Under the pieces are notes generated by a model that was not told where the DNA came from, did no database searches, and was given only the letters and a program-made list of their open reading frames with translations. A DNA stretch of 64,000 bases from Alphaproteobacteria bacterium (GTDB taxonomy: Bacteria > Pseudomonadota > Alphaproteobacteria > UBA2966), in contig JABILA010000120.1 of the NCBI GenBank assembly GCA_018654745.1, positions 1 to 64,000 of the forward strand. Direction: 5' to 3'. Numbering within the stretch: position 1 is the stretch's first letter; every line of letters starts with the position of its first letter. Below are positions 1-64,000 of this stretch, piece by piece. The translations under genes and the position numbers were made by a program.

Positions 1-119
1 GCCTCAATGCCTTCAGAAAAGCCATGGTCAAAATGTCTGAATTGGAAATCCGCGACTATATGATGGCTTTATTCAAACCAAACATTCCTCGGAAACCGTT
101 GATAGAGTTGGTGTTATGA
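1..119 (+). CDS. 3' end of an unidentified protein gene (partial)
   Basis: Reading from base 3, an open frame of 38 codons runs in from the window edge and stops at TGA 117-119. The translated tail is rich in charged and hydrophobic residues (it contains KMSELEIRDYMMALF) and looks like a genuine C-terminus rather than random sequence. The start and most of the gene lie outside the window, so no family can be assigned. Its last bases overlap the stop codon of the convergent PAS gene by six bases. It is below the length cut-off of the ORF track. The call rests only on frame and composition. Confidence 0.4.
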   Translation, partial: LNAFRKAMVKMSELEIRDYMMALFKPNIPRKPLIELVL

Positions 120-587
120 AAAGAGTCGGGTACTGTGGGCGATCTCTTCAGATTTTTCCTGTGCCTCTTTTTCCGCCCGGTATTTGGCTGTAACAACACT
201 CCACGTCAACATGACCGAGTGGAATTTTTCCCCTTCGAAAACGCCTGTAATCAAAAGATCCAGTGTTTCGTCACCAAGTGCAATTTGCGCCTGATAGGGG
301 AAATTTGTGGGGTCCGCAAGGATACGCCGCTGATGTGAAGGGTCTTTGTGGAAAATGTCGATACATTGTCCTTTGACTTCATCTGCGCGGCAGGGGAGCA
401 AGTGCTCAAGGGATCGCAATGTATCAAGGCTTGTCTTGTTCAGATACGTGACTTCCAACGTTTCCGGATCACAGATAACGACGGCAACAGGCATAGATTC
501 GATAATTTGACTAAGCGCGGCAACGGACATGCCATTACTGTCTGTCTTCTTGGGGGACAAAAAATTGAGCATAGAAAATTCCTTCAT
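114..587 (-). CDS. Stand-alone PAS domain protein
   Basis: A 157-residue soluble protein. Residues about 22-130 read as one PAS sensor domain: the opening IIESMPVAVVICDPETLEVTYLN is the typical start of PAS domains in alphaproteobacterial chemotaxis receptors, followed by the conserved segment around KGQCIDIFHKDPSHQRRIL. A charged helix (about 135-150) comes next, where a receptor would continue into a second PAS or a methyl-accepting domain; here the frame stops. No membrane segment, kinase or receptor domain follows. It may be a natural single-domain sensor or adaptor, or the remnant of a larger receptor. The start is ATG at 587. The ligand or cofactor cannot be told from sequence. Confidence 0.7.
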   Translation of the reverse strand: MKEFSMLNFLSPKKTDSNGMSVAALSQIIESMPVAVVICDPETLEVTYLNKTSLDTLRSLEHLLPCRADEVKGQCIDIFHKDPSHQRRILADPTNFPYQAQIALGDETLDLLITGVFEGEKFHSVMLTWSVVTAKYRAEKEAQEKSEEIAHSTRLFS

Positions 588-906
588 GATCAGATAACCA
601 GCGCCCCCCGGATATCCACATTTCGCGTATGACTTTGATATTAATCAGGTATTGATATCGAATGCAATTAATAACAGTTATTGATTGCAAAAAATAACAT
701 TAACTGGAATTTGTTTAAAATTATTGTTAAACTATAGTTAAATAAAAAATGAAATATAAGTAAACATAAAATAAGTTGTTTTCGAAATATTTAAATAAAT
801 AAAATTTATTACTTGTAAACGTCAAATCAAACACCCAAATGTAATTTCACAAGCAGGACAACTACATAAGCGTCTTGATGCTAATTACTGGAAGGGATGA
901 TGATTA
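588..906. other. AT-rich intergenic region between divergent genes
   Basis: This gap of about 320 bases separates the minus-strand PAS gene from the plus-strand 108-aa gene and must contain both promoters. It is strikingly AT-rich compared with the rest of the window, especially 640-830, with many short A/T runs. I find no open frame, tRNA or good intrinsic terminator in it. A CtrA-like box is listed separately. A purine-rich GAAGGGA at 891-897 serves as the ribosome binding site of the downstream gene. Confidence 0.6.
727..741. promoter_or_regulatory. Possible CtrA-type box (TTAA-N7-TTAA)
   Basis: The sequence TTAAACTATAGTTAA matches the half-site pattern TTAA-N7-TTAA recognised by the alphaproteobacterial response regulator CtrA. 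It lies between two divergent genes, one of them a PAS sensor. In such AT-rich DNA the pattern can arise by chance, and a second near-match just upstream has an eight-base spacer, so this is only a candidate. Confidence 0.25.
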
Positions 907-1233
907 ATGTATGCAAAATCTGAAGTTATTAATGGCCGCGGTGACATCCCACTCGAAGTAGGTGGTTTATTCAGTCGTATGCATGAACTCAATATTACTG
1001 AGACTGCTGAAGTTGTTGCAGTTAGCAAAGATCATTCCGGCGTGCCACATGTGCGTTTTAACCTGATCAGTTCTTTGGGACCAAAGGTTATGGATTGCGG
1101 CATCAAGACCCTGGCGGTTGAGACTTTCCTGAAAACCTATTTGCCTTGCACCAAGTCAACAGGGCCAAAAAGACCTGACTGTGAGACGAAAGCGATGCGG
1201 ACAAATATCACGCACCTCAAATCACACATCTAG
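907..1233 (+). CDS. Uncharacterised 108-aa protein
   Basis: I do not recognise this family. The product is a small soluble protein without signal peptide or membrane helix. The region from about residue 29 to 60 (ITETAEVVAVSKDHSGVPHVRFNL) looks like a compact beta-rich fold, and the C-terminal third is basic and contains Cys residues at about 72, 89 and 99. The start ATG at 907 is supported by GAAGGGA at 891-897. The gene stands alone, preceded by an AT-rich gap and followed by two strong hairpins, so it is probably a monocistronic unit. Confidence 0.65.
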   Translation: MYAKSEVINGRGDIPLEVGGLFSRMHELNITETAEVVAVSKDHSGVPHVRFNLISSLGPKVMDCGIKTLAVETFLKTYLPCTKSTGPKRPDCETKAMRTNITHLKSHI

Positions 1234-1240
1234 CCAGACA

Positions 1241-1320
1241 AACCTCCCACACCAGTATTTTTATGGGGAGGTTACCGGGTCGTGTCCTCGGGGGATGTGG
1301 CACGACCCGGTTCATTATTT
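1241..1320 (+). terminator. Two tandem hairpins after the 108-aa gene
   Basis: The first stem pairs aacctccc (1241-1248) with gggaggtt (1266-1273). The second pairs accgggtcgtg (1274-1284) perfectly with cacgacccggt (1301-1311), 11 base pairs, followed by a T-rich ttcattatttt. Together they form a convincing transcription stop, although the T run is interrupted. The first hairpin ends exactly where the second begins. Confidence 0.65.
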
Positions 1321-1433
1321 TATGTCTCTCTGTTAACCGGCGACAGTATTATTCCTGGCCAATAAGGGTATAAGTTCAATATTATTCTTGTATGAGAACT
1401 AATGTAGTACTGAATTAGCCAGGAGAATTTTCC

Positions 1434-2708
1434 ATGACACACTTTGGTGGCTTGCACACCCGGATCGCATTGTTGCTGATGCTGGGCGTGTTCTTCGCGA
1501 CCCCGTCGATTGCAGCAGATACTGATGCACGCGTGGCCGAGCTTGAACGCATTATCAAGGCACAGCAGGCGCAACTTGCCGCCCAGGCCAAGGTGCTGGA
1601 ACAATTGCAAAAAGAAGTCGGCTCACTTGCAAAGTCGGATGGCGCCAAGGGGTTTGTTACGACCGGCCTGGCGAAATCCGGTAATGACAAGGTTGGTCTG
1701 AAGATATACGGACAGGTCAACCGGGGCGTATTGCTGGTAGACGACGGCCATAACGCCAAAGCTTTCAGCGTCGACAACGATTCATCTTCCACCCGTATAG
1801 GCCTGGTGGGAAATGTAGAAGCCACGGACAATCTGACGATCGGGACAAAGATCGAAGTGCAGTTCGAATCCAATTCAACCGGTGACGTCAACCAGGCTAA
1901 CAACAGTTCCACGATTGCGTCCAACAGTTTCACGGAACGCCATCTCGATCTTTTCTTTGCCCACAAACGGATGGGAACCGTGTGGCTGGGGCAGGGCTCA
2001 ACCGCGTCTGACGCCATGGCTAGCACTGATTTATCCCGGACCACATTGGTGGGTTATTCCTCGGTTTCGGACATAGCGGGTGGTATTTCCTTTGCCACCA
2101 GTGGTACCGGTGCCATCACAGGCAATCCAGCCGTGGGTGATGTCTTCAGCGATATGACTGGTCTCGGTCGTGATGACCGGGTGCGCTATGATACGCCGGA
2201 CATGTCGGGTTTCCAGTTGGGAACATCGCTTGTTGACGGCGGGGAATGGGATCTGGCCGGTAGCTACAATCGGGATTTTGAATCCCTGCAAATGTCCGTG
2301 GGCGGTGGCTATTCCAATCCGTCAGGAACATCGACAACAACGTCGTCGATCACCCATGGCTCACTTTCCGTGATGATGAAAAACGGCATCAATGCGACGG
2401 TGGCAGCAGGCAAGTCAAAAATGAAATCTGCTGCCCGCAGCGATCCCGGTTTCCAGTATCTGAAACTGGGTTACCTGGCCTCATGGACAAAACTCGGAAA
2501 TACAGCTTTTGCTGTGGATTACGGCCAATATGACGACGTGGCCCAGAACAATGACGAAGCCAGCAGTTATGCCCTGATGTTCGTTCAGAATCTCGATAAC
2601 TGGGGAACAGAACTTTATGGCGTTTACCGTAACCATGAACTGAAGCGTACGGGGTCTTCTCTGGATGATATTGACGCCGTGCTGATGGGCGCCAGGGTCA
2701 AGTTCTGA
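1434..2708 (+). CDS. Coiled-coil-tethered outer membrane porin
   Basis: A 424-residue porin of the alphaproteobacterial type. It begins with a signal peptide (hydrophobic core LLLMLGVFF, likely cleavage after SIAA near residue 28). A heptad-rich coiled coil follows at about 31-65 (VAELERIIKAQQAQLAAQ), as in porins that trimerise or tether to peptidoglycan through their N-terminus. The rest is glycine- and aromatic-rich alternating beta strands ending in a terminal Phe (GARVKF), the outer-membrane insertion signal. It should form a trimeric diffusion channel; substrate selectivity cannot be read. The start ATG has AGGAGA immediately upstream. It lies between terminator hairpins and a small lipoprotein gene. 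Confidence 0.85.
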   Translation: MTHFGGLHTRIALLLMLGVFFATPSIAADTDARVAELERIIKAQQAQLAAQAKVLEQLQKEVGSLAKSDGAKGFVTTGLAKSGNDKVGLKIYGQVNRGVLLVDDGHNAKAFSVDNDSSSTRIGLVGNVEATDNLTIGTKIEVQFESNSTGDVNQANNSSTIASNSFTERHLDLFFAHKRMGTVWLGQGSTASDAMASTDLSRTTLVGYSSVSDIAGGISFATSGTGAITGNPAVGDVFSDMTGLGRDDRVRYDTPDMSGFQLGTSLVDGGEWDLAGSYNRDFESLQMSVGGGYSNPSGTSTTTSSITHGSLSVMMKNGINATVAAGKSKMKSAARSDPGFQYLKLGYLASWTKLGNTAFAVDYGQYDDVAQNNDEASSYALMFVQNLDNWGTELYGVYRNHELKRTGSSLDDIDAVLMGARVKF

Positions 2709-2722
2709 CTGGACGCTTTAAC

Positions 2723-2902
2723 GTGAACCGGACGATCAAACAAAAAGCCGTTACCGAGTTGATCCTGGTAGCGGCTTTTCTTGTGCTGGGAGCCTGTGGC
2801 GGCAAACCTTTCACGCCGGAGAAAATAGGTGAAGTCAAAGCCGGACCAGGCCTCTTCACAGGTAAAAAGGGCGGCATCGTTATTTCACCTTCAAGCAACT
2901 GA
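2723..2902 (+). CDS. Small lipoprotein (59 aa), GTG start
   Basis: This gene is too short for the ORF track. It starts at GTG 2723, 14 bases after the porin stop, and encodes 59 residues: a basic N-terminus (NRTIKQK), a hydrophobic helix and a lipobox LGAC with the lipidated Cys at residue 25. A short exported tail containing PGLFTGKKGGIVI follows and the protein ends at TGA 2900-2902. The signal and lipobox are clear and the spacing suggests co-transcription with the porin. Residue +2 is Gly, not Asp, so transfer to the outer membrane is expected. I recall PGLFTG-like tails in other small alphaproteobacterial lipoproteins, but this is memory, not a search. Function unknown. Confidence 0.65.
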   Translation: MNRTIKQKAVTELILVAAFLVLGACGGKPFTPEKIGEVKAGPGLFTGKKGGIVISPSSN

Positions 2903-2986
2903 TTGCAGAAACAAAAACCCCCTTCCAACGCTCATGCAGCGTTGCATGTAAGGTGGGAAGCGGGCATTGAGAATTAGAGCTAGTGA

Positions 2987-3190
2987 TCAGATGGTATCAT
3001 CGCCGCCGTTTGCCAACTCGTGAATTAATCGCTGGAGAAAGGTATACGGGGGTTTTGGGGGCTGGAGATATTCCGGATGTTTCTGGGGGTATTGTTCCGA
3101 AAAATTCTGCAAAATCAGCCCGAAAGGCCCTAGAGCCGGGAATTCGATGCCAAGAGTTTGCTTCAGGTGCTTGCCGCCGGGCTGTGACAT
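2987..3190 (-). CDS. Possible small hypothetical protein (67 aa)
   Basis: Three overlapping open frames occupy the 350-base gap between the lipoprotein and tRNA-Leu. Of these, the minus-strand 67-residue frame has the most protein-like composition: alternating hydrophobic stretches (LGIEFPALGPFGLILQNF) and a Pro-rich middle. It has no recognisable domain and only a weak ribosome binding site. It would be transcribed away from tRNA-Leu. It may equally be non-coding; nothing else is evident in 2903-3251 except a short hairpin (caacgct/agcgttg at 2926-2944). Confidence 0.3.
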   Translation of the reverse strand: MSQPGGKHLKQTLGIEFPALGPFGLILQNFSEQYPQKHPEYLQPPKPPYTFLQRLIHELANGGDDTI

Positions 3191-3251
3191 TGATATAGAG
3201 TGCGCTTCCGTTCACCGGTCTCCTTTCAAGGCGACCGGCATTTGGCATATT

Positions 3252-3336
<85 letters not shown>

Positions 3337-3428
3337 TGTCAAGTAACGGAAAACAAAGGATTTTTCACTGGTTTCGGGGTGTGCACGCCGCGGATCCTGG
3401 TTCACATTAAAAGACGGACGAACGTTCC

Positions 3429-4910
3429 ATGCAGGTTACAGAAACAGGCTCTGAAGGTCTGAAGCGCGAATTCACCATCGTTGTTGAAGCCAGCGAAATC
3501 GAATCCAAAGTCGATGCGCGCATCGCCGAACTCGCTAAAACGGCCAATATGCAGGGTTTCCGCCCTGGTAAGGTGCCGCAATCACTGTTGCGCCAGCGTT
3601 ATGGCGACTCGGTTATGGGCGAAGTGCTGGAAGAAGCCGTCAATAACGGCACCACACAGGCTTTGACCGACAATGACCTGCGCCCGGCCATGCAGCCCAA
3701 AGTCGACGTCAAGGAATTCGACAAGGGCAAGGACCTGGAATACACCGTCGAAGTCGAAATTCTGCCAACCATCGAGCCCACTGATTTTTCAAAAATCAAG
3801 CTGGAGCGCATGAAGGCTGAGCCGGCCAAAACTGAAGTTGAAGACGCCATCAAGCGTCTTGCCGATGCCCAGAAAACATTTGAAGCTGATCCCAAGCGCA
3901 AATCAGAAAACGGCGATGCCGTTGTAATCGATTTTGTTGGCTCGGTTGATGGTGTTGAATTTGATGGTGGCAAGGGTGAGGATCACTCACTTGAGCTTGG
4001 CTCAAACTCTTTTATTCCCGGCTTTGAAGAGCAATTGATTGGCAAAAAGACTGGCGATCATGTGCAGGTCAAAGTCGATTTCCCGGCTGATTATGGCTCG
4101 GACGAACTGGCTGGCAAAGCCGCTGTGTTTGAAGTTGACGTCAAGGAAGTCAAGGTCGCAAGTGCCGCCGAAATCAACGACGCCCTGGCTGAACGTGTTG
4201 GCCTTGAAAACCTCGAAGCCCTGACCACAGCAATTACCGAGCAAATGAGCGGTGATTATGATGGCATGGCGCGCCAGCGTTTGAAGCGTGAATTGCTGGA
4301 CATTCTGGCTGACAGCCACGATTTCGACGTACCGCAAGGCATGGTCGATCAGGAATTTGAAGGTATCTGGCAGCAGGTCGAACAGCAACGCGCCCAGGAT
4401 GGTGATGATGCTGAAGGCGAAGATGCAGGCAAATCTGATGACGAACTGAAGGAAGAGTATCGCGACATCGCCGTTCGGCGTGTGCGCCTTGGTCTTTTGC
4501 TGTCCGACATCGGCACAACCAACAACATCGAAGTGCAGCAGGACGAAGTGAACCGGGCGATGGCTGAGCAAGCCCGTCAATTCCCGGGTCAGGAACAAAT
4601 GCTGGTGGAATATTACCAGAAAAATCCTGACGCCATGAACAGTCTGCGTGCGCCGATCTACGAAGACAAGGTTGTCGACTTCATTCTGGAACTGGCATCT
4701 GTCAGCGAAAAGAAGGTCTCTGTTGACGACCTGATGGCTGAGCCTGAAGCCACTGACAAGCCCAAGCCAAAGAAAAAGGCAGCCGCCAAGAAGAAGGCTG
4801 CACCGAAGAAAAAAGCTGCTGCCAAGGCTGATGATGCGGAGGAAAAACCTGCAGCAAAGAAAAAGCCCGCAGCCAAAAAGAAAGCCGCTGCCAAAAAAGA
4901 AGCCGAATAA
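3429..4910 (+). CDS. tig: Trigger factor with a long Lys/Ala-rich tail
   Basis: Ribosome-associated chaperone and peptidyl-prolyl isomerase that receives nascent chains at the exit tunnel. The N-terminal domain carries the ribosome-docking loop GFRPGKVPQSLLRQRYG (about residues 43-59). An FKBP-type PPIase domain spans about 160-245 (GDAVVIDFVG to FEVDVKEVK), and the substrate-binding arms continue to about 430. Beyond this the protein has an unusual low-complexity tail of about 50 residues (from about 443) made mostly of Lys and Ala, with a short acidic break, resembling histone H1-like tails. Total length is 493 residues against about 430 in E. coli. It is followed by clpP, clpX and lon, the usual proteostasis neighbourhood. 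Confidence 0.97.
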   Translation: MQVTETGSEGLKREFTIVVEASEIESKVDARIAELAKTANMQGFRPGKVPQSLLRQRYGDSVMGEVLEEAVNNGTTQALTDNDLRPAMQPKVDVKEFDKGKDLEYTVEVEILPTIEPTDFSKIKLERMKAEPAKTEVEDAIKRLADAQKTFEADPKRKSENGDAVVIDFVGSVDGVEFDGGKGEDHSLELGSNSFIPGFEEQLIGKKTGDHVQVKVDFPADYGSDELAGKAAVFEVDVKEVKVASAAEINDALAERVGLENLEALTTAITEQMSGDYDGMARQRLKRELLDILADSHDFDVPQGMVDQEFEGIWQQVEQQRAQDGDDAEGEDAGKSDDELKEEYRDIAVRRVRLGLLLSDIGTTNNIEVQQDEVNRAMAEQARQFPGQEQMLVEYYQKNPDAMNSLRAPIYEDKVVDFILELASVSEKKVSVDDLMAEPEATDKPKPKKKAAAKKKAAPKKKAAAKADDAEEKPAAKKKPAAKKKAAAKKEAE

Positions 4911-4928
4911 ACAAGTTGATCTTGCAGG

Positions 4929-4962
4929 GCCGGGACACCAGGTAACATTGGTGCCCGGCTTT
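4929..4962 (+). terminator. Hairpin terminator between tig and clpP
   Basis: GCCGGG plus CACCA (4929-4940, separated by one bulged A) pair with TGGTG plus CCCGGC (4949-4959), loop ggtaacat. The run of T after the stem is only three long, so termination may be partial. Confidence 0.5.
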
Positions 4963-5002
4963 CCAGGCCATTTATAACAATCAAGTGTCAAGAGCGAGGA
5001 AC

Positions 5003-5665
5003 ATGAGCGAAACTTACATGCAAGGCCTGATCCCGATGGTCGTCGAACAGACCAATCGCGGCGAACGTTCTTACGACATTTATTCTCGTCTGCTGAAAGA
5101 ACGCATTATCTTTTTGTCTGGCGGTGTTGACGATCATGTTGCCTCGGTGATTTGTGCCCAGCTGCTGTTTCTAGAAGCCGAAAATCCTGACAAGGACATT
5201 GCGTTCTACATCAACTCACCTGGTGGCATCGTTTCTTCCGGCATGGCGATTTACGACACCATGCAATATGTGAAGCCCGATATTACAACATTGTGCATGG
5301 GGCAGGCCGCTTCCATGGGCTCATTGTTGTTGTGTGCCGGTGCCAAAGGCAAACGATTTGCCTTGCCAAACTCCCGCGTGATGGTTCACCAGCCATCCGG
5401 TGGAGCCCAGGGTCAGGCGACGGATATTGAAATCCAGGCGCGTGAAATTCTCGCCTTGCGGGCCCGTTTGAATCAGATTTATGTCGATCATACCGGACAG
5501 GATCTCGATACAATTGAAAAGGCTGTCGAGCGCGACAACTTCATGACAGCCGAAGAAGCGAAATCCTTTGGTTTGATCGATGATGTGGTCTCCAGCCGTC
5601 CGGTTACTGACGATGACAAAAAGGCGCTGGATTCTGACACGTCGGAAATTGAGGATAAAAGCTGA
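5003..5665 (+). CDS. clpP: ATP-dependent Clp protease proteolytic subunit
   Basis: Serine peptidase forming the double-heptameric chamber that degrades proteins unfolded by ClpX or ClpA. The Ser-His-Asp triad is visible: Ser104 in GQAASMGS, His129 in VMVHQPSGG and Asp178 in ERDNF. I choose ATG 5003 (220 residues, MSETYMQGL) rather than the GTG at 4985 of the ORF track, because GCGAGGA lies just before 5003 and the family starts there. The acidic C-terminal tail (from about 195) is typical. clpX follows after a 260-base gap. Confidence 0.97.
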
Positions 5666-5718
5666 TAAACATATCGTTTTTGACCTGTTTTCGGGTTATT
5701 AACGGAATGTTGAATGGT

Positions 5719-5792
5719 TTGCGACAATGTGAGGACCCATATCAATCAGGAGCGAGCCTTGATTTTTAGGATCAAATCCCTGATTGTCGCAA
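5719..5792. repeat. Perfect 10-bp inverted repeat in the clpP-clpX gap
   Basis: TTGCGACAAT (5719-5728) is the exact reverse complement of ATTGTCGCAA (5783-5792). Between the arms lies a smaller hairpin TTGAT/ATCAA (5759-5775), and just beyond lies AACCC/GGGTT (5817-5833). The set could fold into a branched RNA in the clpX leader or mark a protein-binding site. There is no T run, so it is not an ordinary terminator. Confidence 0.4.
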
Positions 5793-5925
5793 GATAAAGT
5801 ACATGAGCGGTTCCAGAACCCCATATTTGGGTTGTCGTCAGGGGGCTGGAGCGACTACCATAATAGATGACAGTATTTGCGGCGTTTCGCCGGAAATCAG
5901 TGTTTGAGTAAGGAACGGGGCCAAT

Positions 5926-7191
5926 ATGAGCAAGTCCGGCGGCGGTGACGCCAAGAATACCCTTTATTGTTCCTTTTGCGGCAAGAGCCAGCACGAGGTC
6001 CGCAAGCTTATTGCGGGACCGACCGTATTTATCTGTGATGAATGCGTTGAATTGTGCATGGACATTATCCGCGAGGAACACAAAAGCGCGCTGGTCAAGA
6101 CGACAGACGGTGTGCCAACTCCTGCAGATATCTGCGAAGTTCTCAATGATTATGTGATCGGCCAGAGCCACGCCAAGCGCGTGCTGTCTGTTGCCGTGCA
6201 TAACCATTACAAACGCCTGAACCATGGCGGCAAATCCGATGATGTTGAGCTGGCAAAATCGAATATCCTGCTGATGGGTCCAACCGGTTGCGGCAAGACG
6301 CTGCTGGCCCAGACCCTGGCACGTATTCTCGATGTTCCTTTCACCATGGCGGATGCCACGACCCTGACCGAAGCCGGTTATGTTGGTGAAGACGTTGAAA
6401 ACATCATTCTCAAGTTGCTTCAGTCGGCTGACTATAACGTCGAGCGTGCCCAGCGAGGTATCGTCTACATCGACGAAGTCGACAAGATCAGCCGCAAGTC
6501 TGACAACCCGTCGATTACCCGTGACGTATCGGGCGAAGGCGTGCAACAGGCTTTGCTGAAGATCATGGAAGGCACGGTTGCTTCTGTGCCGCCGCAAGGT
6601 GGTCGCAAGCATCCACAGCAGGAATTCCTGCAAGTGGACACAACAAACATTCTGTTCATTTGTGGCGGTGCTTTTGCAGGTCTGGAAAAGATTATTGGCA
6701 GCCGCGGGCAGGGAAGTTCTATCGGTTTCGGCGCTGACGTGCGCTCTCCCGATGAACGCAAAACAGGTGAAGTTTTGCAAGAAGTTGAACCTGAAGACTT
6801 GTTGAAATTTGGTTTGATCCCTGAATTCGTTGGTCGATTGCCTGTTCTGGCGACCCTGCGTGACCTCGATGAAGATGCTTTGTGTGAAATCCTCAGCAAG
6901 CCAAAGAACGCGCTAATCAAGCAGTATCAACGACTGTTTGAAATGGAAGATGTGCACCTGACATTTTCGGACGACGCCTTACGCGCCATTGCCCGTCGGG
7001 CCATTGATCGCAAAACTGGCGCCCGTGGTTTGCGCTCCATAATGGAGACAATCCTTCTGGAAACCATGTTCGACCTGCCGTCGCTTGAAGGTGTGGAAGA
7101 AGTGGTGATCAACTCCGAAGTTGTCGAGGGTCGTGCCCAGCCACTGTATATTTACGCTGAGCGCGCGGAAGAAATCGAATCCAGCGCCTGA
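5926..7191 (+). CDS. clpX: ATP-dependent Clp protease ATP-binding subunit ClpX
   Basis: AAA+ unfoldase that recognises tagged substrates and feeds them into ClpP; in alphaproteobacteria it also drives cell-cycle proteolysis. The N-terminal zinc-binding domain has CSFCGK and CDECVELC. The Walker A motif is GPTGCGKT (118-125), Walker B is around [10 protein letters not shown] (about 180-189), and the sensor-2 Arg lies in [11 protein letters not shown]. Length is 421, normal for the family. ATG 5926 has AAGGAA and CGGGG upstream. The long minus-strand ORF across it is a shadow. Confidence 0.98.
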
Positions 7192-7509
7192 TTTGCTCTT
7201 GAAATTGGCACTCTCCTACGCCAAGTGATAATCAATCGTTTCGGTTCAGGCCGGGGATCGGATCTGGTGGCAGCGCGCCACCTTCCGCACCTGCATTTCC
7301 CATTGTTCTGTCAGATGCCAAATTGGCTGAAAACGTAGAATAAATGAGGTTTGAGGGTCGAATTCGATTTGGCGCTAGCGCATAATCAGCCAAATCGTAT
7401 GATCCTTGAATTCGGATGCCGGTAAGTCTCCTGCCAGGTACCGGACCTGGATGTTAAACAATATTTCGGTGACGGGGATACCCGCACTGCTCTCGCTGGA
7501 AGGTCCGAA
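7192..7509 (+). promoter_or_regulatory. clpX-lon intergenic region with repeated GCCAAAT motif
   Basis: This 318-base gap has no credible gene. It holds a near-palindrome GCCAAATTGGC (7317-7327) and a 9-bp inverted repeat CGATTTGGC (7365-7373) / GCCAAATCG (7389-7397) with a GCTAGC palindrome between the arms, so GCCAAAT occurs three times (once inverted) in 80 bases. CTTGAA hexamers at 7198 and 7405 resemble the -35 part of heat-shock sigma-32 promoters, as expected for lon, but I see no clear matching -10 box. A GGAAGG ribosome binding site precedes lon. Confidence 0.35.
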
Positions 7510-9915
7510 ATGGATACGCCTCACATTGTAACTCTCCCGGTTTTACCCCTGCGCGATATCGTGGTGTTTCCACATATGATCGTGCCTCTGTTTGTCGGTC
7601 GCGACAAATCGGTACGGGCGCTGGAAAATGTCATGCAGGAGGATAAACAGATCCTTCTGGTGGCGCAGAAAAATGCCAGCGACGATGATCCTGTCGTTGA
7701 GGACATCAACACGGTTGGCACCATCGGTTCTGTGTTGCAGTTGCTGAAGTTGCCTGACGGAACGGTCAAGGTTCTGGTCGAAGGTGGCAGTCGCGCACGC
7801 ATTCAGTCCTACAAGGAAAATGCGGATTTCTTCGAAGCGCATGTGCAGCCGTTGCCTGAACTGGATGCTGAATCCGAACAGATCGAGGCGATGTCACGGA
7901 CTGTCATCACGCAGTTCGAACAATACGTCAAACTGAACAAAAAAATTCCGCCAGAGGTTCTGGTTTCCCTGAACCAGATTGATGAACCTGGCAAGCTGGC
8001 CGACACCGTTGCGTCCCATCTGCAGTTGAAGGTTGCTGACAAGCAGGAACTGCTGGAAATCGAATCTGTTATGGACAGGCTGGAAAAGGTCTACTCCCTG
8101 ATGGAGGGCGAAATTGGCGTCATGCAGGTTGAGAAGAAAATTCGCGGCCGGGTCAAGCGCCAGATGGAGAAGACCCAGCGCGAGTACTACCTCAATGAAC
8201 AGCTCAAGGCTATTCAGAAGGAACTCGGCGAAGGTGAAGACGGCAAGGATGAAGTAGGCGAAATTGAAGAACGCATTGCCAAGACCAAGCTGACCAAGGA
8301 AGCCCGTGAAAAGGCCGACGCCGAAGTCAAGAAATTGCGCAACATGAGCCCTATGTCAGCGGAAGCAACAGTTGTCCGCAACTATCTCGACTGGATGCTG
8401 GGTATTCCGTGGAAGAAACGCAGCAAGATCAAAAAAGACCTGAACGCTGCCGAAGCCGTACTTGATGCCGATCATTATGGTCTGGATAAGGTCAAGGAGC
8501 GCATCGTTGAGTATCTCGCTGTTCAGTTGCGGACAAAGAAACTCAAAGGCCCGATCATTTGTCTCGTTGGTCCTCCGGGCGTTGGTAAAACATCCCTGGG
8601 CAAATCGATTGCCAAGGCAACGGGTCGTAACTTTGTACGTATGTCCCTGGGTGGTGTACGCGACGAAGCTGAAATTCGTGGTCATCGCCGGACCTATATT
8701 GGCTCCATGCCTGGCAAGATCATTCAGTCCATGAAAAAGGCGAAGACCAGCAATCCGCTGATCATGCTGGACGAGATTGATAAACTTGGCGCTGATTTCC
8801 GTGGCGATCCATCATCCGCATTGCTGGAGGTTCTTGATCCGGAACAGAACAGTGCTTTCAACGACCATTATCTGGAAGTTGATTACGATCTGTCTGATGT
8901 CATGTTCATCACAACAGCCAACACGTTGCGTATTCCGGCACCGCTGCTGGATCGGATGGAAGTCATTCGTCTCTCCGGTTATACCGAGGACGAAAAAGCA
9001 GAAATTGCCAAGCAGTACCTGATTCCGAAGCAGCGTGAAAACCACGGTTTGTCGGAAGAAGAATGGAGTATTTCTGAAAGCGGCCTGCGCGATCTGATCC
9101 GTTATTACACTCGTGAAGCCGGTGTGCGTAATCTGGAGCGCGAGATCGCCAGCCTGACCCGGAAGGCGACCAAGGAAATTCTGCAAAAGAAATCCGAACA
9201 TGTTCAGGTTACCAAGCGCAATATCGACAAGTACCTTGGGCCACGACGTTTCCGGTATGGTGAAGCTGAATCCGAGGATTTGATCGGTGTCACAACTGGT
9301 ATGGCATGGACAGAAGTGGGCGGAGAATTGCTGACACTGGAATCAGTCATGCTGCCGGGCAAAGGCAAGATGAACATTACTGGCAAATTGGGTGATGTTA
9401 TGCAGGAATCAATTCAGGCAGCGGCGTCATTTGTACGCTCTCGTGCCGTTGATTTTGGTATCAAGCCGCCGTTGTTCGAAAAGAAAGACATCCATATTCA
9501 CGTGCCGGAAGGGGCAACACCGAAAGACGGACCGTCTGCCGGTGTTGGCATGGCAACGTCTATCGTTTCTGTCCTGACCCAGAACCCGGTTCGCAAGGAC
9601 GTCGCCATGACCGGCGAGATTACCTTGCGCGGGCGTGTTCTGCCGATTGGTGGCCTGAAGGAAAAACTTCTGGCGGCCCATCGCGGTGGTATCAAGACTG
9701 TCCTGATCCCGAAGGAAAATGAAAAGGACCTCGAGGAGATTCCGGACAATGTAAAACGTGGTCTGGAGATTTTGCCGGTCTCAACAGTTGATGAAGTTCT
9801 GGCAACAGCCCTGGTCAATCCGTTGGTGCCCATCGAGTGGGACGAAGAGGAAGAAGCAAAAAAAGTCGCGTCCAAAGATGAGAGTTCAGATCGGGATGGC
9901 GTCGTAACACATTGA
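7510..9915 (+). CDS. lon: ATP-dependent protease Lon
   Basis: Homo-oligomeric AAA+ protease that removes damaged and short-lived regulatory proteins. It has an N-terminal substrate domain (from about residue 7, [15 protein letters not shown]), a central coiled coil, Walker [10 protein letters not shown] (355-363) and Walker B in [10 protein letters not shown]. The C-terminal peptidase domain carries the catalytic Ser in DGPSAG (Ser676) and Lys in [14 protein letters not shown] (Lys719 by alignment to the E. coli dyad). The 801-residue length is normal. The start at ATG 7510 follows GGAAGG. It is followed directly by a strong terminator. Confidence 0.98.
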
Positions 9916-9933
9916 GGTCATTGCTGAATAGTG

Positions 9934-9964
9934 AAAAGGGGGTGCTCGCGCGCCCCTTTTTTTT
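9934..9964 (+). terminator. Intrinsic terminator of lon
   Basis: AAAAGGGG (9934-9941) pairs with CCCCTTTT (9953-9960) around a GC-rich loop that can extend the stem, followed by a run of T to 9964. Classic form. Confidence 0.9.
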
Positions 9965-10051
9965 CCTAAAATGCAATAGAAATATAAGAAAAATTTTTTC
10001 AAAAAAGTGCTCAAAAAGCGCAGAAAACTGGGGATAACTCGCTTTTTCCCT

Positions 10052-10080
10052 TTGACGAAAAGGGTTGTCGTGCGTAAACT
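10052..10080 (+). promoter_or_regulatory. Candidate sigma-70 promoter of the HU gene
   Basis: TTGACG (10052-10057), a 17-base spacer and TAAACT (10075-10080) lie about 100 bases before the HU start, in an A/T-rich stretch after the lon terminator. The spacing and -35 match are good. Confidence 0.55.
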
Positions 10081-10180
10081 TTTCGAACTTTCAAGACAAG
10101 CAATCGCTTTTCAAGAAGTATCGATTTAAAGAACCAAAAAAGACCATCCTGGAACAACCAACTAACGAGGGGGCCCAATC

Positions 10181-10456
10181 GTGAACAAAAACGATCTAGT
10201 GGCAAACGTGGCCGAAGCGGCCGATATTTCCAAAGCAGACGCCGCCAAAGCGGTAGACGCAACATTTGATGCAGTCGCAACTGAATTGTCAGGCGGCGGC
10301 GAAGTACGTCTCGTCGGCTTTGGCACATTCAGTGTCGCCGATCGCCGCGCTTCAACGGGTCGCAACCCGCGGACAGGCGAAGCCATCCAGATTCCGGCAT
10401 CCAAGCAGCCGAAATTTAAAGCTGGTAAAGCTCTGAAAGACGCCGTGAACAACTAG
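10181..10456 (+). CDS. hupB: DNA-binding protein HU
   Basis: A 91-residue nucleoid protein of the HU/IHF family that bends and compacts DNA as a dimer. The dimer core starts [26 protein letters not shown]. The beta-arm contains the signature [22 protein letters not shown] with the intercalating Pro at the arm tip (RNPRTG). The start codon is GTG at 10181, supported by GAGGGGG a few bases upstream. It has its own promoter candidate and terminator. HU after lon is the standard arrangement in this class. Confidence 0.95.
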
Positions 10457-10476
10457 GCTTCTTTCGAGAACAAATT

Positions 10477-10509
10477 AACGCCGGTCATTTATTTGACCGG
10501 CGTTTTTTT
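10477..10509 (+). terminator. Intrinsic terminator of the HU gene
   Basis: AACGCCGGTCA (10477-10487) and TGACCGGCGTT (10494-10504) form a perfect 11-bp stem with loop tttatt, followed by a T run. Confidence 0.93.
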
Positions 10510-10668
10510 ATGTCCGGAAATGAGGTCTTTTGGTCAGATTTGAGGAAATCTGAAGTGCCTGAACTACTAGGTGAAGGGCCTTTATGAGGGATTGAAACCT
10601 TTCCTGAAATAATCCTGATTTCAGCATTGTGTTTTGTCACGGAGTGAACTAAAAACAGCGCTTCTTCA

Positions 10669-10744
10669 GGGCGATTAGCTCAGCTGGTAGAGCGCCATGT
10701 TTACACCGTGGATGTCGGCGGTTCGAACCCGTCATCGCCCACCA
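10669..10744 (+). tRNA. tRNA-Val (anticodon UAC)
   Basis: A 76-base tRNA with encoded CCA. The acceptor stem pairs GGGCGAT with ATCGCCC. The anticodon arm is CCATG-TTTACAC-CGTGG with anticodon TAC, and the T arm carries GTTCGAAC. Confidence 0.96.
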
Positions 10745-10806
10745 GAAGAAACCTTAGTTTGTCAGGAAAATTGCCCTGACAAGCGACCCCAAAGAGGCAA
10801 ACCCGC

Positions 10807-10835
10807 TTGACACCCGAACAGGGACGTCGTACATC
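10807..10835 (+). promoter_or_regulatory. Promoter of tRNA-Asp with GC-rich discriminator
   Basis: TTGACA (10807-10812), a 17-base spacer and TACATC (10830-10835) are placed so that transcription would begin about ten bases before the tRNA. The stretch after the -10 box (ggggccgc) is GC-rich, the discriminator type linked to ppGpp control of stable RNA genes. Confidence 0.6.
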
Positions 10836-10851
10836 GGGGCCGCTTCTCAAA

Positions 10852-10928
<77 letters not shown>

Positions 10929-10958
10929 TTATCCCAGGATTATCAATATCTTAGCGAC

Positions 10959-10987
10959 AAGGCGTCGATTTTTACGGCGCCTTTTTT
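10959..10987 (+). terminator. Intrinsic terminator of tRNA-Asp
   Basis: AAGGCGTCG and CGGCGCCTT form a 9-bp stem with one T-G pair and an A/T loop, followed by cttttttg. Confidence 0.85.
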
Positions 10988-11083
10988 GCGCGTTTTTGAC
11001 GTTGGTCATGCCCGGATTCTGCTCAGGCTCGGAAAAAAAGCAAAATGGTAGTCAAGTGCGTCATTTTGTACCAATCCAGGCCT

Positions 11084-11111
11084 TTGATTCACAGATAGAG
11101 CGCACTATACT
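11084..11111 (+). promoter_or_regulatory. Candidate promoter of the nuo operon
   Basis: TTGATT (11084-11089), a 16-base spacer and TATACT (11106-11111) lie about 185 bases before nuoA. No other equally good pair was found in the gap. Confidence 0.45.
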
Positions 11112-11295
11112 GCCGCCACGTTGTCGCAGTGCAGCACAACGCCATTTTCTCTGATCGGTCAGTCTGTTGGCTGTGCCGTAACACCGAAAGTGACGTTTCC
11201 TGCAGAGCTGTGACTTTAATCATTTTGATCAACATGCGTCGTTTCTACGACAATCGCAGTGTTGATAATTGGGAGCGTAGGACGGGTACGGCGCC

Positions 11296-11661
11296 ATGGA
11301 AGAACTCCTTCTCGAATATTTGCCGATCCTGATTTTTCTGGCGGTTGCGGTTGGCCTGTCCATCGTAATGGTGCTTGCCTCTGTATTGGCAGCGCGTCAG
11401 AAACCAGATTCGGAAAAACTATCCACTTATGAATGTGGTTTCGAAGCCTTTGCCGATTCGCGGCACCGCTTTGATGTCCGCTTTTATCTTGTCGCCATCC
11501 TTTTCATCATCTTCGATCTGGAAGTGGCCTTTTTGTTTCCGTGGGCGATTACGCTGAAGGAAAACGGCATGCTGGGTTTCTGGTCGATGATGGTCTTCCT
11601 GGGGGTCCTTACCATCGGCTTTATATATGAGTGGAAAAAGGGAGCTCTGGAATGGGAGTAG
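11296..11661 (+). CDS. nuoA: NADH-quinone oxidoreductase subunit A
   Basis: Small membrane subunit of respiratory complex I near the quinone site and first gene of the nuo operon. The 121-residue protein has three membrane helices (about 8-30, 63-85, 90-110). Between the first two lies the conserved quinone-side loop with [21 protein letters not shown]. Its stop overlaps the start of nuoB. Confidence 0.97.
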
Positions 11662-12200
11662 AAACCTCTCAACTGGTCGGCGCCAATCAGGAGCTGATTA
11701 CAGATCTGGATGATCCTTTCAAGCGCATGGCGAGTGATCTGGACGACAAGGGCTTTATTATTACCGAGCTTGATAACGTCGTGAACTGGGCCCGCACGGG
11801 TTCCATGTGGTGGATGACATTTGGTCTTGCTTGTTGTGCCGTTGAAATGATGCACACCTCCATGCCGCGCTACGATCTCGAACGCTTTGGTATTGTTCCC
11901 CGTGCCTCACCACGTCAGTCAGATGTGATGATTGTGGCCGGAACGCTGACCAACAAAATGGCCCCGGCCATGCGCAAGGTTTACGACCAGATGGCTGAAC
12001 CGCGCTGGGTCATTTCCATGGGCAGTTGCGCCAATGGTGGTGGCTATTATCACTATTCCTATTCCGTGGTGCGTGGCTGTGACCGGATTGTACCGGTCGA
12101 CATTTATGTACCTGGTTGTCCGCCCACAGCTGAAGCTTTGTTGTATGGCATTCTGCAATTGCAGAAAAAGATACGCCGTACTGGCTCCATCCTGCGTTAG
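11652..12200 (+). CDS. nuoB: NADH-quinone oxidoreductase subunit B
   Basis: Carries iron-sulfur cluster N2, the last electron carrier before quinone in complex I. The ligands are visible in [17 protein letters not shown] and YVPGCPP. I place the start at ATG 11652 (182 residues), which overlaps the nuoA stop and has GGGAG upstream; the ORF track uses ATG 11631, adding seven residues. The protein sits on the inner face of the membrane between NuoD and the membrane arm. Confidence 0.96.
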
Positions 12201-12243
12201 CCGTTCGCACAGATAATCAAGGTTTCTCCCCAAGGTATTTAAA

Positions 12244-12855
12244 ATGGACGAAGCGCTTATTGAACTTGGCGAATATATCGCCGCCGCACAGCCGGATGCT
12301 GTGAATTCGACGACCATCGAACATGGGCAGCTGACTTTGCATGCCAATGCCGCGGATGTCGCGAAGTTGCTGACGTTTCTGCGAGATGACAGTAATTGCC
12401 AGATGAAAATTCTGACAGATTTGTTCGGAATCGACTGGCCTGAGCGTGAACTGCGTTTCGACGTGGTCTACAACCTGTTGTCGATGACCCACAACCAGCG
12501 GGTTCGCATCAAGATCCAGACAGACGAGCGGACACCTGTCCCGACGATGACAACGGTTTACAGTGCCGCAGGCTGGTTCGAACGCGAAGCCTGGGACATG
12601 TACGGGATTATGTTTGACGGTAATCCGGATCTGCGCCGCTTGTTGACCGACTATGGTTTCGAAGGCCATCCCATGCGCAAAGATTTCCCACTGACGGGTT
12701 ATGTCGAATTGCGTTATGACGACGAGCAAAAACGGGTCGTATATGAGCCCGTGCAACTGACACAGGAATTCCGCAGCTTTGATTTCGAAAGCCCCTGGGA
12801 GGGCGCGAATTATGTGCTGCCGGGTGACGAAAAAGCCGAAGAGGGTGCTTCCTGA
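12244..12855 (+). CDS. nuoC: NADH-quinone oxidoreductase subunit C
   Basis: The 30-kDa subunit of the complex I peripheral arm (203 residues). It has no cofactor and stabilises NuoD and NuoB. The family signature is [20 protein letters not shown] followed by [15 protein letters not shown] (about residues 117-160). NuoC is separate from NuoD here, unlike the fused NuoCD of enterobacteria. The stop overlaps the nuoD start by one base. Confidence 0.97.
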
Positions 12856-14033
12856 TGGGTGAAGTCCAAATCAGCAACTACACCATGAACCTTGGGCCGC
12901 AGCATCCTGCGGCGCATGGTGTGTTACGCCTGGTCCTTGAAATGGATGGCGAAGTCATCGAACGGGCGGACCCGCACGTCGGCCTTTTGCATCGTGGCAC
13001 TGAAAAACTGATCGAGCATAAAACCTATCTGCAATCGATCCCATATTTCGATCGCCTCGATTATGTTTCGATGATGTGCCAGGAACATTCTTTTGTTCTG
13101 GCCGCCGAAAAGCTTCTGGGCCTCGAAGTACCGCAGCGTGGTCAATATATTCGTGTCATGTTCTCGGAACTGACCCGCATCATGAACCACCTGATGAATG
13201 TTCTCTCTCAGGCTATGGACGTTGGTGCCATGACACCGATGTTGTGGGGCTTTGAACAACGCGAAATCCTGATGGAATTCTACGAGCGTGTGTCCGGCGC
13301 CCGGATGCATGCGGCATACTTCCGTGTTGGCGGCGTGCATCGCGATCTGCCTGCTGGATTGCTGGAAGATATCGCGGATTGGTGTGAAACTTTCCCGAAG
13401 ATCATTGAAGACATCGAGACGATGCTGACGGAAAACCGTATTTTCAAGCAGCGTAACGTGAATATCGGTGTGATCAGCCACGAAGACGCCATGGATTGGG
13501 GTTTCTCCGGTGTCATGATCCGTGGTTCTGGTGCTGCATGGGATTTACGCAAATCCCAACCTTACGAAGTTTACGACAAAATGGACTTTGATATTCCTGT
13601 CGGCGTACACGGCGATTGTTATGATCGTTATGTCTGTCGGATCGAGGAAATGTATCAAAGCTTGCGCATCATCAAGCAATGTATTGCACAAATGCCCGAC
13701 GGTCCGGTATCTGCAACTGAACACAAGGTCGTGCCGCCAAGCCGTGCCGAGATGAAGTCATCCATGGAAGCTCTGATCCATCACTTCAAATTATTCACCG
13801 AAGGCTTCTCAGTGCCGGCGGGGGAGGTTTACACCGCCGTCGAAGCACCGAAGGGCGAGTTTGGTGTGCATCTGGTGGCGGATGGCAGTTCCAAACCCTA
13901 TCGCTGCAAAATTAAATCCCCGGCCTATTCGCATCTTCAGGCTTTTGACTTTTTAACCAAGGGCCACATGTTGGCGGATAGTGTCGCCGTCATCGGTACC
14001 CTCGATATTGTGTTCGGTGAGATTGACCGATGA
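12855..14033 (+). CDS. nuoD: NADH-quinone oxidoreductase subunit D
   Basis: The 49-kDa subunit that forms most of the quinone-binding pocket, related to the large subunit of NiFe hydrogenases. The 392 residues include the conserved [13 protein letters not shown] near the N-terminus, [12 protein letters not shown], and the C-terminal DIVFGEIDR. The start ATG shares a base with the nuoC stop. Confidence 0.98.
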
Positions 14034-14620
14034 GTAACAAAAAAGAAGCTTTCGCTTTCACCCCGGAAATGGAAGAAAAAGCACAGAACTTCCTGGCCCG
14101 GTATCCAAAAGACCGTTCTGCCAGTGCAGTGATGCCGTTGCTTGATCTGGCTCAACGCCAGAATGGCGGCTGGCTCAGCCAGGCAGGTATGGACTACGTG
14201 GCTGATCGCCTGGGACTTGCTCCCATTCGTGTCTACGAGGTCGCCACCTTTTATTCCATGTATAAACTCAAACCCATTGGCAAGGTCCATGTTCAGGTTT
14301 GCACCACGACACCTTGCTGGTTACGTGGCTCGGATGAAGTCGTCGGCACTTGCAAGGATGTTCTTGGTATCGGCATGGGCGAGACTACTGAGGACGGAAA
14401 GTTCTCACTGGCCGAAGTCGAATGCCTTGGCGCTTGCGTCAATGCCCCGTTGATCCAGGTCGGTGACGATTATTATGAAGACCTTGATGCTGCCAGCACC
14501 AAGGCTTTACTTGAAGCTTTCAAGCGCGGTGACGAGGTCAAGGCCGGTCCCCAGGTGGACCGCCAGACATCGGCTCCCGTTGGTGGACCGAAGACCCTTA
14601 CCAATGCGGAGCAAGGCTGA
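14030..14620 (+). CDS. nuoE: NADH-quinone oxidoreductase subunit E
   Basis: The 24-kDa subunit with binuclear cluster N1a, part of the NADH dehydrogenase module with NuoF and NuoG. The thioredoxin-like [2Fe-2S] domain shows the ligand pairs in [11 protein letters not shown] and [10 protein letters not shown]. The 196-residue length is normal for the class; the final 30 residues are a variable tail. It overlaps nuoD by four bases and nuoF by one. Confidence 0.97.
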
Positions 14621-15927
14621 TGTTGCAAGATAAAGACCGCATTTTCACCAATCTTTACGGTATCAATTCGCCGTTCCTCGATGGCGCAAAATCGCGCGGC
14701 GACTGGGATGGTACCAAGGCCATTATGGACAAGGGCCGCGACTGGATCATCGACGAGATGAAAACGTCGTCGCTGCGTGGACGTGGTGGTGCCGGTTTCC
14801 CGGCCGGAATCAAATGGTCGTTTATGCCGAAGGAACCTGGTGAAAAGCCAGGCTACCTGGTGGTCAACGCCGATGAGGGCGAGCCTGGCACCTGTAAGGA
14901 TCGTGACATCATCCGTCATGATCCACACAAGCTTGTTGAGGGCTGCTTGCTGGCCGGTTTCGCCATGGGTGCAGTGGCTGCCTACATTTATATTCGCGGT
15001 GAATTCTATCGTGAATATGAAGTTCTGCAGGGCGCGATCGACGAAGCATACGAAGCTGGTCTGATCGGTGAAAATGCCTGCGGTTCCGGGTACAAATATG
15101 ACATCTACGTTCACCGCGGCATGGGTGCTTATATATGTGGTGAAGAGACGGCCTTGATCGAAAGCCTTGAAGGCAAAAAAGGTCAACCCAGACTGAAGCC
15201 ACCGTTTCCAGCAGCCTGTGGTCTTTATGGCTGCCCGACCACTGTGAACAATGTTGAAACCATTGCGGTTGCACCGACGATCCTGCGCCGCGGCGGTTCC
15301 TGGTTTGCCGGTCTTGGTCGCGAAAACAACACTGGTACGAAAGTGTTCTGTATTTCCGGCCATGTGAATAACCCCTGCAATGTCGAAGAGGAAATGGGCA
15401 TTCCGCTCAAGGAACTCATCGAAAAGCATGCGGGTGGTGTACGGGGTGGCTGGGACAATTTGCTGGGCATCATTCCCGGTGGCTCGTCCGTGCCGATCCT
15501 GACCAAGGCAACCTGCGATAATGTGCTGATGGATTTTGACAGTCTCAAAGCCGAAGGCTCCGGCCTTGGTACAGCAGCGGTGATTGTCATGGATAAATCC
15601 ACGGATATCGTCCGGGCAATTGCACGTTTGTCTAAATTCTACATGCATGAAAGTTGCGGACAATGCACGCCGTGTCGTGAAGGCACAGGCTGGATGTCCC
15701 GGGTCATGGACCGTCTGGTCGATGGCGAAGCCAATATCGAGGAAATTGATCTTCTTCAGGAAGTCACCAAGCAAGTCGAAGGCCACACTATTTGTGCGCT
15801 GGGTGACGCGGCTGCGTGGCCAATTCAGGGATTGATCAAGAATTTCCGCCCTGAAATCGAACGCCGCATTGTGGCGCGTAAACTTGAGCAGGGTGAGGGC
15901 GCTAGCGCTTCACCTGAAGCTGCGTAA
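14620..15927 (+). CDS. nuoF: NADH-quinone oxidoreductase subunit F
   Basis: The NADH- and FMN-binding subunit (435 residues) where electrons enter complex I. It shows the glycine-rich nucleotide site [13 protein letters not shown] (about 52-64), the FMN-side loop [15 protein letters not shown], and the [4Fe-4S] N3 motif [12 protein letters not shown] (about 345-356) with the fourth Cys in HTICALGD. The long minus-strand frame here is a shadow. Confidence 0.98.
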
Positions 15928-15942
15928 GGTAAGGAAGCACCA

Positions 15943-18009
15943 ATGCCGACATTGACAGTCGACGGCATCGAAGTAACCGTAGAACCCGGTCAAACCGTTC
16001 TCCAGGCTTGTGAAGCAGTGGGCGTGGAAATTCCTCGTTTCTGCTATCACGACCGCCTGGAAATTGCCGGTAACTGCCGCATGTGCCTGGTGGAGATGGA
16101 AGGTGGACCTCCCAAGCCCATCGCCAGTTGCGCTATGCCAGCCGGTGATAACATGGTGATCAAGACCAACACCCCGGCGGTCAAAAAAGCCCGCGAAGGT
16201 GTGATGGAATTCCTGCTGATAAATCACCCGCTTGATTGCCCGATTTGCGATCAGGGTGGCGAGTGTGATCTGCAAGATCAGTCCATGGCTTATGGCAAGG
16301 ATCATAGCCGCTACCACGAAGTCAAACGTGCGGTGAAAGACAAGAACCTGGGCCCCCTGATCAAAACAACGATGACGCGGTGTATTCATTGCACTCGTTG
16401 TGTGCGGTTCATTACTGATGTTGCCGGTGTTGAAGAACTGGGTGCCGTCTTCCGGGGTGAGCACACCGAGATCGGTACCTACGTTGAAGCCGCTTTGACT
16501 TCCGAATTGCAGGGCAACCTGATTGATCTTTGTCCTGTCGGTGCACTGACCTCCAAACCCTATGCCTTTACGGCCCGGCCCTGGGAGCTACGCCACACCG
16601 AAACGATCGACGTACATGACGCTGTCGGCTCCAACATTCGTGTTGATACACGCGGCCGACAAGTCATGCGGGTCTTGCCGTTACTGAACGAAGACATCAA
16701 CGAAGAATGGATTTCCGACAAAACCCGCTTCGCCTGTGATGGCCTCGCCAAACGCCGTCTTGATGCCGTTTATGTCAAGCGCGATGGCAAGCTACAACAA
16801 AGCAGCTGGGATGCAGGTTTTGATGCCGTCAAGGAACGCCTTGAAGGTCTTGAAGGCAGTAAGATTGCTGCCATCGCCGGAGACCTGGCATGCGCCGAAT
16901 CAATGACGGCGCTTAAGGATCTGATGTCGGCTTTGGGCTCTGCCAATATCGATTGTCGCCAGGATGGCGCAAAAATCGGTAATGGCGCACGCGGTGGATA
17001 TCTGTTCAATACGACAATCGCCGGTATCGAAAATGCCGACTTCTGCTTACTGGTCGGTACAGACCCTCGCCATGAAGCCAGTATCCTGAACGCACGATTG
17101 CGCAAGCGCTATCTGAAGGGTGATTTCACCATTTATTCAGTTGGTGCCGAATTGGATGCGACCTATCCGGTGACGGAACTGGGTGCCGGATCAGACGTGT
17201 TGAAGGAAATCATTGCCGGTCGTCATGATGTATGCGCGCGGATGGTTGAGGCTGAACGCGGCATGATAATTGTTGGTCAGGACGCTCTGGCTCGCAGTGA
17301 TGGCGAACAGGTTTTGGCCGGGTTGAAAACCATTGCCGAAAAAACAGACATCGTGACCAGCGACTGGAACGGATTTAACGTACTGCACAATGCTGCGGCG
17401 CGCGTTGCCGGACTTGACCTTGGAATGATCCCGGGCGAAGGCGGTCTGGATGTCGCTGGTATTCAGTCTGCAGCCGGGAAGGGCGATCTTGATGTCGTTT
17501 TCCTGTTGGGCGCTGATGAAATTGACACCAGTGTCTTTGGAAATGCCTTTGTCGTTTATATCGGCAGCCACGGTGACAACGGTGCGCATCATGCCGACGT
17601 TGTTCTGCCGGCTGCTGCATATACCGAAAAGCCTGGTACCTATGTGAATACCGAAGGCCGGGTGCAACGGACTGAACGGGCAGCGTTCCCGCCAGGCGAT
17701 GGTCGTGAAGACTGGACCATCCTTCGAGCTTTGTCCGAGCGGCTGGGACAAACATTGCCTTATGACAGCTTGCCTGAATTACGTGCGCGCATGATTGAAA
17801 TTGCGCCGCAACTGGCATCGATAGACGAAATTACCACGACGGAGTGGGGCGACTTCGGCAAGGCAGGTGATCTGTCTGCGGACGCCTTTGAAGGGTCCGG
17901 CACCAGCTATTACCTCAGCAACCCGATTTGCCGGGCTTCTGACACGATGGCGGAATGTTCGGACCTGAGTACGAATACAGCGGGAGGGGCGACCGGTACC
18001 CATGGTTGA
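15943..18009 (+). CDS. nuoG: NADH-quinone oxidoreductase subunit G
   Basis: The 75-kDa subunit (688 residues) with several iron-sulfur clusters and a molybdopterin-oxidoreductase-like domain that no longer binds molybdenum. The N-terminal [2Fe-2S] ferredoxin domain has [20 protein letters not shown], followed by the His/Cys N5 site in [19 protein letters not shown] and the N4 site CIHCTRC. The C-terminal two thirds form the molybdopterin-fold domain. It overlaps nuoH by eight bases. Confidence 0.97.
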
Positions 18010-19009
18010 GCTCTGGAACATATATATTTGGCCCCTGATCTGGATTCTGGCCAAAATTCTGCTGATCGTTATTCCGTTGTTTCTGGCGGTCGCCTATCTC
18101 GTTTGGTCTGAACGCAAGGTGATCGGTCTGATGCAGCAACGCATGGGCCCCAACATTGTTGGTCCCTGGGGAATCTGGCAATCCTTTGCCGACGTTCTCA
18201 AGCTGCTGTTGAAAGAAACAATCCTGCCAACAGGTGCCAACAAGATTGTCTTCCTGATAGCGCCAATGCTGACCTTTGTCCTGGCCTTTGTGGCCTGGGC
18301 GGTTATTCCGGTTGGTGAAGGCTGGGTGCTGGCCAACATTAATGTCGGCATTATGTATCTGTTCGCAATTTCCTCGCTGGGTGTCTATGGCATTGTCATG
18401 GCCGGTTGGGCGTCGAACTCACGATATTCATTCCTTGGTGCCATGCGCTCTGCAGCGCAGATGGTGTCCTACGAAATCTCCATGGGTCTGGTCATCGTGA
18501 CCGTACTGATGTGTGTCGGTTCCCTGAACCTGACGGACATTGTAGAGGCCCAGCGGACGGTCTGGTATGTTGTACCGCTGCTGCCAATGGCGGTCGTGTT
18601 CTTCATCTCGACCCTGGCAGAAACAAACCGGCATCCGTTTGACTTGCCGGAGGCCGAGGCCGAGTTGGTCGCTGGATATCAAACTGAATATTCAGCCATG
18701 TCCTTTGCTTTGTTCTTTGTTGGTGAATACGCCAACATGATCATGATGAGCAGCATGACGGTGATCCTGTTCCTGGGTGGCTGGTTGCCGCCGATGGATA
18801 TTGCGCCGTTCAACTGGTTGCCAGGACCCTTGTGGTTTGGCATCAAGGTTGCTGCCATCCTGTTCATATTTATCTGGTGTCGCGCCGCCTTCCCACGTTA
18901 TCGCTATGATCAGCTGATGCGTCTGGGGTGGAAAGTGTTCCTGCCAATGTCCTTATTGTGGGTTGTTGGTACGGCTGGCGTGCTCGTTGCTTTTGATCTG
19001 GCGCCATAG
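18002..19009 (+). CDS. nuoH: NADH-quinone oxidoreductase subunit H
   Basis: Membrane subunit (335 residues, about eight helices) linking the quinone chamber to the proton-pumping arm. Signatures are [15 protein letters not shown] (about 38-52) and the acidic loop [21 protein letters not shown] (about 203-225), which contributes to the quinone tunnel. Confidence 0.98.
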
Positions 19010-19023
19010 GGAGGGAATAAGCG

Positions 19024-19512
19024 ATGTCATTTATTCAACGCAATGTCCGGACCTGGATGCTGACCGAACTTTTGACCGGTATGGCCAAGTCCTTCAGCTA
19101 TATGTTCAAGCGCCGCTCGACCATTAACTACCCTTATGAAAAAGGTCCGCTCAGCCCGCGTTTCCGAGGCGAACATGCGCTGCGTCGGTATGCATCCGGT
19201 GAAGAACGCTGCATCGCTTGCAAATTATGCGAAGCCGTTTGCCCGGCCCAGGCCATCACCATTGAGGCTGAACCACGTGAAGATGGCAGCCGTCGGACCA
19301 CACGCTATGACCTCGACATGACCAAATGCATCTATTGCGGCTTCTGTCAGGAAGCCTGCCCGGTTGATGCCATCGTCGAAGGCCCGAACTTTGAATATGC
19401 CACCGAGACCCGGGAGGAGCTTTTCTATAACAAGGACAAGTTGCTCGCGAATGGTGATCGCTGGGAAAACGAAATTGCTGCCAACATCGCAGTCGATACG
19501 CCTTACCGTTAA
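19024..19512 (+). CDS. nuoI: NADH-quinone oxidoreductase subunit I
   Basis: The 23-kDa subunit (162 residues) carrying clusters N6a and N6b. Two ferredoxin-type motifs are visible, [12 protein letters not shown] and [12 protein letters not shown], each followed by the usual Pro. It relays electrons from NuoG to NuoB. Confidence 0.98.
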
Positions 19513-19569
19513 GGCCAGGAAAGTGAAAATGAAGGTTATTCGGATGTCTAATATCGGGAGGACGCAGCC

Positions 19570-20184
19570 ATGATTGTGCATGCGTTGGCCTTTTATCTGT
19601 TTGCTGCTGTCGTTGTCGCTTGCGCCGTTATGGTCGTCGCAGCACGCAACCCGGTGCATTCAGTCTTGTTTTTGATCCTGGCTTTCTTCAGTGCGGCAGG
19701 TTTGTTTGTGCTGCTTGGGGCAGAATTCCTGGCCATGTTGCTGGTCGTTGTTTATGTCGGTGCTGTTGCGGTCTTGTTCCTGTTCGTCGTCATGATGCTG
19801 GATGTCAATTTCGCCGCGTTACGAGAAGGCGTGCTGGAGTACCTGCCGTTTGGTTTGCTGGTTGGGTTTGTCATGCTGGTTGAACTGGTCATGTTATATG
19901 GCGCCTGGATTACAGGTCCTGATATTGCCCTGGCAGCGGCATCGCCGACGCCGGATATCACCCAGGTCAGCAATACCGAAGCTTTGGGGCATCTGCTTTA
20001 CACCAAATACATCTACCTCTTTCAGGCCGCTGGCATGATCTTGCTGGTTGCCATGATCGGAGCGATCGTGCTCAGCAATCGTCAGCGCGACGGCGTTCGC
20101 CGTCAGGTGATTGCCGAACAAATCGCCCGTACCCGCAAGGACGCCGTGGAAATGAAGAAAGTAACACCGGGAGGGGGTATCTGA
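19570..20184 (+). CDS. nuoJ: NADH-quinone oxidoreductase subunit J
   Basis: Membrane subunit of complex I with five predicted helices (204 residues), including the conserved [18 protein letters not shown] helix whose pi-bulge takes part in coupling. GGGAGGA precedes the ATG. Its stop overlaps the nuoK start by one base. Confidence 0.96.
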
Positions 20185-20492
20185 TGGATATCGGTCTCGG
20201 ACATTATCTGACCGTCGCTGCCATATTGTTTACACTTGGTATCTTCGGTATTTTCCTGAACCGCAAAAATGTCATCGTCATCTTGATGTCGATTGAATTG
20301 ATGCTGTTAGCGGTCAATATCAACTTTGTGGCATTTTCAAGTTTCTCCGGCGATATGGTCGGCCAGGTTTTTTCCATGTTCATCCTGACAGTCGCAGCTG
20401 CTGAAGCTGCCATCGGGTTGGCCATTCTGGTCGTATATTTCCGCAACCGCGGTTCCATCGCGGTTGAAGACATTAACATGATGAAGGGGTGA
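20184..20492 (+). CDS. nuoK: NADH-quinone oxidoreductase subunit K
   Basis: Small antiporter-related subunit (102 residues, three helices). The membrane Glu residues of the family are present ([10 protein letters not shown] and [10 protein letters not shown]). The sequence ATGAAGGGGTGA at its 3' end supplies the ribosome binding site of nuoL. Confidence 0.97.
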
Positions 20493-20497
20493 TTAAG

Positions 20498-22429
20498 TTG
20501 TATACAGCCCTCGTCTTTCTGCCCTTGCTGGGCGCCGTCCTTGCCGGTCTGTTTGGCCGCATCCTGGGTGACCGTGGATCTCAAGCCGTTACCCTGATCG
20601 GGATTACGACGTCAGCCTTGTTGTCGGTATATGTATTCTTTGATGTGACCGGTAATAACAATCCGGTTGTCGTCGATCTCTTTACCTGGATCGAGTCTGA
20701 CAGCTTCGAAGTCTCATGGGCCTTGCGTGTGGACCAGTTGACCGCTGTTATGTTGATGGTTGTCTGCGTGGTTTCCGCCGTCGTGCATTGGTACTCGGTT
20801 GGTTATATGTCTCACGACAAAGCCATTCCCCGGTTCATGTCTTACCTTTCACTGTTTACTTTCGCCATGCTGATGCTGGTCACTGCAGACAACTTCCTGC
20901 AGATGTTCTTTGGCTGGGAAGGGGTGGGACTGTGCTCCTACCTGCTGATCGGATTCTGGTATGATCGGCCTTCGGCCAATGCCGCTGCGATCAAGGCGTT
21001 TCTGGTTAACCGGGTTGGCGACTTTGGCTTTGCCCTTGGCATCATGGCCATCTTCTTCACCTTTAATTCCGTTGAATTCGATGTTGTCTTTGCTGCGGCC
21101 CCTGAGATGGCTGGCAAGACATTCATGTTCCTGGGCCAGGAATGGGATATTCTGACAACGATCACCATGTTGCTGTTTGTTGGTGCCATGGGTAAGTCGG
21201 CCCAGCTCGGCCTGCATACCTGGTTGCCCGACGCCATGGAAGGCCCGACCCCTGTGTCGGCCCTGATCCACGCGGCGACTATGGTCACAGCCGGTGTCTT
21301 CATGCTGGCTCGTTGTTCTTACCTGTTCGAATATGCACCCTTTACGCTGGAAGTTGTCACCGTCATTGGCGCGACGACGGCCTTCGTGGCTGCGACCATC
21401 GGTCTGGTGCAAAACGACATCAAGCGTGTCATCGCCTATTCAACCATGAGCCAGCTCGGCTACATGTTCTTTGCCATTGGTGTTTCGGCCTATCCAGCCG
21501 CCATTTTCCATCTGTTGACCCACGCGTTCTTCAAGGCCTTGTTGTTCCTTGGTGCCGGTTCGGTCATTCACGCCATGTCTGACGAACAGGACATGCGCAA
21601 TATGGGCGGTATCTACAAGCTGATCCCGGGAACATACCTGATGATGTGGATTGGCTCCCTGGCGCTTGCCGGTGTGCCGTTGTTTGCCGGATATTACTCC
21701 AAGGACATGATCATTGAAGTGGCCTTTGCGTCCGGTTCCGGAGTGGGTACGTATGCCTTTACCATGGGTATTCTGGCGGCCTTGATGACAGCCTTCTATT
21801 CCTGGCGGTTGTTGTTCATGACATTCCATGGTCCTGCCCGTGCGGATGAAAAGGTCATGGCCCATGTCCACGAGTCACCAAAAGTAATGATGTTGCCACT
21901 GCTGGTCTTGGCCCTGGGCGCGATTTTCGCCGGCTGGTTCTGGGCTGGTGACATGATCGGTGATGGACGCGTTGCCTTCTGGGGCGAATCGATCTTCATT
22001 CAACCTGCCAATCATATTTTTGAAAATGCCCATCATGTTTCTGCCTGGGTGAAATATTCACCGACTGCTCTGGGCGCCATCGGTATCCTGTTGGCCTGGT
22101 GGTTCTATATCAAGAACCCGAATATCCCCAAAGCCATCGCCACCATGCACCGCGAGGCCCATCTGTTCCTGCTGAACAAATGGTACTTCGACGAACTGTA
22201 TGATCTGATATTTGTTAATCCGGCCAAACGCCTTGGGCATTTCCTTTGGAAGTTCGGTGACGGCAAGATCATTGATGGCCTGGGTCCGGATGGTATCTCT
22301 CGTCTGGTTCTTAATATCACCCGTCGTGCCCAGACCTTGCAGTCGGGTTATGTCTATCACTATGCCTTTGCCATGATGCTGGGCGTTGCAGGATTTGTTT
22401 CGTGGTTTGTCTTTGGATTGGGGGGCTGA
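20498..22429 (+). CDS. nuoL: NADH-quinone oxidoreductase subunit L, TTG start
   Basis: Antiporter-like proton-pumping subunit at the far end of the membrane arm, with a long lateral helix at the C-terminus. The conserved core contains FFGWEGVGLCSYLLIGFW and the pump helix LHTWLPDAMEGPTPVSALIHAATMVTAG. The ORF track starts at GTG 20489, but that codon overlaps the purine-rich AAGGGG. TTG 20498 sits eight bases after AAGGGG and gives MYTALVFLPLLGA, the usual NuoL start (643 residues). I therefore prefer TTG. The start lies downstream of the nuoK stop. Confidence 0.93.
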   Translation: MYTALVFLPLLGAVLAGLFGRILGDRGSQAVTLIGITTSALLSVYVFFDVTGNNNPVVVDLFTWIESDSFEVSWALRVDQLTAVMLMVVCVVSAVVHWYSVGYMSHDKAIPRFMSYLSLFTFAMLMLVTADNFLQMFFGWEGVGLCSYLLIGFWYDRPSANAAAIKAFLVNRVGDFGFALGIMAIFFTFNSVEFDVVFAAAPEMAGKTFMFLGQEWDILTTITMLLFVGAMGKSAQLGLHTWLPDAMEGPTPVSALIHAATMVTAGVFMLARCSYLFEYAPFTLEVVTVIGATTAFVAATIGLVQNDIKRVIAYSTMSQLGYMFFAIGVSAYPAAIFHLLTHAFFKALLFLGAGSVIHAMSDEQDMRNMGGIYKLIPGTYLMMWIGSLALAGVPLFAGYYSKDMIIEVAFASGSGVGTYAFTMGILAALMTAFYSWRLLFMTFHGPARADEKVMAHVHESPKVMMLPLLVLALGAIFAGWFWAGDMIGDGRVAFWGESIFIQPANHIFENAHHVSAWVKYSPTALGAIGILLAWWFYIKNPNIPKAIATMHREAHLFLLNKWYFDELYDLIFVNPAKRLGHFLWKFGDGKIIDGLGPDGISRLVLNITRRAQTLQSGYVYHYAFAMMLGVAGFVSWFVFGLGG

Positions 22430-22432
22430 TCG

Positions 22433-23944
22433 ATGACTGATTGGCCAATACTTTCGATTGTCACCTTTCTGCCAGCAGTAGGTGCCGCCTTTATTTTCCT
22501 GATCCGGGGTGATGACGCGATTGTCGCCCGCAATGCCCGTAACGTGGCTTTGTGGACAACGCTGATTACTTTTGCGGTCTCCATACTGTTATGGACCGGG
22601 TTCGACACAACGACGGCTGACTTCCAGTTCGTGGAAAAGACAGCGTGGATTGCCTCGGGTATCGATTACCACATGGGCATTGACGGCATTTCGATGCTGT
22701 TCATCATTCTGACAACCTTCCTGATGCCGATCTGTATCCTGGCCAGCTGGCAATCCATCCAGTCTCGCGTTAAGGAATACATGATCGCGTTCCTGTTGCT
22801 GGAAACCATGATGGTCGGCGTGTTCTCCGCCCTTGATCTGGTTGTCTTCTACCTGTTCTTTGAAGGTGGCCTGATCCCGATGTTCCTGATTATCGGCATC
22901 TGGGGTGGCAAGCGCCGGGTCTACGCCTCGTTCAAGTTCTTCCTCTATACATTGCTGGGCTCGGTACTGATGCTTCTGGCGATTCTCGCCATGTATATGC
23001 AGGCCGGTACCACAGACATTCCAACCCTGATGACAACCAAGTTTGATGCTGATTTGCAGAACTGGTTGTGGCTGGCCTTCTTCGCGTCCTTTGCTGTGAA
23101 AGTGCCGATGTGGCCGGTTCATACCTGGCTGCCAGATGCCCACGTTGAGGCACCGACCGCTGGCTCCGTCATTCTGGCTGGTGTACTGTTGAAGATGGGT
23201 GGCTACGGCATGTTGCGGTTCTCCATACCCATGTTCCCGGAAGCGACCGAGAATTTCACCTACCTTGTCTATGCCCTCAGTGTTGTTGCGGTGATTTATA
23301 CCTCGCTGGTGGCCCTGATGCAGGAAGACATGAAAAAGCTGATCGCTTATTCATCGGTCGCCCATATGGGTTTTGTCACCATCGGTATGTTCACCTTCAC
23401 GCCTCAGGGTATTGAAGGCGCAATGTTCATCATGCTCAGTCATGGTTTGGTCTCCGCCGCCTTATTCTTGATTGTGGGTGTGGTTTATGACCGGCTACAT
23501 ACGCGTGAAATTGCGCGTTATGGCGGGCTTGTGCACAACATGCCGAACTATGCAGCCGTGTTCTTGCTGTTTACCCTGGCCAATGTGGGTTTGCCTGGCA
23601 CCAGTGGGTTTGTCGGTGAATTCCTGGTTCTTGTAGGTATCTTCCAGGTTAATAACTGGGTCGCTTTCCTGGCTACAACGGGACTTGTACTCAGTGCGGC
23701 CTATGCCCTCTGGCTTTATCGGCGGGTCATCTTTGGTACGCTGACCAAGGCGGACCTCAAGGATATGGTCGATCTGAATAAACGAGAAATTGCGATATTT
23801 GCGCCGCTGGTCATTCTGGTTCTGTTATTTGGCGTTTATCCAGCTCCATTGCTGGATGTCATGCACGAATCAGTTGCCAACCTCATTCACAATCACGAAG
23901 TTGCCATGCAGGCTGCACGTGAAATGGCCTCAGCGGTCAAATAG
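22433..23944 (+). CDS. nuoM: NADH-quinone oxidoreductase subunit M
   Basis: Second antiporter-like proton-pumping subunit (503 residues, about 14 helices). It shows the family Glu helix [15 protein letters not shown] and the Lys helix [19 protein letters not shown]. It starts three bases after nuoL. Confidence 0.98.
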
Positions 23945-23965
23945 GGCGCAGAGGATAATATAGAG

Positions 23966-25411
23966 ATGACGATGGCCTTTGCACAATTTACCCCGGCGCT
24001 GCCGGAAATAATCCTAGCCATTGCGGCGATGGTCCTGCTGATGATTGGGGTCTTTCGCGGTGATACATCAACACGCGCTGTCTCCTGGATGGCAGTGCTG
24101 TCCTTTGTTGTTGCCTGGTTCGTCCTGGTCAGCGGCGATGTTGGACACACGGTTGCCTTTAATGGCCTGTTTGTGAACGATGGTTTTGGCCTGTTCATGA
24201 AGACCCTGGTTTTACTGGCGTCTTCCCTGGCAATTATCATGTCTCTTGGCTATATCCGCCACGAGAATATGGAACGCTTTGAATATCCGGTGCTGATCGT
24301 ACTGGCGACGCTTGGCATGCTTGTGATGATCTCGGCCAATGACTTGATGTCTTTGTATCTTGGCATTGAGCTGCAGTCATTGTCGCTCTACATCGTGGCT
24401 TCCTTCAAACGCGACTCTGAAAAAGCAACGGAAGCCGGTCTCAAATACTTTGTTCTGGGTGCCTTGTCTTCCGGTATGCTTTTGTATGGCGCGTCGATGA
24501 TCTACGGCTACGCCGGGTCGACAAACTTTGATGATCTTGCCAAAAGCTTTCACGGAGCCGAACATATTTCCGTTGGTTTGATCGTTGGTATGGTCTTCCT
24601 CTTTGCCGGACTGGCCTTCAAGGTATCCGCCGTGCCATTTCACATGTGGACACCGGACGTCTATGAGGGCGCACCTACGCCTGTAACTGCTTTCTTTGCT
24701 GTTGCACCAAAGGTCGCAGCACTTGCCTTGCTGGCGCGTGTTCTGATGTCGCCATTCGGAGAACTGATTGCACAGTGGCAGCAGATTATTATTGCCCTTT
24801 CCATGGCTTCCATGGTGTTGGGTGCAGTTGCCGCAATCGGACAACGTAATATCAAACGTCTGATGGCCTATTCATCCATTGGCCATATTGGTTTTGCACT
24901 TGTAGGCCTCGCTTCCGGTTCGGATGAAGGTGTACGTGGTGTCCTGATCTACCTGATTATCTACCTGGTCATGAATGTCGGTACATTTGCCGTTATCCTT
25001 TCCATGCGTGTGAAAGATAACATGGTGGAAAGCATCGATGACCTGGCAGGCCTGGGGCGCAACCAACCCTTGATGGCCATGGCTATGGCTATATTCATGT
25101 TCTCGCTTGCTGGTGTGCCGCCCATGGCTGGTTTCTTTGGCAAGTTTTACGTCTTCATGGCCGCAATCAATTCCGGGCTATATGCTCTGGCGATTGTTGG
25201 TGTTGTGGCAAGTGTCGTTGGTGCATTCTATTATTTGCGAATTATCAAGATCATGTATTTTGATGAGCCCGTTGAAGCCTTCGAACGACCTTTGCGAACC
25301 GAGATGAGTGTCATCATGACGGTGGCCAGTCTGTTCACATTGTTCTTCTTTGTCCTTCCAGCACCTTTCCTGGCGGTGGCGCAAACTGCGGCGCAGGCCC
25401 TGTTGCCATGA
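23966..25411 (+). CDS. nuoN: NADH-quinone oxidoreductase subunit N
   Basis: Third antiporter-like subunit (481 residues) and last complex I gene. The signature helices [18 protein letters not shown] and [18 protein letters not shown] are present. Its stop overlaps the birA start (ATGA), so the operon continues into cofactor genes. Confidence 0.98.
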
Positions 25412-26202
25412 TCCCGAAAGCGGTTGAGCAGGGGCTTGCCAGTCAAGTCCCTGACTTGCCGGATTTCTATAATCTTGTTTCCCTGGGCGTAACTGAAAGC
25501 ACCAATAACGACGCACGCAATCTGGCAACAGATGGTGCACTAGAAGGTACGCTTGTCTGGGCGAAATCTCAGGGTGCCGGGCGTGGTCGGCGTGGTCGCG
25601 ACTGGGCATCTCCTCCCGGTAACTTGTATGCGTCCCTGATCTTGCGCCCGGACTGTGCACCGTCAACTGCCGCGCAAATTTCATTTGTTGCGGCTCTGGC
25701 GATACGCGATGCAATTGCACAATTCTTGCCTGATGGTAAAGTCGCGCAACTCAAATGGCCAAACGATGTTCTGGTTAACCAGAAAAAAATCGCTGGCATA
25801 TTGCTGGAATCACATCTTGCCGGGGGCAATGATCTCGATTGGCTGGTCGTTGGCACCGGTGTGAATATTGGAAGCTTTCCCGATCAAGTGGAGCGCCCGG
25901 CAACATCACTTCAAGAATTAGGCAGTGACGTTTCTGTTCCTCATTATCTTGAAGCCTATGCAACACACATGTTGTCCTGGTACCGTCAGTGGCAGGAAGA
26001 TGGTTTTGTTGTTATTCGTCAGAGCTGGCTTGAACATGCCTGGGGGCAGGGTGGACCTGTCGAAGTCCGCCTGGGCAAGGAAACCTTTCAGGGTGTATTT
26101 GTCGATCTTGATGAAACCGGCGCACTCGTCGTTTCAACGCCAGGCGGTTCACGGCTGGTTTCGGCAGGAGACGTATTTCCTTTGACTGAAGGAGCAAGCT
26201 GA
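25408..26202 (+). CDS. birA: Biotin--[acetyl-CoA-carboxylase] ligase
   Basis: Activates biotin with ATP and attaches it to carboxylase carrier proteins. It shows the ATP/biotin loop [21 protein letters not shown] (about 52-72) and KWPNDVLVN with the catalytic Lys (about 112-120). The N-terminal DNA-binding domain of E. coli BirA is absent, so this is the monofunctional ligase (264 residues). It overlaps nuoN by four bases, and coaX begins right after its stop. Confidence 0.95.
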
Positions 26203-27003
26203 ATGCTTTTGGCCATAGATGCAGGTAACACCAACGTTGTTTTTGCTATTTTTGACCAGGGTGAACTGGTTTGCCAATGGCGTGCAGCGACACAGGCTCC
26301 CCGCACGTCGGACGAACATGCAGTCTGGCTCTCGCAACTGATGAACCTCAAGGGTATTCAAGCCAGTGATATCAGTGACGCGATTATCGCGACCGTTGTG
26401 CCCAGGGCGTTGTTCGATCTTCGTGAGCTTTGCCGGACCTATTTTGATGTTGAACCCGTCGTCGTCGGTGACGACGCGGAACTCGGAATCGAAATACTGA
26501 TAGATAACCCGGAAGAAGTCGGTGCGGATCGTCTCGTCAATACCGTCGCAGCCCATGGCACCTACGATGGGCCATTGATCATTCTGGATTTTGGCACAGC
26601 AACCACATTTGATATCGTCGACGGCGATGGAAATTTCCGCGGTGGCGTGATCTCGCCTGGCATTAACCTGTCGCTGGAGGCATTACATATGGCCGCCGCC
26701 GCGCTGCCCCATATCGCCGTTGCGCGCCCGGATCATACCATTGGTCGCAATACCACCGAAGCCATGCAGTCCGGTGTTTACTGGGGCTATGTTGGCTTGA
26801 TTGAGGGGCTTATCAGGCGGATCGATGCAGAACTCAAGCAGATCAGCAATGATGACCGCAATGCAACGATTATAGCGACTGGTGGTCTGGCGCCCTTGTT
26901 TGCGACCGGAACCGACATAATTCAACATGTTGATTCAGACCTCACGATGCGAGGTTTGGTGGAAATTCATCGGCGCACCCGGATTAAGGATAATCCGGTT
27001 TAA
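26203..27003 (+). CDS. coaX: Type III pantothenate kinase
   Basis: Catalyses the first step of coenzyme A synthesis, phosphorylation of pantothenate. It is a member of the ASKHA fold: phosphate loop DAGNTNVVFAIFD at the N-terminus, GADRLVNTVAAHG, and ILDFGTATTFDIVD (about 127-140) with the catalytic Asp. The 266-residue length is normal. The last codons form a hairpin (CCGGATTA/TAATCCGG, 26979-26998) just before the RNase J gene. Confidence 0.95.
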   Translation: MLLAIDAGNTNVVFAIFDQGELVCQWRAATQAPRTSDEHAVWLSQLMNLKGIQASDISDAIIATVVPRALFDLRELCRTYFDVEPVVVGDDAELGIEILIDNPEEVGADRLVNTVAAHGTYDGPLIILDFGTATTFDIVDGDGNFRGGVISPGINLSLEALHMAAAALPHIAVARPDHTIGRNTTEAMQSGVYWGYVGLIEGLIRRIDAELKQISNDDRNATIIATGGLAPLFATGTDIIQHVDSDLTMRGLVEIHRRTRIKDNPV

Positions 27004-27020
27004 AACGAAAGCTTGATTTT

Positions 27021-28682
27021 TTGACTGACGAACTTCTTTTTGTCGCGCTGGGTGGCGCAGGCGAAATCGGCATGAACATGTCGCTCTATTGCTGCAACGG
27101 TAAATGGCTTGCCGTCGACTGCGGTCTGACATTTGCCGATGACACCTTGCCCGGCATCGATTTGTTGTTTCCTGATCCGTCCTTCATTGAAGAACGCCGC
27201 AAGGACCTCGTTGGCCTTGTGCTTACACATGCGCATGAAGATCATCTTGGTGCAGTGGCTCATCTTTGGCCGCGGATGAATTGTCCCGTCTATGCCACAC
27301 CATTTACCATGTATCTTCTCAAGCGAAAGCTGAGCGAAGCTGGTTTGCTGGATCGCGTGCCGCTGCATGAAATTGAAGTTGGCGGTTCGGTAGATGTCGG
27401 GGAGTTTGGTGTAAATTATATTCAGGTAACGCATTCCATTCCTGAAGCACACAGCCTTGCGATAGAGACGCCACATGGCACAATTGTTCACTCCGGCGAC
27501 TGGAAACTTGATCCTGATCCATTGGTTGGTCCTGTTACGGACACCAAACGTCTGGCGGCCTTTGGTGACAAAGGTGTTCGCGCCCTTATTTGTGATTCAA
27601 CAAATGCGCTTTCACCAGGACGGTCACGATCAGAATCCGAAGTCCTGGAAAGCCTGACGGAGTTGGTCGGAGAACTTTCTGGCCGCGTAGTCATCACAAC
27701 ATTTGCATCAAACGTCGCCCGCATAGGCAGCATCGCAGAAGCTGCTGCAGCGAACGGTCGTTCCCTGGTCGTTTCGGGGCGCAGCCTGCACCGCAATATC
27801 GAAGCCGCCAAAGCCTGCGGTTATCTTCAGGACATGCCAGCACATCTGGACGAAGATGAAGCCGGGTATTTGCCTCGCGAAAATATTGTCATTTTGTGTA
27901 CTGGCTGTCAGGGGGAACCACGGGGTGCCATGGCTCGTATCGCCATGCACGAACATCGCCATATTCATCTGGAAACAGGCGATACAGTTATCTTTTCCTC
28001 AAAGATCATACCCGGAAATGAAAAGATGATTGGCCTGGTGCAAAATCGTCTGGTTTATGACGGCCTGAATGTGATTACAGAAAAAGATCGTTTTGTGCAT
28101 GTGTCGGGACATCCGGCGCGGGACGAACTGCGGGAATATTACGGGCTGGTACGACCCGAAATCGCCGTCCCTGTTCATGGTGAGGCCCGGCATCTCAGTC
28201 GCCATTCAGAGCTGGCATCTGAACTCGGGATCAAGGAAGCACCGGTGATTGAAAACGGTGACGTTTTGCGCCTCGCTCCCGGGCCGGTTAAAGTTATTGA
28301 TCATATAGCGACAGGTCGACTGGCACTTGATGGTGGACGCATTACCGCAACAGACAGTAAGACACTGCAGTCACGCAAACGCATGATGTTCAACGGTATC
28401 GCCTTTGTCGTTGTTGTGCTGGATGGCAAACAAAAATCCATCATGACGCCGCGTGTCACCATTCGCGGTGTGCTGGATCATGCAGACAGCCTTGCTGAGG
28501 CTGAACTACATGATAAATCCGTTGAAGCTGCCGAAACTGGTCTGGTAAATGTCAAAGATGACAGACGCGGTGATGATGGGGCAATATTTGATGCGGTGTC
28601 ACAATCTGTACGCCGCGTATTGAAACAGGCTTCGAAGGGGCGGCGTCCCGCCGTTGAAGTCGAAGTTGTACGCTTAGCTTGA
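27021..28682 (+). CDS. rnj: Ribonuclease J, TTG start
   Basis: Metallo-beta-lactamase ribonuclease of the RNase J family (553 residues) with 5'-exo- and endonuclease activity on RNA. It shows the zinc motif THAHEDHLGA (about 71-80), the CASP-domain segment VVITTFASNVARIGSI, and VHVSGHPARDELREYYGLVRPE near residue 360. The start is TTG at 27021 with only a weak GAAAG upstream. The next in-frame starts would cut into the conserved LGGAGEIGMN, so TTG is the best choice. It is 17 bases after coaX and probably in the same transcript. Confidence 0.94.
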   Translation: MTDELLFVALGGAGEIGMNMSLYCCNGKWLAVDCGLTFADDTLPGIDLLFPDPSFIEERRKDLVGLVLTHAHEDHLGAVAHLWPRMNCPVYATPFTMYLLKRKLSEAGLLDRVPLHEIEVGGSVDVGEFGVNYIQVTHSIPEAHSLAIETPHGTIVHSGDWKLDPDPLVGPVTDTKRLAAFGDKGVRALICDSTNALSPGRSRSESEVLESLTELVGELSGRVVITTFASNVARIGSIAEAAAANGRSLVVSGRSLHRNIEAAKACGYLQDMPAHLDEDEAGYLPRENIVILCTGCQGEPRGAMARIAMHEHRHIHLETGDTVIFSSKIIPGNEKMIGLVQNRLVYDGLNVITEKDRFVHVSGHPARDELREYYGLVRPEIAVPVHGEARHLSRHSELASELGIKEAPVIENGDVLRLAPGPVKVIDHIATGRLALDGGRITATDSKTLQSRKRMMFNGIAFVVVVLDGKQKSIMTPRVTIRGVLDHADSLAEAELHDKSVEAAETGLVNVKDDRRGDDGAIFDAVSQSVRRVLKQASKGRRPAVEVEVVRLA

Positions 28683-28706
28683 ATTAATGAAGTCGGAGAA
28701 AACAAA

Positions 28707-29111
28707 ATGATTGGTCGTTTGAACCACGTTGCTATCGCAGTCCCTGATCTGGAAGCCGCCGCCGCCCAATACCGGGACGTCCTGGGCGCCAAGGTATCTC
28801 CTCCCCAGGACGAGCCTGACCACGGCGTGACCGTTGTTTTTGTCGAATTGCCAAACACCAAGATCGAACTTCTTTATCCCCTGGGTGAGGGATCATCCAT
28901 GCAAATCTTCCTCGACAAAAACCCTTCAGGCGGCATGCATCACATTTGTTATGAGGTGGAAGATATCTTTGCCGCCCGTGACAAGATGAAGGCGGAAGGT
29001 GCCCGGGTGCTGGGTACTGGTGAGCCGCGGAATGGTGCGCATGGAAAGCCGGTGATTTTTCTGCACCCCAAGGATTTTTGCGGTACCCTGGTAGAACTGG
29101 AACAGGCTTAG
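28707..29111 (+). CDS. mce: Methylmalonyl-CoA epimerase
   Basis: Vicinal oxygen chelate enzyme (134 residues) that interconverts (R)- and (S)-methylmalonyl-CoA in propionyl-CoA breakdown. The two beta-alpha-beta-beta-beta modules start RLNHVAIAVPDLEAA and GGMHHICYEVEDI. The metal-binding His/Glu residues sit at His7, His77 and the final VELEQ. GGAG precedes the ATG. Its position between the RNase J gene and DUF1467 is common in this class. Confidence 0.93.
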   Translation: MIGRLNHVAIAVPDLEAAAAQYRDVLGAKVSPPQDEPDHGVTVVFVELPNTKIELLYPLGEGSSMQIFLDKNPSGGMHHICYEVEDIFAARDKMKAEGARVLGTGEPRNGAHGKPVIFLHPKDFCGTLVELEQA

Positions 29112-29123
29112 GAAGTTATTGCC

Positions 29124-29363
29124 ATGGCGTGGACAAGCATCTCTGCAATATTTTTCATCGTCTGGTGGCTGGTGTTGTTCATGGTTTTGCCCTTCGGTGT
29201 TCGCAAGGTGGAAAACCCTGAACCTGGTCATGAACGTGGGGCACCTGCTAAACCCATGCTGGTTCGCAAGGCCATTATCACAACGATATTGGCTGCAGTT
29301 GTGACAGTCGTCGTTGTGGCTTTGGTCAACGCCGGTGTTTTTGATTATCGAGGCCAGGTTTGA
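29124..29363 (+). CDS. DUF1467 family membrane protein
   Basis: A 79-residue protein with two membrane helices (about 4-24 and 50-72) joined by a charged loop with LPFGVRKVENP, the family hallmark. Function unknown. It is found next to mce and proS in many alphaproteobacteria. It starts 12 bases after mce and is likely co-transcribed. Confidence 0.88.
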   Translation: MAWTSISAIFFIVWWLVLFMVLPFGVRKVENPEPGHERGAPAKPMLVRKAIITTILAAVVTVVVVALVNAGVFDYRGQV

Positions 29364-29370
29364 AGGTGCG

Positions 29371-30342
29371 TCACATCACTGTTGAGGTAAACTTGTCCAT
29401 CAAATAAGGCCCGGATTTTACGGGTGGGTATTTTGGCGCATCGCCAGGTGGCAGACACGTGGGCAAACAAACAATATCTGCATGCCAGTTCGGTTGATGA
29501 AAAAATGCAATCGACATACGACGGGATGATGCACCAGCGTTGAGCGGTGGTGTCACCACCCGGTGCAAGGTCGAAACCCAACGGTCATTTGTCCAGCGCG
29601 CCATCAGGTCCCCGATATTGATAATGAATGTCTCTGGGATCACCGGGGCATCAATCCATTCGCCTGAGCGCGCCTGGACTTGCAAACCACCTGGCGTGTC
29701 GTGGGGTAGCAATATTGTCAGGCTGCCATAGTCACTGTGTGCACCTGCCCGTAACTGCCCTTCAATTGGTGGATTTTCCAAAGCCGGGTAGTGATTGGCA
29801 CGACAAGCCGAGATCGGTTCGTTGATCATGGGCTCAAAGAAGCTCTCGGGCAGATCAAGGGCAATTGCAAACAAACGCATCAAGCGACGCGCCAGCGCGT
29901 CCATGGCCCCGACATAGGCTTCAAATGCAGGCCGAAGGCTCGACGGATTATCCGGCCACAAGTTCGGCGCATAAACAAATCTCGCCTCTTGTTCCTCCAA
30001 CACCCGATCCGGTCGGTGCAATGGGCCTACTGCGAAGCCCTCCTTCAAATCGGGTGGACTTTCTTCGCCAAGTGATCTGGACAATGTCTCGTTTGATAGA
30101 GGCCCATATCCGTACGGGTAACCAGGTTGGGGAAGTGCTACGGCCATACGTTCTGACAGGGGCTGATCAAAAAAGTTCAGGTTCTGTTGCCAACAGTCCG
30201 AGATGATTTGTTCGGATATACCGTGATTGGATATCACCAGAAACCCGATGTCCTGACACGCCGTGTCGATGAGGGCTGCAATACCGCGATCAGCTGAAGA
30301 ATTATCCAGGCCGCCAAGATCGATAACAGGAATATGAGTCAT
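29371..30342 (-). CDS. 2-oxoglutarate/Fe(II) oxygenase, isopenicillin N synthase-like
   Basis: A 323-residue non-heme iron oxygenase. The N-terminal DIOX_N domain begins IPVIDLGGL and contains GFLVISNHGISEQ. The core holds the iron ligands His202 and Asp204 (AHSDYGSLTIL) and His260 (STLHRVV), with the 2-oxoglutarate-type Arg275-x-Ser277 in RRMSIAF. The substrate cannot be predicted; relatives act on small amino-acid- or purine-derived molecules. It is the only minus-strand gene in this stretch, convergent with DUF1467 with a seven-base gap, and interrupts the usual DUF1467-proS order. Confidence 0.9.
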   Translation of the reverse strand: MTHIPVIDLGGLDNSSADRGIAALIDTACQDIGFLVISNHGISEQIISDCWQQNLNFFDQPLSERMAVALPQPGYPYGYGPLSNETLSRSLGEESPPDLKEGFAVGPLHRPDRVLEEQEARFVYAPNLWPDNPSSLRPAFEAYVGAMDALARRLMRLFAIALDLPESFFEPMINEPISACRANHYPALENPPIEGQLRAGAHSDYGSLTILLPHDTPGGLQVQARSGEWIDAPVIPETFIINIGDLMARWTNDRWVSTLHRVVTPPLNAGASSRRMSIAFFHQPNWHADIVCLPTCLPPGDAPKYPPVKSGPYLMDKFTSTVM

Positions 30343-30754
30343 CTATACCGAACCCTTTTGGGGAATGAGCGACCATTGTGAATAGAGCTTTTCCGGGTTT
30401 AACGGAAACGCAGCCTTGCCTTTAATTCAAGGTGTGCGCCAAATTTTAATGCAGAAGCGATTCAGTTTAAATCGGAATCGCCCTGGCTGTCTGAAAAGAG
30501 AAGGGGGCCAAAACGAAAGCAAGGTCCCGAAGGACCTTGCTATTGCGCCCCTGAGAAGCGCGCCTCCCCGAAACTTTCCTTGCGATGCTGTAAGGCGTCG
30601 CGAATTGGTCCGGATTATTATTATTTTTTCTTGGACGCGGATGTTACGACAATGTTTTTGTGGCGTCATCCAAAATATTCGAAATTAGGGAAGAATTTTG
30701 CTTTTTTTTTGTGTGAATACGACTTTTTAAGCATTTCGAGCTAAAAACTGGATC
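30343..30754. other. Intergenic region with RNA-like structure
   Basis: This 412-base gap lies between the divergent oxygenase and exported-protein genes. Two overlapping opposite-strand ORFs in the track (30416-30688 and 30427-30669) are basic, unlike known proteins, and cover a strongly foldable stretch, so I do not call them. The foldable element 30505-30630 is listed separately. T-rich runs follow at 30615-30629 and near 30700. Confidence 0.5.
30505..30630 (+). ncRNA. Candidate structured RNA (small RNA or leader element)
   Basis: A closing helix GGGCCAA (30505-30511) / TTGGTCC (30605-30611) encloses a perfect 9-bp hairpin GCAAGGTCC-CGAA-GGACCTTGC (30519-30540), a GC-rich middle, and a 7-bp hairpin GCGATGC/GCGTCGC (30582-30601). 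A T-rich tail follows (30615-30629). The closing helix and the last hairpin each contain a pair that is G-U on the plus strand but A-C on the minus strand, which favours a plus-strand RNA. It matches no RNA family that I recognise. It could be a stand-alone small RNA or a leader of the exported-protein gene 125 bases downstream. Confidence 0.35.
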
Positions 30755-31192
30755 ATGACTTACATAAGATTTGCACTAATTGCCCTTGGATGCCTGATTT
30801 CGCTGTCGGCGACAAATGTCTACGCCGATGAAACACGCATCGTAATTTCCGATAAGGACTGCAAGCGATTGTTGCTCAAGCAAGCGTCCAAAAGCGCAGA
30901 CTATGTGCCAGGTGTTGACGTCAAAGGCCGCAAAGTGAAATCAGCGGACTTGCCGGGGTCGAACAAAATTGCGATTCCAGACGAACTCAGCTTCGATATC
31001 AGTCCCAAGATTTATCAGATGCTGGGCACCACGCCGCCAACAGGCCTTGAAGACACTGCGGTCACGGTCGGTACAGTTACCGTCAAAAAAAGTGGTGGCA
31101 TTTACTTTAACGGCAAACGTCTGAATTCCCGCACCCGAAAAGAACTGACAAAATTGTGCAAGCAAATGCGCGATAAAGCCGCCAGTAAATAA
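30755..31192 (+). CDS. Uncharacterised exported protein (145 aa)
   Basis: The N-terminus is a clear signal peptide (hydrophobic FALIALGCLISLSA, cleavage near VYA-DE, residue 24-25). The mature part has VVISDKDC-like openings (IVISDKDCKRLL), YVPGVDVKGRKVKSADL, and a segment VGTVTVKKSGGIYFNGKRL. I recall similar sequences annotated as hypothetical in other alphaproteobacteria, but no function. Two Cys residues remain in the mature protein (in DKDCK and LCKQM) and could form a disulfide. It stands between the RNA-like element and proS. Confidence 0.75.
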   Translation: MTYIRFALIALGCLISLSATNVYADETRIVISDKDCKRLLLKQASKSADYVPGVDVKGRKVKSADLPGSNKIAIPDELSFDISPKIYQMLGTTPPTGLEDTAVTVGTVTVKKSGGIYFNGKRLNSRTRKELTKLCKQMRDKAASK

Positions 31193-31422
31193 CCTTACCA
31201 ACGCGGCTGATGCCTTGTTTCGCTCAGGGCCTTTGTCAGTGTTATGCCAGGTGGACATGCCCGCGTGCTTTTGGTGACGATGGCATCTAATTTTTTTCGA
31301 AATCACAGGGTTGCATCGACTACCAGATTGACTACAGATACAAATACACAAGCAATTTCGTCAGGTTCGGAAATGCTTTATCATCATTTGTATATTTTCA
31401 CGTTGTTCTTCCGGAGTTCGTA

Positions 31423-32742
31423 ATGCGTCTTTCGCGGTTTTTTATGCCCACCCTCAAGGAGACCCCGTCCGAGGCCCAGATTGCCTCGCATCGATTGATG
31501 TTGCGTGCCGGGATGATCCGCCAGTCAAGCGCTGGTATCTATTCCTGGCTGCCCATGGGGCTCAAGGTACTCAAGAAAATTGAAAATATCGTGCGCGAGG
31601 AAATGAATGCGGCTGGCTGCAACGAAGTGTTGATGCCGACGATCCAGCCCGCTGACCTGTGGCGCGAGTCCGGTCGCTATGAAGATTACGGCAAGGAAAT
31701 GCTGCGCATTGAAGATCGTCATGGTCGTGACATGCTTTACGGCCCGACCAACGAAGAGCAAATCACTGAAATTTTCCGTGCCAGTGTACGCAGTTATCGC
31801 GATCTGCCGAGCAACCTTTATCACATCCAGTGGAAATTCCGGGACGAGGTCCGTCCCAGGTTCGGCATTATGCGTGGGCGTGAGTTTCTGATGAAAGATG
31901 CCTATTCATTTGACATCGATCACGAAAGTTCCAAAAGCGCTTACAACCGGATGTTTGTTTCGTATCTGCGGACATTTGACCGCATGGGCCTGAAGGCGAT
32001 ACCCATGAAAGCGGATACGGGCCCCATAGGTGGAGACTTGAGCCACGAATTTATTCTTCTGGCGGAAACCGGCGAATCAGAAGTCTACTGCCACGGTGAT
32101 TATCTCGATTTTGACGTGCCACCGGATGGTATTGATTATGATGGCGATATGCAGTCGATTGTTGACAAATGGACATCCTTGTATGCGGTGACGGACGAGA
32201 AATACGTCGCGGAAGAATTTGATGCAGCTGTCCCGGAAGACAAGCGCCTGCACACCCGCGGTATTGAAGTTGGGCACATCTTTCATTTCGGCACCAAATA
32301 TTCCGAAGCCATGGGCGCAACCGTGCTGGACCAGGAAGGAAACGCCACTCATTTACAGATGGGCTCCTACGGCATCGGCGTGTCTCGATTGGTGGGCGGT
32401 ATCATTGAAGCCAGCCATGACGACGACGGTATCATCTGGCCCGAAGCTGTCGCACCTTTTCATATCGGCTTGATAAACCTGCGTCCTGGTGATGATGCCA
32501 CAGATGCTGCTTGCGAAGATCTTTACGAGAAGCTCGGCAATGCCGGTGTAGATGTCTTGTATGACGACACCGATGAACGCGCAGGTGGCAAGTTTGCCAA
32601 GATGGACTTGATTGGTTTGCCTTGGCAAATTGTGATCGGACCTCGCGGTCTTAAAAATGGCATTGCTGAAGTCAAGAACAGGGCCAGTGGCATAAAGGAA
32701 GAACTATCACTGGACGAAACCCTCAACCGATTTACCGGATAA
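31423..32742 (+). CDS. proS: Prolyl-tRNA synthetase (short alphaproteobacterial form)
   Basis: Class II aminoacyl-tRNA synthetase charging tRNA-Pro. The catalytic core includes motif 1 around [16 protein letters not shown], motif 2 with [26 protein letters not shown], and motif 3 in [16 protein letters not shown]; the anticodon-binding domain is C-terminal. At 439 residues it lacks the roughly 180-residue editing insertion of E. coli ProS, as known for alphaproteobacteria, which use separate trans-editing proteins. It is followed by lolC with a seven-base gap. Confidence 0.96.
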
Positions 32743-32749
32743 TCTGAAT

Positions 32750-33994
32750 ATGCTCTCCCGCTTTGAATGGATGATTGCCGGTCGCTATTTGCGGCCACGT
32801 AAGGAGGAGGGCTTTATCTCGGTTATAGCCTCTTTTTCCCTGCTGGGCATAGCGCTTGGCGTCGCGACGTTGATTGTTGTTATGGCGGTGATGAACGGTT
32901 TTCGGGCAGAATTACTGGGCCGAATTCTGGGACTGAACGGCCACGTTATGGTGCAAGGCATTTCTCGCAACATTGAAGACTATGATGCTGTCGCTGATAT
33001 CCTGCGAAAAACTGAAGGCGTGAAATCAGCGACACCAATCGTCGAAGGCCAGGTTATGGCCATGGTCAAAGGCACAGCACGTGGTGCCCTGGTGCGCGGT
33101 ATTAAACCCGCTGACCTGAAAGCCCGGGAACTGATTGCATCGAAAATTGTGACAGGGAAGCTGGACAAATTTACGGGTAAGGATACGGCTGTTATCGGTC
33201 ATCGGCTGGCTCAGCGCCTGGGTATTTTTTCCGGTGATCGCATAACACTTGTGGCGCCGCAAACCAGCTCCGGTCCCTTCGGTTCGGTGCCGCGCATGCG
33301 ATCCTATGAAGTTGCCGCAACTTTCGAAGTCGGCATGTATGAATATGATTCGACATTTGTTTATCTGCCCCTGAAAGCGGCACAGGTGTTTTTTCGAACC
33401 GGGAACAAGGTCACAGCAATCGAGACCTTTGTGACGAACCCGGATGACGTGCCGGCCACCCGTACGTTAATCAAGGAAAGTCTCAAGCGACCGTACCGGC
33501 TGTATGACTGGCAGCAGGCAAACTCGCATTTTTTCCAGGCTCTTCAGGTTGAACGCAACGTCATGTTTCTGATCCTGACGCTGATCATCATCGTTGCTGC
33601 CTTCAATATTATCTCCAGCCTGATCATGTTGGTGAAAGACAAGGGCAGTGACATTGCCATTCTGCGTACGATGGGGGCCACGCGTGGATCCGTCATGCGC
33701 GTGTTTGTGATTTCGGGGGCCAGCGTGGGTGTGCTGGGCACCGTGCTGGGTGCCATCCTCGGGATTTCTTTTGCCAACAACATCGATATTATCCGCGTCT
33801 GGCTGGAAGGCCTGACGGGGGCGGAACTCTGGGCTGCAGAAATTCGATTTCTATCGCACTTGCCAGCCCGGATTGAAAGCGGCGAAGTCATTGTTGTCAT
33901 CCTGATGGCACTTGCCCTGTCATTCCTGGCGACCTTGTATCCTTCCTGGCGCGCCAGTCGCCTCGATCCGGTGGAGGCGCTGCGCTATGAGTGA
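32750..33994 (+). CDS. lolC: Lipoprotein-releasing ABC transporter permease (LolC/E)
   Basis: Inner-membrane permease (414 residues) that extracts outer-membrane lipoproteins and passes them to LolA. An N-terminal helix (about 22-44) is followed by a large periplasmic domain and three C-terminal helices of the FtsX type (from about 265, NVMFLILTLIIIVAAFNIISSLIMLVKD). The C-terminal LYPSWRASRLDPVEALRYE is a strong signature. A single LolC/E-type permease with LolD is usual in this class. It overlaps lolD by eight bases. Confidence 0.95.
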   Translation: MLSRFEWMIAGRYLRPRKEEGFISVIASFSLLGIALGVATLIVVMAVMNGFRAELLGRILGLNGHVMVQGISRNIEDYDAVADILRKTEGVKSATPIVEGQVMAMVKGTARGALVRGIKPADLKARELIASKIVTGKLDKFTGKDTAVIGHRLAQRLGIFSGDRITLVAPQTSSGPFGSVPRMRSYEVAATFEVGMYEYDSTFVYLPLKAAQVFFRTGNKVTAIETFVTNPDDVPATRTLIKESLKRPYRLYDWQQANSHFFQALQVERNVMFLILTLIIIVAAFNIISSLIMLVKDKGSDIAILRTMGATRGSVMRVFVISGASVGVLGTVLGAILGISFANNIDIIRVWLEGLTGAELWAAEIRFLSHLPARIESGEVIVVILMALALSFLATLYPSWRASRLDPVEALRYE

Positions 33995-34667
33995 CGCTGC
34001 CCTGGTATTGGACAAGATTGAACGTACTTTCAAGCAGGGCGGAGCGGATATCCGTGTCCTGAAAGGCGCTGAGTTGAGCATTCAACCTGGTGAATTTGTG
34101 GCGCTATTGGGACCATCAGGATCAGGCAAATCAACATTGCTGCAAATTGCCGGTTTGCTGGAACGAGCCGATGGTGGCGATGTTTTGCTGTCGGGATCAT
34201 CTTGCAACAATCTCAGCGAGAGAAACCGTACGGCAACCCGTCGCGACAAGCTTGGTTTCGTTTACCAGCATCATCATTTGTTGCCAGAATTTTCAGCTCT
34301 TGAAAATGTCATGATGCCGCAAATGATTGCCGGGAAATCGAAAGCGCAAGCGAAACAACGGGCAACGGATTTACTCGGCCGTTTTGGCCTTGATCACCGC
34401 CTCAGTCATCGCCCGGCCAAACTTTCAGGCGGTGAACAACAGCGTGTTTCCATCGCACGTGCAATTGCCAACGAACCGGCAGTATTGTTGGCTGACGAGC
34501 CCACCGGTAACCTGGACACACGCACAGCTGATGATGTCCTGAAAGAACTTTTGCAATTGATCCGTAGCCAGAACCTGGCGGCCCTGGTCGCTACCCACAA
34601 CACTGAACTGGCAAACGAGGCCGACCGCATCGTTCGCCTGGAAGATGGTGTCCTCGTCGAAGGGTAA
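33987..34667 (+). CDS. lolD: Lipoprotein-releasing ABC transporter ATPase
   Basis: ATPase partner of LolC. It shows Walker A GPSGSGKST (about 41-49), Q-loop around FVYQHHHLLPEF, signature LSGGEQQR and Walker B VLLADEPTGNLD. The track begins at 33912 in the lolC coding region; I place the start at ATG 33987 (226 residues, MSDAALVLDKI), overlapping the lolC stop by eight bases, which suggests translational coupling. Confidence 0.96.
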   Translation: MSDAALVLDKIERTFKQGGADIRVLKGAELSIQPGEFVALLGPSGSGKSTLLQIAGLLERADGGDVLLSGSSCNNLSERNRTATRRDKLGFVYQHHHLLPEFSALENVMMPQMIAGKSKAQAKQRATDLLGRFGLDHRLSHRPAKLSGGEQQRVSIARAIANEPAVLLADEPTGNLDTRTADDVLKELLQLIRSQNLAALVATHNTELANEADRIVRLEDGVLVEG

Positions 34668-34708
34668 ATCTATCTTTTCAGATTTTCTTGTTTTTGAAAG
34701 AGCAAAAA

Positions 34709-35575
34709 ATGTCCGAAATCGTTTATGTGAATGGGAAATATGTTGCGAAAGAAGACGCGGTAATTTCTGTCTTTGATCGTGGTTTTCTGATGTCGGATGC
34801 TGTCTATGAAGTGGCGTCAGTCATCAATGGAAAATTGCTGGATAACGGTGCCCATCTGGCGCGGCTTGATCGTTCGTTGGGTGAGTTGTCGATCAAATGG
34901 CCAATGCCTAAGGACGAACTGGTTTCCCACATGGAGGAACTGGTCAAGCGCAATGATCTGTCCGAAGGTCTTGTCTATCTGCAAGTAACACGTGGTGTAG
35001 CACCGCGCGATTTCTCGCTGCCGGATGTTGAGCCCACACTTGTGATGTTCACCATGGTGAAATCCATCCTGGCCAGTCCTGCAGCAGACAAAGGCATCAG
35101 AGTGATTACAACTCCTGACATTCGTTGGCAGCGACGTGATATCAAAACGACAAGCCTGCTGGCCGCGTCCATGGCCCGTCAGGAAGCGCTTAATGCCGGG
35201 GCCGATGATGCCTGGCTGGTGGAAGATGGCCACATAACGGAAGGCAGCTCCAACAATGCCTTCATCGTCACCACGGATGGTGTTTTGGTGTCTCCGTCAC
35301 TGGCGCGGGGCATGTTACACGGCATTACCCGCAAAGCCGTGTTGGGTCTGGCAGAGCAAGAAGGCCTGAAAATCGAGGAACGTACCTTCACGCCAGATGA
35401 GGCCTATCAGGCCGCCGAAGCTTTCTCCACAAGTGCCTCAAGCGTCGTCATGCCGGTCGTACAGATAGATGACCACATCATGAGCAACGGCGCGCCCGGC
35501 CCCATCGCAAACAAGTTACGTGCCCTCTATCTGAAAATGGCGGTCGAGCAGGGCGGCGTGGCGGACAATCAATAA
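34709..35575 (+). CDS. dat: D-amino acid aminotransferase
   Basis: PLP-dependent fold-type IV transaminase (288 residues) that interconverts D-Ala and D-Glu with their keto acids and can supply D-amino acids for peptidoglycan. The opening VYVNGKYVAKEDAVISVFDRGFLMSDAVYEV and the PLP Lys146 in RRDIKTTSLLA fit Dat better than branched-chain or aminodeoxychorismate relatives, although members are hard to separate. The ATG at 34709 follows GAAAGAG; the upstream TTG of the track is unlikely. It lies between lolD and dnaE. Confidence 0.82.
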   Translation: MSEIVYVNGKYVAKEDAVISVFDRGFLMSDAVYEVASVINGKLLDNGAHLARLDRSLGELSIKWPMPKDELVSHMEELVKRNDLSEGLVYLQVTRGVAPRDFSLPDVEPTLVMFTMVKSILASPAADKGIRVITTPDIRWQRRDIKTTSLLAASMARQEALNAGADDAWLVEDGHITEGSSNNAFIVTTDGVLVSPSLARGMLHGITRKAVLGLAEQEGLKIEERTFTPDEAYQAAEAFSTSASSVVMPVVQIDDHIMSNGAPGPIANKLRALYLKMAVEQGGVADNQ

Positions 35576-35637
35576 CGCCAATTTCGCTTGTAACGCGGAG
35601 TTTCCGTTGAAGCCGGAATCACGCTAAACTTCCTGGC

Positions 35638-36150
35638 ATGAACATTCGCATGCTGAAAGCAATCGCCATCCTGCCGGGCACGGCACTGATCTTTGCGCCA
35701 GGGTTGGCTCTTTGGTTCGGCGCCGGGACGGCATGGGCCGCTGACTTTACACCGGATAACTTGCAACCCATCTTGCTGGCTTTGCCATTCGCTGTCGTCG
35801 GGCTGATCATGATGATCTGGTCGGTGCGCATGTATAAAATCCATGGTGGCGACGGGACCCCGGCACCCTGGGATCCGATCCCGAATTTTGTTGCAAATGG
35901 GCCCTATCTATATGTGCGAAATCCGATGTTGATTGGCGTTATCCTGTTTCAGGGCGCAGAAGCAGCCTATTTGCAGTCATGGCCGGTCTTTATCTGGATG
36001 CTGATCTTTATTGTCGCCAACATGATCTATTTTCCTTTGTCTGAAGAGCCGGGCCTGGAGAAAAGGTTTGGCGAAACCTATCTGCGTTACAAGGAAAATG
36101 TGCCCCGTTGGATACCGCGGTTTAGCGCATGGAAGCCGCCTTCCAACTGA
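35638..36150 (+). CDS. Isoprenylcysteine methyltransferase-like membrane protein
   Basis: A 170-residue integral membrane protein of the ICMT/phospholipid methyltransferase superfamily. It has about four helices and the C-terminal SAM-binding segment GPYLYVRNPMLIGV ... EEPGLEKRFGETYLRYKENVPRWIPR, which is the family signature. Bacterial members are mostly uncharacterised and the methyl acceptor is unknown. It is a separate unit between dat and dnaE. Confidence 0.82.
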   Translation: MNIRMLKAIAILPGTALIFAPGLALWFGAGTAWAADFTPDNLQPILLALPFAVVGLIMMIWSVRMYKIHGGDGTPAPWDPIPNFVANGPYLYVRNPMLIGVILFQGAEAAYLQSWPVFIWMLIFIVANMIYFPLSEEPGLEKRFGETYLRYKENVPRWIPRFSAWKPPSN

Positions 36151-36286
36151 ACCGGAGACACGCCATCTGGTGTTCAATGCCTACCTTATCCCCAACAAAT
36201 AGTATCGTTCCCAATACGTTCTTCTACCTCTATGGTCTGCGCCATGCGAAGATGGATCGGGTCGATTATTGGGGATTTGTTCGCTT

Positions 36287-39200
36287 ATGGCGCACGCTGA
36301 GTTTGTACATTTAAGGGTCCATACGGCCTATTCCTTGCTAGAAGGGGCCTTGCGTGTCGGGGAGCTGGTCAAGCTCTGTCAGGACCACGCCATGCCTGCT
36401 TTGGCCATGACGGACAGCGGTAACCTGTTCGGTGGAATGGAGTTTGCCGGGTCCTGTATGAAAGCTGGTATCCAGCCAATTATGGGCACGGCACTGGCTA
36501 TTGGTCGGGAAGGCACAGGCGGTGGCGCTTTTACCGGAAGTGGTCAAAGTGGACGCAAGCCGGAGCCGGATCGCCTGGTATTACTGGCAGCGAATGACGC
36601 TGGCTATGACAACATTTCCAAACTTTCTTCCCGGGCTTTTCTCGAAACACCGGCGGGTGAAACACCTCAAGTCTCAATGGCTGATCTGGAAACCCATGCC
36701 GAAGGCGTCATCGCCTTGACCGGTGGCGCGGAAGGTCCTGTTGGTCGTCTGCTTCAGGAGAGCCAGAAGGATGGGGCGGTGGACCTGGCAAAACGACTGT
36801 CGGCTATATTCCCCGGCAGCTTGTATATCGAATTGCAACGCCATGGACAGCCCGAGGAAATTCGGACGGAAGCAGGATTTCTGGACATCGCCTATGATCT
36901 CGATTTACCAATTGTTGCGACAAATGAGTGCTTTTTCCCCGACGAATCGGCTTATGAGGCACATGACGCCCTGATTTGCGTCTCTGACGGTGCCTATGTG
37001 TCCCAACAGGATCGCCGTCATTTGACACCGGAACATCGCTTCAAATCCGCTGAGGAAATGAAGGTTCTGTTCGCTGATCTGCCGGAAGCTTTCCATAATA
37101 CCCTGGTGATTGCCCAACGCTGCGCGGCACGGCCGCCACTGCGTGATCCGATCCTGCCGGGTTATGAGAGCGCCGAAGGGCGAGATGAGGCTACCGAAAT
37201 GGCGGCTCAGGCACAGGATGGCCTCGATCGCTGCCTTGAAGCCCATGTCTTTACCGCGGATATGGATACGGCCCAGCGGGAAGAGGTCGCCAAACCTTAT
37301 CAGGAACGCCTGAAGTTTGAGCTGGATGTGATTATCCAGATGGGGTTCCCGGGTTATTTCCTGATTGTGTCGGACTTTATCAAGTGGGCCAAAGACCACG
37401 ATATTCCGGTTGGACCAGGTCGTGGTTCAGGTGCAGGCTCGGTAGTTGCCTGGGCGCTCAGCATCACAGATCTTGATCCCTTGCGCTTTGGTTTACTGTT
37501 TGAGCGGTTTTTGAACCCCGAACGTGTGTCCATGCCCGATTTTGACATCGATTTCTGTCAGGACCGCCGTGACGAGGTGATTTCCTACGTCCAGGACAAG
37601 TATGGCCACGACAAAGTGGCGCAGATCATCACTTTCGGTAAATTGCAGGCCCGTGCCGTATTGCGTGACGTGGGTCGCGTGCTTGAGATGCCCTACGGCC
37701 AGGTCGACCGTATCTGCAAGATGGTGCCTAATAATCCAGCCAATCCCATGACTTTGGGTGAAGCCATCCAGGCCGAAAGCGGTTTGCGGAATGAACGGGA
37801 TTCCGACCCAACCGTTGCGCGTTTGTTGACCGTTGGGCAAAAGCTGGAAGGGCTATATCGCCACGCATCGACTCACGCCGCCGGTGTTGTGATCGGAGAC
37901 CGTCCACTGGATCAATTGGTGCCGCTCTATCGAGACCCCAAGTCTGATATGCCGGTGACGCAATTCAACATGAAGTATGTTGAGAGCGCTGGACTGGTCA
38001 AATTCGATTTTCTCGGCCTGAAAACCCTGACGGTCATCGACAAGGCTGTAAAACTCATTCGTCAGCGCGGCGTTGAGCTGGAAATCGATAAACTTCCGCT
38101 CGATGACACCAAAACCTATGAAATGTTGTCCCGAGGCGAAACTGTTGGCGTTTTCCAGTTGGAAAGTTCCGGCATGCGGGACGTACTTCGCGGCCTGCAG
38201 CCCGACGTCTTCGAGGATATTATCGCGCTTGTGGCGCTCTATCGGCCGGGTCCCATGGACAATATCCCGCGCTTTATTGCCACAAAGAAGGGCAAGGAGC
38301 TGCCTGACTACATGCACGAGACCCTGAAGCCGCTGTTGGAGGAAACCTACGGCGTAATCATCTATCAGGAGCAGGTGATGCAAATCGCCCAGGTGCTGTC
38401 CGGTTACAGCCTTGGTGATGCAGATTTGCTGCGCCGGGCCATGGGCAAGAAGATCAAGGCTGAAATGGATGCCCAGCGCGCCATTTTTGTTAACGGCGCG
38501 GTGGAAAAGGGTGTCGCCAAAAAACAGGCCAACACTATTTTCGACCTGGTGGACAAGTTTGCTGGATATGGTTTCAACAAATCCCACGCCGCTTGTTACG
38601 CGCTGGTCGCCTATCAGACAGCATGGCTGAAAGCCAATTATCCGGTGGAATTCCTTGCAGCTTCCATGACACTTGATTTGACCAACACAGACAAACTCGG
38701 GGTCTTCAAAGAGGAAGTTGAACGCCTCGGGATCGAGTTACGCAATCCGGATATCAACAAATCCGAAGCCTTCTTTACCGTTGAGGATGTGTCTGGAAAA
38801 AATGAAGGTGCAATCCGCTATGCTCTTGCGGCCGTCAAAAATGTTGGCCGGGCTGCAATGGATAGTGTGGTTGAAGAACGTAATACAAGCGGTTTATTTA
38901 AAACAGTATTTGATTTTTCAGGCAGGCTGGAATCACGAACGATTAACAAGCGTCAGATTGAAAACCTGGCGCGTGCCGGTGCCTTTGACTCGCTTGAAAA
39001 GAACCGCCACAAAGTCCATCAATCCGCTGAAATTCTCCTTCGCCATGCCAGTGCAGCGGCAGAGGACAGGGCCAGTGGTCAGGAGAGTCTGTTTGGTGGT
39101 CCGGACGCCGGAATCGATGAGCCAGAGCTACCTTCCGTCACTGACTGGAGCTCGATGGAGCGCTTGCGCAACGAGTTTGACGCTATTGGGTTTTATCTTT

Positions 39201-39778
39201 CTGCCCATCCCCTGGACATGTATGAACGTGATCTTAAGCGAATGGGGGCCAAGACCTGGGGCGAAGTGCTGCCAACCCTGACAGATACGGACAAAAATGT
39301 CCGGCTGGGTGGCACGGTGATGGGAAAACAGGAGCGTATGTCCAAACGCGGCAACCGTTTTGCCTTCGTGCAGTTTTCTGATTCCAGTGGAACCTTCGAA
39401 GGCATGTTTTTCGCAGATGCCCTGACGAATGCGCGGCCATTGTTGGAAAACGGTACGAATGTCGTCGTTGATATCGAGGCGCGTCTTGATGAAGGTGCGC
39501 CGCGCATTGGCGTAACCCGTATTCAGCGCATCGACAAACTGGTCGCTGATACCGCCGCCGGGCTTGAAATTCGACTAAATAACGCCGATCCGTTGGCCCA
39601 TATCTCCGATGCCCTGGAGCAGGCCAATTCGGGCAAGGGCAGGGTAAAGCTATGGCTCAGCATCGAAAACGGCACTAGTGAAGTCGAAATCAACTTGCCA
39701 GGACGATATGCCATTACGGCTGAGGTGCGGGACAGCATTGCGGCGGCGGAAGGAATTCTGGAACTACGGGACGTTTAG
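36287..39778 (+). CDS. dnaE: DNA polymerase III subunit alpha
   Basis: Replicative polymerase catalytic subunit (1163 residues from ATG 36287; the track start TTG 36269 is less likely, as the GGGGA at 36271 would lie inside it). It has an N-terminal PHP domain (FVHLRVHTAYSLLEGA), the catalytic palm with PGRGSGAGSVVAWAL and the acidic PDFDIDFCQDRRDEV (about 419-433), and the finger domain SYSLGDADLLRRAMGKK. A helix-hairpin-helix region and a C-terminal OB domain (about 1000-1080) follow. Its stop is one base from the stop of the convergent hydratase gene. Confidence 0.98.
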   Translation: MAHAEFVHLRVHTAYSLLEGALRVGELVKLCQDHAMPALAMTDSGNLFGGMEFAGSCMKAGIQPIMGTALAIGREGTGGGAFTGSGQSGRKPEPDRLVLLAANDAGYDNISKLSSRAFLETPAGETPQVSMADLETHAEGVIALTGGAEGPVGRLLQESQKDGAVDLAKRLSAIFPGSLYIELQRHGQPEEIRTEAGFLDIAYDLDLPIVATNECFFPDESAYEAHDALICVSDGAYVSQQDRRHLTPEHRFKSAEEMKVLFADLPEAFHNTLVIAQRCAARPPLRDPILPGYESAEGRDEATEMAAQAQDGLDRCLEAHVFTADMDTAQREEVAKPYQERLKFELDVIIQMGFPGYFLIVSDFIKWAKDHDIPVGPGRGSGAGSVVAWALSITDLDPLRFGLLFERFLNPERVSMPDFDIDFCQDRRDEVISYVQDKYGHDKVAQIITFGKLQARAVLRDVGRVLEMPYGQVDRICKMVPNNPANPMTLGEAIQAESGLRNERDSDPTVARLLTVGQKLEGLYRHASTHAAGVVIGDRPLDQLVPLYRDPKSDMPVTQFNMKYVESAGLVKFDFLGLKTLTVIDKAVKLIRQRGVELEIDKLPLDDTKTYEMLSRGETVGVFQLESSGMRDVLRGLQPDVFEDIIALVALYRPGPMDNIPRFIATKKGKELPDYMHETLKPLLEETYGVIIYQEQVMQIAQVLSGYSLGDADLLRRAMGKKIKAEMDAQRAIFVNGAVEKGVAKKQANTIFDLVDKFAGYGFNKSHAACYALVAYQTAWLKANYPVEFLAASMTLDLTNTDKLGVFKEEVERLGIELRNPDINKSEAFFTVEDVSGKNEGAIRYALAAVKNVGRAAMDSVVEERNTSGLFKTVFDFSGRLESRTINKRQIENLARAGAFDSLEKNRHKVHQSAEILLRHASAAAEDRASGQESLFGGPDAGIDEPELPSVTDWSSMERLRNEFDAIGFYLSAHPLDMYERDLKRMGAKTWGEVLPTLTDTDKNVRLGGTVMGKQERMSKRGNRFAFVQFSDSSGTFEGMFFADALTNARPLLENGTNVVVDIEARLDEGAPRIGVTRIQRIDKLVADTAAGLEIRLNNADPLAHISDALEQANSGKGRVKLWLSIENGTSEVEINLPGRYAITAEVRDSIAAAEGILELRDV

Positions 39779-39779
39779 A

Positions 39780-40607
39780 CTATTTGTCCTGCCATTCCGG
39801 CATGGGCTGTTTGTTCAGGAACGCCTTGATGCCGTTGCGGGCATCTTCTTTTTGCAGATTACAGGTAATGGCTTCTGCGCCCAGTTCGTAGGCCGCTTCA
39901 AGGCCTTCATTGATCTGGGCGTAAAACAGTTCCTTGCCAATGGAGATTGCGGCACGGGATTTACTGGCAATTTTGGTAGCCATTTCATCTACAGCAGCGT
40001 CAAGTTCTTTCAATGGTACGACTTTGTTGACCAATCCCCAGGACAAGGCCGTAGGCGCATCGATCAAATCGCCGGTCATTAGCAGTTCCATAGCCTGTTT
40101 GCGGGGCAGGTTCCTGGTGACGGCAATCATTGGTGTGGAGCAAAACAGCCCTAGATTAACGCCTGATGTCCCAAATCGGACGGAATCCGCGGTAATCGCC
40201 AGATCACACTGAGCCACAAGCTGGCAGCCCGCAGCTGTCGCCACACCCTGTACCTTGGCAATAACGGGTTGGGGTATGGTTACGATGGTTTGCATCATCT
40301 TTGCGCAGGTCGCCATCAGGTGCTTCATAGGCTCCAGCGACGGGTCAGCGTCGATTTCCTTCAGATCATGTCCGGCACTGAAGGCCCGGCCGTTGGCTGC
40401 AATAACAACAACCCGTGCCGATTGATCATCAGCGATGTCTTCAAGGGTTTGCTGCAATGTCTCCAGCAACGCCAGAGAGAGGCTGTTAAATTTGTCAGGA
40501 CGGTTGAGAGTCAGCGTGACAATGCCGTCCTTGTCGTCGCGCAGCAAAAGCGGGGCATCTGTGCCATTTTCGGTCCCTGACGCGGGTGATTTTGCTGTCT
40601 GGTTCAT
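39780..40607 (-). CDS. Enoyl-CoA hydratase/isomerase family protein
   Basis: Crotonase-fold enzyme (275 residues) acting on acyl-CoA thioesters. It shows the CoA-binding segment VVVIAANGRAFSAGHDLKEI (about 66-85) and the oxyanion-hole region VQGVATAAGCQLVAQCDLAI. The usual catalytic Glu of hydratases in the GVNLGLFCSTPM segment (FGTSGVNLG) is not evident, which resembles ECHDC3-like members whose reaction is unclear. The gene is tail-to-tail with dnaE. Its start lies about 290 bases from rpsB on the opposite strand, so the gap carries divergent promoters. Confidence 0.85.
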   Translation of the reverse strand: MNQTAKSPASGTENGTDAPLLLRDDKDGIVTLTLNRPDKFNSLSLALLETLQQTLEDIADDQSARVVVIAANGRAFSAGHDLKEIDADPSLEPMKHLMATCAKMMQTIVTIPQPVIAKVQGVATAAGCQLVAQCDLAITADSVRFGTSGVNLGLFCSTPMIAVTRNLPRKQAMELLMTGDLIDAPTALSWGLVNKVVPLKELDAAVDEMATKIASKSRAAISIGKELFYAQINEGLEAAYELGAEAITCNLQKEDARNGIKAFLNKQPMPEWQDK

Positions 40608-40724
40608 CGGACAGTCCCTTTAAATGATTTCCATCCTATAAAATCGAATTATGGGCGCTGATGTCAATGGTTGGCTTGATGCCGGGCAATTGATTGAAAT
40701 GTTGGTTGAACAGGCCAAAAACCC

Positions 40725-40753
40725 TTGCATTCCGCGCTAAACAGGCGTAGAAA
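40725..40753 (+). promoter_or_regulatory. Candidate rpsB promoter
   Basis: TTGCAT (40725-40730), a 17-base spacer and TAGAAA (40748-40753) are followed by a GC-rich stretch (ccgcctcgcgc), as in growth-rate-controlled promoters. Transcription would start near 40760. Confidence 0.4.
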
Positions 40754-40756
40754 CCG

Positions 40757-40900
40757 CCTCGCGCACACATTTTGTGGCGTATAAACCCTCACGCGAGGAT
40801 TGGATACCCGGATTAAAAGCCCCGGGATGTCCCTCCGGTGTCCGAAATCTTTCGGATCACACTCTCGCGGCGGATTAACCGGAAAAGGATAATTGCAGTT
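40757..40900 (+). promoter_or_regulatory. Structured rpsB leader
   Basis: Three helices can form in the roughly 140-base leader: CCTCGCG (40757-40763) / CGCGAGG (40792-40798) enclosing CACA/TGTG, then CCCGG/CCGGG (40807-40826), then TCCGAAA/TTTCGGA (40841-40856). The ribosome binding site GGAAAAGGA follows. In E. coli, protein S2 represses rpsB-tsf through the mRNA leader; whether this leader does the same is inference. Confidence 0.4.
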
Positions 40901-41749
40901 ATGGCACTGCCAGAATTTACTATGCGTCAGCTCCTCGAAGCAGGCGTTCACTTTGGTCACCAGAAACATCGTTGGAATCCCCGTATGGGCCGCTATATCT
41001 TTGGCGCGCGCAACGGTATCCACATTTTAGATCTGCAACAAACTGTCCCGTTGCTGCGTAACGCCATGCAGGCTGTACGCGACATCGCCGCCAATGGCGG
41101 TCGTGTTCTGTTCGTCGGCACCAAGCGTCAGGCTTCAGAAGCCGTCGCTCAGGCTGCACGCATCAGTGGACAATATTATGTCAACCACCGCTGGCTTGGC
41201 GGTATGATGACGAATTGGCGCACGATTTCCAACTCCATAAAACGACTGAAAGTCGTTGATGAGCAGTTGCTGAGCTCTGAAAGCTCAGGTCTGACCAAGA
41301 AAGAATTACTTCAGTTGACCCGCGAGCGCGACAAACTCGAACGCGCTCTGGGCGGCATCAAGGAAATGGGTGGCCTTCCCGATATCATCGTTTGTATTGA
41401 TACGAACAAGGAAGAGCTGGCTATTCAGGAAGCCGTTAAGCTGGGCATTCCAGTTGTGGGTGTTATCGATAGTAACTCCAACCCTGCCGGCGTGACTTAT
41501 CCGATCCCGGGCAACGATGACGCTTTGCGCGCTATCACGCTGTATTGTGATCTGGTTGCCCGTTCGGTTCTGGATGGTATCCGCGAAGAAATGACTTTGG
41601 CCGGTGAAGACCTCGGTGAAGCCATGGAAGCGCCGGTTGAAGACCTTCCGGAAGAAGTTGTTGAAGAAGTCGCTGGTGAGGTCGCTGTAGAAGCTGCCGC
41701 TGAAGCACCTGCTGAAGCTCCAGTAGAAGAAGCTGCAGCAACTAGCTGA
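40901..41749 (+). CDS. rpsB: 30S ribosomal protein S2
   Basis: Small-subunit protein located between head and body (282 residues). It starts [29 protein letters not shown] at ATG 40901 with GGAAAAGGA upstream; the longer frame in the track is not the true start. It also shows the conserved [14 protein letters not shown] and [11 protein letters not shown]-like segments. The last 40 residues are an Ala/Glu/Val-rich acidic tail not found in E. coli S2. It is first in the long translation and envelope cluster. Confidence 0.98.
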
Positions 41750-41769
41750 TGTAAAATAATAAAATAAGG

Positions 41770-41810
41770 CACGCTGATGACGATTTTCAGCGTGTCGGAT
41801 TTTATTCTTT
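41770..41810 (+). terminator. Hairpin between rpsB and tsf
   Basis: CACGCTGA (41770-41777) pairs with TCAGCGTG (41787-41794), and the stem is followed by tcggattttattcttt. It may lower tsf transcription relative to rpsB or act as a full stop. Confidence 0.55.
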
Positions 41811-41921
41811 GAGCATACGAATAAAGGGGTGGCGGAAACGCTGCCCCATTGTTCCGTTCAAATGATCGTTAATACAGACATACTAATTCAAGAAAACGCT
41901 TTGTGGCGTGAGGAATAGAAA

Positions 41922-42848
41922 ATGGCACAGATTACAGCTGCTTTGGTCAAGGAACTGCGTGAGCGCACAGGCGCCGGCATGATGGACTGCAAAAAAGCGC
42001 TCGGCGAAAACGATGGTGATATGGAACTGGCAATTGACTGGTTGCGCAACAAAGGTCTTGCTGCAGCAGCCAAGAAAGCCGGTCGCGTTGCTTCGGAAGG
42101 TCTTGTTGGTCTCGCAAGTGGAGACGGCATTGGCGTTCTGGCTGAAGTGAACTCTGAAACGGACTTCGTTGCCAAAAACGAAACCTTTCAGGAATTTGTC
42201 AAAGCTGTCGCGAATATGGCAATGGACGCTGAAGGTGACTTCGACAAAGCCATGGCAACGGCATTTCCTGGCGGTGAAGGCACTCTGGCAGACGAAGCCG
42301 CGAAAATGGTTGGCACCATTGGTGAAAACATTCAGGTGCGTCGCATGACGGCTCTGAAAGCCAACCCTGGCGTGGTTGCAACCTATATGCATAACGCTAC
42401 AGCTGCTGGTGTCGGTAAAATCGGTGTACTTGTTGGCCTGAAATCAGAAGGTGACAAGGATCAATTGATGGCCCTGGGCAAACAGCTATCCATGCATATC
42501 GCTGCTACGAACCCGCAAGCTGCGACAACTGCAGAGCTGGACCCGGCTATTGTCGAGAAAGAACGCACATTTCTGATCGAACAGGCAAAGGAATCCGGTA
42601 AAACGCAGGAAATTGCTGAAAAGATGGTCGAAGGCCGCATTCGCAAGTTTTTCTCTGAAGTTGTTCTGGCTGAGCAAACCTTTGTTATTGATAACGAAAC
42701 AAAGATTGCACAGGTTATTGAGAATGCTGCCAAGGAAATCGGCTCTCCGATTGAACTGGTTGGTTTTGCCCGTCTTGAACTGGGTGAAGGCATTGAGAAA
42801 AAAGAAGAAGATTTTGCAGCAGAAGTGGCAGCAGTTGCTGCCAGCTAA
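41922..42848 (+). CDS. tsf: Elongation factor Ts
   Basis: Nucleotide exchange factor for EF-Tu (308 residues). The N-terminal UBA-like domain contains LVKELRERTGAGMMDCKKAL, followed by the TDFVAKNETF signature (about 82-91). ATG follows GAGGAAT. Distance from rpsB is 172 bases. Confidence 0.98.
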   Translation: MAQITAALVKELRERTGAGMMDCKKALGENDGDMELAIDWLRNKGLAAAAKKAGRVASEGLVGLASGDGIGVLAEVNSETDFVAKNETFQEFVKAVANMAMDAEGDFDKAMATAFPGGEGTLADEAAKMVGTIGENIQVRRMTALKANPGVVATYMHNATAAGVGKIGVLVGLKSEGDKDQLMALGKQLSMHIAATNPQAATTAELDPAIVEKERTFLIEQAKESGKTQEIAEKMVEGRIRKFFSEVVLAEQTFVIDNETKIAQVIENAAKEIGSPIELVGFARLELGEGIEKKEEDFAAEVAAVAAS

Positions 42849-43018
42849 CGCTATTTTTGATTGATCAGAATAGCTGCTTTAATGTGATTGCTTTAGTTGG
42901 CGGATAAACCGAAAGCAGATGCAATATTTTGACAGAGGAATTTGTCCTAAGTTGCGAGATTAATACCACTTTTCCCGTTCGTCGGGCTTCGCCTGAGAAT
43001 GAGATTAGTGTAGAGTTT

Positions 43019-43053
43019 GGACGCCCGGCTGTGATTTCACTGTCCGGGCGTTC
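43019..43053 (+). terminator. Hairpin between tsf and pyrH
   Basis: GGACGCCCGG (43019-43028) pairs with CCGGGCGTTC (43044-43053), ten pairs including one G-T. No clear T run follows, so it may be a leader hairpin of pyrH rather than a terminator. Confidence 0.4.
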
Positions 43054-43097
43054 TGCAACTTTCAGAACCATTAAAATCACCAGTTGAGAAAAGCCTG

Positions 43098-43835
43098 ATG
43101 TCTGAAAACTTCAAATATCGCCGCGTCCTCTTGAAACTCTCAGGTGAGGCGTTGATGGGTGAAGGTGAATACGGCATTGATCTCGATACGGTCGAGCGTA
43201 TTTCCGCAGATGTCAAAGGTGTTCACGAGCAAGGGGCCGAGGTTTGTCTGGTTATTGGCGGCGGAAATATTTTCCGCGGTATCGCCGGGGCGGCAGCCGG
43301 TATGGAGCGCGCTAGCGCCGATTATATGGGCATGCTGGCAACAGTTATTAATGCTTTGGCTGTGCAAAATGCTCTTGAGCAATCTGGTGTTCCGACCCGT
43401 GTAATGTCGGCTATTCCTATGGCGACAGTTTGTGAGCCCTATCTTCGCAGACGGGCAGTCCGGCATCTGGAAAAGGGCCGGGTCGTGATTTTTGCAGCTG
43501 GTACAGGAAATCCATTTTTCACGACAGATACGGCAGCAGCCCTCAGGGCAGCTGAAATGAATTGTGACGCGCTTCTAAAGGGCACGCAGGTTGACGGCGT
43601 TTATACGTCTGACCCGAAAACAAATCCCGATGCCACAAGATATGATAGTCTCAGTTATCTTGAAGTTTTGGCAAAAGATTTGCGAGTGATGGATGCGTCG
43701 GCGATCAGTCTTGCACGAGAAAATGCCATTCCGATCCTTGTTTTTTCAATCCACAACCCGGGGGCGTTTGCGGATGTACTCAAGGGTGGTGGACTTCGAA
43801 CCATAATTTCAGAAGGGGAGACGGATCGTGGCTGA
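43098..43835 (+). CDS. pyrH: Uridylate kinase
   Basis: Hexameric bacterial UMP kinase of the amino-acid-kinase fold (245 residues), producing UDP for nucleotide and cell-wall synthesis. Signatures are [24 protein letters not shown] (about 52-61) and [14 protein letters not shown]. It overlaps frr by eight bases. Confidence 0.97.
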
Positions 43836-44385
43836 TCCCGATATTGACGACATTGAACGCCGGATGAACGGTGCTCTGGAAATGCTGAAAAAAGAATTTG
43901 GCGGTTTGCGTACGGGGCGTGCATCTGCAAGTTTGCTCGAACCCATTGTCGTTGAAGCCTATGGCAGCCCAACGCCCTTGAACCAGGTCGCTAACATCAA
44001 CGTGCCGGAACCACGCATGTTGACGGTTCAGGTCTGGGATAAAACCATGGTCCAGTCTGTTGAAAAAGCTATCCGCAATTCAGGTCTCGGGCTTAACCCC
44101 GCGACAGACGGTCAACTTATTCGACTTCCAATCCCCGAGTTGAACGAGGAGCGCCGTCAGGAGTTGAGCAAAATTGCCGGAAAATATGCCGAAGAAGGGC
44201 GCATATCAGTGCGCAATGTTCGACGTCATGGCATGGATGAGCTCAAGAGAATGGAAAAAGACGGCGATATCTCGCAGGATGAACACCACATGTGGGGCGA
44301 TGAAATCCAGAAGCTGACTGACGGTACCATCACGAAAATTGATGAGGCGTTGGTGGCCAAGGAAACGGACATCATGAAAGTCTGA
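43828..44385 (+). CDS. frr: Ribosome recycling factor
   Basis: Releases ribosomes from mRNA after termination together with EF-G (185 residues). It has the tRNA-like two-domain sequence with [28 protein letters not shown] and the C-terminal helix region RVSVRN-like [16 protein letters not shown]. The start is GTG 43828 inside the pyrH end. Confidence 0.97.
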
Positions 44386-44387
44386 TC

Positions 44388-45122
44388 ATGGAAGTCGTCT
44401 CTGATACTTTCGAAGATCTGCCTCCACCAGTTCATGTGGCCATCATTATGGATGGCAATGGCCGCTGGGCAAAAGCGCGTGGTCTGCCAAGGGTAGCGGG
44501 GCACAAGCGCGGAGCCGAAGCTGTCCGGACGGCAGTTGAAAGCTGTAAATCCATTGGGATCAAATATCTCACCTTGTATGCTTTCTCCTCGGAAAACTGG
44601 AAACGCCCGGCGACAGAGGTTGACGACCTGATGGGTTTGCTAAGGCATTATCTGTCGCGAGAGATAAAACAATTAGATAAGTCAGGCGTCTGCCTTCGCT
44701 GCATTGGTGAACGTGAAGGGTTGGCGAAGGATATCATTCGGCTGATCGAAGATGCCGAAGAGAAAACCAGGCACAATACCGAATTAACGCTTCAGATCGC
44801 AGTCAACTACGGTGGTCAAAACGAGATTTTGAATGCCTGTCGGTCCATTGCGCGTGAAGTTGCTGATGGAAAACTATCAGTTGATGGCATTGACGATGAT
44901 ACGTTCACCAGTCATTTGCATACCGCTGGCGTGCCGGATCCAGATTTGCTTATCCGCACGAGCGGCGAAAAACGCTTGAGCAACTTTCTGCTCTGGCAGT
45001 CTGCTTATGCCGAGTTGGTATTTGTCGATACTTTGTGGCCAGATTTCAGCAAGGACGAGCTGATACGCGTCATCGACGAATTTCACAGCCGGGATCGCCG
45101 TTATGGCAACTCCAGTGGCTGA
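44388..45122 (+). CDS. uppS: Undecaprenyl diphosphate synthase
   Basis: cis-Prenyltransferase making the C55 carrier for peptidoglycan and other envelope polymers (244 residues). The conserved start is IIMDGNGRWAKARGLPRVAGHKRG with the catalytic Asp, then TLYAFSSENWKRP and the C-terminal LLIRTSGEKRLSNFLLWQSAYAEL. Two bases separate it from frr, and cdsA overlaps its end by 20 bases. Confidence 0.97.
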   Translation: MEVVSDTFEDLPPPVHVAIIMDGNGRWAKARGLPRVAGHKRGAEAVRTAVESCKSIGIKYLTLYAFSSENWKRPATEVDDLMGLLRHYLSREIKQLDKSGVCLRCIGEREGLAKDIIRLIEDAEEKTRHNTELTLQIAVNYGGQNEILNACRSIAREVADGKLSVDGIDDDTFTSHLHTAGVPDPDLLIRTSGEKRLSNFLLWQSAYAELVFVDTLWPDFSKDELIRVIDEFHSRDRRYGNSSG

Positions 45123-45921
45123 GGTAAAAACAGACACTATATTGACCCGTTTCTTGTCGGCAGCTGTACTTGCTCCTGTTGCGCTGGTGCTTGTCTGGCT
45201 TGGAGACTGGTATTTCGTTGGTTTAATCCTTGTTGTTGGCATTTTGATGGTGAATGAGTGGGATCGCCTTTGCGATGGTACGGGTACGGGAGCCCACGTT
45301 TGGTTGCTTGCAGGTTCGGTGACTGCAGTTTGTCTTCTCGGTGCCCTTGAGACCTGGTCTCTGGTCATACCGGTGGCAATTGCGGGCGTTATTCTTGCAA
45401 CCGTGATTAATTTGCGTGATAGGCCAAAATGGACCGCTCTTGGTGGTATTTATATATTGCTGCCTGTGATTGCCCTGATCTGGTTACGCAGAGACCCTGA
45501 ATGGGGTTTGATCTCGATAACCTGGATGTTGGTTGCCGTCTGGGCCACTGACACGGGAGCCTATTTTGCCGGAAAATCTATCGGTGGTCCAAAAATGGCG
45601 CCAAAGATTAGCCCCAACAAGACTTGGGCTGGATTGATCGGTGGCGTATTGGCGGCTGCAGTTGTGAGTGTATTAGTGGGTAAAATTGCCGGAGTTGGAT
45701 CGATGCAAAACCTTGCATTGTTCGGTGGATTGGTTGCCATCCTTGGCCAGGTCGGAGATGTATGCGAGTCATCTGTTAAAAGACATTTTGGCGTCAAGGA
45801 TTCAGGAAATATCATTCCCGGGCATGGAGGGTTGTTTGATCGTCTCGATAGTATTTTGTTTGTCAGTGTCACCGTTGCGATTGCCAACCTTGTGACAGGG
45901 AAGGCTGTAGTATGGCAATAA
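45103..45921 (+). CDS. cdsA: Phosphatidate cytidylyltransferase
   Basis: Membrane enzyme making CDP-diacylglycerol, the precursor of all phospholipids (272 residues, about seven helices). The signature SSVKRHFGVKDSGNIIPGHGGLFDRLDS-type motif near the C-terminus is intact (SVKRHFGVKDSGNI, PGHGGLFDRLD). Confidence 0.96.
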   Translation: MATPVAEVKTDTILTRFLSAAVLAPVALVLVWLGDWYFVGLILVVGILMVNEWDRLCDGTGTGAHVWLLAGSVTAVCLLGALETWSLVIPVAIAGVILATVINLRDRPKWTALGGIYILLPVIALIWLRRDPEWGLISITWMLVAVWATDTGAYFAGKSIGGPKMAPKISPNKTWAGLIGGVLAAAVVSVLVGKIAGVGSMQNLALFGGLVAILGQVGDVCESSVKRHFGVKDSGNIIPGHGGLFDRLDSILFVSVTVAIANLVTGKAVVWQ

Positions 45922-47141
45922 CAGCGATTGATCCGGAGATTGAAACAGGCTCGGACACGCAGCAACCGCGACGCATATCGATCCTGGGTTCAACGGGTTC
46001 AGTGGGGTGCAGTACGCTTGATCTGGTAGGCAGGACGCCGAATTCATTCGATATTGACGTCCTGACGGCGCATCGCAATGTAAGTTTACTTGCCAAACAG
46101 GCGATAGACTTTGGTGCAGACCTTGCCGTCATAGCAGATGAGACCTGTCTTCCTCAGCTCAGGGATGCGCTGGCTGGAACGGGGGTTGAAGCAGCTGGCG
46201 GACCTACAGCATTACTTGAGGCCGCTGCGCGGCCAGTGGACTGGATGATGTCAGCGATCGTTGGTGCCGCCGGTCTTGCACCGACAATGTCAGCCGTTCA
46301 CCAGGGGGCCATGGTTGCACTGGCTAACAAGGAATGTCTGGTCTGCGCAGGCGACTTGATGATTGAGGCTGTTGCGCGACACGGGGGCACACTTTTGCCC
46401 GTGGATTCAGAACATAACGCAATTTTTCAGGTATTTGATCAGGATCGGCGTGAAGCGATTGAACGCATTGTTTTAACAGCTTCAGGGGGCCCATTTCGAG
46501 AGATGAGCCTGGAAGACATGGCAAAAGTGAGCCCTGAAGAAGCTGTTGCCCACCCAAATTGGGATATGGGAGCAAAGATTTCGGTCGATTCCGCAACCAT
46601 GATGAATAAGGGACTTGAACTGATCGAGGCGCACTATCTGTTTGACATGGCGGGTGATGATATTGAAATTTTGATCCATCCACAGTCGATCATTCACAGC
46701 ATGGTGGGATACACGGATGGTTCGGTTCTGGCGCAACTGGGCGCACCGGATATGCGCACGCCAATTGCCTATACCCTTGGCTGGCCGCGTCGAATGTCGG
46801 CACCGGTTGAGCGGCTGGATCTTGCGAAAATCGCTAAATTGACTTTTGAAACACCGGATCCGATTCGTTTCCCAGCCCTTTCCCTTGCACGTCAGGCGCT
46901 GGCTGCTGGTGGCCAGGCACCCAATGTTCTAAACGCTGCAAATGAAGTTGCTGTCGCAGGTTTTCTGGAAAAACGTACCGGGTTCCTTGATATTGCCGCC
47001 ATTGTAGAAGAAACGCTCGCCGCCTTGCCAAAGTCTGCACCACGAACCCTGGAAGAGGTCGTGGCTGTCGATCAAGAAGCCAGGCGTGTGGCAATGGAAT
47101 TCCTTTTGAAACGACAAAATTCAGGTAATTTATACGCATGA
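45912..47141 (+). CDS. dxr: 1-deoxy-D-xylulose 5-phosphate reductoisomerase
   Basis: Second step of the MEP isoprenoid pathway (NADPH-dependent, 409 residues). It has the NADPH-binding ILGSTGSVGCSTLDLV, ANKECLVCAG, and the metal and substrate loops LPVDSEHNAIFQ and LTASGGPFR. It overlaps cdsA by ten bases and rseP by four, linking isoprenoid supply with the UppS gene upstream. Confidence 0.97.
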   Translation: MAITAIDPEIETGSDTQQPRRISILGSTGSVGCSTLDLVGRTPNSFDIDVLTAHRNVSLLAKQAIDFGADLAVIADETCLPQLRDALAGTGVEAAGGPTALLEAAARPVDWMMSAIVGAAGLAPTMSAVHQGAMVALANKECLVCAGDLMIEAVARHGGTLLPVDSEHNAIFQVFDQDRREAIERIVLTASGGPFREMSLEDMAKVSPEEAVAHPNWDMGAKISVDSATMMNKGLELIEAHYLFDMAGDDIEILIHPQSIIHSMVGYTDGSVLAQLGAPDMRTPIAYTLGWPRRMSAPVERLDLAKIAKLTFETPDPIRFPALSLARQALAAGGQAPNVLNAANEVAVAGFLEKRTGFLDIAAIVEETLAALPKSAPRTLEEVVAVDQEARRVAMEFLLKRQNSGNLYA

Positions 47142-48274
47142 TGGAGCTGTTGAACGGAACCTGGACCTACGTCGTTCCCTTTGTGGTGCTGCTGACGATT
47201 CTCGTCTTTATTCACGAAATGGGCCACTATTCGGTTGCACGCTTCTTCGGCGTGACAGTTGAAACCTTTTCTATTGGTTTCGGTCGGGCACTGGTGACCT
47301 GGAAGGACAAGGCGGGAACGGACTGGAAAATTGGCTGGCTACCATTGGGCGGGTATGTGAAGTTCCTTGGGGACGAAGATGCATCATCCGTCAAACGAAG
47401 TGATGAACCTGTCGTCCTCGCAGAAGGGCAGCGGATGTTCCACGAACAGCCACTTTACGCACGCACTGCTGTTGTCGCTGCTGGTCCAGCCGCCAATTTC
47501 CTTTTTGCTATTGTCGTGCTGGCGGTTATATTCGCGACCTCAGGACAGTCCTTTACACCTGCTGTCGTTGATACTGTTATTGCCGATACGGCTGCTTCCG
47601 ATGCTGGCGTTGTCGCCGGAGACAGGATCATCGAACTGGATGGTCAGGCGATTGAACGCTTCGAGGAATTGCAGCTGATAATTTCAACCAGCCCGGATTT
47701 GACCATGGAAATGGTCGTACTAAGACAATCCGAACCCGTTCATCTGAGTGTTACGCCCAGAAGTCGGGAGTTCAAGGACAGGTTTGGTAACAAGCAGAAA
47801 ATAGGTTTTCTGGGTGTCAGTCGCTCCGGAAAGCTTGAGCACATTCGCCATGGCCCTGTTCTTGCGATCTGGTACGCCACTCGGGAAACCTGGAGACTGA
47901 GCGTTCTCACCTTAAAAAACGTCTGGCGGATGATTGTCGGCAGTCGGCCAGCGGATGACCTCCGTGGTGTATTGGGTATTGCCCAGATGTCAGGGCAGGC
48001 GGCACAGATGGGATTTGAATCGTCGATTAGTTTGATGGTCGTCATTTCGATAAGTTTGGGATTAATTAACCTGTTTCCTATTCCCATACTCGACGGCGGA
48101 CATTTGGCGTTTTACATTTACGAAGCTGTGCGGGGAAAACCCCTGGGTGAGAAAGCTCAGGAGTTTGGATTCAGGATTGGCCTTGTTCTCGTAATGAGTT
48201 TGATGCTGTATGCTTTGTGGAACGACCTCGTGCATCTCAACGTGGTTGAATACTTGAATCAGGTGTTTTCTTAA
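47138..48274 (+). CDS. rseP: RIP metalloprotease RseP
   Basis: Intramembrane zinc protease that trims signal peptides and anti-sigma factors (378 residues). The active-site helix HEMGHY (about 26-31), one PDZ domain (about 125-205) and the second ligand motif IPILDGGHL (about 321-329) are present. E. coli RseP has two PDZ domains and about 450 residues; a single PDZ is common outside gammaproteobacteria. Its stop shares a base with the bamA start. Confidence 0.96.
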   Translation: MMELLNGTWTYVVPFVVLLTILVFIHEMGHYSVARFFGVTVETFSIGFGRALVTWKDKAGTDWKIGWLPLGGYVKFLGDEDASSVKRSDEPVVLAEGQRMFHEQPLYARTAVVAAGPAANFLFAIVVLAVIFATSGQSFTPAVVDTVIADTAASDAGVVAGDRIIELDGQAIERFEELQLIISTSPDLTMEMVVLRQSEPVHLSVTPRSREFKDRFGNKQKIGFLGVSRSGKLEHIRHGPVLAIWYATRETWRLSVLTLKNVWRMIVGSRPADDLRGVLGIAQMSGQAAQMGFESSISLMVVISISLGLINLFPIPILDGGHLAFYIYEAVRGKPLGEKAQEFGFRIGLVLVMSLMLYALWNDLVHLNVVEYLNQVFS

Positions 48275-50655
48275 TGATTTTTCGGGGATCCGTTTTGGGG
48301 AGTTTTCTGGTGTCGTTGCGCTCGTTCAGGGAAATACGAAATTTCCTGACCGTAATTGCGTTTGCGGTAATAGGAATGACTTTAAACCTTGCAGGTGAAA
48401 CATTCGCCCAGTCAGGCACTACGGTCCGCGTTCAGGCGATTGAAGTACAGGGTAACCAGAGGGTCGAAGCTGATGCAGTTCGATCCTATATGACCCTGGC
48501 GTCAGGTGATCCAATTACAAATGAAAGCATCAACCGTTCCCTCAAAACCTTATACGGCACTGGACTGTTTGCAGATGTGACAATTCGCATGCAGGGACCG
48601 ACGGTTGTCGTTAGCGTGGTTGAAAACCCGATAATCAACCGAATGGCGTTTGAGGGTAATAAACGCGTAAAAGATGAAGAGCTTGAGGCTGAAATCCAGT
48701 TGCGTCCAAGGATCGTATTCACGCGTACCAAGGTTCAAAGTGACGTACAGCGAATGATCCAGATTTATCGTCGCAAGGGACGATTTGCAGCGACCATAGA
48801 CCCCAAGGTCATACAGCTTGATCAGAATCGTGTTGATCTGGTTTTCGAAATCAGTGAAGGGCCTGTTACCGGAATACGAAAAATTGATTTCATTGGAAAC
48901 AAGAAATTTCCTGACGGCCAGCTACGCTCAGAAATTGTGACCAAGGAAACCCGCTGGTATCGGTTTCTTACCAGCGACGACAACTACGATCCGGATCGGC
49001 TGACTTTTGATAGAGAACTTTTGCGTCGGTTCTATCTATCCAAAGGCTATGCGGATTTTTTCGTTGTCTCTGCAGTTGCCGAGCTTACCAGGGATCGCAA
49101 GGATTTTTTCGTTACCTTTACCGTGGACGAGGGAGCGCAGTACAAATTTGGTTCGATCGAAGTAACTTCTGGTATCAAGGATGTTGACACGACGCATTTG
49201 TTGAACTTTGTCGGCCCGAAGGCTGGTGAAACTTATAATGCAACCAAAATTGAAAAAACAATTCAGGATTTGACGTTTGAGATTGGCCGTCTCGGATATG
49301 CTTTCGTTGATATCAGGCCGAAGGTCAAAAGAGACAAGGAAGCCCGGACCATCGCCCTGGTATTTGATATTGCCGAAGGCCCACGGGTTTATGTCGACCG
49401 AATCGAAGTTGAAAACAACGTGCGAACGCTGGATGAAGTTGTACGCCGGGAATTCCAGGTGGCTGAAGGAGATGCATTCAACACAGCGAAGCTGAGAGAA
49501 ACACAGCGTCGATTACGCAATCTCGGATTTTTCGACAAGGTTGAAATAACGGATGATCGTGGATTGCTTGACGATGAAACCATGGGCGGTGCCAAGGGTG
49601 AATTTGGTAATGACCGCACCGTTATTACCGTCGATATTAAAGAAAAATCCACAGGTGAGCTAAGCTTTGGCGCTGGTTTTTCAACGTCTGAAAGCCTTGT
49701 CGGTGATATCAGCATCAGGGAACGAAATCTTCTGGGCAGAGGGCAGGATCTCAAACTCGGCCTGAATATGTCCTCTTCACGTCAGCAAGTTGATCTATCA
49801 TTTACTGAACCCTATTTTCTGGACCGGAACCTCGCAGCCGGCTTTGACCTTTTCAACGTCCGACGGGACTTTCAATCCGAGAGCTCATACGATTCCAATG
49901 CGCTTGGCATGACCCTGAGAAGCGCTTTCCCGATTGCTAAATATCTACGTCAAAATGTTCGATACACTCTACGCCAGGACACGATTGAAAATGTAGGATC
50001 AACAGCGTCCCGATTTATTTCTGAACAGGAAGGCACACGGATTACATCATCTGTGGGCTATACCTTGACGTATGATTTACGTGATCGTCGTGTGTTGCCA
50101 TCGGAAGGTTATCTGGCGCGAGTTTCTCAGGATTTGGCGGGTCTTGGCGGCAATGTCAGTTACCTGAAAAACAAGTTCAACTTCAGTTACTATCATCCCA
50201 TTGGCGAAAGCTTCACTGGAATTCTGGCGACGGAAGAGGGCTACATTGTCGGTCTTGGTGAACGGGTTAGAATTACGGACAGGTTCTTTCTTGGTGGCGA
50301 ATCGTTTCGTGGATTTGAAAGTGCTGGTGTCGGCCCGCAAGATACGTCGACCGGCGATTCACTCGGCGGAAAACTTTATTACGTAGGAACCGCAGCTTTG
50401 AGATTTCCTTTGGGTCCCTTTGACGAATATGACATCACCGGAGATGTGTATACAGAGATGGGTAGTTTGATGGACCCCGATCTCAGTGACAATACAAATG
50501 TATTTGACGACAGCTCTCCCAGATTTACAGCCGGGTTTGGCGTTTCGTGGCAATCACCGTTCGGTCCCATTCGCCTTGATTTCACCGAAGCAATTGTTGC
50601 CAAGGAATTCGATAAGAAGGAATTTTTCCGCTTTAGCTTTGGTACCCGTTTCTAG
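48274..50655 (+). CDS. bamA: Outer membrane protein assembly factor BamA
   Basis: Central channel of the BAM complex that inserts beta-barrel proteins (793 residues). It has a long N-terminal signal region with the hydrophobic core FLTVIAFAVIGMTLNL and cleavage near TFAQ (about 45). Five POTRA repeats run from about 50 to 400 and a 16-strand barrel ends in FRFSFGTRF. The barrel signature around RFFLGGESFRGFESAGVGP is visible. It is followed by its periplasmic partner Skp. Confidence 0.97.
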   Translation: MIFRGSVLGSFLVSLRSFREIRNFLTVIAFAVIGMTLNLAGETFAQSGTTVRVQAIEVQGNQRVEADAVRSYMTLASGDPITNESINRSLKTLYGTGLFADVTIRMQGPTVVVSVVENPIINRMAFEGNKRVKDEELEAEIQLRPRIVFTRTKVQSDVQRMIQIYRRKGRFAATIDPKVIQLDQNRVDLVFEISEGPVTGIRKIDFIGNKKFPDGQLRSEIVTKETRWYRFLTSDDNYDPDRLTFDRELLRRFYLSKGYADFFVVSAVAELTRDRKDFFVTFTVDEGAQYKFGSIEVTSGIKDVDTTHLLNFVGPKAGETYNATKIEKTIQDLTFEIGRLGYAFVDIRPKVKRDKEARTIALVFDIAEGPRVYVDRIEVENNVRTLDEVVRREFQVAEGDAFNTAKLRETQRRLRNLGFFDKVEITDDRGLLDDETMGGAKGEFGNDRTVITVDIKEKSTGELSFGAGFSTSESLVGDISIRERNLLGRGQDLKLGLNMSSSRQQVDLSFTEPYFLDRNLAAGFDLFNVRRDFQSESSYDSNALGMTLRSAFPIAKYLRQNVRYTLRQDTIENVGSTASRFISEQEGTRITSSVGYTLTYDLRDRRVLPSEGYLARVSQDLAGLGGNVSYLKNKFNFSYYHPIGESFTGILATEEGYIVGLGERVRITDRFFLGGESFRGFESAGVGPQDTSTGDSLGGKLYYVGTAALRFPLGPFDEYDITGDVYTEMGSLMDPDLSDNTNVFDDSSPRFTAGFGVSWQSPFGPIRLDFTEAIVAKEFDKKEFFRFSFGTRF

Positions 50656-50704
50656 CCCAAAATTTTTGATTGGCTTCACGATACTTCAGGAACCGATATT
50701 ACAG

Positions 50705-51295
50705 ATGACTACAAAAAACAGATTTCAATCGTTTGCATTCGTGATAGCTTTTGCTGTTGTGTCCGTTTCCACAACATTGAGTAATGTAACGAACGCCAGA
50801 GCTGAAGCTCTTGCGCCAGCCGTTATTGCGTTCATTGATTATCAAAAAATACTCAGAGATGCTGTTGCGGCAAAAAGCATACGTCAGCAAATTCAGGCTT
50901 TTCGAAATAATTTCCAATCTGAATTGGCGACAAGTGAACAGGCTTTGCGAAACGAAGAGCAAGAATTGAAGCGCCAGCGTGCCTTGTTGTCCGCCGAAGT
51001 GTTTGACGCCAAACGCCGTGCTTTCGAAGACAATGTTGCCCGGGCCCAGCGCACGGTCCAGGATCGAAACCGGATGTTGGATAGAAGTTACACTCAGGCA
51101 ATGAACCAGGTGAGCGTCATGGTTCGCAAGATTGTGGCCGACATGTCAGGTGCTCTGGGTTTCAACTATGTTGTTGAGCGCTCGCAGATCATGTTCGCAA
51201 AACGGGATTTCAATATTACAGCCCAGGTGCTGGAGCAATTGAATGCCAAGTTGCCAACGGTTCAGGTTTCACCCCCGTCACCGAAAGCAAAATAG
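50705..51295 (+). CDS. skp: OmpH/Skp family periplasmic chaperone
   Basis: Periplasmic holdase that escorts outer-membrane proteins to BamA (196 residues). It has a signal peptide ending near ARAEA, then the OmpH start [13 protein letters not shown], and long charged helices (about 50-130) that form the tentacles. I take ATG 50705 (MTTKNRFQS) with an AGGAA upstream; the 269-residue frame of the track runs back into bamA in another frame. lpxD overlaps by one base. Confidence 0.93.
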
Positions 51296-52269
51296 TGGCT
51301 GATCCCCGGTTTTTTACTTGTCGGGGTCCGCTTTCTATTGCCCGAATTTGCGAACTGACCGGGGCAACTGCAGCCCCGCTCGCTGACGGGAATTTACTGA
51401 TTGAAGACGTTGCGCCGCTGGCGATGGCGACATCAGGTCATCTCAGTTTTCTGGACAACACAAAATATCTGACCGACCTTGGTACAAGTGAAGCGGGGTT
51501 TTGCCTGCTGCGTGCTGAGCATACCGACAAGGCCCCCAAGGGCATGATTTTACTGGTCTCAGATAACCCTTATAAGGCATACGCCCTGGCAGCTCAGGCA
51601 TTCTATGATCAAGGAGGGACCGGGGGAAATATTTCGCCGGGCGCTTTTGTCGACAGCTCTGCCGAAGTCGGGAACAATGTGCGTATTGATGCCGGCGCTG
51701 TGGTTGGGCCCGGTGTTGTCATTGGATCAGACTGTGTTATCGGTGCAGGTGCTTCTGTTAGCCATTGTTTGATAGGCAACAATGTCAGAATTTATCCGGG
51801 TGTACGGATCGGTCAGGACGGTTTTGGATTTGCGCCAGATCCAGCTGGGCACGTTAAGGTTCCACAGCTGGGCCGCGTTATTGTCGAGGACAACGTCGAA
51901 ATTGGTGCAAATACATGCATAGATCGCGGTGCCGGCCCAGATACCATTATTGGAGCAGGTACCTGGATCGATAATCTGGTGCAAATTGGTCATAATGTTG
52001 TTCTTGGAAAGGGTTGCATCATAGTGGCCCAGGTCGGGATAAGTGGCAGTACAAAGCTGGGTGACTTTGTCGTGGTAGGTGGTCAGGTGGGTATCGCAGG
52101 CCATGTTTCAATCGGGACCGGCGCACAGATCGCTGCTAAAAGTGGCATTATTGGAAATATTGAAGCTGGTGCTGTCGTTGGGGGATATCCCGCACAGCCG
52201 CTTCGTGACTGGCATCGACAATCAGTGATGTTGGCCAGGATGGTAAAAGATAGAAAGTCCGGAAAATGA
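51295..52269 (+). CDS. lpxD: UDP-3-O-acylglucosamine N-acyltransferase
   Basis: Third enzyme of lipid A synthesis, adding the N-linked acyl chain (324 residues). After the N-terminal uridine-binding domain, a left-handed beta-helix of hexapeptide repeats (from about residue 115: [20 protein letters not shown]) and the catalytic His in IGHNVVLG are visible. The start codon is GTG 51295, overlapping the skp stop. Confidence 0.97.
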
Positions 52270-52742
52270 ACGAAGAAGTAGCTTCAACTGAAATGGGTGC
52301 AGCAGATATTCAGGATATCCTTTCGATGATTCCTCATCGTTATCCCTTGTTGTTGGTGGACAAGGTCGTCGACATGGTGCCTGGAGAAAGCGCTATTGGA
52401 ATCAAAAATGTGACGATGAATGAGCCGCACTTCCAGGGTCACTTCCCGGGTAAGCCCATCATGCCCGGCGTTATGATAATCGAAGCCATGGCCCAGACCT
52501 CAGCGGTTCTGGTTGTGTATACGCTGGGCGATCAGGGCAAAAACAAGCTGGTTTATTTTATGAGCATAGACAATGCGAAATTTCGCAGACCTGTCGTTCC
52601 TGGCGACAGAATGCTTCTTGAGATCACCAAGGAACGTCAACGTGGCAGTGTTTGGAAATTTGCCAGCGTTGCGACAGTCGATGAAGAAGTCGTCGCTGAA
52701 GCGACATTTACCGCTATGATCGTTGATCCAGAGGAATCCTGA
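52266..52742 (+). CDS. fabZ: 3-hydroxyacyl-ACP dehydratase FabZ
   Basis: Hot-dog-fold dehydratase of fatty acid elongation (158 residues). The core is [13 protein letters not shown] and the active-site segment [19 protein letters not shown] with catalytic His and Glu. It sits inside the lpx cluster and competes for the same hydroxyacyl-ACP pool as LpxA and LpxD. Confidence 0.98.
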
Positions 52743-53539
52743 TGACCACTATTCATCAAACGGCGATTATTGAAGAGGGCGCAGTCATTGGGGCTGATGT
52801 TGAAATTGGCCCTTATTGTTGCGTCGGACCGCATGTGGTTCTGGGAGACGGCGTTGTCCTGAAATCCCATGTTGTGATTGACGGCCGTACATCAATTGGG
52901 GCCGGTTGTCAGATATTTCCTTTCGCATCCATTGGTCATATACCCCAGGACCTCAAATATGCTGGTGAGCCTGCCAGACTTGAGGTTGGCGCCAATACCA
53001 TCATTCGTGAATATGTGACCATGCATATTGGTACCGAAGGCGGTGGCATGCTGACCAAAGTCGGCGACAACTGCCTGATCATGGGTGCTGCACATGTTGC
53101 ACATGATTGCATCCTTGGTGATCACGTGATTCTTGCCCAGGGCGCTTTGCTGGGCGGGCACGTTATTATCGATGATTTCGCGATCATAGGTGGCAGTGCA
53201 GCCATACACCAGTTTGTGCGCATTGGTGCGCACGCCATGATTGGCGGCATGTCTCCTGTTGAGCGGGATGTCATTCCTTATGGTTCCGTCAGTGGAGAGC
53301 GCGCAGTGCTGGCGGGTATTAATCTGGTCGGAATGAAACGTCGTGGATATGGGCGCGAAGACATCCATGCCGTTCGCAATGCCTGGCCCAAATTGTTCGC
53401 TGAAGGTTCAGGGACATTGCAAGAGCGCGTTGAACAAGTGTCGACCGAATATGAAGGTCTCGCTGCCATCGCTGAAATTATCGATTTCATGCGAGCCGAT
53501 ACCTCACGGGCTTTTTGTCAGCCCAAAACCGGAAGCTAG
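52742..53539 (+). CDS. lpxA: UDP-N-acetylglucosamine acyltransferase
   Basis: First enzyme of lipid A synthesis (265 residues). It shows hexapeptide-repeat beta-helix and the catalytic His in AAHVAHDCILGDH (about 118-130), with the family motif GGSAAIHQFVRIGAHAMIGG. It begins on the last base of the fabZ stop. Confidence 0.98.
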   Translation: MTTIHQTAIIEEGAVIGADVEIGPYCCVGPHVVLGDGVVLKSHVVIDGRTSIGAGCQIFPFASIGHIPQDLKYAGEPARLEVGANTIIREYVTMHIGTEGGGMLTKVGDNCLIMGAAHVAHDCILGDHVILAQGALLGGHVIIDDFAIIGGSAAIHQFVRIGAHAMIGGMSPVERDVIPYGSVSGERAVLAGINLVGMKRRGYGREDIHAVRNAWPKLFAEGSGTLQERVEQVSTEYEGLAAIAEIIDFMRADTSRAFCQPKTGS

Positions 53540-53544
53540 CCCTG

Positions 53545-54366
53545 ATGGGCCGCAAACTCGGCATCATTGCCGGGCGCGGTGACTGGCCTCGTCGCCTTGC
53601 AGACGCGTGCAAGGAACAGGGCCGGGATTGTTTTGTTATCGCTTTGAACGGATTTTGTGAGGCAAATTTGCTAGGGGATCTGGATCACGTCTGGGTGGAT
53701 CTTGGTGCCGTTGGCAAAGCCCTGAAGGCATTAAAGAAAAACGAATGCCAGGATGTTGTTCTTGCGGGACCTATTGATAGGCCTTCCCTGTCGACCGTGA
53801 AGCCTGATTTGCGTGCCCTGAAACTAATGCCAAAGTTGCTTAAAGCGCGTGGTGATGACGCTTTGTTGTCGGTTCTGGTTGAAGAGTTCGAGAGTGAAGG
53901 TTTTATCGTTGTCGGCATTGATGACGTTATGGAAGATGTTTTGGCGCGTGGCGGCGCTATGGGCCTGGTTCAACCCGATGACGCGCAACTGGGTGATATT
54001 CAGCGAGGGGTGGATGTTGTGGCAGCATTAGGGGCTCTCGATGTCGGTCAGGCAACAATTGTTCAGCAAGGTTTTGTATTGGGTGTCGAAGCAGCTGAAG
54101 GTACGGATGCATTGATTTCCAGATGTGGTGCCATGCAGCGGCCTGGATCGTCAGCAATATTGATCAAGATGGCAAAACCCGAGCAAGACAGGCGTGCCGA
54201 TTTGCCGACGATTGGTTTGCACACCATAAAAGTTGCGATCAAAGCAGGCCTGGGTGGCATCGCTGTAGAGGTGGACAATGTCATCATTGTTGAACGAGAA
54301 GAAGTGGTCCAGGCTGCCAATGATGCCGGTTTGTTTTTGTATGGCGTTGATCGTCAACCTGGCTGA
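53545..54366 (+). CDS. lpxI: UDP-2,3-diacylglucosamine pyrophosphatase LpxI
   Basis: Makes lipid X from UDP-diacylglucosamine; it is the alphaproteobacterial alternative to LpxH and was formerly DUF1009. The 273-residue form starts MGRKLGIIAGRGDWPRRL at ATG 53545 with GGAAG upstream. Family segments VVLAGPIDRPSL, FVLGVEAAEGTDALI and PTIGLHTI are present. Confidence 0.95.
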   Translation: MGRKLGIIAGRGDWPRRLADACKEQGRDCFVIALNGFCEANLLGDLDHVWVDLGAVGKALKALKKNECQDVVLAGPIDRPSLSTVKPDLRALKLMPKLLKARGDDALLSVLVEEFESEGFIVVGIDDVMEDVLARGGAMGLVQPDDAQLGDIQRGVDVVAALGALDVGQATIVQQGFVLGVEAAEGTDALISRCGAMQRPGSSAILIKMAKPEQDRRADLPTIGLHTIKVAIKAGLGGIAVEVDNVIIVEREEVVQAANDAGLFLYGVDRQPG

Positions 54367-54381
54367 ATTTGGATAGCACAG

Positions 54382-55524
54382 ATGGGCAAACGCATCATGT
54401 TGGTCGCGGGAGAAGCTTCAGGGGATGCCCTGGGTGGCCCCTTGATGGCCGCTCTGACAGAACAATCGTCGGAACAACCTGAATTTATTGGCGTTGGTGG
54501 CTCCGCCATGACTGCCGAGGGCATGGCTTCATTATTTCCCATCTCCGATCTTTCGGTCATGGGGTTGGCAGAAATACTGCCACGTCTGAGATTAATCTTC
54601 AGGCGTATGAAGCAAACCGAGACGCTGGCCCGTGAAACTCGTCCTGATATCATTATTACAATTGATTCGCCCGGCTTTAATTTTCGTCTGGGAAAACGTT
54701 TGAAATATCTGGGAATTCCACTTGTGCACTATGTGGCCCCAACCGTTTGGGCCTGGAAGCCTGGTCGCGCCAAGAAAATAGCGCAGTTCCTTGATCACCT
54801 TTTGGTTCTGTTGCCGTTTGAACCGCCATATTTCGAAATTGAAGGACTTGATTGTACCTTTGTCGGACACAGTGCGGTCAGCCATCTGCCGGGAGATGGT
54901 CCAGCATTTCGGGACCGTCATGATATTTCCGAAAGTGCCATTGTTCTGGGCGTGTTACCCGGAAGTCGACAGGGGGAGGTTTCGCGATTGCTGCCGGAAT
55001 TTCTTGAGACCGCTGAGCAACTGAACAGTGAAATTGATGATCTGGTGGTCGTGGTTCCTGCCGTTGATCATGTATCAGCAGTGATCAAGCAAGGTTTTGA
55101 CGGCAAATCATTGCGTTCTGTGGTTGTTGGTGCAGATGAAAAAAGGGATGCATTTGCCGCTATGAACGGCGCTCTGGCGGCATCAGGCACCGTTACCCTT
55201 GAACTTACACTGGCTGGCGTGCCTACAGTTGCAGCCTATCGAATGAACGCGCTAACGATGATGATCGTCAAACGAATGACACGTGTGTCCAGCGTATCTT
55301 TGACCAACCTTGTTCTCGGGCAAGAGATCATTCCCGAGTATTTACAGCAGCACTGCACAGCCGCTAATCTGGTACCGGCAGTACGTCAAATTCTGATGGA
55401 CACCGGGGAGAGAACAAAACAAATAGAAGCAGCGGCGGAGGTGGCTTCAGCGTTGGGTGCCGGAGGTAAGCCTCCTGCGCAACGCGCAGCCGAGGCGATC
55501 CTGAAAATTCTGGAACCAGAATAG
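54382..55524 (+). CDS. lpxB: Lipid-A-disaccharide synthase
   Basis: GT-B glycosyltransferase joining lipid X to UDP-diacylglucosamine (380 residues). It begins IMLVAGEASGDALGGPLMAAL and contains IDSPGFNFRLGKRLK, VHYVAPTVWAWKPGRAKKI and GVLPGSRQGEVSRLLPEF. It is the last lpx gene of the cluster. Confidence 0.98.
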   Translation: MGKRIMLVAGEASGDALGGPLMAALTEQSSEQPEFIGVGGSAMTAEGMASLFPISDLSVMGLAEILPRLRLIFRRMKQTETLARETRPDIIITIDSPGFNFRLGKRLKYLGIPLVHYVAPTVWAWKPGRAKKIAQFLDHLLVLLPFEPPYFEIEGLDCTFVGHSAVSHLPGDGPAFRDRHDISESAIVLGVLPGSRQGEVSRLLPEFLETAEQLNSEIDDLVVVVPAVDHVSAVIKQGFDGKSLRSVVVGADEKRDAFAAMNGALAASGTVTLELTLAGVPTVAAYRMNALTMMIVKRMTRVSSVSLTNLVLGQEIIPEYLQQHCTAANLVPAVRQILMDTGERTKQIEAAAEVASALGAGGKPPAQRAAEAILKILEPE

Positions 55525-55581
55525 ACGGGGGATATCTATTCGATCCGTTGGATGAACAAGCATTTATAAAGGCAATAGGAC

Positions 55582-55998
55582 ATGAGCGATAATTCATTAG
55601 ATGCCAGCGGTTTCCGTCTCTTGCACACCATGATCCGGGTCAAGGATCTGGAAAAATCCAAGGCCTTTTATACCGATTTTCTCGGTATGAAAATTATGCG
55701 TGAGTCGGAAAACGAAGTCGGAAAGTATTCCATTTGCTTCGTCGGATACGGTGACGAGGAAAAGGATTGCGTCGTCGAATTGACTTACAACTGGGGTCAG
55801 GATGAACCCTACGATCTGGGAACCGGATTTGGCCATCTCGCCATTGCGGCACCGGATGTCTATGCCACATGCGCGGCTCTGGAAAAGGCCGGTCTGAATA
55901 TTCCCCGTCCTGCAGGCCCTGTTAAAGGTGGTACCCGCGTCATTGCCTTTATCGAGGACCCTGATGGGTACAAGATTGAGCTGGTTCAACGCGACTAG
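55582..55998 (+). CDS. gloA: Lactoylglutathione lyase (glyoxalase I)
   Basis: Metal-dependent enzyme detoxifying methylglyoxal as the glutathione adduct (138 residues). Metal and substrate residues lie in LLHTMIRVKDLEKSKAFYTDFLGMK, VELTYNWG, GFGHLAIAAPD and DPDGYKIELVQ. It is followed by a strong terminator. Confidence 0.93.
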   Translation: MSDNSLDASGFRLLHTMIRVKDLEKSKAFYTDFLGMKIMRESENEVGKYSICFVGYGDEEKDCVVELTYNWGQDEPYDLGTGFGHLAIAAPDVYATCAALEKAGLNIPRPAGPVKGGTRVIAFIEDPDGYKIELVQRD

Positions 55999-56021
55999 AG
56001 CATAATCAGTCCAACGACTAA

Positions 56022-56057
56022 AAAAGGCGACTACTGTTCAGGGTAGTTGCCTTTTCT
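56022..56057. terminator. Terminator after gloA, probably bidirectional
   Basis: AAAAGGCGACTAC (56022-56034) pairs with GTAGTTGCCTTTT (56043-56055), 13 pairs with one G-T. The A run before and T run after suit both the plus-strand gloA transcript and the minus-strand gltA-side transcript. Confidence 0.85.
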
Positions 56058-56078
56058 ATTTCTGTATGGACAAGGTCG

Positions 56079-56294
56079 TCAGGAAACAAAGACCGGAATG
56101 TATTTCCAGCCCGCACTTCCGGCAATCAAGAGGACCACCAAAGTTGTTAGCTGTACCCAGCGACGACGCCACAGCGGCGGGCGATTGTCGTTGATAGGGG
56201 CGGGGATACCGCGCCGCCTGGGCGCAGGGGGCTGACCTGGGTCATTGGCCGCCTGCGGCAAGGCTGCGTTTCCACGATATGAATTGCCCCGCAC
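56079..56294 (-). CDS. Small membrane protein downstream of gltA (71 aa), GTG start
   Basis: The track gives a 103-residue frame starting inside gltA. GTG at 56294 is a better start: AGGA overlapping the gltA stop lies eight bases upstream. The 71-residue product has a polar, Pro- and Arg-rich N-terminal half (QPPAPRRRGIPAPINDNRPP) and one C-terminal helix (QLTTLVVLLIAGSAGW), so it is a tail-anchored inner-membrane protein with its N-terminus probably in the cytoplasm. I do not recognise a family. It is ten bases from gltA and very likely co-transcribed with it. Confidence 0.6.
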   Translation of the reverse strand: MRGNSYRGNAALPQAANDPGQPPAPRRRGIPAPINDNRPPLWRRRWVQLTTLVVLLIAGSAGWKYIPVFVS

Positions 56295-56304
56295 GGGTGC
56301 AGTC

Positions 56305-57624
56305 CTAACGCTTGTCGACTGGAACGTAAGTGCGCTGTGTCGCACCTGTATAGAGCTGACGTGGACGACCAATCTTTTGCGTTGGGTCACCGATCATCTC
56401 GTTCCACTGTGCTACCCAGCCAGTTGTGCGGGCAAGGGCAAACAGAACAGTAAACATGGATGTCGGAATACCCATAGCGCGCAAGATAATACCGGAATAG
56501 AAATCCACGTTGGGATAAAGCTTTTTCTCAACGAAATATTCGTCTTCCAGGGCAATCCGCTCAAGCTCCATAGCCAATTCAAGTAATGGCTCATCCCGGA
56601 CACCAAGTTCGTCCAGGACTTCGTGGCAGCTTTTGCGCAAAACAGTTGCACGCGGATCATGGTTTTTATAGACGCGGTGACCAAATCCAAACAACCGGAA
56701 TGGATCGTCCTTGTCCTTGGCTTTGTTGACGAATTCTGGAATACGATCAACCGATCCAATTTCTTCCAGCATATTGAGAACAGCTTCGTTTGCACCGCCG
56801 TGCGCCGGGCCCCATAAACAGGCAATGCCGGCAGCAATACAAGCAAACGGATTTGCACCGGATGAACCTGCAAGACGTACTGTTGAGGTGGAGGCATTTT
56901 GCTCATGGTCAGCGTGCAAGATAAATATCTTGTCCATGGCTTTAGCCAGGGTCGGGCTGACTTTGTATTCTTCAGCAGGAACACTGAACATCATGTGCAG
57001 GAAATCTTCGGCATAGGTCAGGTCGTTGCGTGGATAGGCAAACGGCTGGCCAATGGAATATTTGTATGCCATGGCAGCAATTGTCGGCATTTTCGCAATC
57101 AGGCGATGCGATGCGACCATGCGCTGATGCTCATCATTGATATCAGTACTGTCGTGATAGAAGGCACTCAATGCGCCAACGACACCGCACATGATGGCCA
57201 TGGGATGGGCATCGCGACGAAAACCCTGGAAAAAGCGCTGCAATTGCTCGTGCAACATCGAATGATAAGTGATGTTGTGAACAAATTTGTCCTTTTCGGC
57301 CTTTAATGGCAATTCGCCATATAAAAGCAAATAACAAACTTCAGGGAAGTCACTGTTTTCGGCCAATTCATCAATTGGATAACCACGATAAAGCAACACG
57401 CCCTCGTCACCATCAATATAAGTGATGGCGGATTCGCAGCTTGCCGTTGAGACAAATCCCGGATCGTACGTGAAGCGGCCTGTTTGACCGTAAAGCTTGC
57501 GGATATCAACAACTTCCGGACCAACTGTCCCTTGAAGTACTTGCATCTCAATGCTTTCGCCGCTCGCGCCGTCAGTCAATGTCATCGACTTGGCAGAATC
57601 AACCGTTGCCTTATCTGAGGCCAT
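56305..57624 (-). CDS. gltA: Citrate synthase
   Basis: Type II hexameric citrate synthase, entry step of the TCA cycle (439 residues from ATG 57624, which has AGGAAGGA upstream; the 42-residue extension in the track is unlikely). Catalytic residues lie in [48 protein letters not shown] and [10 protein letters not shown]. It lies downstream of gltX on the same strand with a 126-base gap. Confidence 0.97.
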
Positions 57625-57750
57625 GTTTCGTCCTTCCTGCAGTATTATTTTACTATGAGTCCACCGGCGAAAAATGCGGCGGACGAGGTTGCGTCTATTA
57701 TACTTGGTATTGGTCGTTGTGGGAAACGTTCCGGCCTGATTTGTGGCCAA

Positions 57751-59160
57751 TTACGCTTGTTTGGTACTGATATCCGCGACCCTGGCAAGACTTTCTTCCT
57801 TGCCTAAAATCGTTAAAACATCAAAGATTCCGGGGGTTTTGGCACGTCCGGTGAGGGCCGCCCGCAGTGGTTGGGCAACCATGCCAAACTTGATTTCACG
57901 GTCTGTGGCAAACTGCCGCACACAAGCGTCCAGCGCATCATGATCCCAGACCTCAGTTGATTTGAGATATACGCTTATTTCTGCCAATAGTTTCGGGGCA
58001 TCTCCGGCAACCGCGGATGCTGATTTTTCATCCATTTCCAACGGTCTTGTATCTGTTAAAAATATAGCATTTTCAACAAGTTCAGGTATTGATTTGCCAC
58101 GTTCCTTTAAAGCAGGCATGGCTGCTGTCAGGCGTTCAATATCAACTTCACCCAAATCCCTGCCAATGGTCTCGGACAAGCCTGGCAAAGTCAGGTTGAT
58201 CAGGGTCTGGTCGTCACTTTGGCGAATATAGTATCCGTTAATGTTATCCAGTTTCTTGAAATCAAACCGTGACGGCGATTTTCCCAACCCATCTACATCG
58301 AACCACTCGATGGCTTGTTCAGTAGAAATAAACTCGTCATCACCATGGCCCCAACCCAGCCGCAGCAGGTGATTGCGAATTGCTTCCGGCAGATAGCCCA
58401 TATCCTTGTAGGCCTCGATGCCCAGCGCACCATGCCTCTTGGACAATTTGGCACCATCCGCGCCATGAATCAGCGGAATATGACCAAAAACCGGCATATC
58501 CCATCCCATGGCCTTGTATAACTGCGCCTGGCGAGCAGCATTATTCAGGTGGTCATCACCCCGCATGATATGGCTGATGCCCATGTCATGATCGTCAACA
58601 ACAACCGAGAGCATGTATGTGGGTGTTCCGTCACCACGCAGCAGGACCATATCGTCCAACTGGTCGTTTTTGAACTTCACGTTACCCTGAACCTGGTCTT
58701 CAATGATCGTTTCACCTTGCTGAGGTGCTTTCAGGCGAACAACAGGATCTACACTGGCCGGGGCTTCGGATGGGTCTCGATCCCGCCAACGCCCATCATA
58801 CATGAGCGAACGTCCCTCCGCCTTGGCCTTCTCGCGCATTTCAGCCAGCTCTTCAGGCGTGCAATAGCAATAATAGGCGTTTCCGTCTGCCAACAACTGG
58901 CGAGCAACCTCTGCGTGACGATCCGCTTGTTGTGACTGGTAGACAACTTCGCCGTCCCAATCCAGACCCAGCCACTGCATACCATCGACAATGGCCTCCA
59001 TCGCTTCAGGCGTTGAACGTGCACGATCCGTATCTTCTATTCTCAACCTGAACTGTCCGCCATGGTGGCGGGCATACAGCCAGTTGAACAAAGCGGTACG
59101 GGCACCGCCAATGTGCAGAAAACCTGTGGGCGAGGGTGCAAATCGGGTAATCACAGTCAT
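57751..59160 (-). CDS. gltX: Glutamyl-tRNA synthetase
   Basis: Class I synthetase charging tRNA-Glu and, in organisms with GatCAB, probably also tRNA-Gln (469 residues). It has HIGH-type [25 protein letters not shown] at the start and KMSKS-type KLSKRHG (about 240). A CYCTPEE segment near residue 98 suggests the zinc-binding region. The paralog GlnRS is not seen in this window. Confidence 0.97.
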
Positions 59161-59361
59161 AGGGCTTGATAATTCCAGTTCCTGAAGAAAAACGGGCCCA
59201 GATCACTGCATATACCAAACATAATGTCATACGAATGTATGCGCTGTCGCCTGGGATGTTTTCTGGACGGCAATGTTTAACACATCCGTTTCAGCCGTGC
59301 GACTGTTGGCGCCTATTTTTCATTCAACGGAATTGAGCTGGAAATACGGGATTTTGATCTG

Positions 59362-61590
59362 TTGAAGAGAACAAAACAGTTGTCAGGGACAAAGGGATAC
59401 GGATTGAAGTCCGTTTTCGACGTTTCCACATTGTTGGCTCAAGGAACCAGCCGTCAGGCACTTTGGTTACCTGTGGCTTTTGCCATGGGAACCGCTGCCT
59501 ATTTTGCCCTGGACCATGAACCTGTTTTCTGGTTGGCACCGGTTCTCATGTTGGTATTCGCGCTGGCCGTATATGGTTTGCGGCGAACACATACGGCAGC
59601 TTTGTTGATGATTTTCGCGATGTTTGTTGCCGCTGGATTCACGTTGGTACAATGGCGAGCGAACAGTCTTGTAGCACCGGTTATCGAACGTAAACTACCA
59701 CCTGTTGATCTGACCGGAATTGTGGAAAAAATTGATTTTCGAAAAGGTGGCTTGCGGGTCACGCTTGGGAAATTGGCAATCAGCCAGCTGGATCCGGTAA
59801 AAACACCCGTCAGAGTTCGCATAACGTCACGATTTGACCAACCCGATGTTCGCCCAGGCGATCTGGTTGAGGTTCGGGCCAGACTGATGCCCCCGCCGGA
59901 GGCTGCCAGGCCCGGCGGGTTTGATTTTGTCCGTCGAGCGTGGTTTCAACAGATCGGTGCGGTGGGCTACAGTTTTGGCAAGCTGAAAATAGTTGGCCGG
60001 GCAAACGAAAGTAGTTGGCGAAATCATATTGCCGAACTGCGTCAACATGTTACGCACCGGATACTGCAAGCCTTTTCAGGAGACAAAACACCGGCAAATC
60101 TGGCTGCGGCACTCATGACCGGCCAACGCGGTGGCGTTCCGGAAGGTGTCGTGCAGGCACTGCGAGATGCGGGTTTGGCACATTTGCTGGCCATCTCAGG
60201 ATTACACATCGGACTGTTGTCTGGCCTGATTTTCTTTGTCAGTCGCGCCCTCCTTGCTCTGGTTGAACCAGTGGCCCTGCGATATCCGATCAAGAAATTT
60301 GCCGCCGTACTGGCTCTGGCGGGGGCGTTTGTATATCTGCTGATAACAGGCGCGACAGTACCGACGCAGCGTGCTTTCCTGATGACCGGGCTGGTTCTTG
60401 TTGCTGTCATGCTGGATCGACGGGCCATATCCATGGGGCTTGTTGCCTGGGCTGCGGGTGTTGTTCTTGTTCTTTCGCCCGAAAGCCTGACTGGACCTGG
60501 TTTCCAGATGTCCTTTGCAGCAGTGGTCGCTTTGATCGCGGTTTATGAGCGCAGTCAGCCCCGGCTTTCCGCCTTGCGCAGGGGGCAGGGATATGGTCGC
60601 CGTGTAATGCTGTATGTCCTTGGCGTCGCTTTAACGACCGTTGTCGCCAGTCTGGCAACGTCACCTGTCGCAGTTGCGCATTTCGGTAGATTGGCGTCCT
60701 GGGGATTGGCCGCAAATCTCATCGCAGTGCCAGTAATGGCTTTATGGATTATGCCGTGGGCACTTGCGGCATTTGTCCTGATGCCTTTTGGTCTGGAAAG
60801 TTGGGCACTGGCACCCATGGGTGTTGGTATTAACATCGTCGTCGACGTTGCCCAAACCGTTGCTGCCTGGCCAGGGGCTGTACAGGTACTGCCTGCCATG
60901 CCGATTTATGCTCTCGCATTTATGGCGCTGGGCGGTTTGTGGATTTGCCTGAATGATCCTGAGAAATTGAAGCCTGCCGGATTTTGGCCGGGTGGGGTCC
61001 TGATCGCCGCAGGCATTGTTTTCTGGATTGCCGTCAAGCCACCCGTTGTAATGATAGATGGAAATGGACGTCTCTATGGGGTGATGGCTGTCGACGGGTC
61101 TCTTCGTGTAAACAATCGTCGCGACAGCTTTACCTTGAGAAGCTGGCTGGCTGAGCAAGGATTATCCAACGCCGATAGTCTGCATGCCTATAGGGGGCCA
61201 AGACCAAATGGAACCAGGACAGGTCTTGGCCTTCAATGTGACTCACTCGGATGTCAGTATCAAAATAAAGGACAAACCATTGCAATTATTCACGATATTC
61301 GGGCTTTGGAGGAAGACTGCGCCAAAGCTGACGCTGTCATCAGCACTGTGCCTTTAAGGAAAAAATGTCTCCAACCATCTCTCCGCATCGACCGGTTCGA
61401 TTTGTGGCGTGATGGTGCCCACGCCCTGTGGATTGGTGAGGATGGGCGCATGATCGTGAAGTCAGTCGCTGGCGAAAGAGGGGAAAGACTGTGGTCGCCA
61501 TCGCGTTTAAGGTCGACGCGAAAACCAATTCAGCCAAAATTGACAAATTCTGCATCCACCAAGCCTGACAAATTTGCCGTTCTTCCTTGA
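59362..61590 (+). CDS. comEC: ComEC/Rec2 family DNA-uptake membrane protein
   Basis: Inner-membrane channel for single-stranded DNA in natural transformation (742 residues). The DUF4131 domain (about 30-190) is followed by the competence core with LLAISGLHIGLLSGLIF, PTQRAFLMTGLVL and several membrane helices to about 550. The C-terminal region (560-742) sits where other ComEC proteins have a metallo-beta-lactamase domain, but no HxHxDH motif is seen. The TTG 59362 start is uncertain; TTG 59404 with GGGA upstream is an alternative. Position between gltX and lexA is typical for the class. Confidence 0.9.
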   Translation: MKRTKQLSGTKGYGLKSVFDVSTLLAQGTSRQALWLPVAFAMGTAAYFALDHEPVFWLAPVLMLVFALAVYGLRRTHTAALLMIFAMFVAAGFTLVQWRANSLVAPVIERKLPPVDLTGIVEKIDFRKGGLRVTLGKLAISQLDPVKTPVRVRITSRFDQPDVRPGDLVEVRARLMPPPEAARPGGFDFVRRAWFQQIGAVGYSFGKLKIVGRANESSWRNHIAELRQHVTHRILQAFSGDKTPANLAAALMTGQRGGVPEGVVQALRDAGLAHLLAISGLHIGLLSGLIFFVSRALLALVEPVALRYPIKKFAAVLALAGAFVYLLITGATVPTQRAFLMTGLVLVAVMLDRRAISMGLVAWAAGVVLVLSPESLTGPGFQMSFAAVVALIAVYERSQPRLSALRRGQGYGRRVMLYVLGVALTTVVASLATSPVAVAHFGRLASWGLAANLIAVPVMALWIMPWALAAFVLMPFGLESWALAPMGVGINIVVDVAQTVAAWPGAVQVLPAMPIYALAFMALGGLWICLNDPEKLKPAGFWPGGVLIAAGIVFWIAVKPPVVMIDGNGRLYGVMAVDGSLRVNNRRDSFTLRSWLAEQGLSNADSLHAYRGPRPNGTRTGLGLQCDSLGCQYQNKGQTIAIIHDIRALEEDCAKADAVISTVPLRKKCLQPSLRIDRFDLWRDGAHALWIGEDGRMIVKSVAGERGERLWSPSRLRSTRKPIQPKLTNSASTKPDKFAVLP

Positions 61591-61609
61591 AGTAGCCGAA
61601 GGCGATTAA

Positions 61610-62317
61610 TCAATACTGCCGCAACAACCCCGCCAGTTTGCCCTGAACCTGAACCCGATCCGGACCAAAGATGCGTGTTTCATAATCTGTATTGGCAGCT
61701 TCCAGGGCGACGGAATTGCCTTTGCGCCGAATGCGTTTCAGCGTCACTTCCTCATCATCTACCAGGGCAACAACAATCGTACCATTTTCAGCCGTTTCAC
61801 CGCGTTCTATAATAACGGTATCGCCATCCATGATTCCGACGTCGATCATCGAATCACCGGCAACTTCCAGCGCATAATAGTCGCCACGCCCCAGCATACC
61901 GCCGGGAACATCGATCATATTGCTTTGATCCCGCAAGGCTTCAATTGGTGTACCAGCGGCGATCTTGCCATAAAGCGGCAAGCTGACGCTTTCCGGTCCC
62001 GGCTCAACTTCCGTAACCCTCTGGCCAAATTCTCCCTTGATTACGCTGGGAGAAAACCCGGACTGATCGGGTGCCGGAGGAGGGGGTGGGGCGGAGCCAA
62101 CCGTTTCAGGGAGCTTCAGGACTTCAAGTGCCCGGGCGCGGTGTGGCAATCGACGAATAAAACCACGTTCTTCCAAACCCGTAATCAACCGGTGAATGCC
62201 GGATTTTGATCTCAATCCCAGCGCATCCTTCATTTCATCGAAAGAAGGAGAAACACCGTTTTGACGGAGATGATCGTGAATAAACAAAAGAAGTTCGTGT
62301 TGTTTTCTCGTCAGCAT
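61610..62317 (-). CDS. lexA: SOS repressor LexA
   Basis: Self-cleaving repressor of DNA-damage genes (235 residues). The N-terminal winged helix is [17 protein letters not shown] to about 70, then a Pro-rich linker. The cleavage site is Ala121-Gly122 in [11 protein letters not shown], with catalytic Ser156 (VAGDSMID) and Lys194 (VTLKRI). SOS boxes in its upstream region fit autorepression. It is convergent with comEC, stops 20 bases apart. Confidence 0.97.
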
Positions 62318-62413
62318 AGCCCCTCGCCATCCAGAAAAAGCAGTTAATTACCAGAGGTGCCCGACAAATCAGGAGCTTCCTCATCAGTACTATTCGATCC
62401 TTACAATGGTCTG

Positions 62414-62485
62414 GTTCTGCGAGTTTTCCCCAGATATTATGAAGAGGAACAAAACCAAAACATTATCTATGTTCTACTTTGGTTC
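62414..62485. promoter_or_regulatory. SOS box cluster upstream of lexA
   Basis: GTTCTACTTTGGTTC (62471-62485) is a perfect GTTC-N7-GTTC, the alphaproteobacterial LexA site. GTTCTGCGAGTTTTC (62414-62428) and GAACAAAACCAAAAC (62447-62461) each miss one base of the direct-repeat pattern in one half. They lie 97-170 bases from the lexA start and may also influence the divergent TetR gene. Confidence 0.7.
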
Positions 62486-62579
62486 TCATTGGTGGTCAAG
62501 CAGAAACTAGCGGGCCGATTGAATTTGTCATTCCATGATCTGTTTACGTCTGTCCCCTAATAATGTTACTACCCTTCAC

Positions 62580-63215
62580 ATGGGCAAATCCGGAAAAGAC
62601 AGTGAAAAGCGGGGGTATCATCACGGCAACCTGGCGGAGGCCTTGGTGCAGGCTGCCCTGGATCTGATTGCCAAGGTGGGTCCAGCCGGCTTTAGTTTTG
62701 CCGAGGTTACGCGCGCTGTCGGGGTCAGTCCGGCGGCTCCTTATCGTCACTTCAAGGACCGTGAAGCCCTGATGGCAGCCATTGCCAGCCGCGGGTTTGA
62801 CAAATTTTCGGACGCTCTGACCGCTGCCTGGAATGACGGTAAACCAGATGCCCTTGCGGCGTTCAAGAATGTGGGTCAAGCCTATCTGGCCTTCGCTCGC
62901 AAGGAGCCAGCCTATTTTGCGGCCATGTTTGAGGCTCGGGTCTCGCCCGGCAGTACGAAGGAACTAACCCAGGCGACAGAGCGTGCTTTCGCGGTTCTTC
63001 GCCGGGCATGCGATGCCTTGATCCTGACATTGCCTGAGAACAAACGTCCGCCATCCTTGATGATGGCCCTGCATGTCTGGACTATGTCGCACGGCATCGC
63101 GTCTTTATTTGGACGGGGAGATGCGGCGCGTCGGCACATTCCTATGACCCCGGAAGCGTTACTGGAAGCCAATATTCTGATCTATCTGGATGGTCTTGGT
63201 TTGAGTGGCGCTTAG
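62580..63215 (+). CDS. TetR family transcriptional regulator
   Basis: One-component regulator (211 residues from ATG 62580). The N-terminal helix-turn-helix domain starts RGYHHGNLAEALVQAALDLI and contains FSFAEVTRAVGVSPAAPYRHFKDREALM (about 37-65). The C-terminal ligand domain resembles the WHG-type subgroup (WTMSHGIASLF). The track start at 62535 adds 15 residues without a ribosome binding site; neither start has a strong one, so the mRNA may have a very short leader. It is followed 100 bases later by a DUF2852 gene with a palindromic operator. Confidence 0.9.
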   Translation: MGKSGKDSEKRGYHHGNLAEALVQAALDLIAKVGPAGFSFAEVTRAVGVSPAAPYRHFKDREALMAAIASRGFDKFSDALTAAWNDGKPDALAAFKNVGQAYLAFARKEPAYFAAMFEARVSPGSTKELTQATERAFAVLRRACDALILTLPENKRPPSLMMALHVWTMSHGIASLFGRGDAARRHIPMTPEALLEANILIYLDGLGLSGA

Positions 63216-63282
63216 CCAAAATTCTGCAGCAGCGTATTTTTTTAAATTTATCCCTTGATGCCAGGGTTATCGTCCCTATTTC

Positions 63283-63305
63283 TATAATGTAAATAACATT
63301 TACAT
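63283..63305 (+). promoter_or_regulatory. -10 box with overlapping palindromic operator
   Basis: TATAAT (63283-63288) overlaps the palindrome ATGTAAAT-AAC-ATTTACAT (63287-63305), which ends ten bases before the DUF2852 start and also runs into its AGGA ribosome binding site region. Its size and symmetry are typical of TetR-family operators, and a TetR gene lies directly upstream. No convincing -35 box at 16-18 bases was found. Confidence 0.5.
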
Positions 63306-63314
63306 GAGGATACA

Positions 63315-63707
63315 ATGGACATAGTCAACAAACTGGATGAACACGGAAAAGGAGCCTGGATTGGCGTCATGATCCTGAGTTTCATTCTTTTCTGGCCCGC
63401 GGGATTGGCAATCCTTGCTTACTTATCATGGAGTGGACGAATGAAATGCTGGAAGATGGGACGCCGCAAATGGCGTAACTACGGTGGTCATCACCACCAC
63501 AATCACGCATCAGCAAGCGGTAATTCGGCTTTTAACGATTATCGCGAAGAAACGCTGAAGCGTCTTGAAGAAGAGCAGGTCGAATTCGAAGGTTATCTTG
63601 AGCGCTTGCGACAGGCCAAGGACAAGTCAGAGTTTGATCAGTTCATGGACGAACGCCGCAATGCTCCTCCACCTTCAGATAACCCGGAGCCTTCTGCAAA
63701 CGCATAA
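63315..63707 (+). CDS. DUF2852 family protein
   Basis: A 130-residue protein with one or two N-terminal membrane helices (about 14-38, WIGVMILSFILFWPAGLAILAY), the family motif KCWKMGRRKW, a His-rich stretch (GGHHHHNH) and a charged C-terminal coiled coil (about 78-105). Function is unknown. AGGA precedes ATG 63315. It probably forms a regulated unit controlled by the upstream TetR protein. Confidence 0.85.
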   Translation: MDIVNKLDEHGKGAWIGVMILSFILFWPAGLAILAYLSWSGRMKCWKMGRRKWRNYGGHHHHNHASASGNSAFNDYREETLKRLEEEQVEFEGYLERLRQAKDKSEFDQFMDERRNAPPPSDNPEPSANA

Positions 63708-63718
63708 GATTCAGGCTT

Positions 63719-63730
63719 GCCCCCGGGGGC
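63719..63730. terminator. GC palindrome between convergent genes
   Basis: GCCCCCGGGGGC lies between the stops of the DUF2852 gene and moeA. It has no loop of its own and no T run, though flanking aggc/gcct could extend a hairpin. It is a weak candidate for a shared terminator. Confidence 0.3.
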
Positions 63731-63731
63731 C

Positions 63732-64000
63732 TTAATATCCCAGGGGACCCAGATCGATTATATCGACTGCATCACCAGCCTTGACGGCTGGTGCATGTGG
63801 TTCGCGCAAGATCAGAGCGTCAGCGCGAGCGAGGCGGGACAACATCGAACTATCCTGTTTGCCAAACGGCGTAACAACCAGATTACCTCTAGCATCTTTT
63901 GTTGTCGTGGCCCGCAAATAATCCTGACGCTGATCATTCTGCCCGAGGTCACCTGAAAGGACAGCACTTCGGGTTTCGAGACCGGGGGCGTTGGCACCCA
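63732..64000 (-). CDS. moeA: Molybdopterin molybdenumtransferase MoeA (C-terminal part)
   Basis: The minus-strand frame enters from the window edge and ends at TAA 63732. The 88 visible residues contain GQNDQRQDYLRA and VVTPFGKQDSSMLSRLARADALI with a final GDAVDIIDL, characteristic of the C-terminal domain of MoeA, which inserts molybdenum into molybdopterin. The start and active-site domain lie outside the window. The short ORF listed in the track is only the part after an internal start. Confidence 0.9.
   Translation of the reverse strand, partial: GANAPGLETRSAVLSGDLGQNDQRQDYLRATTTKDARGNLVVTPFGKQDSSMLSRLARADALILREPHAPAVKAGDAVDIIDLGPLGY

Follow-up and report, generated by a model that had tools for sequence, protein, structure and literature searches.

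An intrinsic terminator on the minus strand upstream of a 2OG-Fe(II) oxygenase gene, and a possible attenuated leader, in two sister species of Alphaproteobacteria

Transcription attenuators and the leaders of terminator-type riboswitches share a simple layout: a leader co-oriented with its gene ends in an intrinsic terminator, and a segment further upstream is able to pair with the 5' arm of that terminator. Two described RNAs also come close to the element studied here. Atu_C8 (RF02502), an alphaproteobacterial trans-encoded small RNA, resembles it in size, in its 3' terminator and in a weak end-to-end alignment in both species that carry the element, while 6S RNA (RF00013) is likewise an intergenic alphaproteobacterial RNA of similar length. 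Our element lies at positions 30505-30630 of the window, by which we mean the whole 64,000-nucleotide stretch of contig JABILA010000120.1 that was analysed. An Rfam scan of the window and of the homologue in a sister species, at gathering and permissive thresholds, gave no family at threshold in the region, which bears out the statement of the sequence-only reading that no known RNA family could be recognised. Atu_C8 scored 16.2 bits in the window and 20.3 bits in the sister species, far below its gathering score of 50 bits; these two matches represent one homologous site and are not independent, and the alignment in the window consists mostly of two GC-rich hairpins including the terminator. 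6S RNA, for which a single locus per genome is usual, is absent here, and the genome has its own copy elsewhere (G000:C85:24332-24489, 51.9 bits). Further along the window, positions 40788-40896 match the rpsB RNA family RF01815 with 40.6 bits against a gathering score of 40. Sub-threshold matches to the S15 leader occur on the minus strand at 30669-30721 (12.5 bits) and at the equivalent place in the sister species (L002:757-808, 17.6 bits); they fall in a promoter region that is rich in A and distant from any recorded rpsO, and are probably due to chance.

The element lies between two divergent genes:
29371-30342, minus strand: 2OG-Fe(II) oxygenase gene, identified by Pfam, downstream of the terminator described below and the putative regulated gene
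30755-31192, plus strand: gene for a small secreted protein, upstream of proS, an open reading frame with orthologues

The oxygenase matches the Pfam families DIOX_N (9.3e-25) and 2OG-FeII_Oxy (6.5e-22), and its closest solved structure is that of an ethylene/succinate-forming enzyme. The secreted protein has no match in Pfam or NCBIfam; of the 15 genomes of the order, 13 have an orthologue, which adjoins proS in those examined. Between the terminator and the oxygenase gene, at positions 30384-30486, a dispersed intergenic repeat some 100 bp long has been inserted, which carries a promoter-like match. It has two palindromic arms, one of the GCGTTTCCG...CGGAAACGC type and one of the GCGATTC...GAATCGC type, and resembles a MITE- or REP-like element; at least 10-12 copies are present in the window's genome (G000). 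The sister species (G001) has at least 11 copies and lacks the repeat at this locus.

The one homologue of the element is found in this sister species, at the equivalent locus (L002:602-722; 80% identity over 126 bases by BLAST), on a contig taken as JABIFY010000005.1 of a Saanich Inlet metagenome-assembled genome. Gene order is the same in both genomes: the element is flanked by the oxygenase gene and, across from it, by the secreted-protein gene and proS. The whole intergenic gap is 77% identical, an ordinary value among the promoter regions of this contig. In the other genomes of the order (15 genomes), the stretch was absent by both BLAST and covariance model; when other genera of the order were inspected, the orthologous gaps preceding their secreted-protein genes showed no visible counterpart. 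Searches of the class covered a sample of 385 genomes. They returned no homologue outside the genus, the weak matches being mostly plain terminators or coding sequence; the best weak BLAST match outside the genus (L050) lies inside ORFs, and L051 is listed likewise. The covariance search in alphaproteobacteria proposed in the sequence-only reading did not extend the family either, since a model of the whole stretch gave only weak matches outside the genus, of which the placeable ones were mostly terminators. A model of the 5' part without the terminator gave matches outside the genus at noise level for 385 genomes, and one of these lies within an ORF. Finally, an 18-mer from the invariant block described below had 11 matches in 84,980 genomes: one (L062) is the sister species' contig, the one other alphaproteobacterial match (L064) was rejected as lying inside mnmE, and the remaining 9, from unrelated phyla or bacteria of unspecified group, were treated as chance-level. 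The comparison of structures thus rests on two related sequences, and covariation amounts to one compensatory pair.

The sequence-only reading had proposed an undescribed structured RNA on the plus strand, in which a helix closes around two hairpins in front of a T-rich tail. Its building blocks are largely present in the window. GCAAGG (30519-30524), its two possible partners CCTTGC (30535-30540 and 30578-30583), and GGACC (30532-30536 on the plus strand) with its GGTCC partners are all where they were placed, and the perfect hairpin with a CGAA loop on the plus strand, described as 9 bp, spans 30518-30541 and reaches 10 bp with its outer A-U pair. The closing helix (GGGCCAA/TTGGTCC), the second hairpin (~30580-30604) and the T-rich tail (30612-30630) can likewise be seen, although no hairpin directly precedes the tail on that strand. 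Judged from the window alone, the plus-strand fold is strong, with -48.3 kcal/mol compared to -33.3 in shuffled sequences (z -4.2, equalled by none of 200 shuffles); the minus strand reaches -44.0 kcal/mol, with a z-score of -2.3. The sister species rejects this architecture. There, 5 of the 7 pairs of the closing helix are lost, so that the covariation named in advance as its support did not appear, and the second hairpin loses 4 of 10 pairs; the two helices, although present in the window, are therefore not a conserved structure. Both wobble pairs that had been cited in favour of the plus strand sit in these lost helices, and wobble pairs from a single sequence are in any case weak evidence for strand. 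Two independent substitutions in the sister species, read on the plus strand as T to C (terminator arm) and G to A (30607-30611), leave a U-G pair on the minus strand and a C-A mismatch on the plus strand, and the first hairpin acquires such a mismatch. Taken alone, this hairpin has an energy of -9.2 on the plus and -14.6 on the minus strand of the sister species. The whole region there folds to -40.5 kcal/mol on the minus strand vs -29.4 on the plus strand, and the two-species consensus energy is -32.6 vs -23.9; the minus-strand z-score of -1.9 is modest, like that in the window. Consensus scans of the window neighbourhood and of the sister species also gave no terminator on the plus strand. 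We thus consider a plus-strand three-way junction closed by GGGCCAA/TTGGTCC very improbable, and the comparison favours a minus-strand transcript that would end in an intrinsic terminator. A functional RNA without a match in Rfam at threshold is still probable, while the strand and architecture first given to it were wrong. A protein-coding reading was rejected, as no minus-strand small ORF is common to the two species and the alignment has gaps that break the frame.

Read in the minus orientation, the hairpin with the CGAA loop is of the C(UUCG)G kind and leads into TTTCGTTTT:
30518-30541, minus strand: intrinsic terminator hairpin AGCAAGGTCC-TTCG-GGACCTTGCT, 10 bp with a C(UUCG)G loop, found by consensus scan and in the sister species
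30510-30517, minus strand: T-rich termination tail TTCGTTTT (TTTTCGTTTA in the sister species), read from the sequence

The minus strand carries an intrinsic terminator, conserved in the sister species and co-oriented with the oxygenase gene at which it points: a GC-rich hairpin that passes without a gap into a T-rich tail, in the orientation of the transcript. In the consensus scan, 30541-30510 is the sole terminator-like site within 30300-30800. All 10 pairs are kept in the sister species, with one compensatory change from G-C to A-U and one change from U-A to U-G; row shuffling of the two-sequence alignment equalled this in 248 of 500 cases, so that chance cannot be rejected on this measure. 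The same scan did not list the terminator of the sister species, where the hairpin is equivalent and the tail, TTTTCGTTTA, presumably falls outside its strict T count. In full-length transcripts of both species the terminator is predicted to form with a probability near 1. Of the weak matches to the two-sequence model elsewhere in the class, those that could be assigned to a place mostly represent hairpins of the C(UUCG)G type or a similar one, which follow immediately on tRNAs (L077, L084) or genes (L076, L078 and L082, after long same-strand ORFs); this supports the hairpin here as a terminator, and at the same time warns that a terminator-type hairpin by itself carries no family signal.

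Upstream of the terminator, four further features can be proposed:
30543-30571, minus strand: invariant block (...TCGGGGAGGCGCGCTTCTCAGGGGCGCAA) of 29 nt, identical in both species, with a possible 7-bp hairpin at 30561-30545
30607-30611, minus strand: GGACC, candidate antiterminator strand, predicted to pair with GGTCC (30532-30536) in the terminator 5' arm
30620-30647, minus strand: putative promoter GTAACA-N16-AATAAT (GTAACA-N17-TATAAC in the sister species), suggested by consensus scan and alignment
30639-30671, strand unassigned: imperfect palindrome GGATGACGCCA...TGTCGTAACATCC, conserved in the sister species and possibly an operator

The promoter-like site matches 9 of 12 consensus positions in the window's genome, by a consensus that is not established for this bacterial group; at the same scan cut-off the equivalent site of the sister species gave no promoter, and its version was read from the alignment. 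From such a promoter, a transcript would start near 30612 and, ending in the T-tail (30510), have a length of ~100 nt. The palindrome, one arm of which is better matched in the sister species (TGGCGT in the alignment), sits in the divergent promoter region and overlaps the upstream part of the putative promoter. Within the invariant block, the hairpin has a predicted probability of 0.6-0.67 in the window's genome and ~0.3 in the sister species. The block belongs to the 30 longest stretches of identity in 43 kb, most of which are in genes; its identity is thus not extreme for this genome pair.

The pairing between GGACC and the terminator was examined in transcripts cut before the 3' arm of the terminator. 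In these, GGACC (30611-30607) is predicted to pair with GGUCC (30536-30532) with P ~1.0 in the window's genome, and GGAUC with the terminator arm with P 0.8-0.98 in the sister species, where a C-G pair has changed to U-G; on the plus strand, the same change would be a mismatch. The helix is only 5 bp long, and 17 of 400 column shuffles of the upstream part equalled it, so that a conserved antiterminator mutually exclusive with the terminator, as expected of an attenuator, is weakly supported in the two species. Of the alternative folds that the sequence-only reading had compared to riboswitches or attenuators, the GGACC/GGTCC competition thus recurs in both species in an antiterminator-like form on the minus strand. 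Neither a ligand-binding riboswitch nor a widespread family finds support.

We tentatively prefer, at close to an even chance, a minus-strand leader of ~100 nt in front of the oxygenase gene, comprising a terminator and, with weak support, an antiterminator. The putative promoter (~30647-30620), situated in the gap from which the secreted-protein and oxygenase genes diverge, would start transcription, and the first ~100 nt would fold as a leader whose 3' end is the terminator (30541-30510). Most transcription would stop there, and readthrough would yield the oxygenase mRNA; promoter, start site and readthrough are all parts that we infer. The early GGACC would act as antiterminator by holding the terminator 5' arm, and stabilisation of this enclosing helix would turn the oxygenase on. 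We speculate that the invariant block (30571-30543) could be the target of a stabilising ligand or protein, or else that events of translation or elongation could have this effect. A more specific version, a riboswitch of the ON type or a protein-controlled attenuator, restricted to the genus, in which the terminator 5' arm closes an aptamer and the invariant GGGGAGGCGCGCUUCUCAGGGGCGC block does the sensing, seems improbable to us. Against a leader of any kind stand the modest minus-strand z-scores, the 4% of column shuffles that equal the antiterminator, and the ordinary identity of the gap. The same weak antiterminator statistics and z-scores, and a gap identity such as the contig's other promoter regions also show, would fit an intergenic region that is conserved without any regulatory RNA, comprising a divergent promoter, an operator palindrome and a constitutive terminator insulating the oxygenase gene. 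This is rather unlikely, however, as both the 29-nt invariant block and the terminator fall past the putative promoter, within the transcribed part, which has no need of a DNA site.

A stand-alone small RNA of ~100 nt (~30612 to 30510), acting in trans from its own promoter and terminator with the oxygenase transcribed separately, is a real possibility, if a lesser one. Size, promoter-like site and terminator all fit, and the G-rich invariant block of 29 nt could serve as a pairing region. In the window, moreover, the 100-bp repeat places a promoter-like site between terminator and gene, so that the oxygenase may have its own promoter. In the sister species, however, the T-tail ends ~50 nt before the GTG start codon, which follows a putative ribosome-binding site (GAAGGG, read by eye); a consensus scan found no promoter-like site in this interval, and there is hardly room for one. 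Nor has the element been seen without the oxygenase gene downstream, in what are two genomes only. Weighing the promoterless ~50-nt interval of the sister species together with the promoter-like match in the repeat of the window, we rate the attenuated leader as somewhat more probable than the small RNA.

If the leader does control the gene, a regulatory RNA would be tied to an oxygenase that is uncharacterised and comes from uncultured marine Alphaproteobacteria, and the controlling signal would hint at the substrate of the enzyme. As the evidence stands, the locus adds one more likely terminator-ended regulatory RNA. Compared to transcription attenuators and terminator-type riboswitch leaders, it differs in an antiterminator of 5 bp, an occurrence in two genomes, the lack of an Rfam family, and its status as a candidate without an assigned ligand, protein or leader peptide. 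Most likely, we suggest, it is an ordinary bacterial control element, so far in two sister species only, and probably a modest regulatory RNA of a known kind.

Follow-up and report, generated by a model that had tools for sequence, protein, structure and literature searches.

Organization of the tetR-DUF2852 locus and its two proteins

The stretch of alphaproteobacterial DNA that we analyzed (64,000 nt, hereafter the window) belongs to a 5.07 Mb genome and carries, between lexA and moeA, a gene for a TetR-family regulator followed by a gene for a DUF2852 protein (Table 1). A preliminary description of this DNA had stated that the pair interrupts the usual lexA-moeA order, and this proved correct: of 30 loci sampled in the class, 26 had moeA within the fetched flank of lexA. 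The tetR-DUF2852 pair likewise follows lexA in the close relative L003. When the neighborhoods of relatives were compared, TetR and DUF2852 were the sole recurring neighbors, lineage-specific clusters aside.

Table 1. Genes and predicted regulatory elements of the tetR-DUF2852 locus (window coordinates).
Feature	Position	Strand	Basis
tetR, TetR-family regulator, 211 aa	62580-63215	+	TetR_N and TetR_C_33 domains
DUF2852 protein gene, 130 aa	63315-63707	+	PF11014 profile match
Putative operator ATGTAAAT-AAC-ATTTACAT, palindrome ATGTAAATAACATTTACAT	63287-63305	+	Conserved motif in relatives
Predicted -35 element TTGATG	63255-63260	+	TTGA[CAT] conserved at near-fixed distance in relatives
Predicted -10 element TATTTC, weak, inferred, 16-nt spacer	63277-63282	+	Close-relative alignment
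Weaker copy of the operator, ATGTTACTACCCTTCACAT, across the start codon of tetR; predicted site of autoregulation	62563-62581	+	12/14 motif positions

The regulator contains both a TetR_N helix-turn-helix domain (PF00440, E = 2.5e-10, 40.4 bits against a cutoff of 24) and a C-terminal helical ligand/dimer domain (PF13305, 54.7 bits against a cutoff of 26.8). Its structural model (pLDDT 89.8) adopts the all-helical TetR fold and matches TetR structures, the nearest solved structure being 3on2 from Rhodococcus, a likeness that rests on domains and fold. The same TetR_N plus TetR_C_33 arrangement is found in TetR-family local repressors, which have a palindromic operator at their target and at their own gene; the regulator at this locus differs from them in that its probable target is a predicted membrane protein instead of an efflux pump or an enzyme.

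The DUF2852 protein matched PF11014 over the full domain (positions 1-116 of 116, E = 1.4e-42, 144.9 bits against a cutoff of 22.5). Its model comprises a helix at residues 12-40, which is predicted to span the membrane, and a long C-terminal helix at residues 71-116, with low confidence between the two. We predict that DUF2852 is a small protein of the inner membrane, which it would cross with a single helix while its long helix lies in the cytosol, and the positive-inside rule would place its basic linker in the cytosol. Invariant residues of the family include P28, G30, N70, F73, D103, F107, and F110. The His-rich stretch that the preliminary description had pointed out in the protein lies in a variable His/basic linker and is not conserved in relatives, hence no feature of the family; for the same reason, we rejected the linker as a metal site. 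Sequence and fold searches of DUF2852 against solved structures returned nothing useful.

A palindrome on the predicted transcription start of the DUF2852 gene

The palindrome that the preliminary description had reported between tetR and the DUF2852 gene is indeed present, ends directly 5' of the GAGGA ribosome-binding site of the DUF2852 gene, and occurs as one exact copy in the whole genome. Taken alone it would be unremarkable because the window contains two perfect 8-3-8 palindromes and 17 palindromes with arms of at least 8 nt and spacers of 0-8 nt, so the case for an operator rests on conservation, which is what makes the palindrome significant. The second perfect 8-3-8 palindrome, AAGGCAAACGATTTGCCTT, is located at positions 5346-5364.

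Across relatives, a TTGA[CAT] element preceded the operator edge by 20-36 nt at 53 of 68 loci, 30 of them at a distance of exactly 28 nt, compared with 3% for shuffled sequence. Given this conserved element ~28 nt upstream, the operator would lie on the transcription start, which we infer to fall inside the palindrome. The preliminary description had the palindrome overlapping a TATAAT box. The two do overlap, by 2 nt (TATAAT at 63283-63288), but TATAAT is unlikely to serve as the -10 element, since it lies 22 nt from TTGATG and is replaced by AATAAT or TTAATG in close relatives. TTGATG-N16-TATTTC is the more likely promoter of the DUF2852 gene judging from these alignments, and neither the TATTTC nor the TATAAT candidate was among the matches of a promoter consensus scan.

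The upstream motif of DUF2852 accompanies the regulator

To score conservation, we defined the motif as ATGTNAATNNNATTNACAT, with 14 scored positions and a match set at 11 or more of 14. The first sample consisted of the genome contigs fetched for TetR homologues together with 191 genomes of the class. Wherever DUF2852 lay nearby downstream of a TetR homologue and the upstream region was readable, the motif was found upstream of DUF2852; it was also present at two loci near a contig end that were scored without a DUF2852 call (L012 and L035). Exact copies of ATGTNAATNNNATTNACAT occurred at 8 places in the 191 genomes, and 7 of these lay immediately before DUF2852; the reversed control gave none. 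In this set, DUF2852 was encoded by all 24 genomes that had a close TetR homologue (E<1e-40) and by 8 that had no such homologue. DUF2852 genes of the first sample carried the motif where the genome had a close TetR homologue. The motif was absent before DUF2852 in five genomes with no close TetR homologue (G008, G128, G070, G174, and G110) and in G081, which has a distant TetR paralogue only. Among named species, the DUF2852 operator scored 14/14 in Azospirillum thermophilum and likewise in Pseudorhodobacter turbinis, in which tetR and DUF2852 are ~465 kb apart.

The second sample comprised DUF2852 genomes from a phylum-wide draw made once the motif had been fixed; they were then searched for TetR and scored, with G558 and G570 searched but left out of the scoring. 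With classes assigned by hand from coordinates, the motif was found at 11 or more of 14 positions in 20/20 cases with linked tetR and in 26/26 cases with tetR elsewhere in the genome, such that all 46 DUF2852 genes with a close TetR relative in the genome had it upstream. It was likewise found in 7/7 cases with a divergent TetR (38-50% identity), in 1/5 with distant paralogues only, and in 0/15 genomes without TetR, which come largely from a few families. Fisher's test of motif against TetR presence or absence gave p ~1e-15 before allowing for shared ancestry, which inflates it; because the genomes are related, the counts are not independent events.

Conservation in the linked cases, taken by themselves, could reflect a single inherited intergenic region. 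The unlinked cases matter most for this reason, since in them a common intergenic region cannot account for the motif, and the 26/26 result argues against this explanation. The preliminary description had proposed looking for orthologous DUF2852 genes that lie next to this TetR and lack the palindrome; among the readable linked cases there were none. Its reading that TetR controls DUF2852 thus gains support from the comparison, in which the motif is also present with unlinked tetR and is gone in DUF2852 genomes without TetR.

A divergent TetR subgroup was found beside DUF2852 in the opposite orientation (L065, 2386-3621; L148 in G105, ~1960-2230), and the intergenic region between the two genes contained changed palindromes, e.g. 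ATGCGAACACTGTTCACAT. Tandem DUF2852 gene pairs a few hundred bases apart occurred in some genomes of family f22 (L222, L223, L201, and L209 in G403, G579, G420, and G380, respectively).

Operator architecture differs between the window and most relatives

At 50 of 67 sites on the DUF2852 side, the palindrome is overlapped by another one shifted by 6 bp, creating four half-sites in ~25 bp. This double palindrome is absent from the window and from its close relatives L003, L004, and L008, which have a single palindrome only, and the window operator lacks the outer half-site. From this layout, the window operator probably binds one dimer, while in most relatives two overlapping TetR dimers probably occupy the operator, where they would sit on nearly opposite faces of the DNA. 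QacR of S. aureus and CprB of S. coelicolor bind as a dimer of dimers (PMC4150764), and the operators of most relatives, with their overlapping, offset palindromes, resemble this arrangement, in contrast with the single palindrome of the window; the likeness is one of operator layout. Two separate operators 58 nt apart, in place of overlapping ones, were observed upstream of DUF2852 in G020, G138, and P. turbinis (L100, L105, and L155), all with unlinked tetR.

A second site at tetR and the breadth of the regulon

Because the weaker operator copy lies over the tetR start codon, we predict that the regulator controls its own gene. Of 64 relatives, 34 have a homologous site there, matching 11-14 of 14 positions at the 5' end of tetR, and in 85% of these the 3' half runs into the start codon (ACATG). 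Autoregulation would not be universal, however, since Hyphomicrobium-like and Rhodobacterales loci have no tetR-side site. In Paracoccus ferrooxidans, tetR begins 9 nt past an upstream HPr gene and is probably read from the HPr operon. The palindromic operator at both target and own promoter that typifies the family is thus present at the level of sequence, with the tetR site found in about half of relatives.

We found no sign of a wider regulon in the genome: the motif with up to 2 mismatches occurred at 17 places in the genome compared with 8 for the reversed control, and only the two at the tetR-DUF2852 locus were convincing. Separately, L046 (1394-1412) and L048 (1404-1422) have an extra motif copy, ATGTTAATCTCTTTAACAT / ATGTTAAATTCTTTAACAT, between genes ~1.6 kb upstream of tetR, possibly an additional target or a terminator.

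A probable dedicated repressor, operator, and target

We consider it most probable (roughly 0.88) that TetR represses DUF2852 as a dedicated module, limits its own level, and is released by a ligand. A TetR dimer would bind ATGTAAATNNNATTTACAT where transcription from the DUF2852 promoter is predicted to start, keeping the gene off, and by binding the weaker copy that covers the tetR start codon the regulator would also limit its own level. A ligand in the C-terminal pocket would then release TetR, allowing DUF2852 to be made. Literature searches for the operator or the TetR subfamily found no relevant match. The regulatory link has strong comparative support and is best treated as a prediction that can now be taken to experiment.

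A minority of TetR-family regulators are activators, so TetR might activate DUF2852 instead of repressing it. We regard this as unlikely because the palindrome coincides with the predicted start point, past both the -35 and the -10 element, and a protein bound there would be expected to block RNA polymerase. Slightly less probable still is that the palindrome is the operator of another regulator and that TetR is merely a frequent neighbor. Its ATGT...ACAT core does resemble the sites of other regulators, but the motif tracks TetR even when tetR is elsewhere in the genome, about half of the relatives have a second copy at the 5' end of tetR, and the more divergent TetR subgroup beside DUF2852 comes with a changed palindrome. 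An RNA hairpin or a chance palindrome with no protein bound, to which the other perfect 8-3-8 palindrome of the window might point, is very improbable given that the sequence itself, beyond its complementarity, is conserved at a fixed promoter position across families, that palindromes overlapping with a 6-bp offset form no single simple hairpin, and that the motif depends on the presence of TetR.

Leads to the function of DUF2852

Local TetR repressors are already a known kind of regulator, and the question that this repressor module makes testable is what DUF2852 does, for which a conserved dedicated repressor and operator would provide a handle. That TetR accompanies one target throughout Alphaproteobacteria, also in genomes where the genes lie at a distance from each other, suggests that DUF2852 has to be produced only under a particular condition, and the identity of the ligand would therefore point to its function.

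One lead concerned polyhydroxyalkanoate. phaZ stands before DUF2852 in records from Sinorhizobium, Rhizobium, and Shinella, and a phaR-like gene lies near DUF2852 in G110 (L157, L158, L159, and L118); the DUF2852 genes of these loci have no operator. PF06850 was present in 26 of 32 DUF2852 genomes vs 59 of 159 others (hand-counted). Since this co-occurrence was largely gone in genomes larger than ~3.3 Mb by a rough hand count and proximity was otherwise absent, we set the link aside as only a weak lead.

Two proteins with the same DUF annotation as the window protein appear in published data sets. BR2114 of Brucella suis is decreased in a mapB mutant, which has an envelope defect (PMC6377625). 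In PMC6515984, the bll7160 protein of Bradyrhizobium diazoefficiens is increased under low oxygen (log2 fold change of 2.5) and its gene is up 4.9-fold in soybean bacteroids. These data fit an envelope- or condition-linked role for DUF2852 and prove none. It is conceivable, if rather doubtful, that TetR senses a membrane- or lipid-derived signal and controls DUF2852 alone as an envelope-stress switch, with DUF2852 acting in envelope maintenance; the layout of DUF2852 would then be loosely comparable to that of PspB. The portions of both reports considered here name no dedicated regulator or operator for BR2114 or bll7160, and bll7160 is not marked there (PMC6515984) as a NifA or FixK2 target; a TetR of this type, should that strain carry it together with the operator, would be a candidate regulator for the low-oxygen and bacteroid induction of bll7160.
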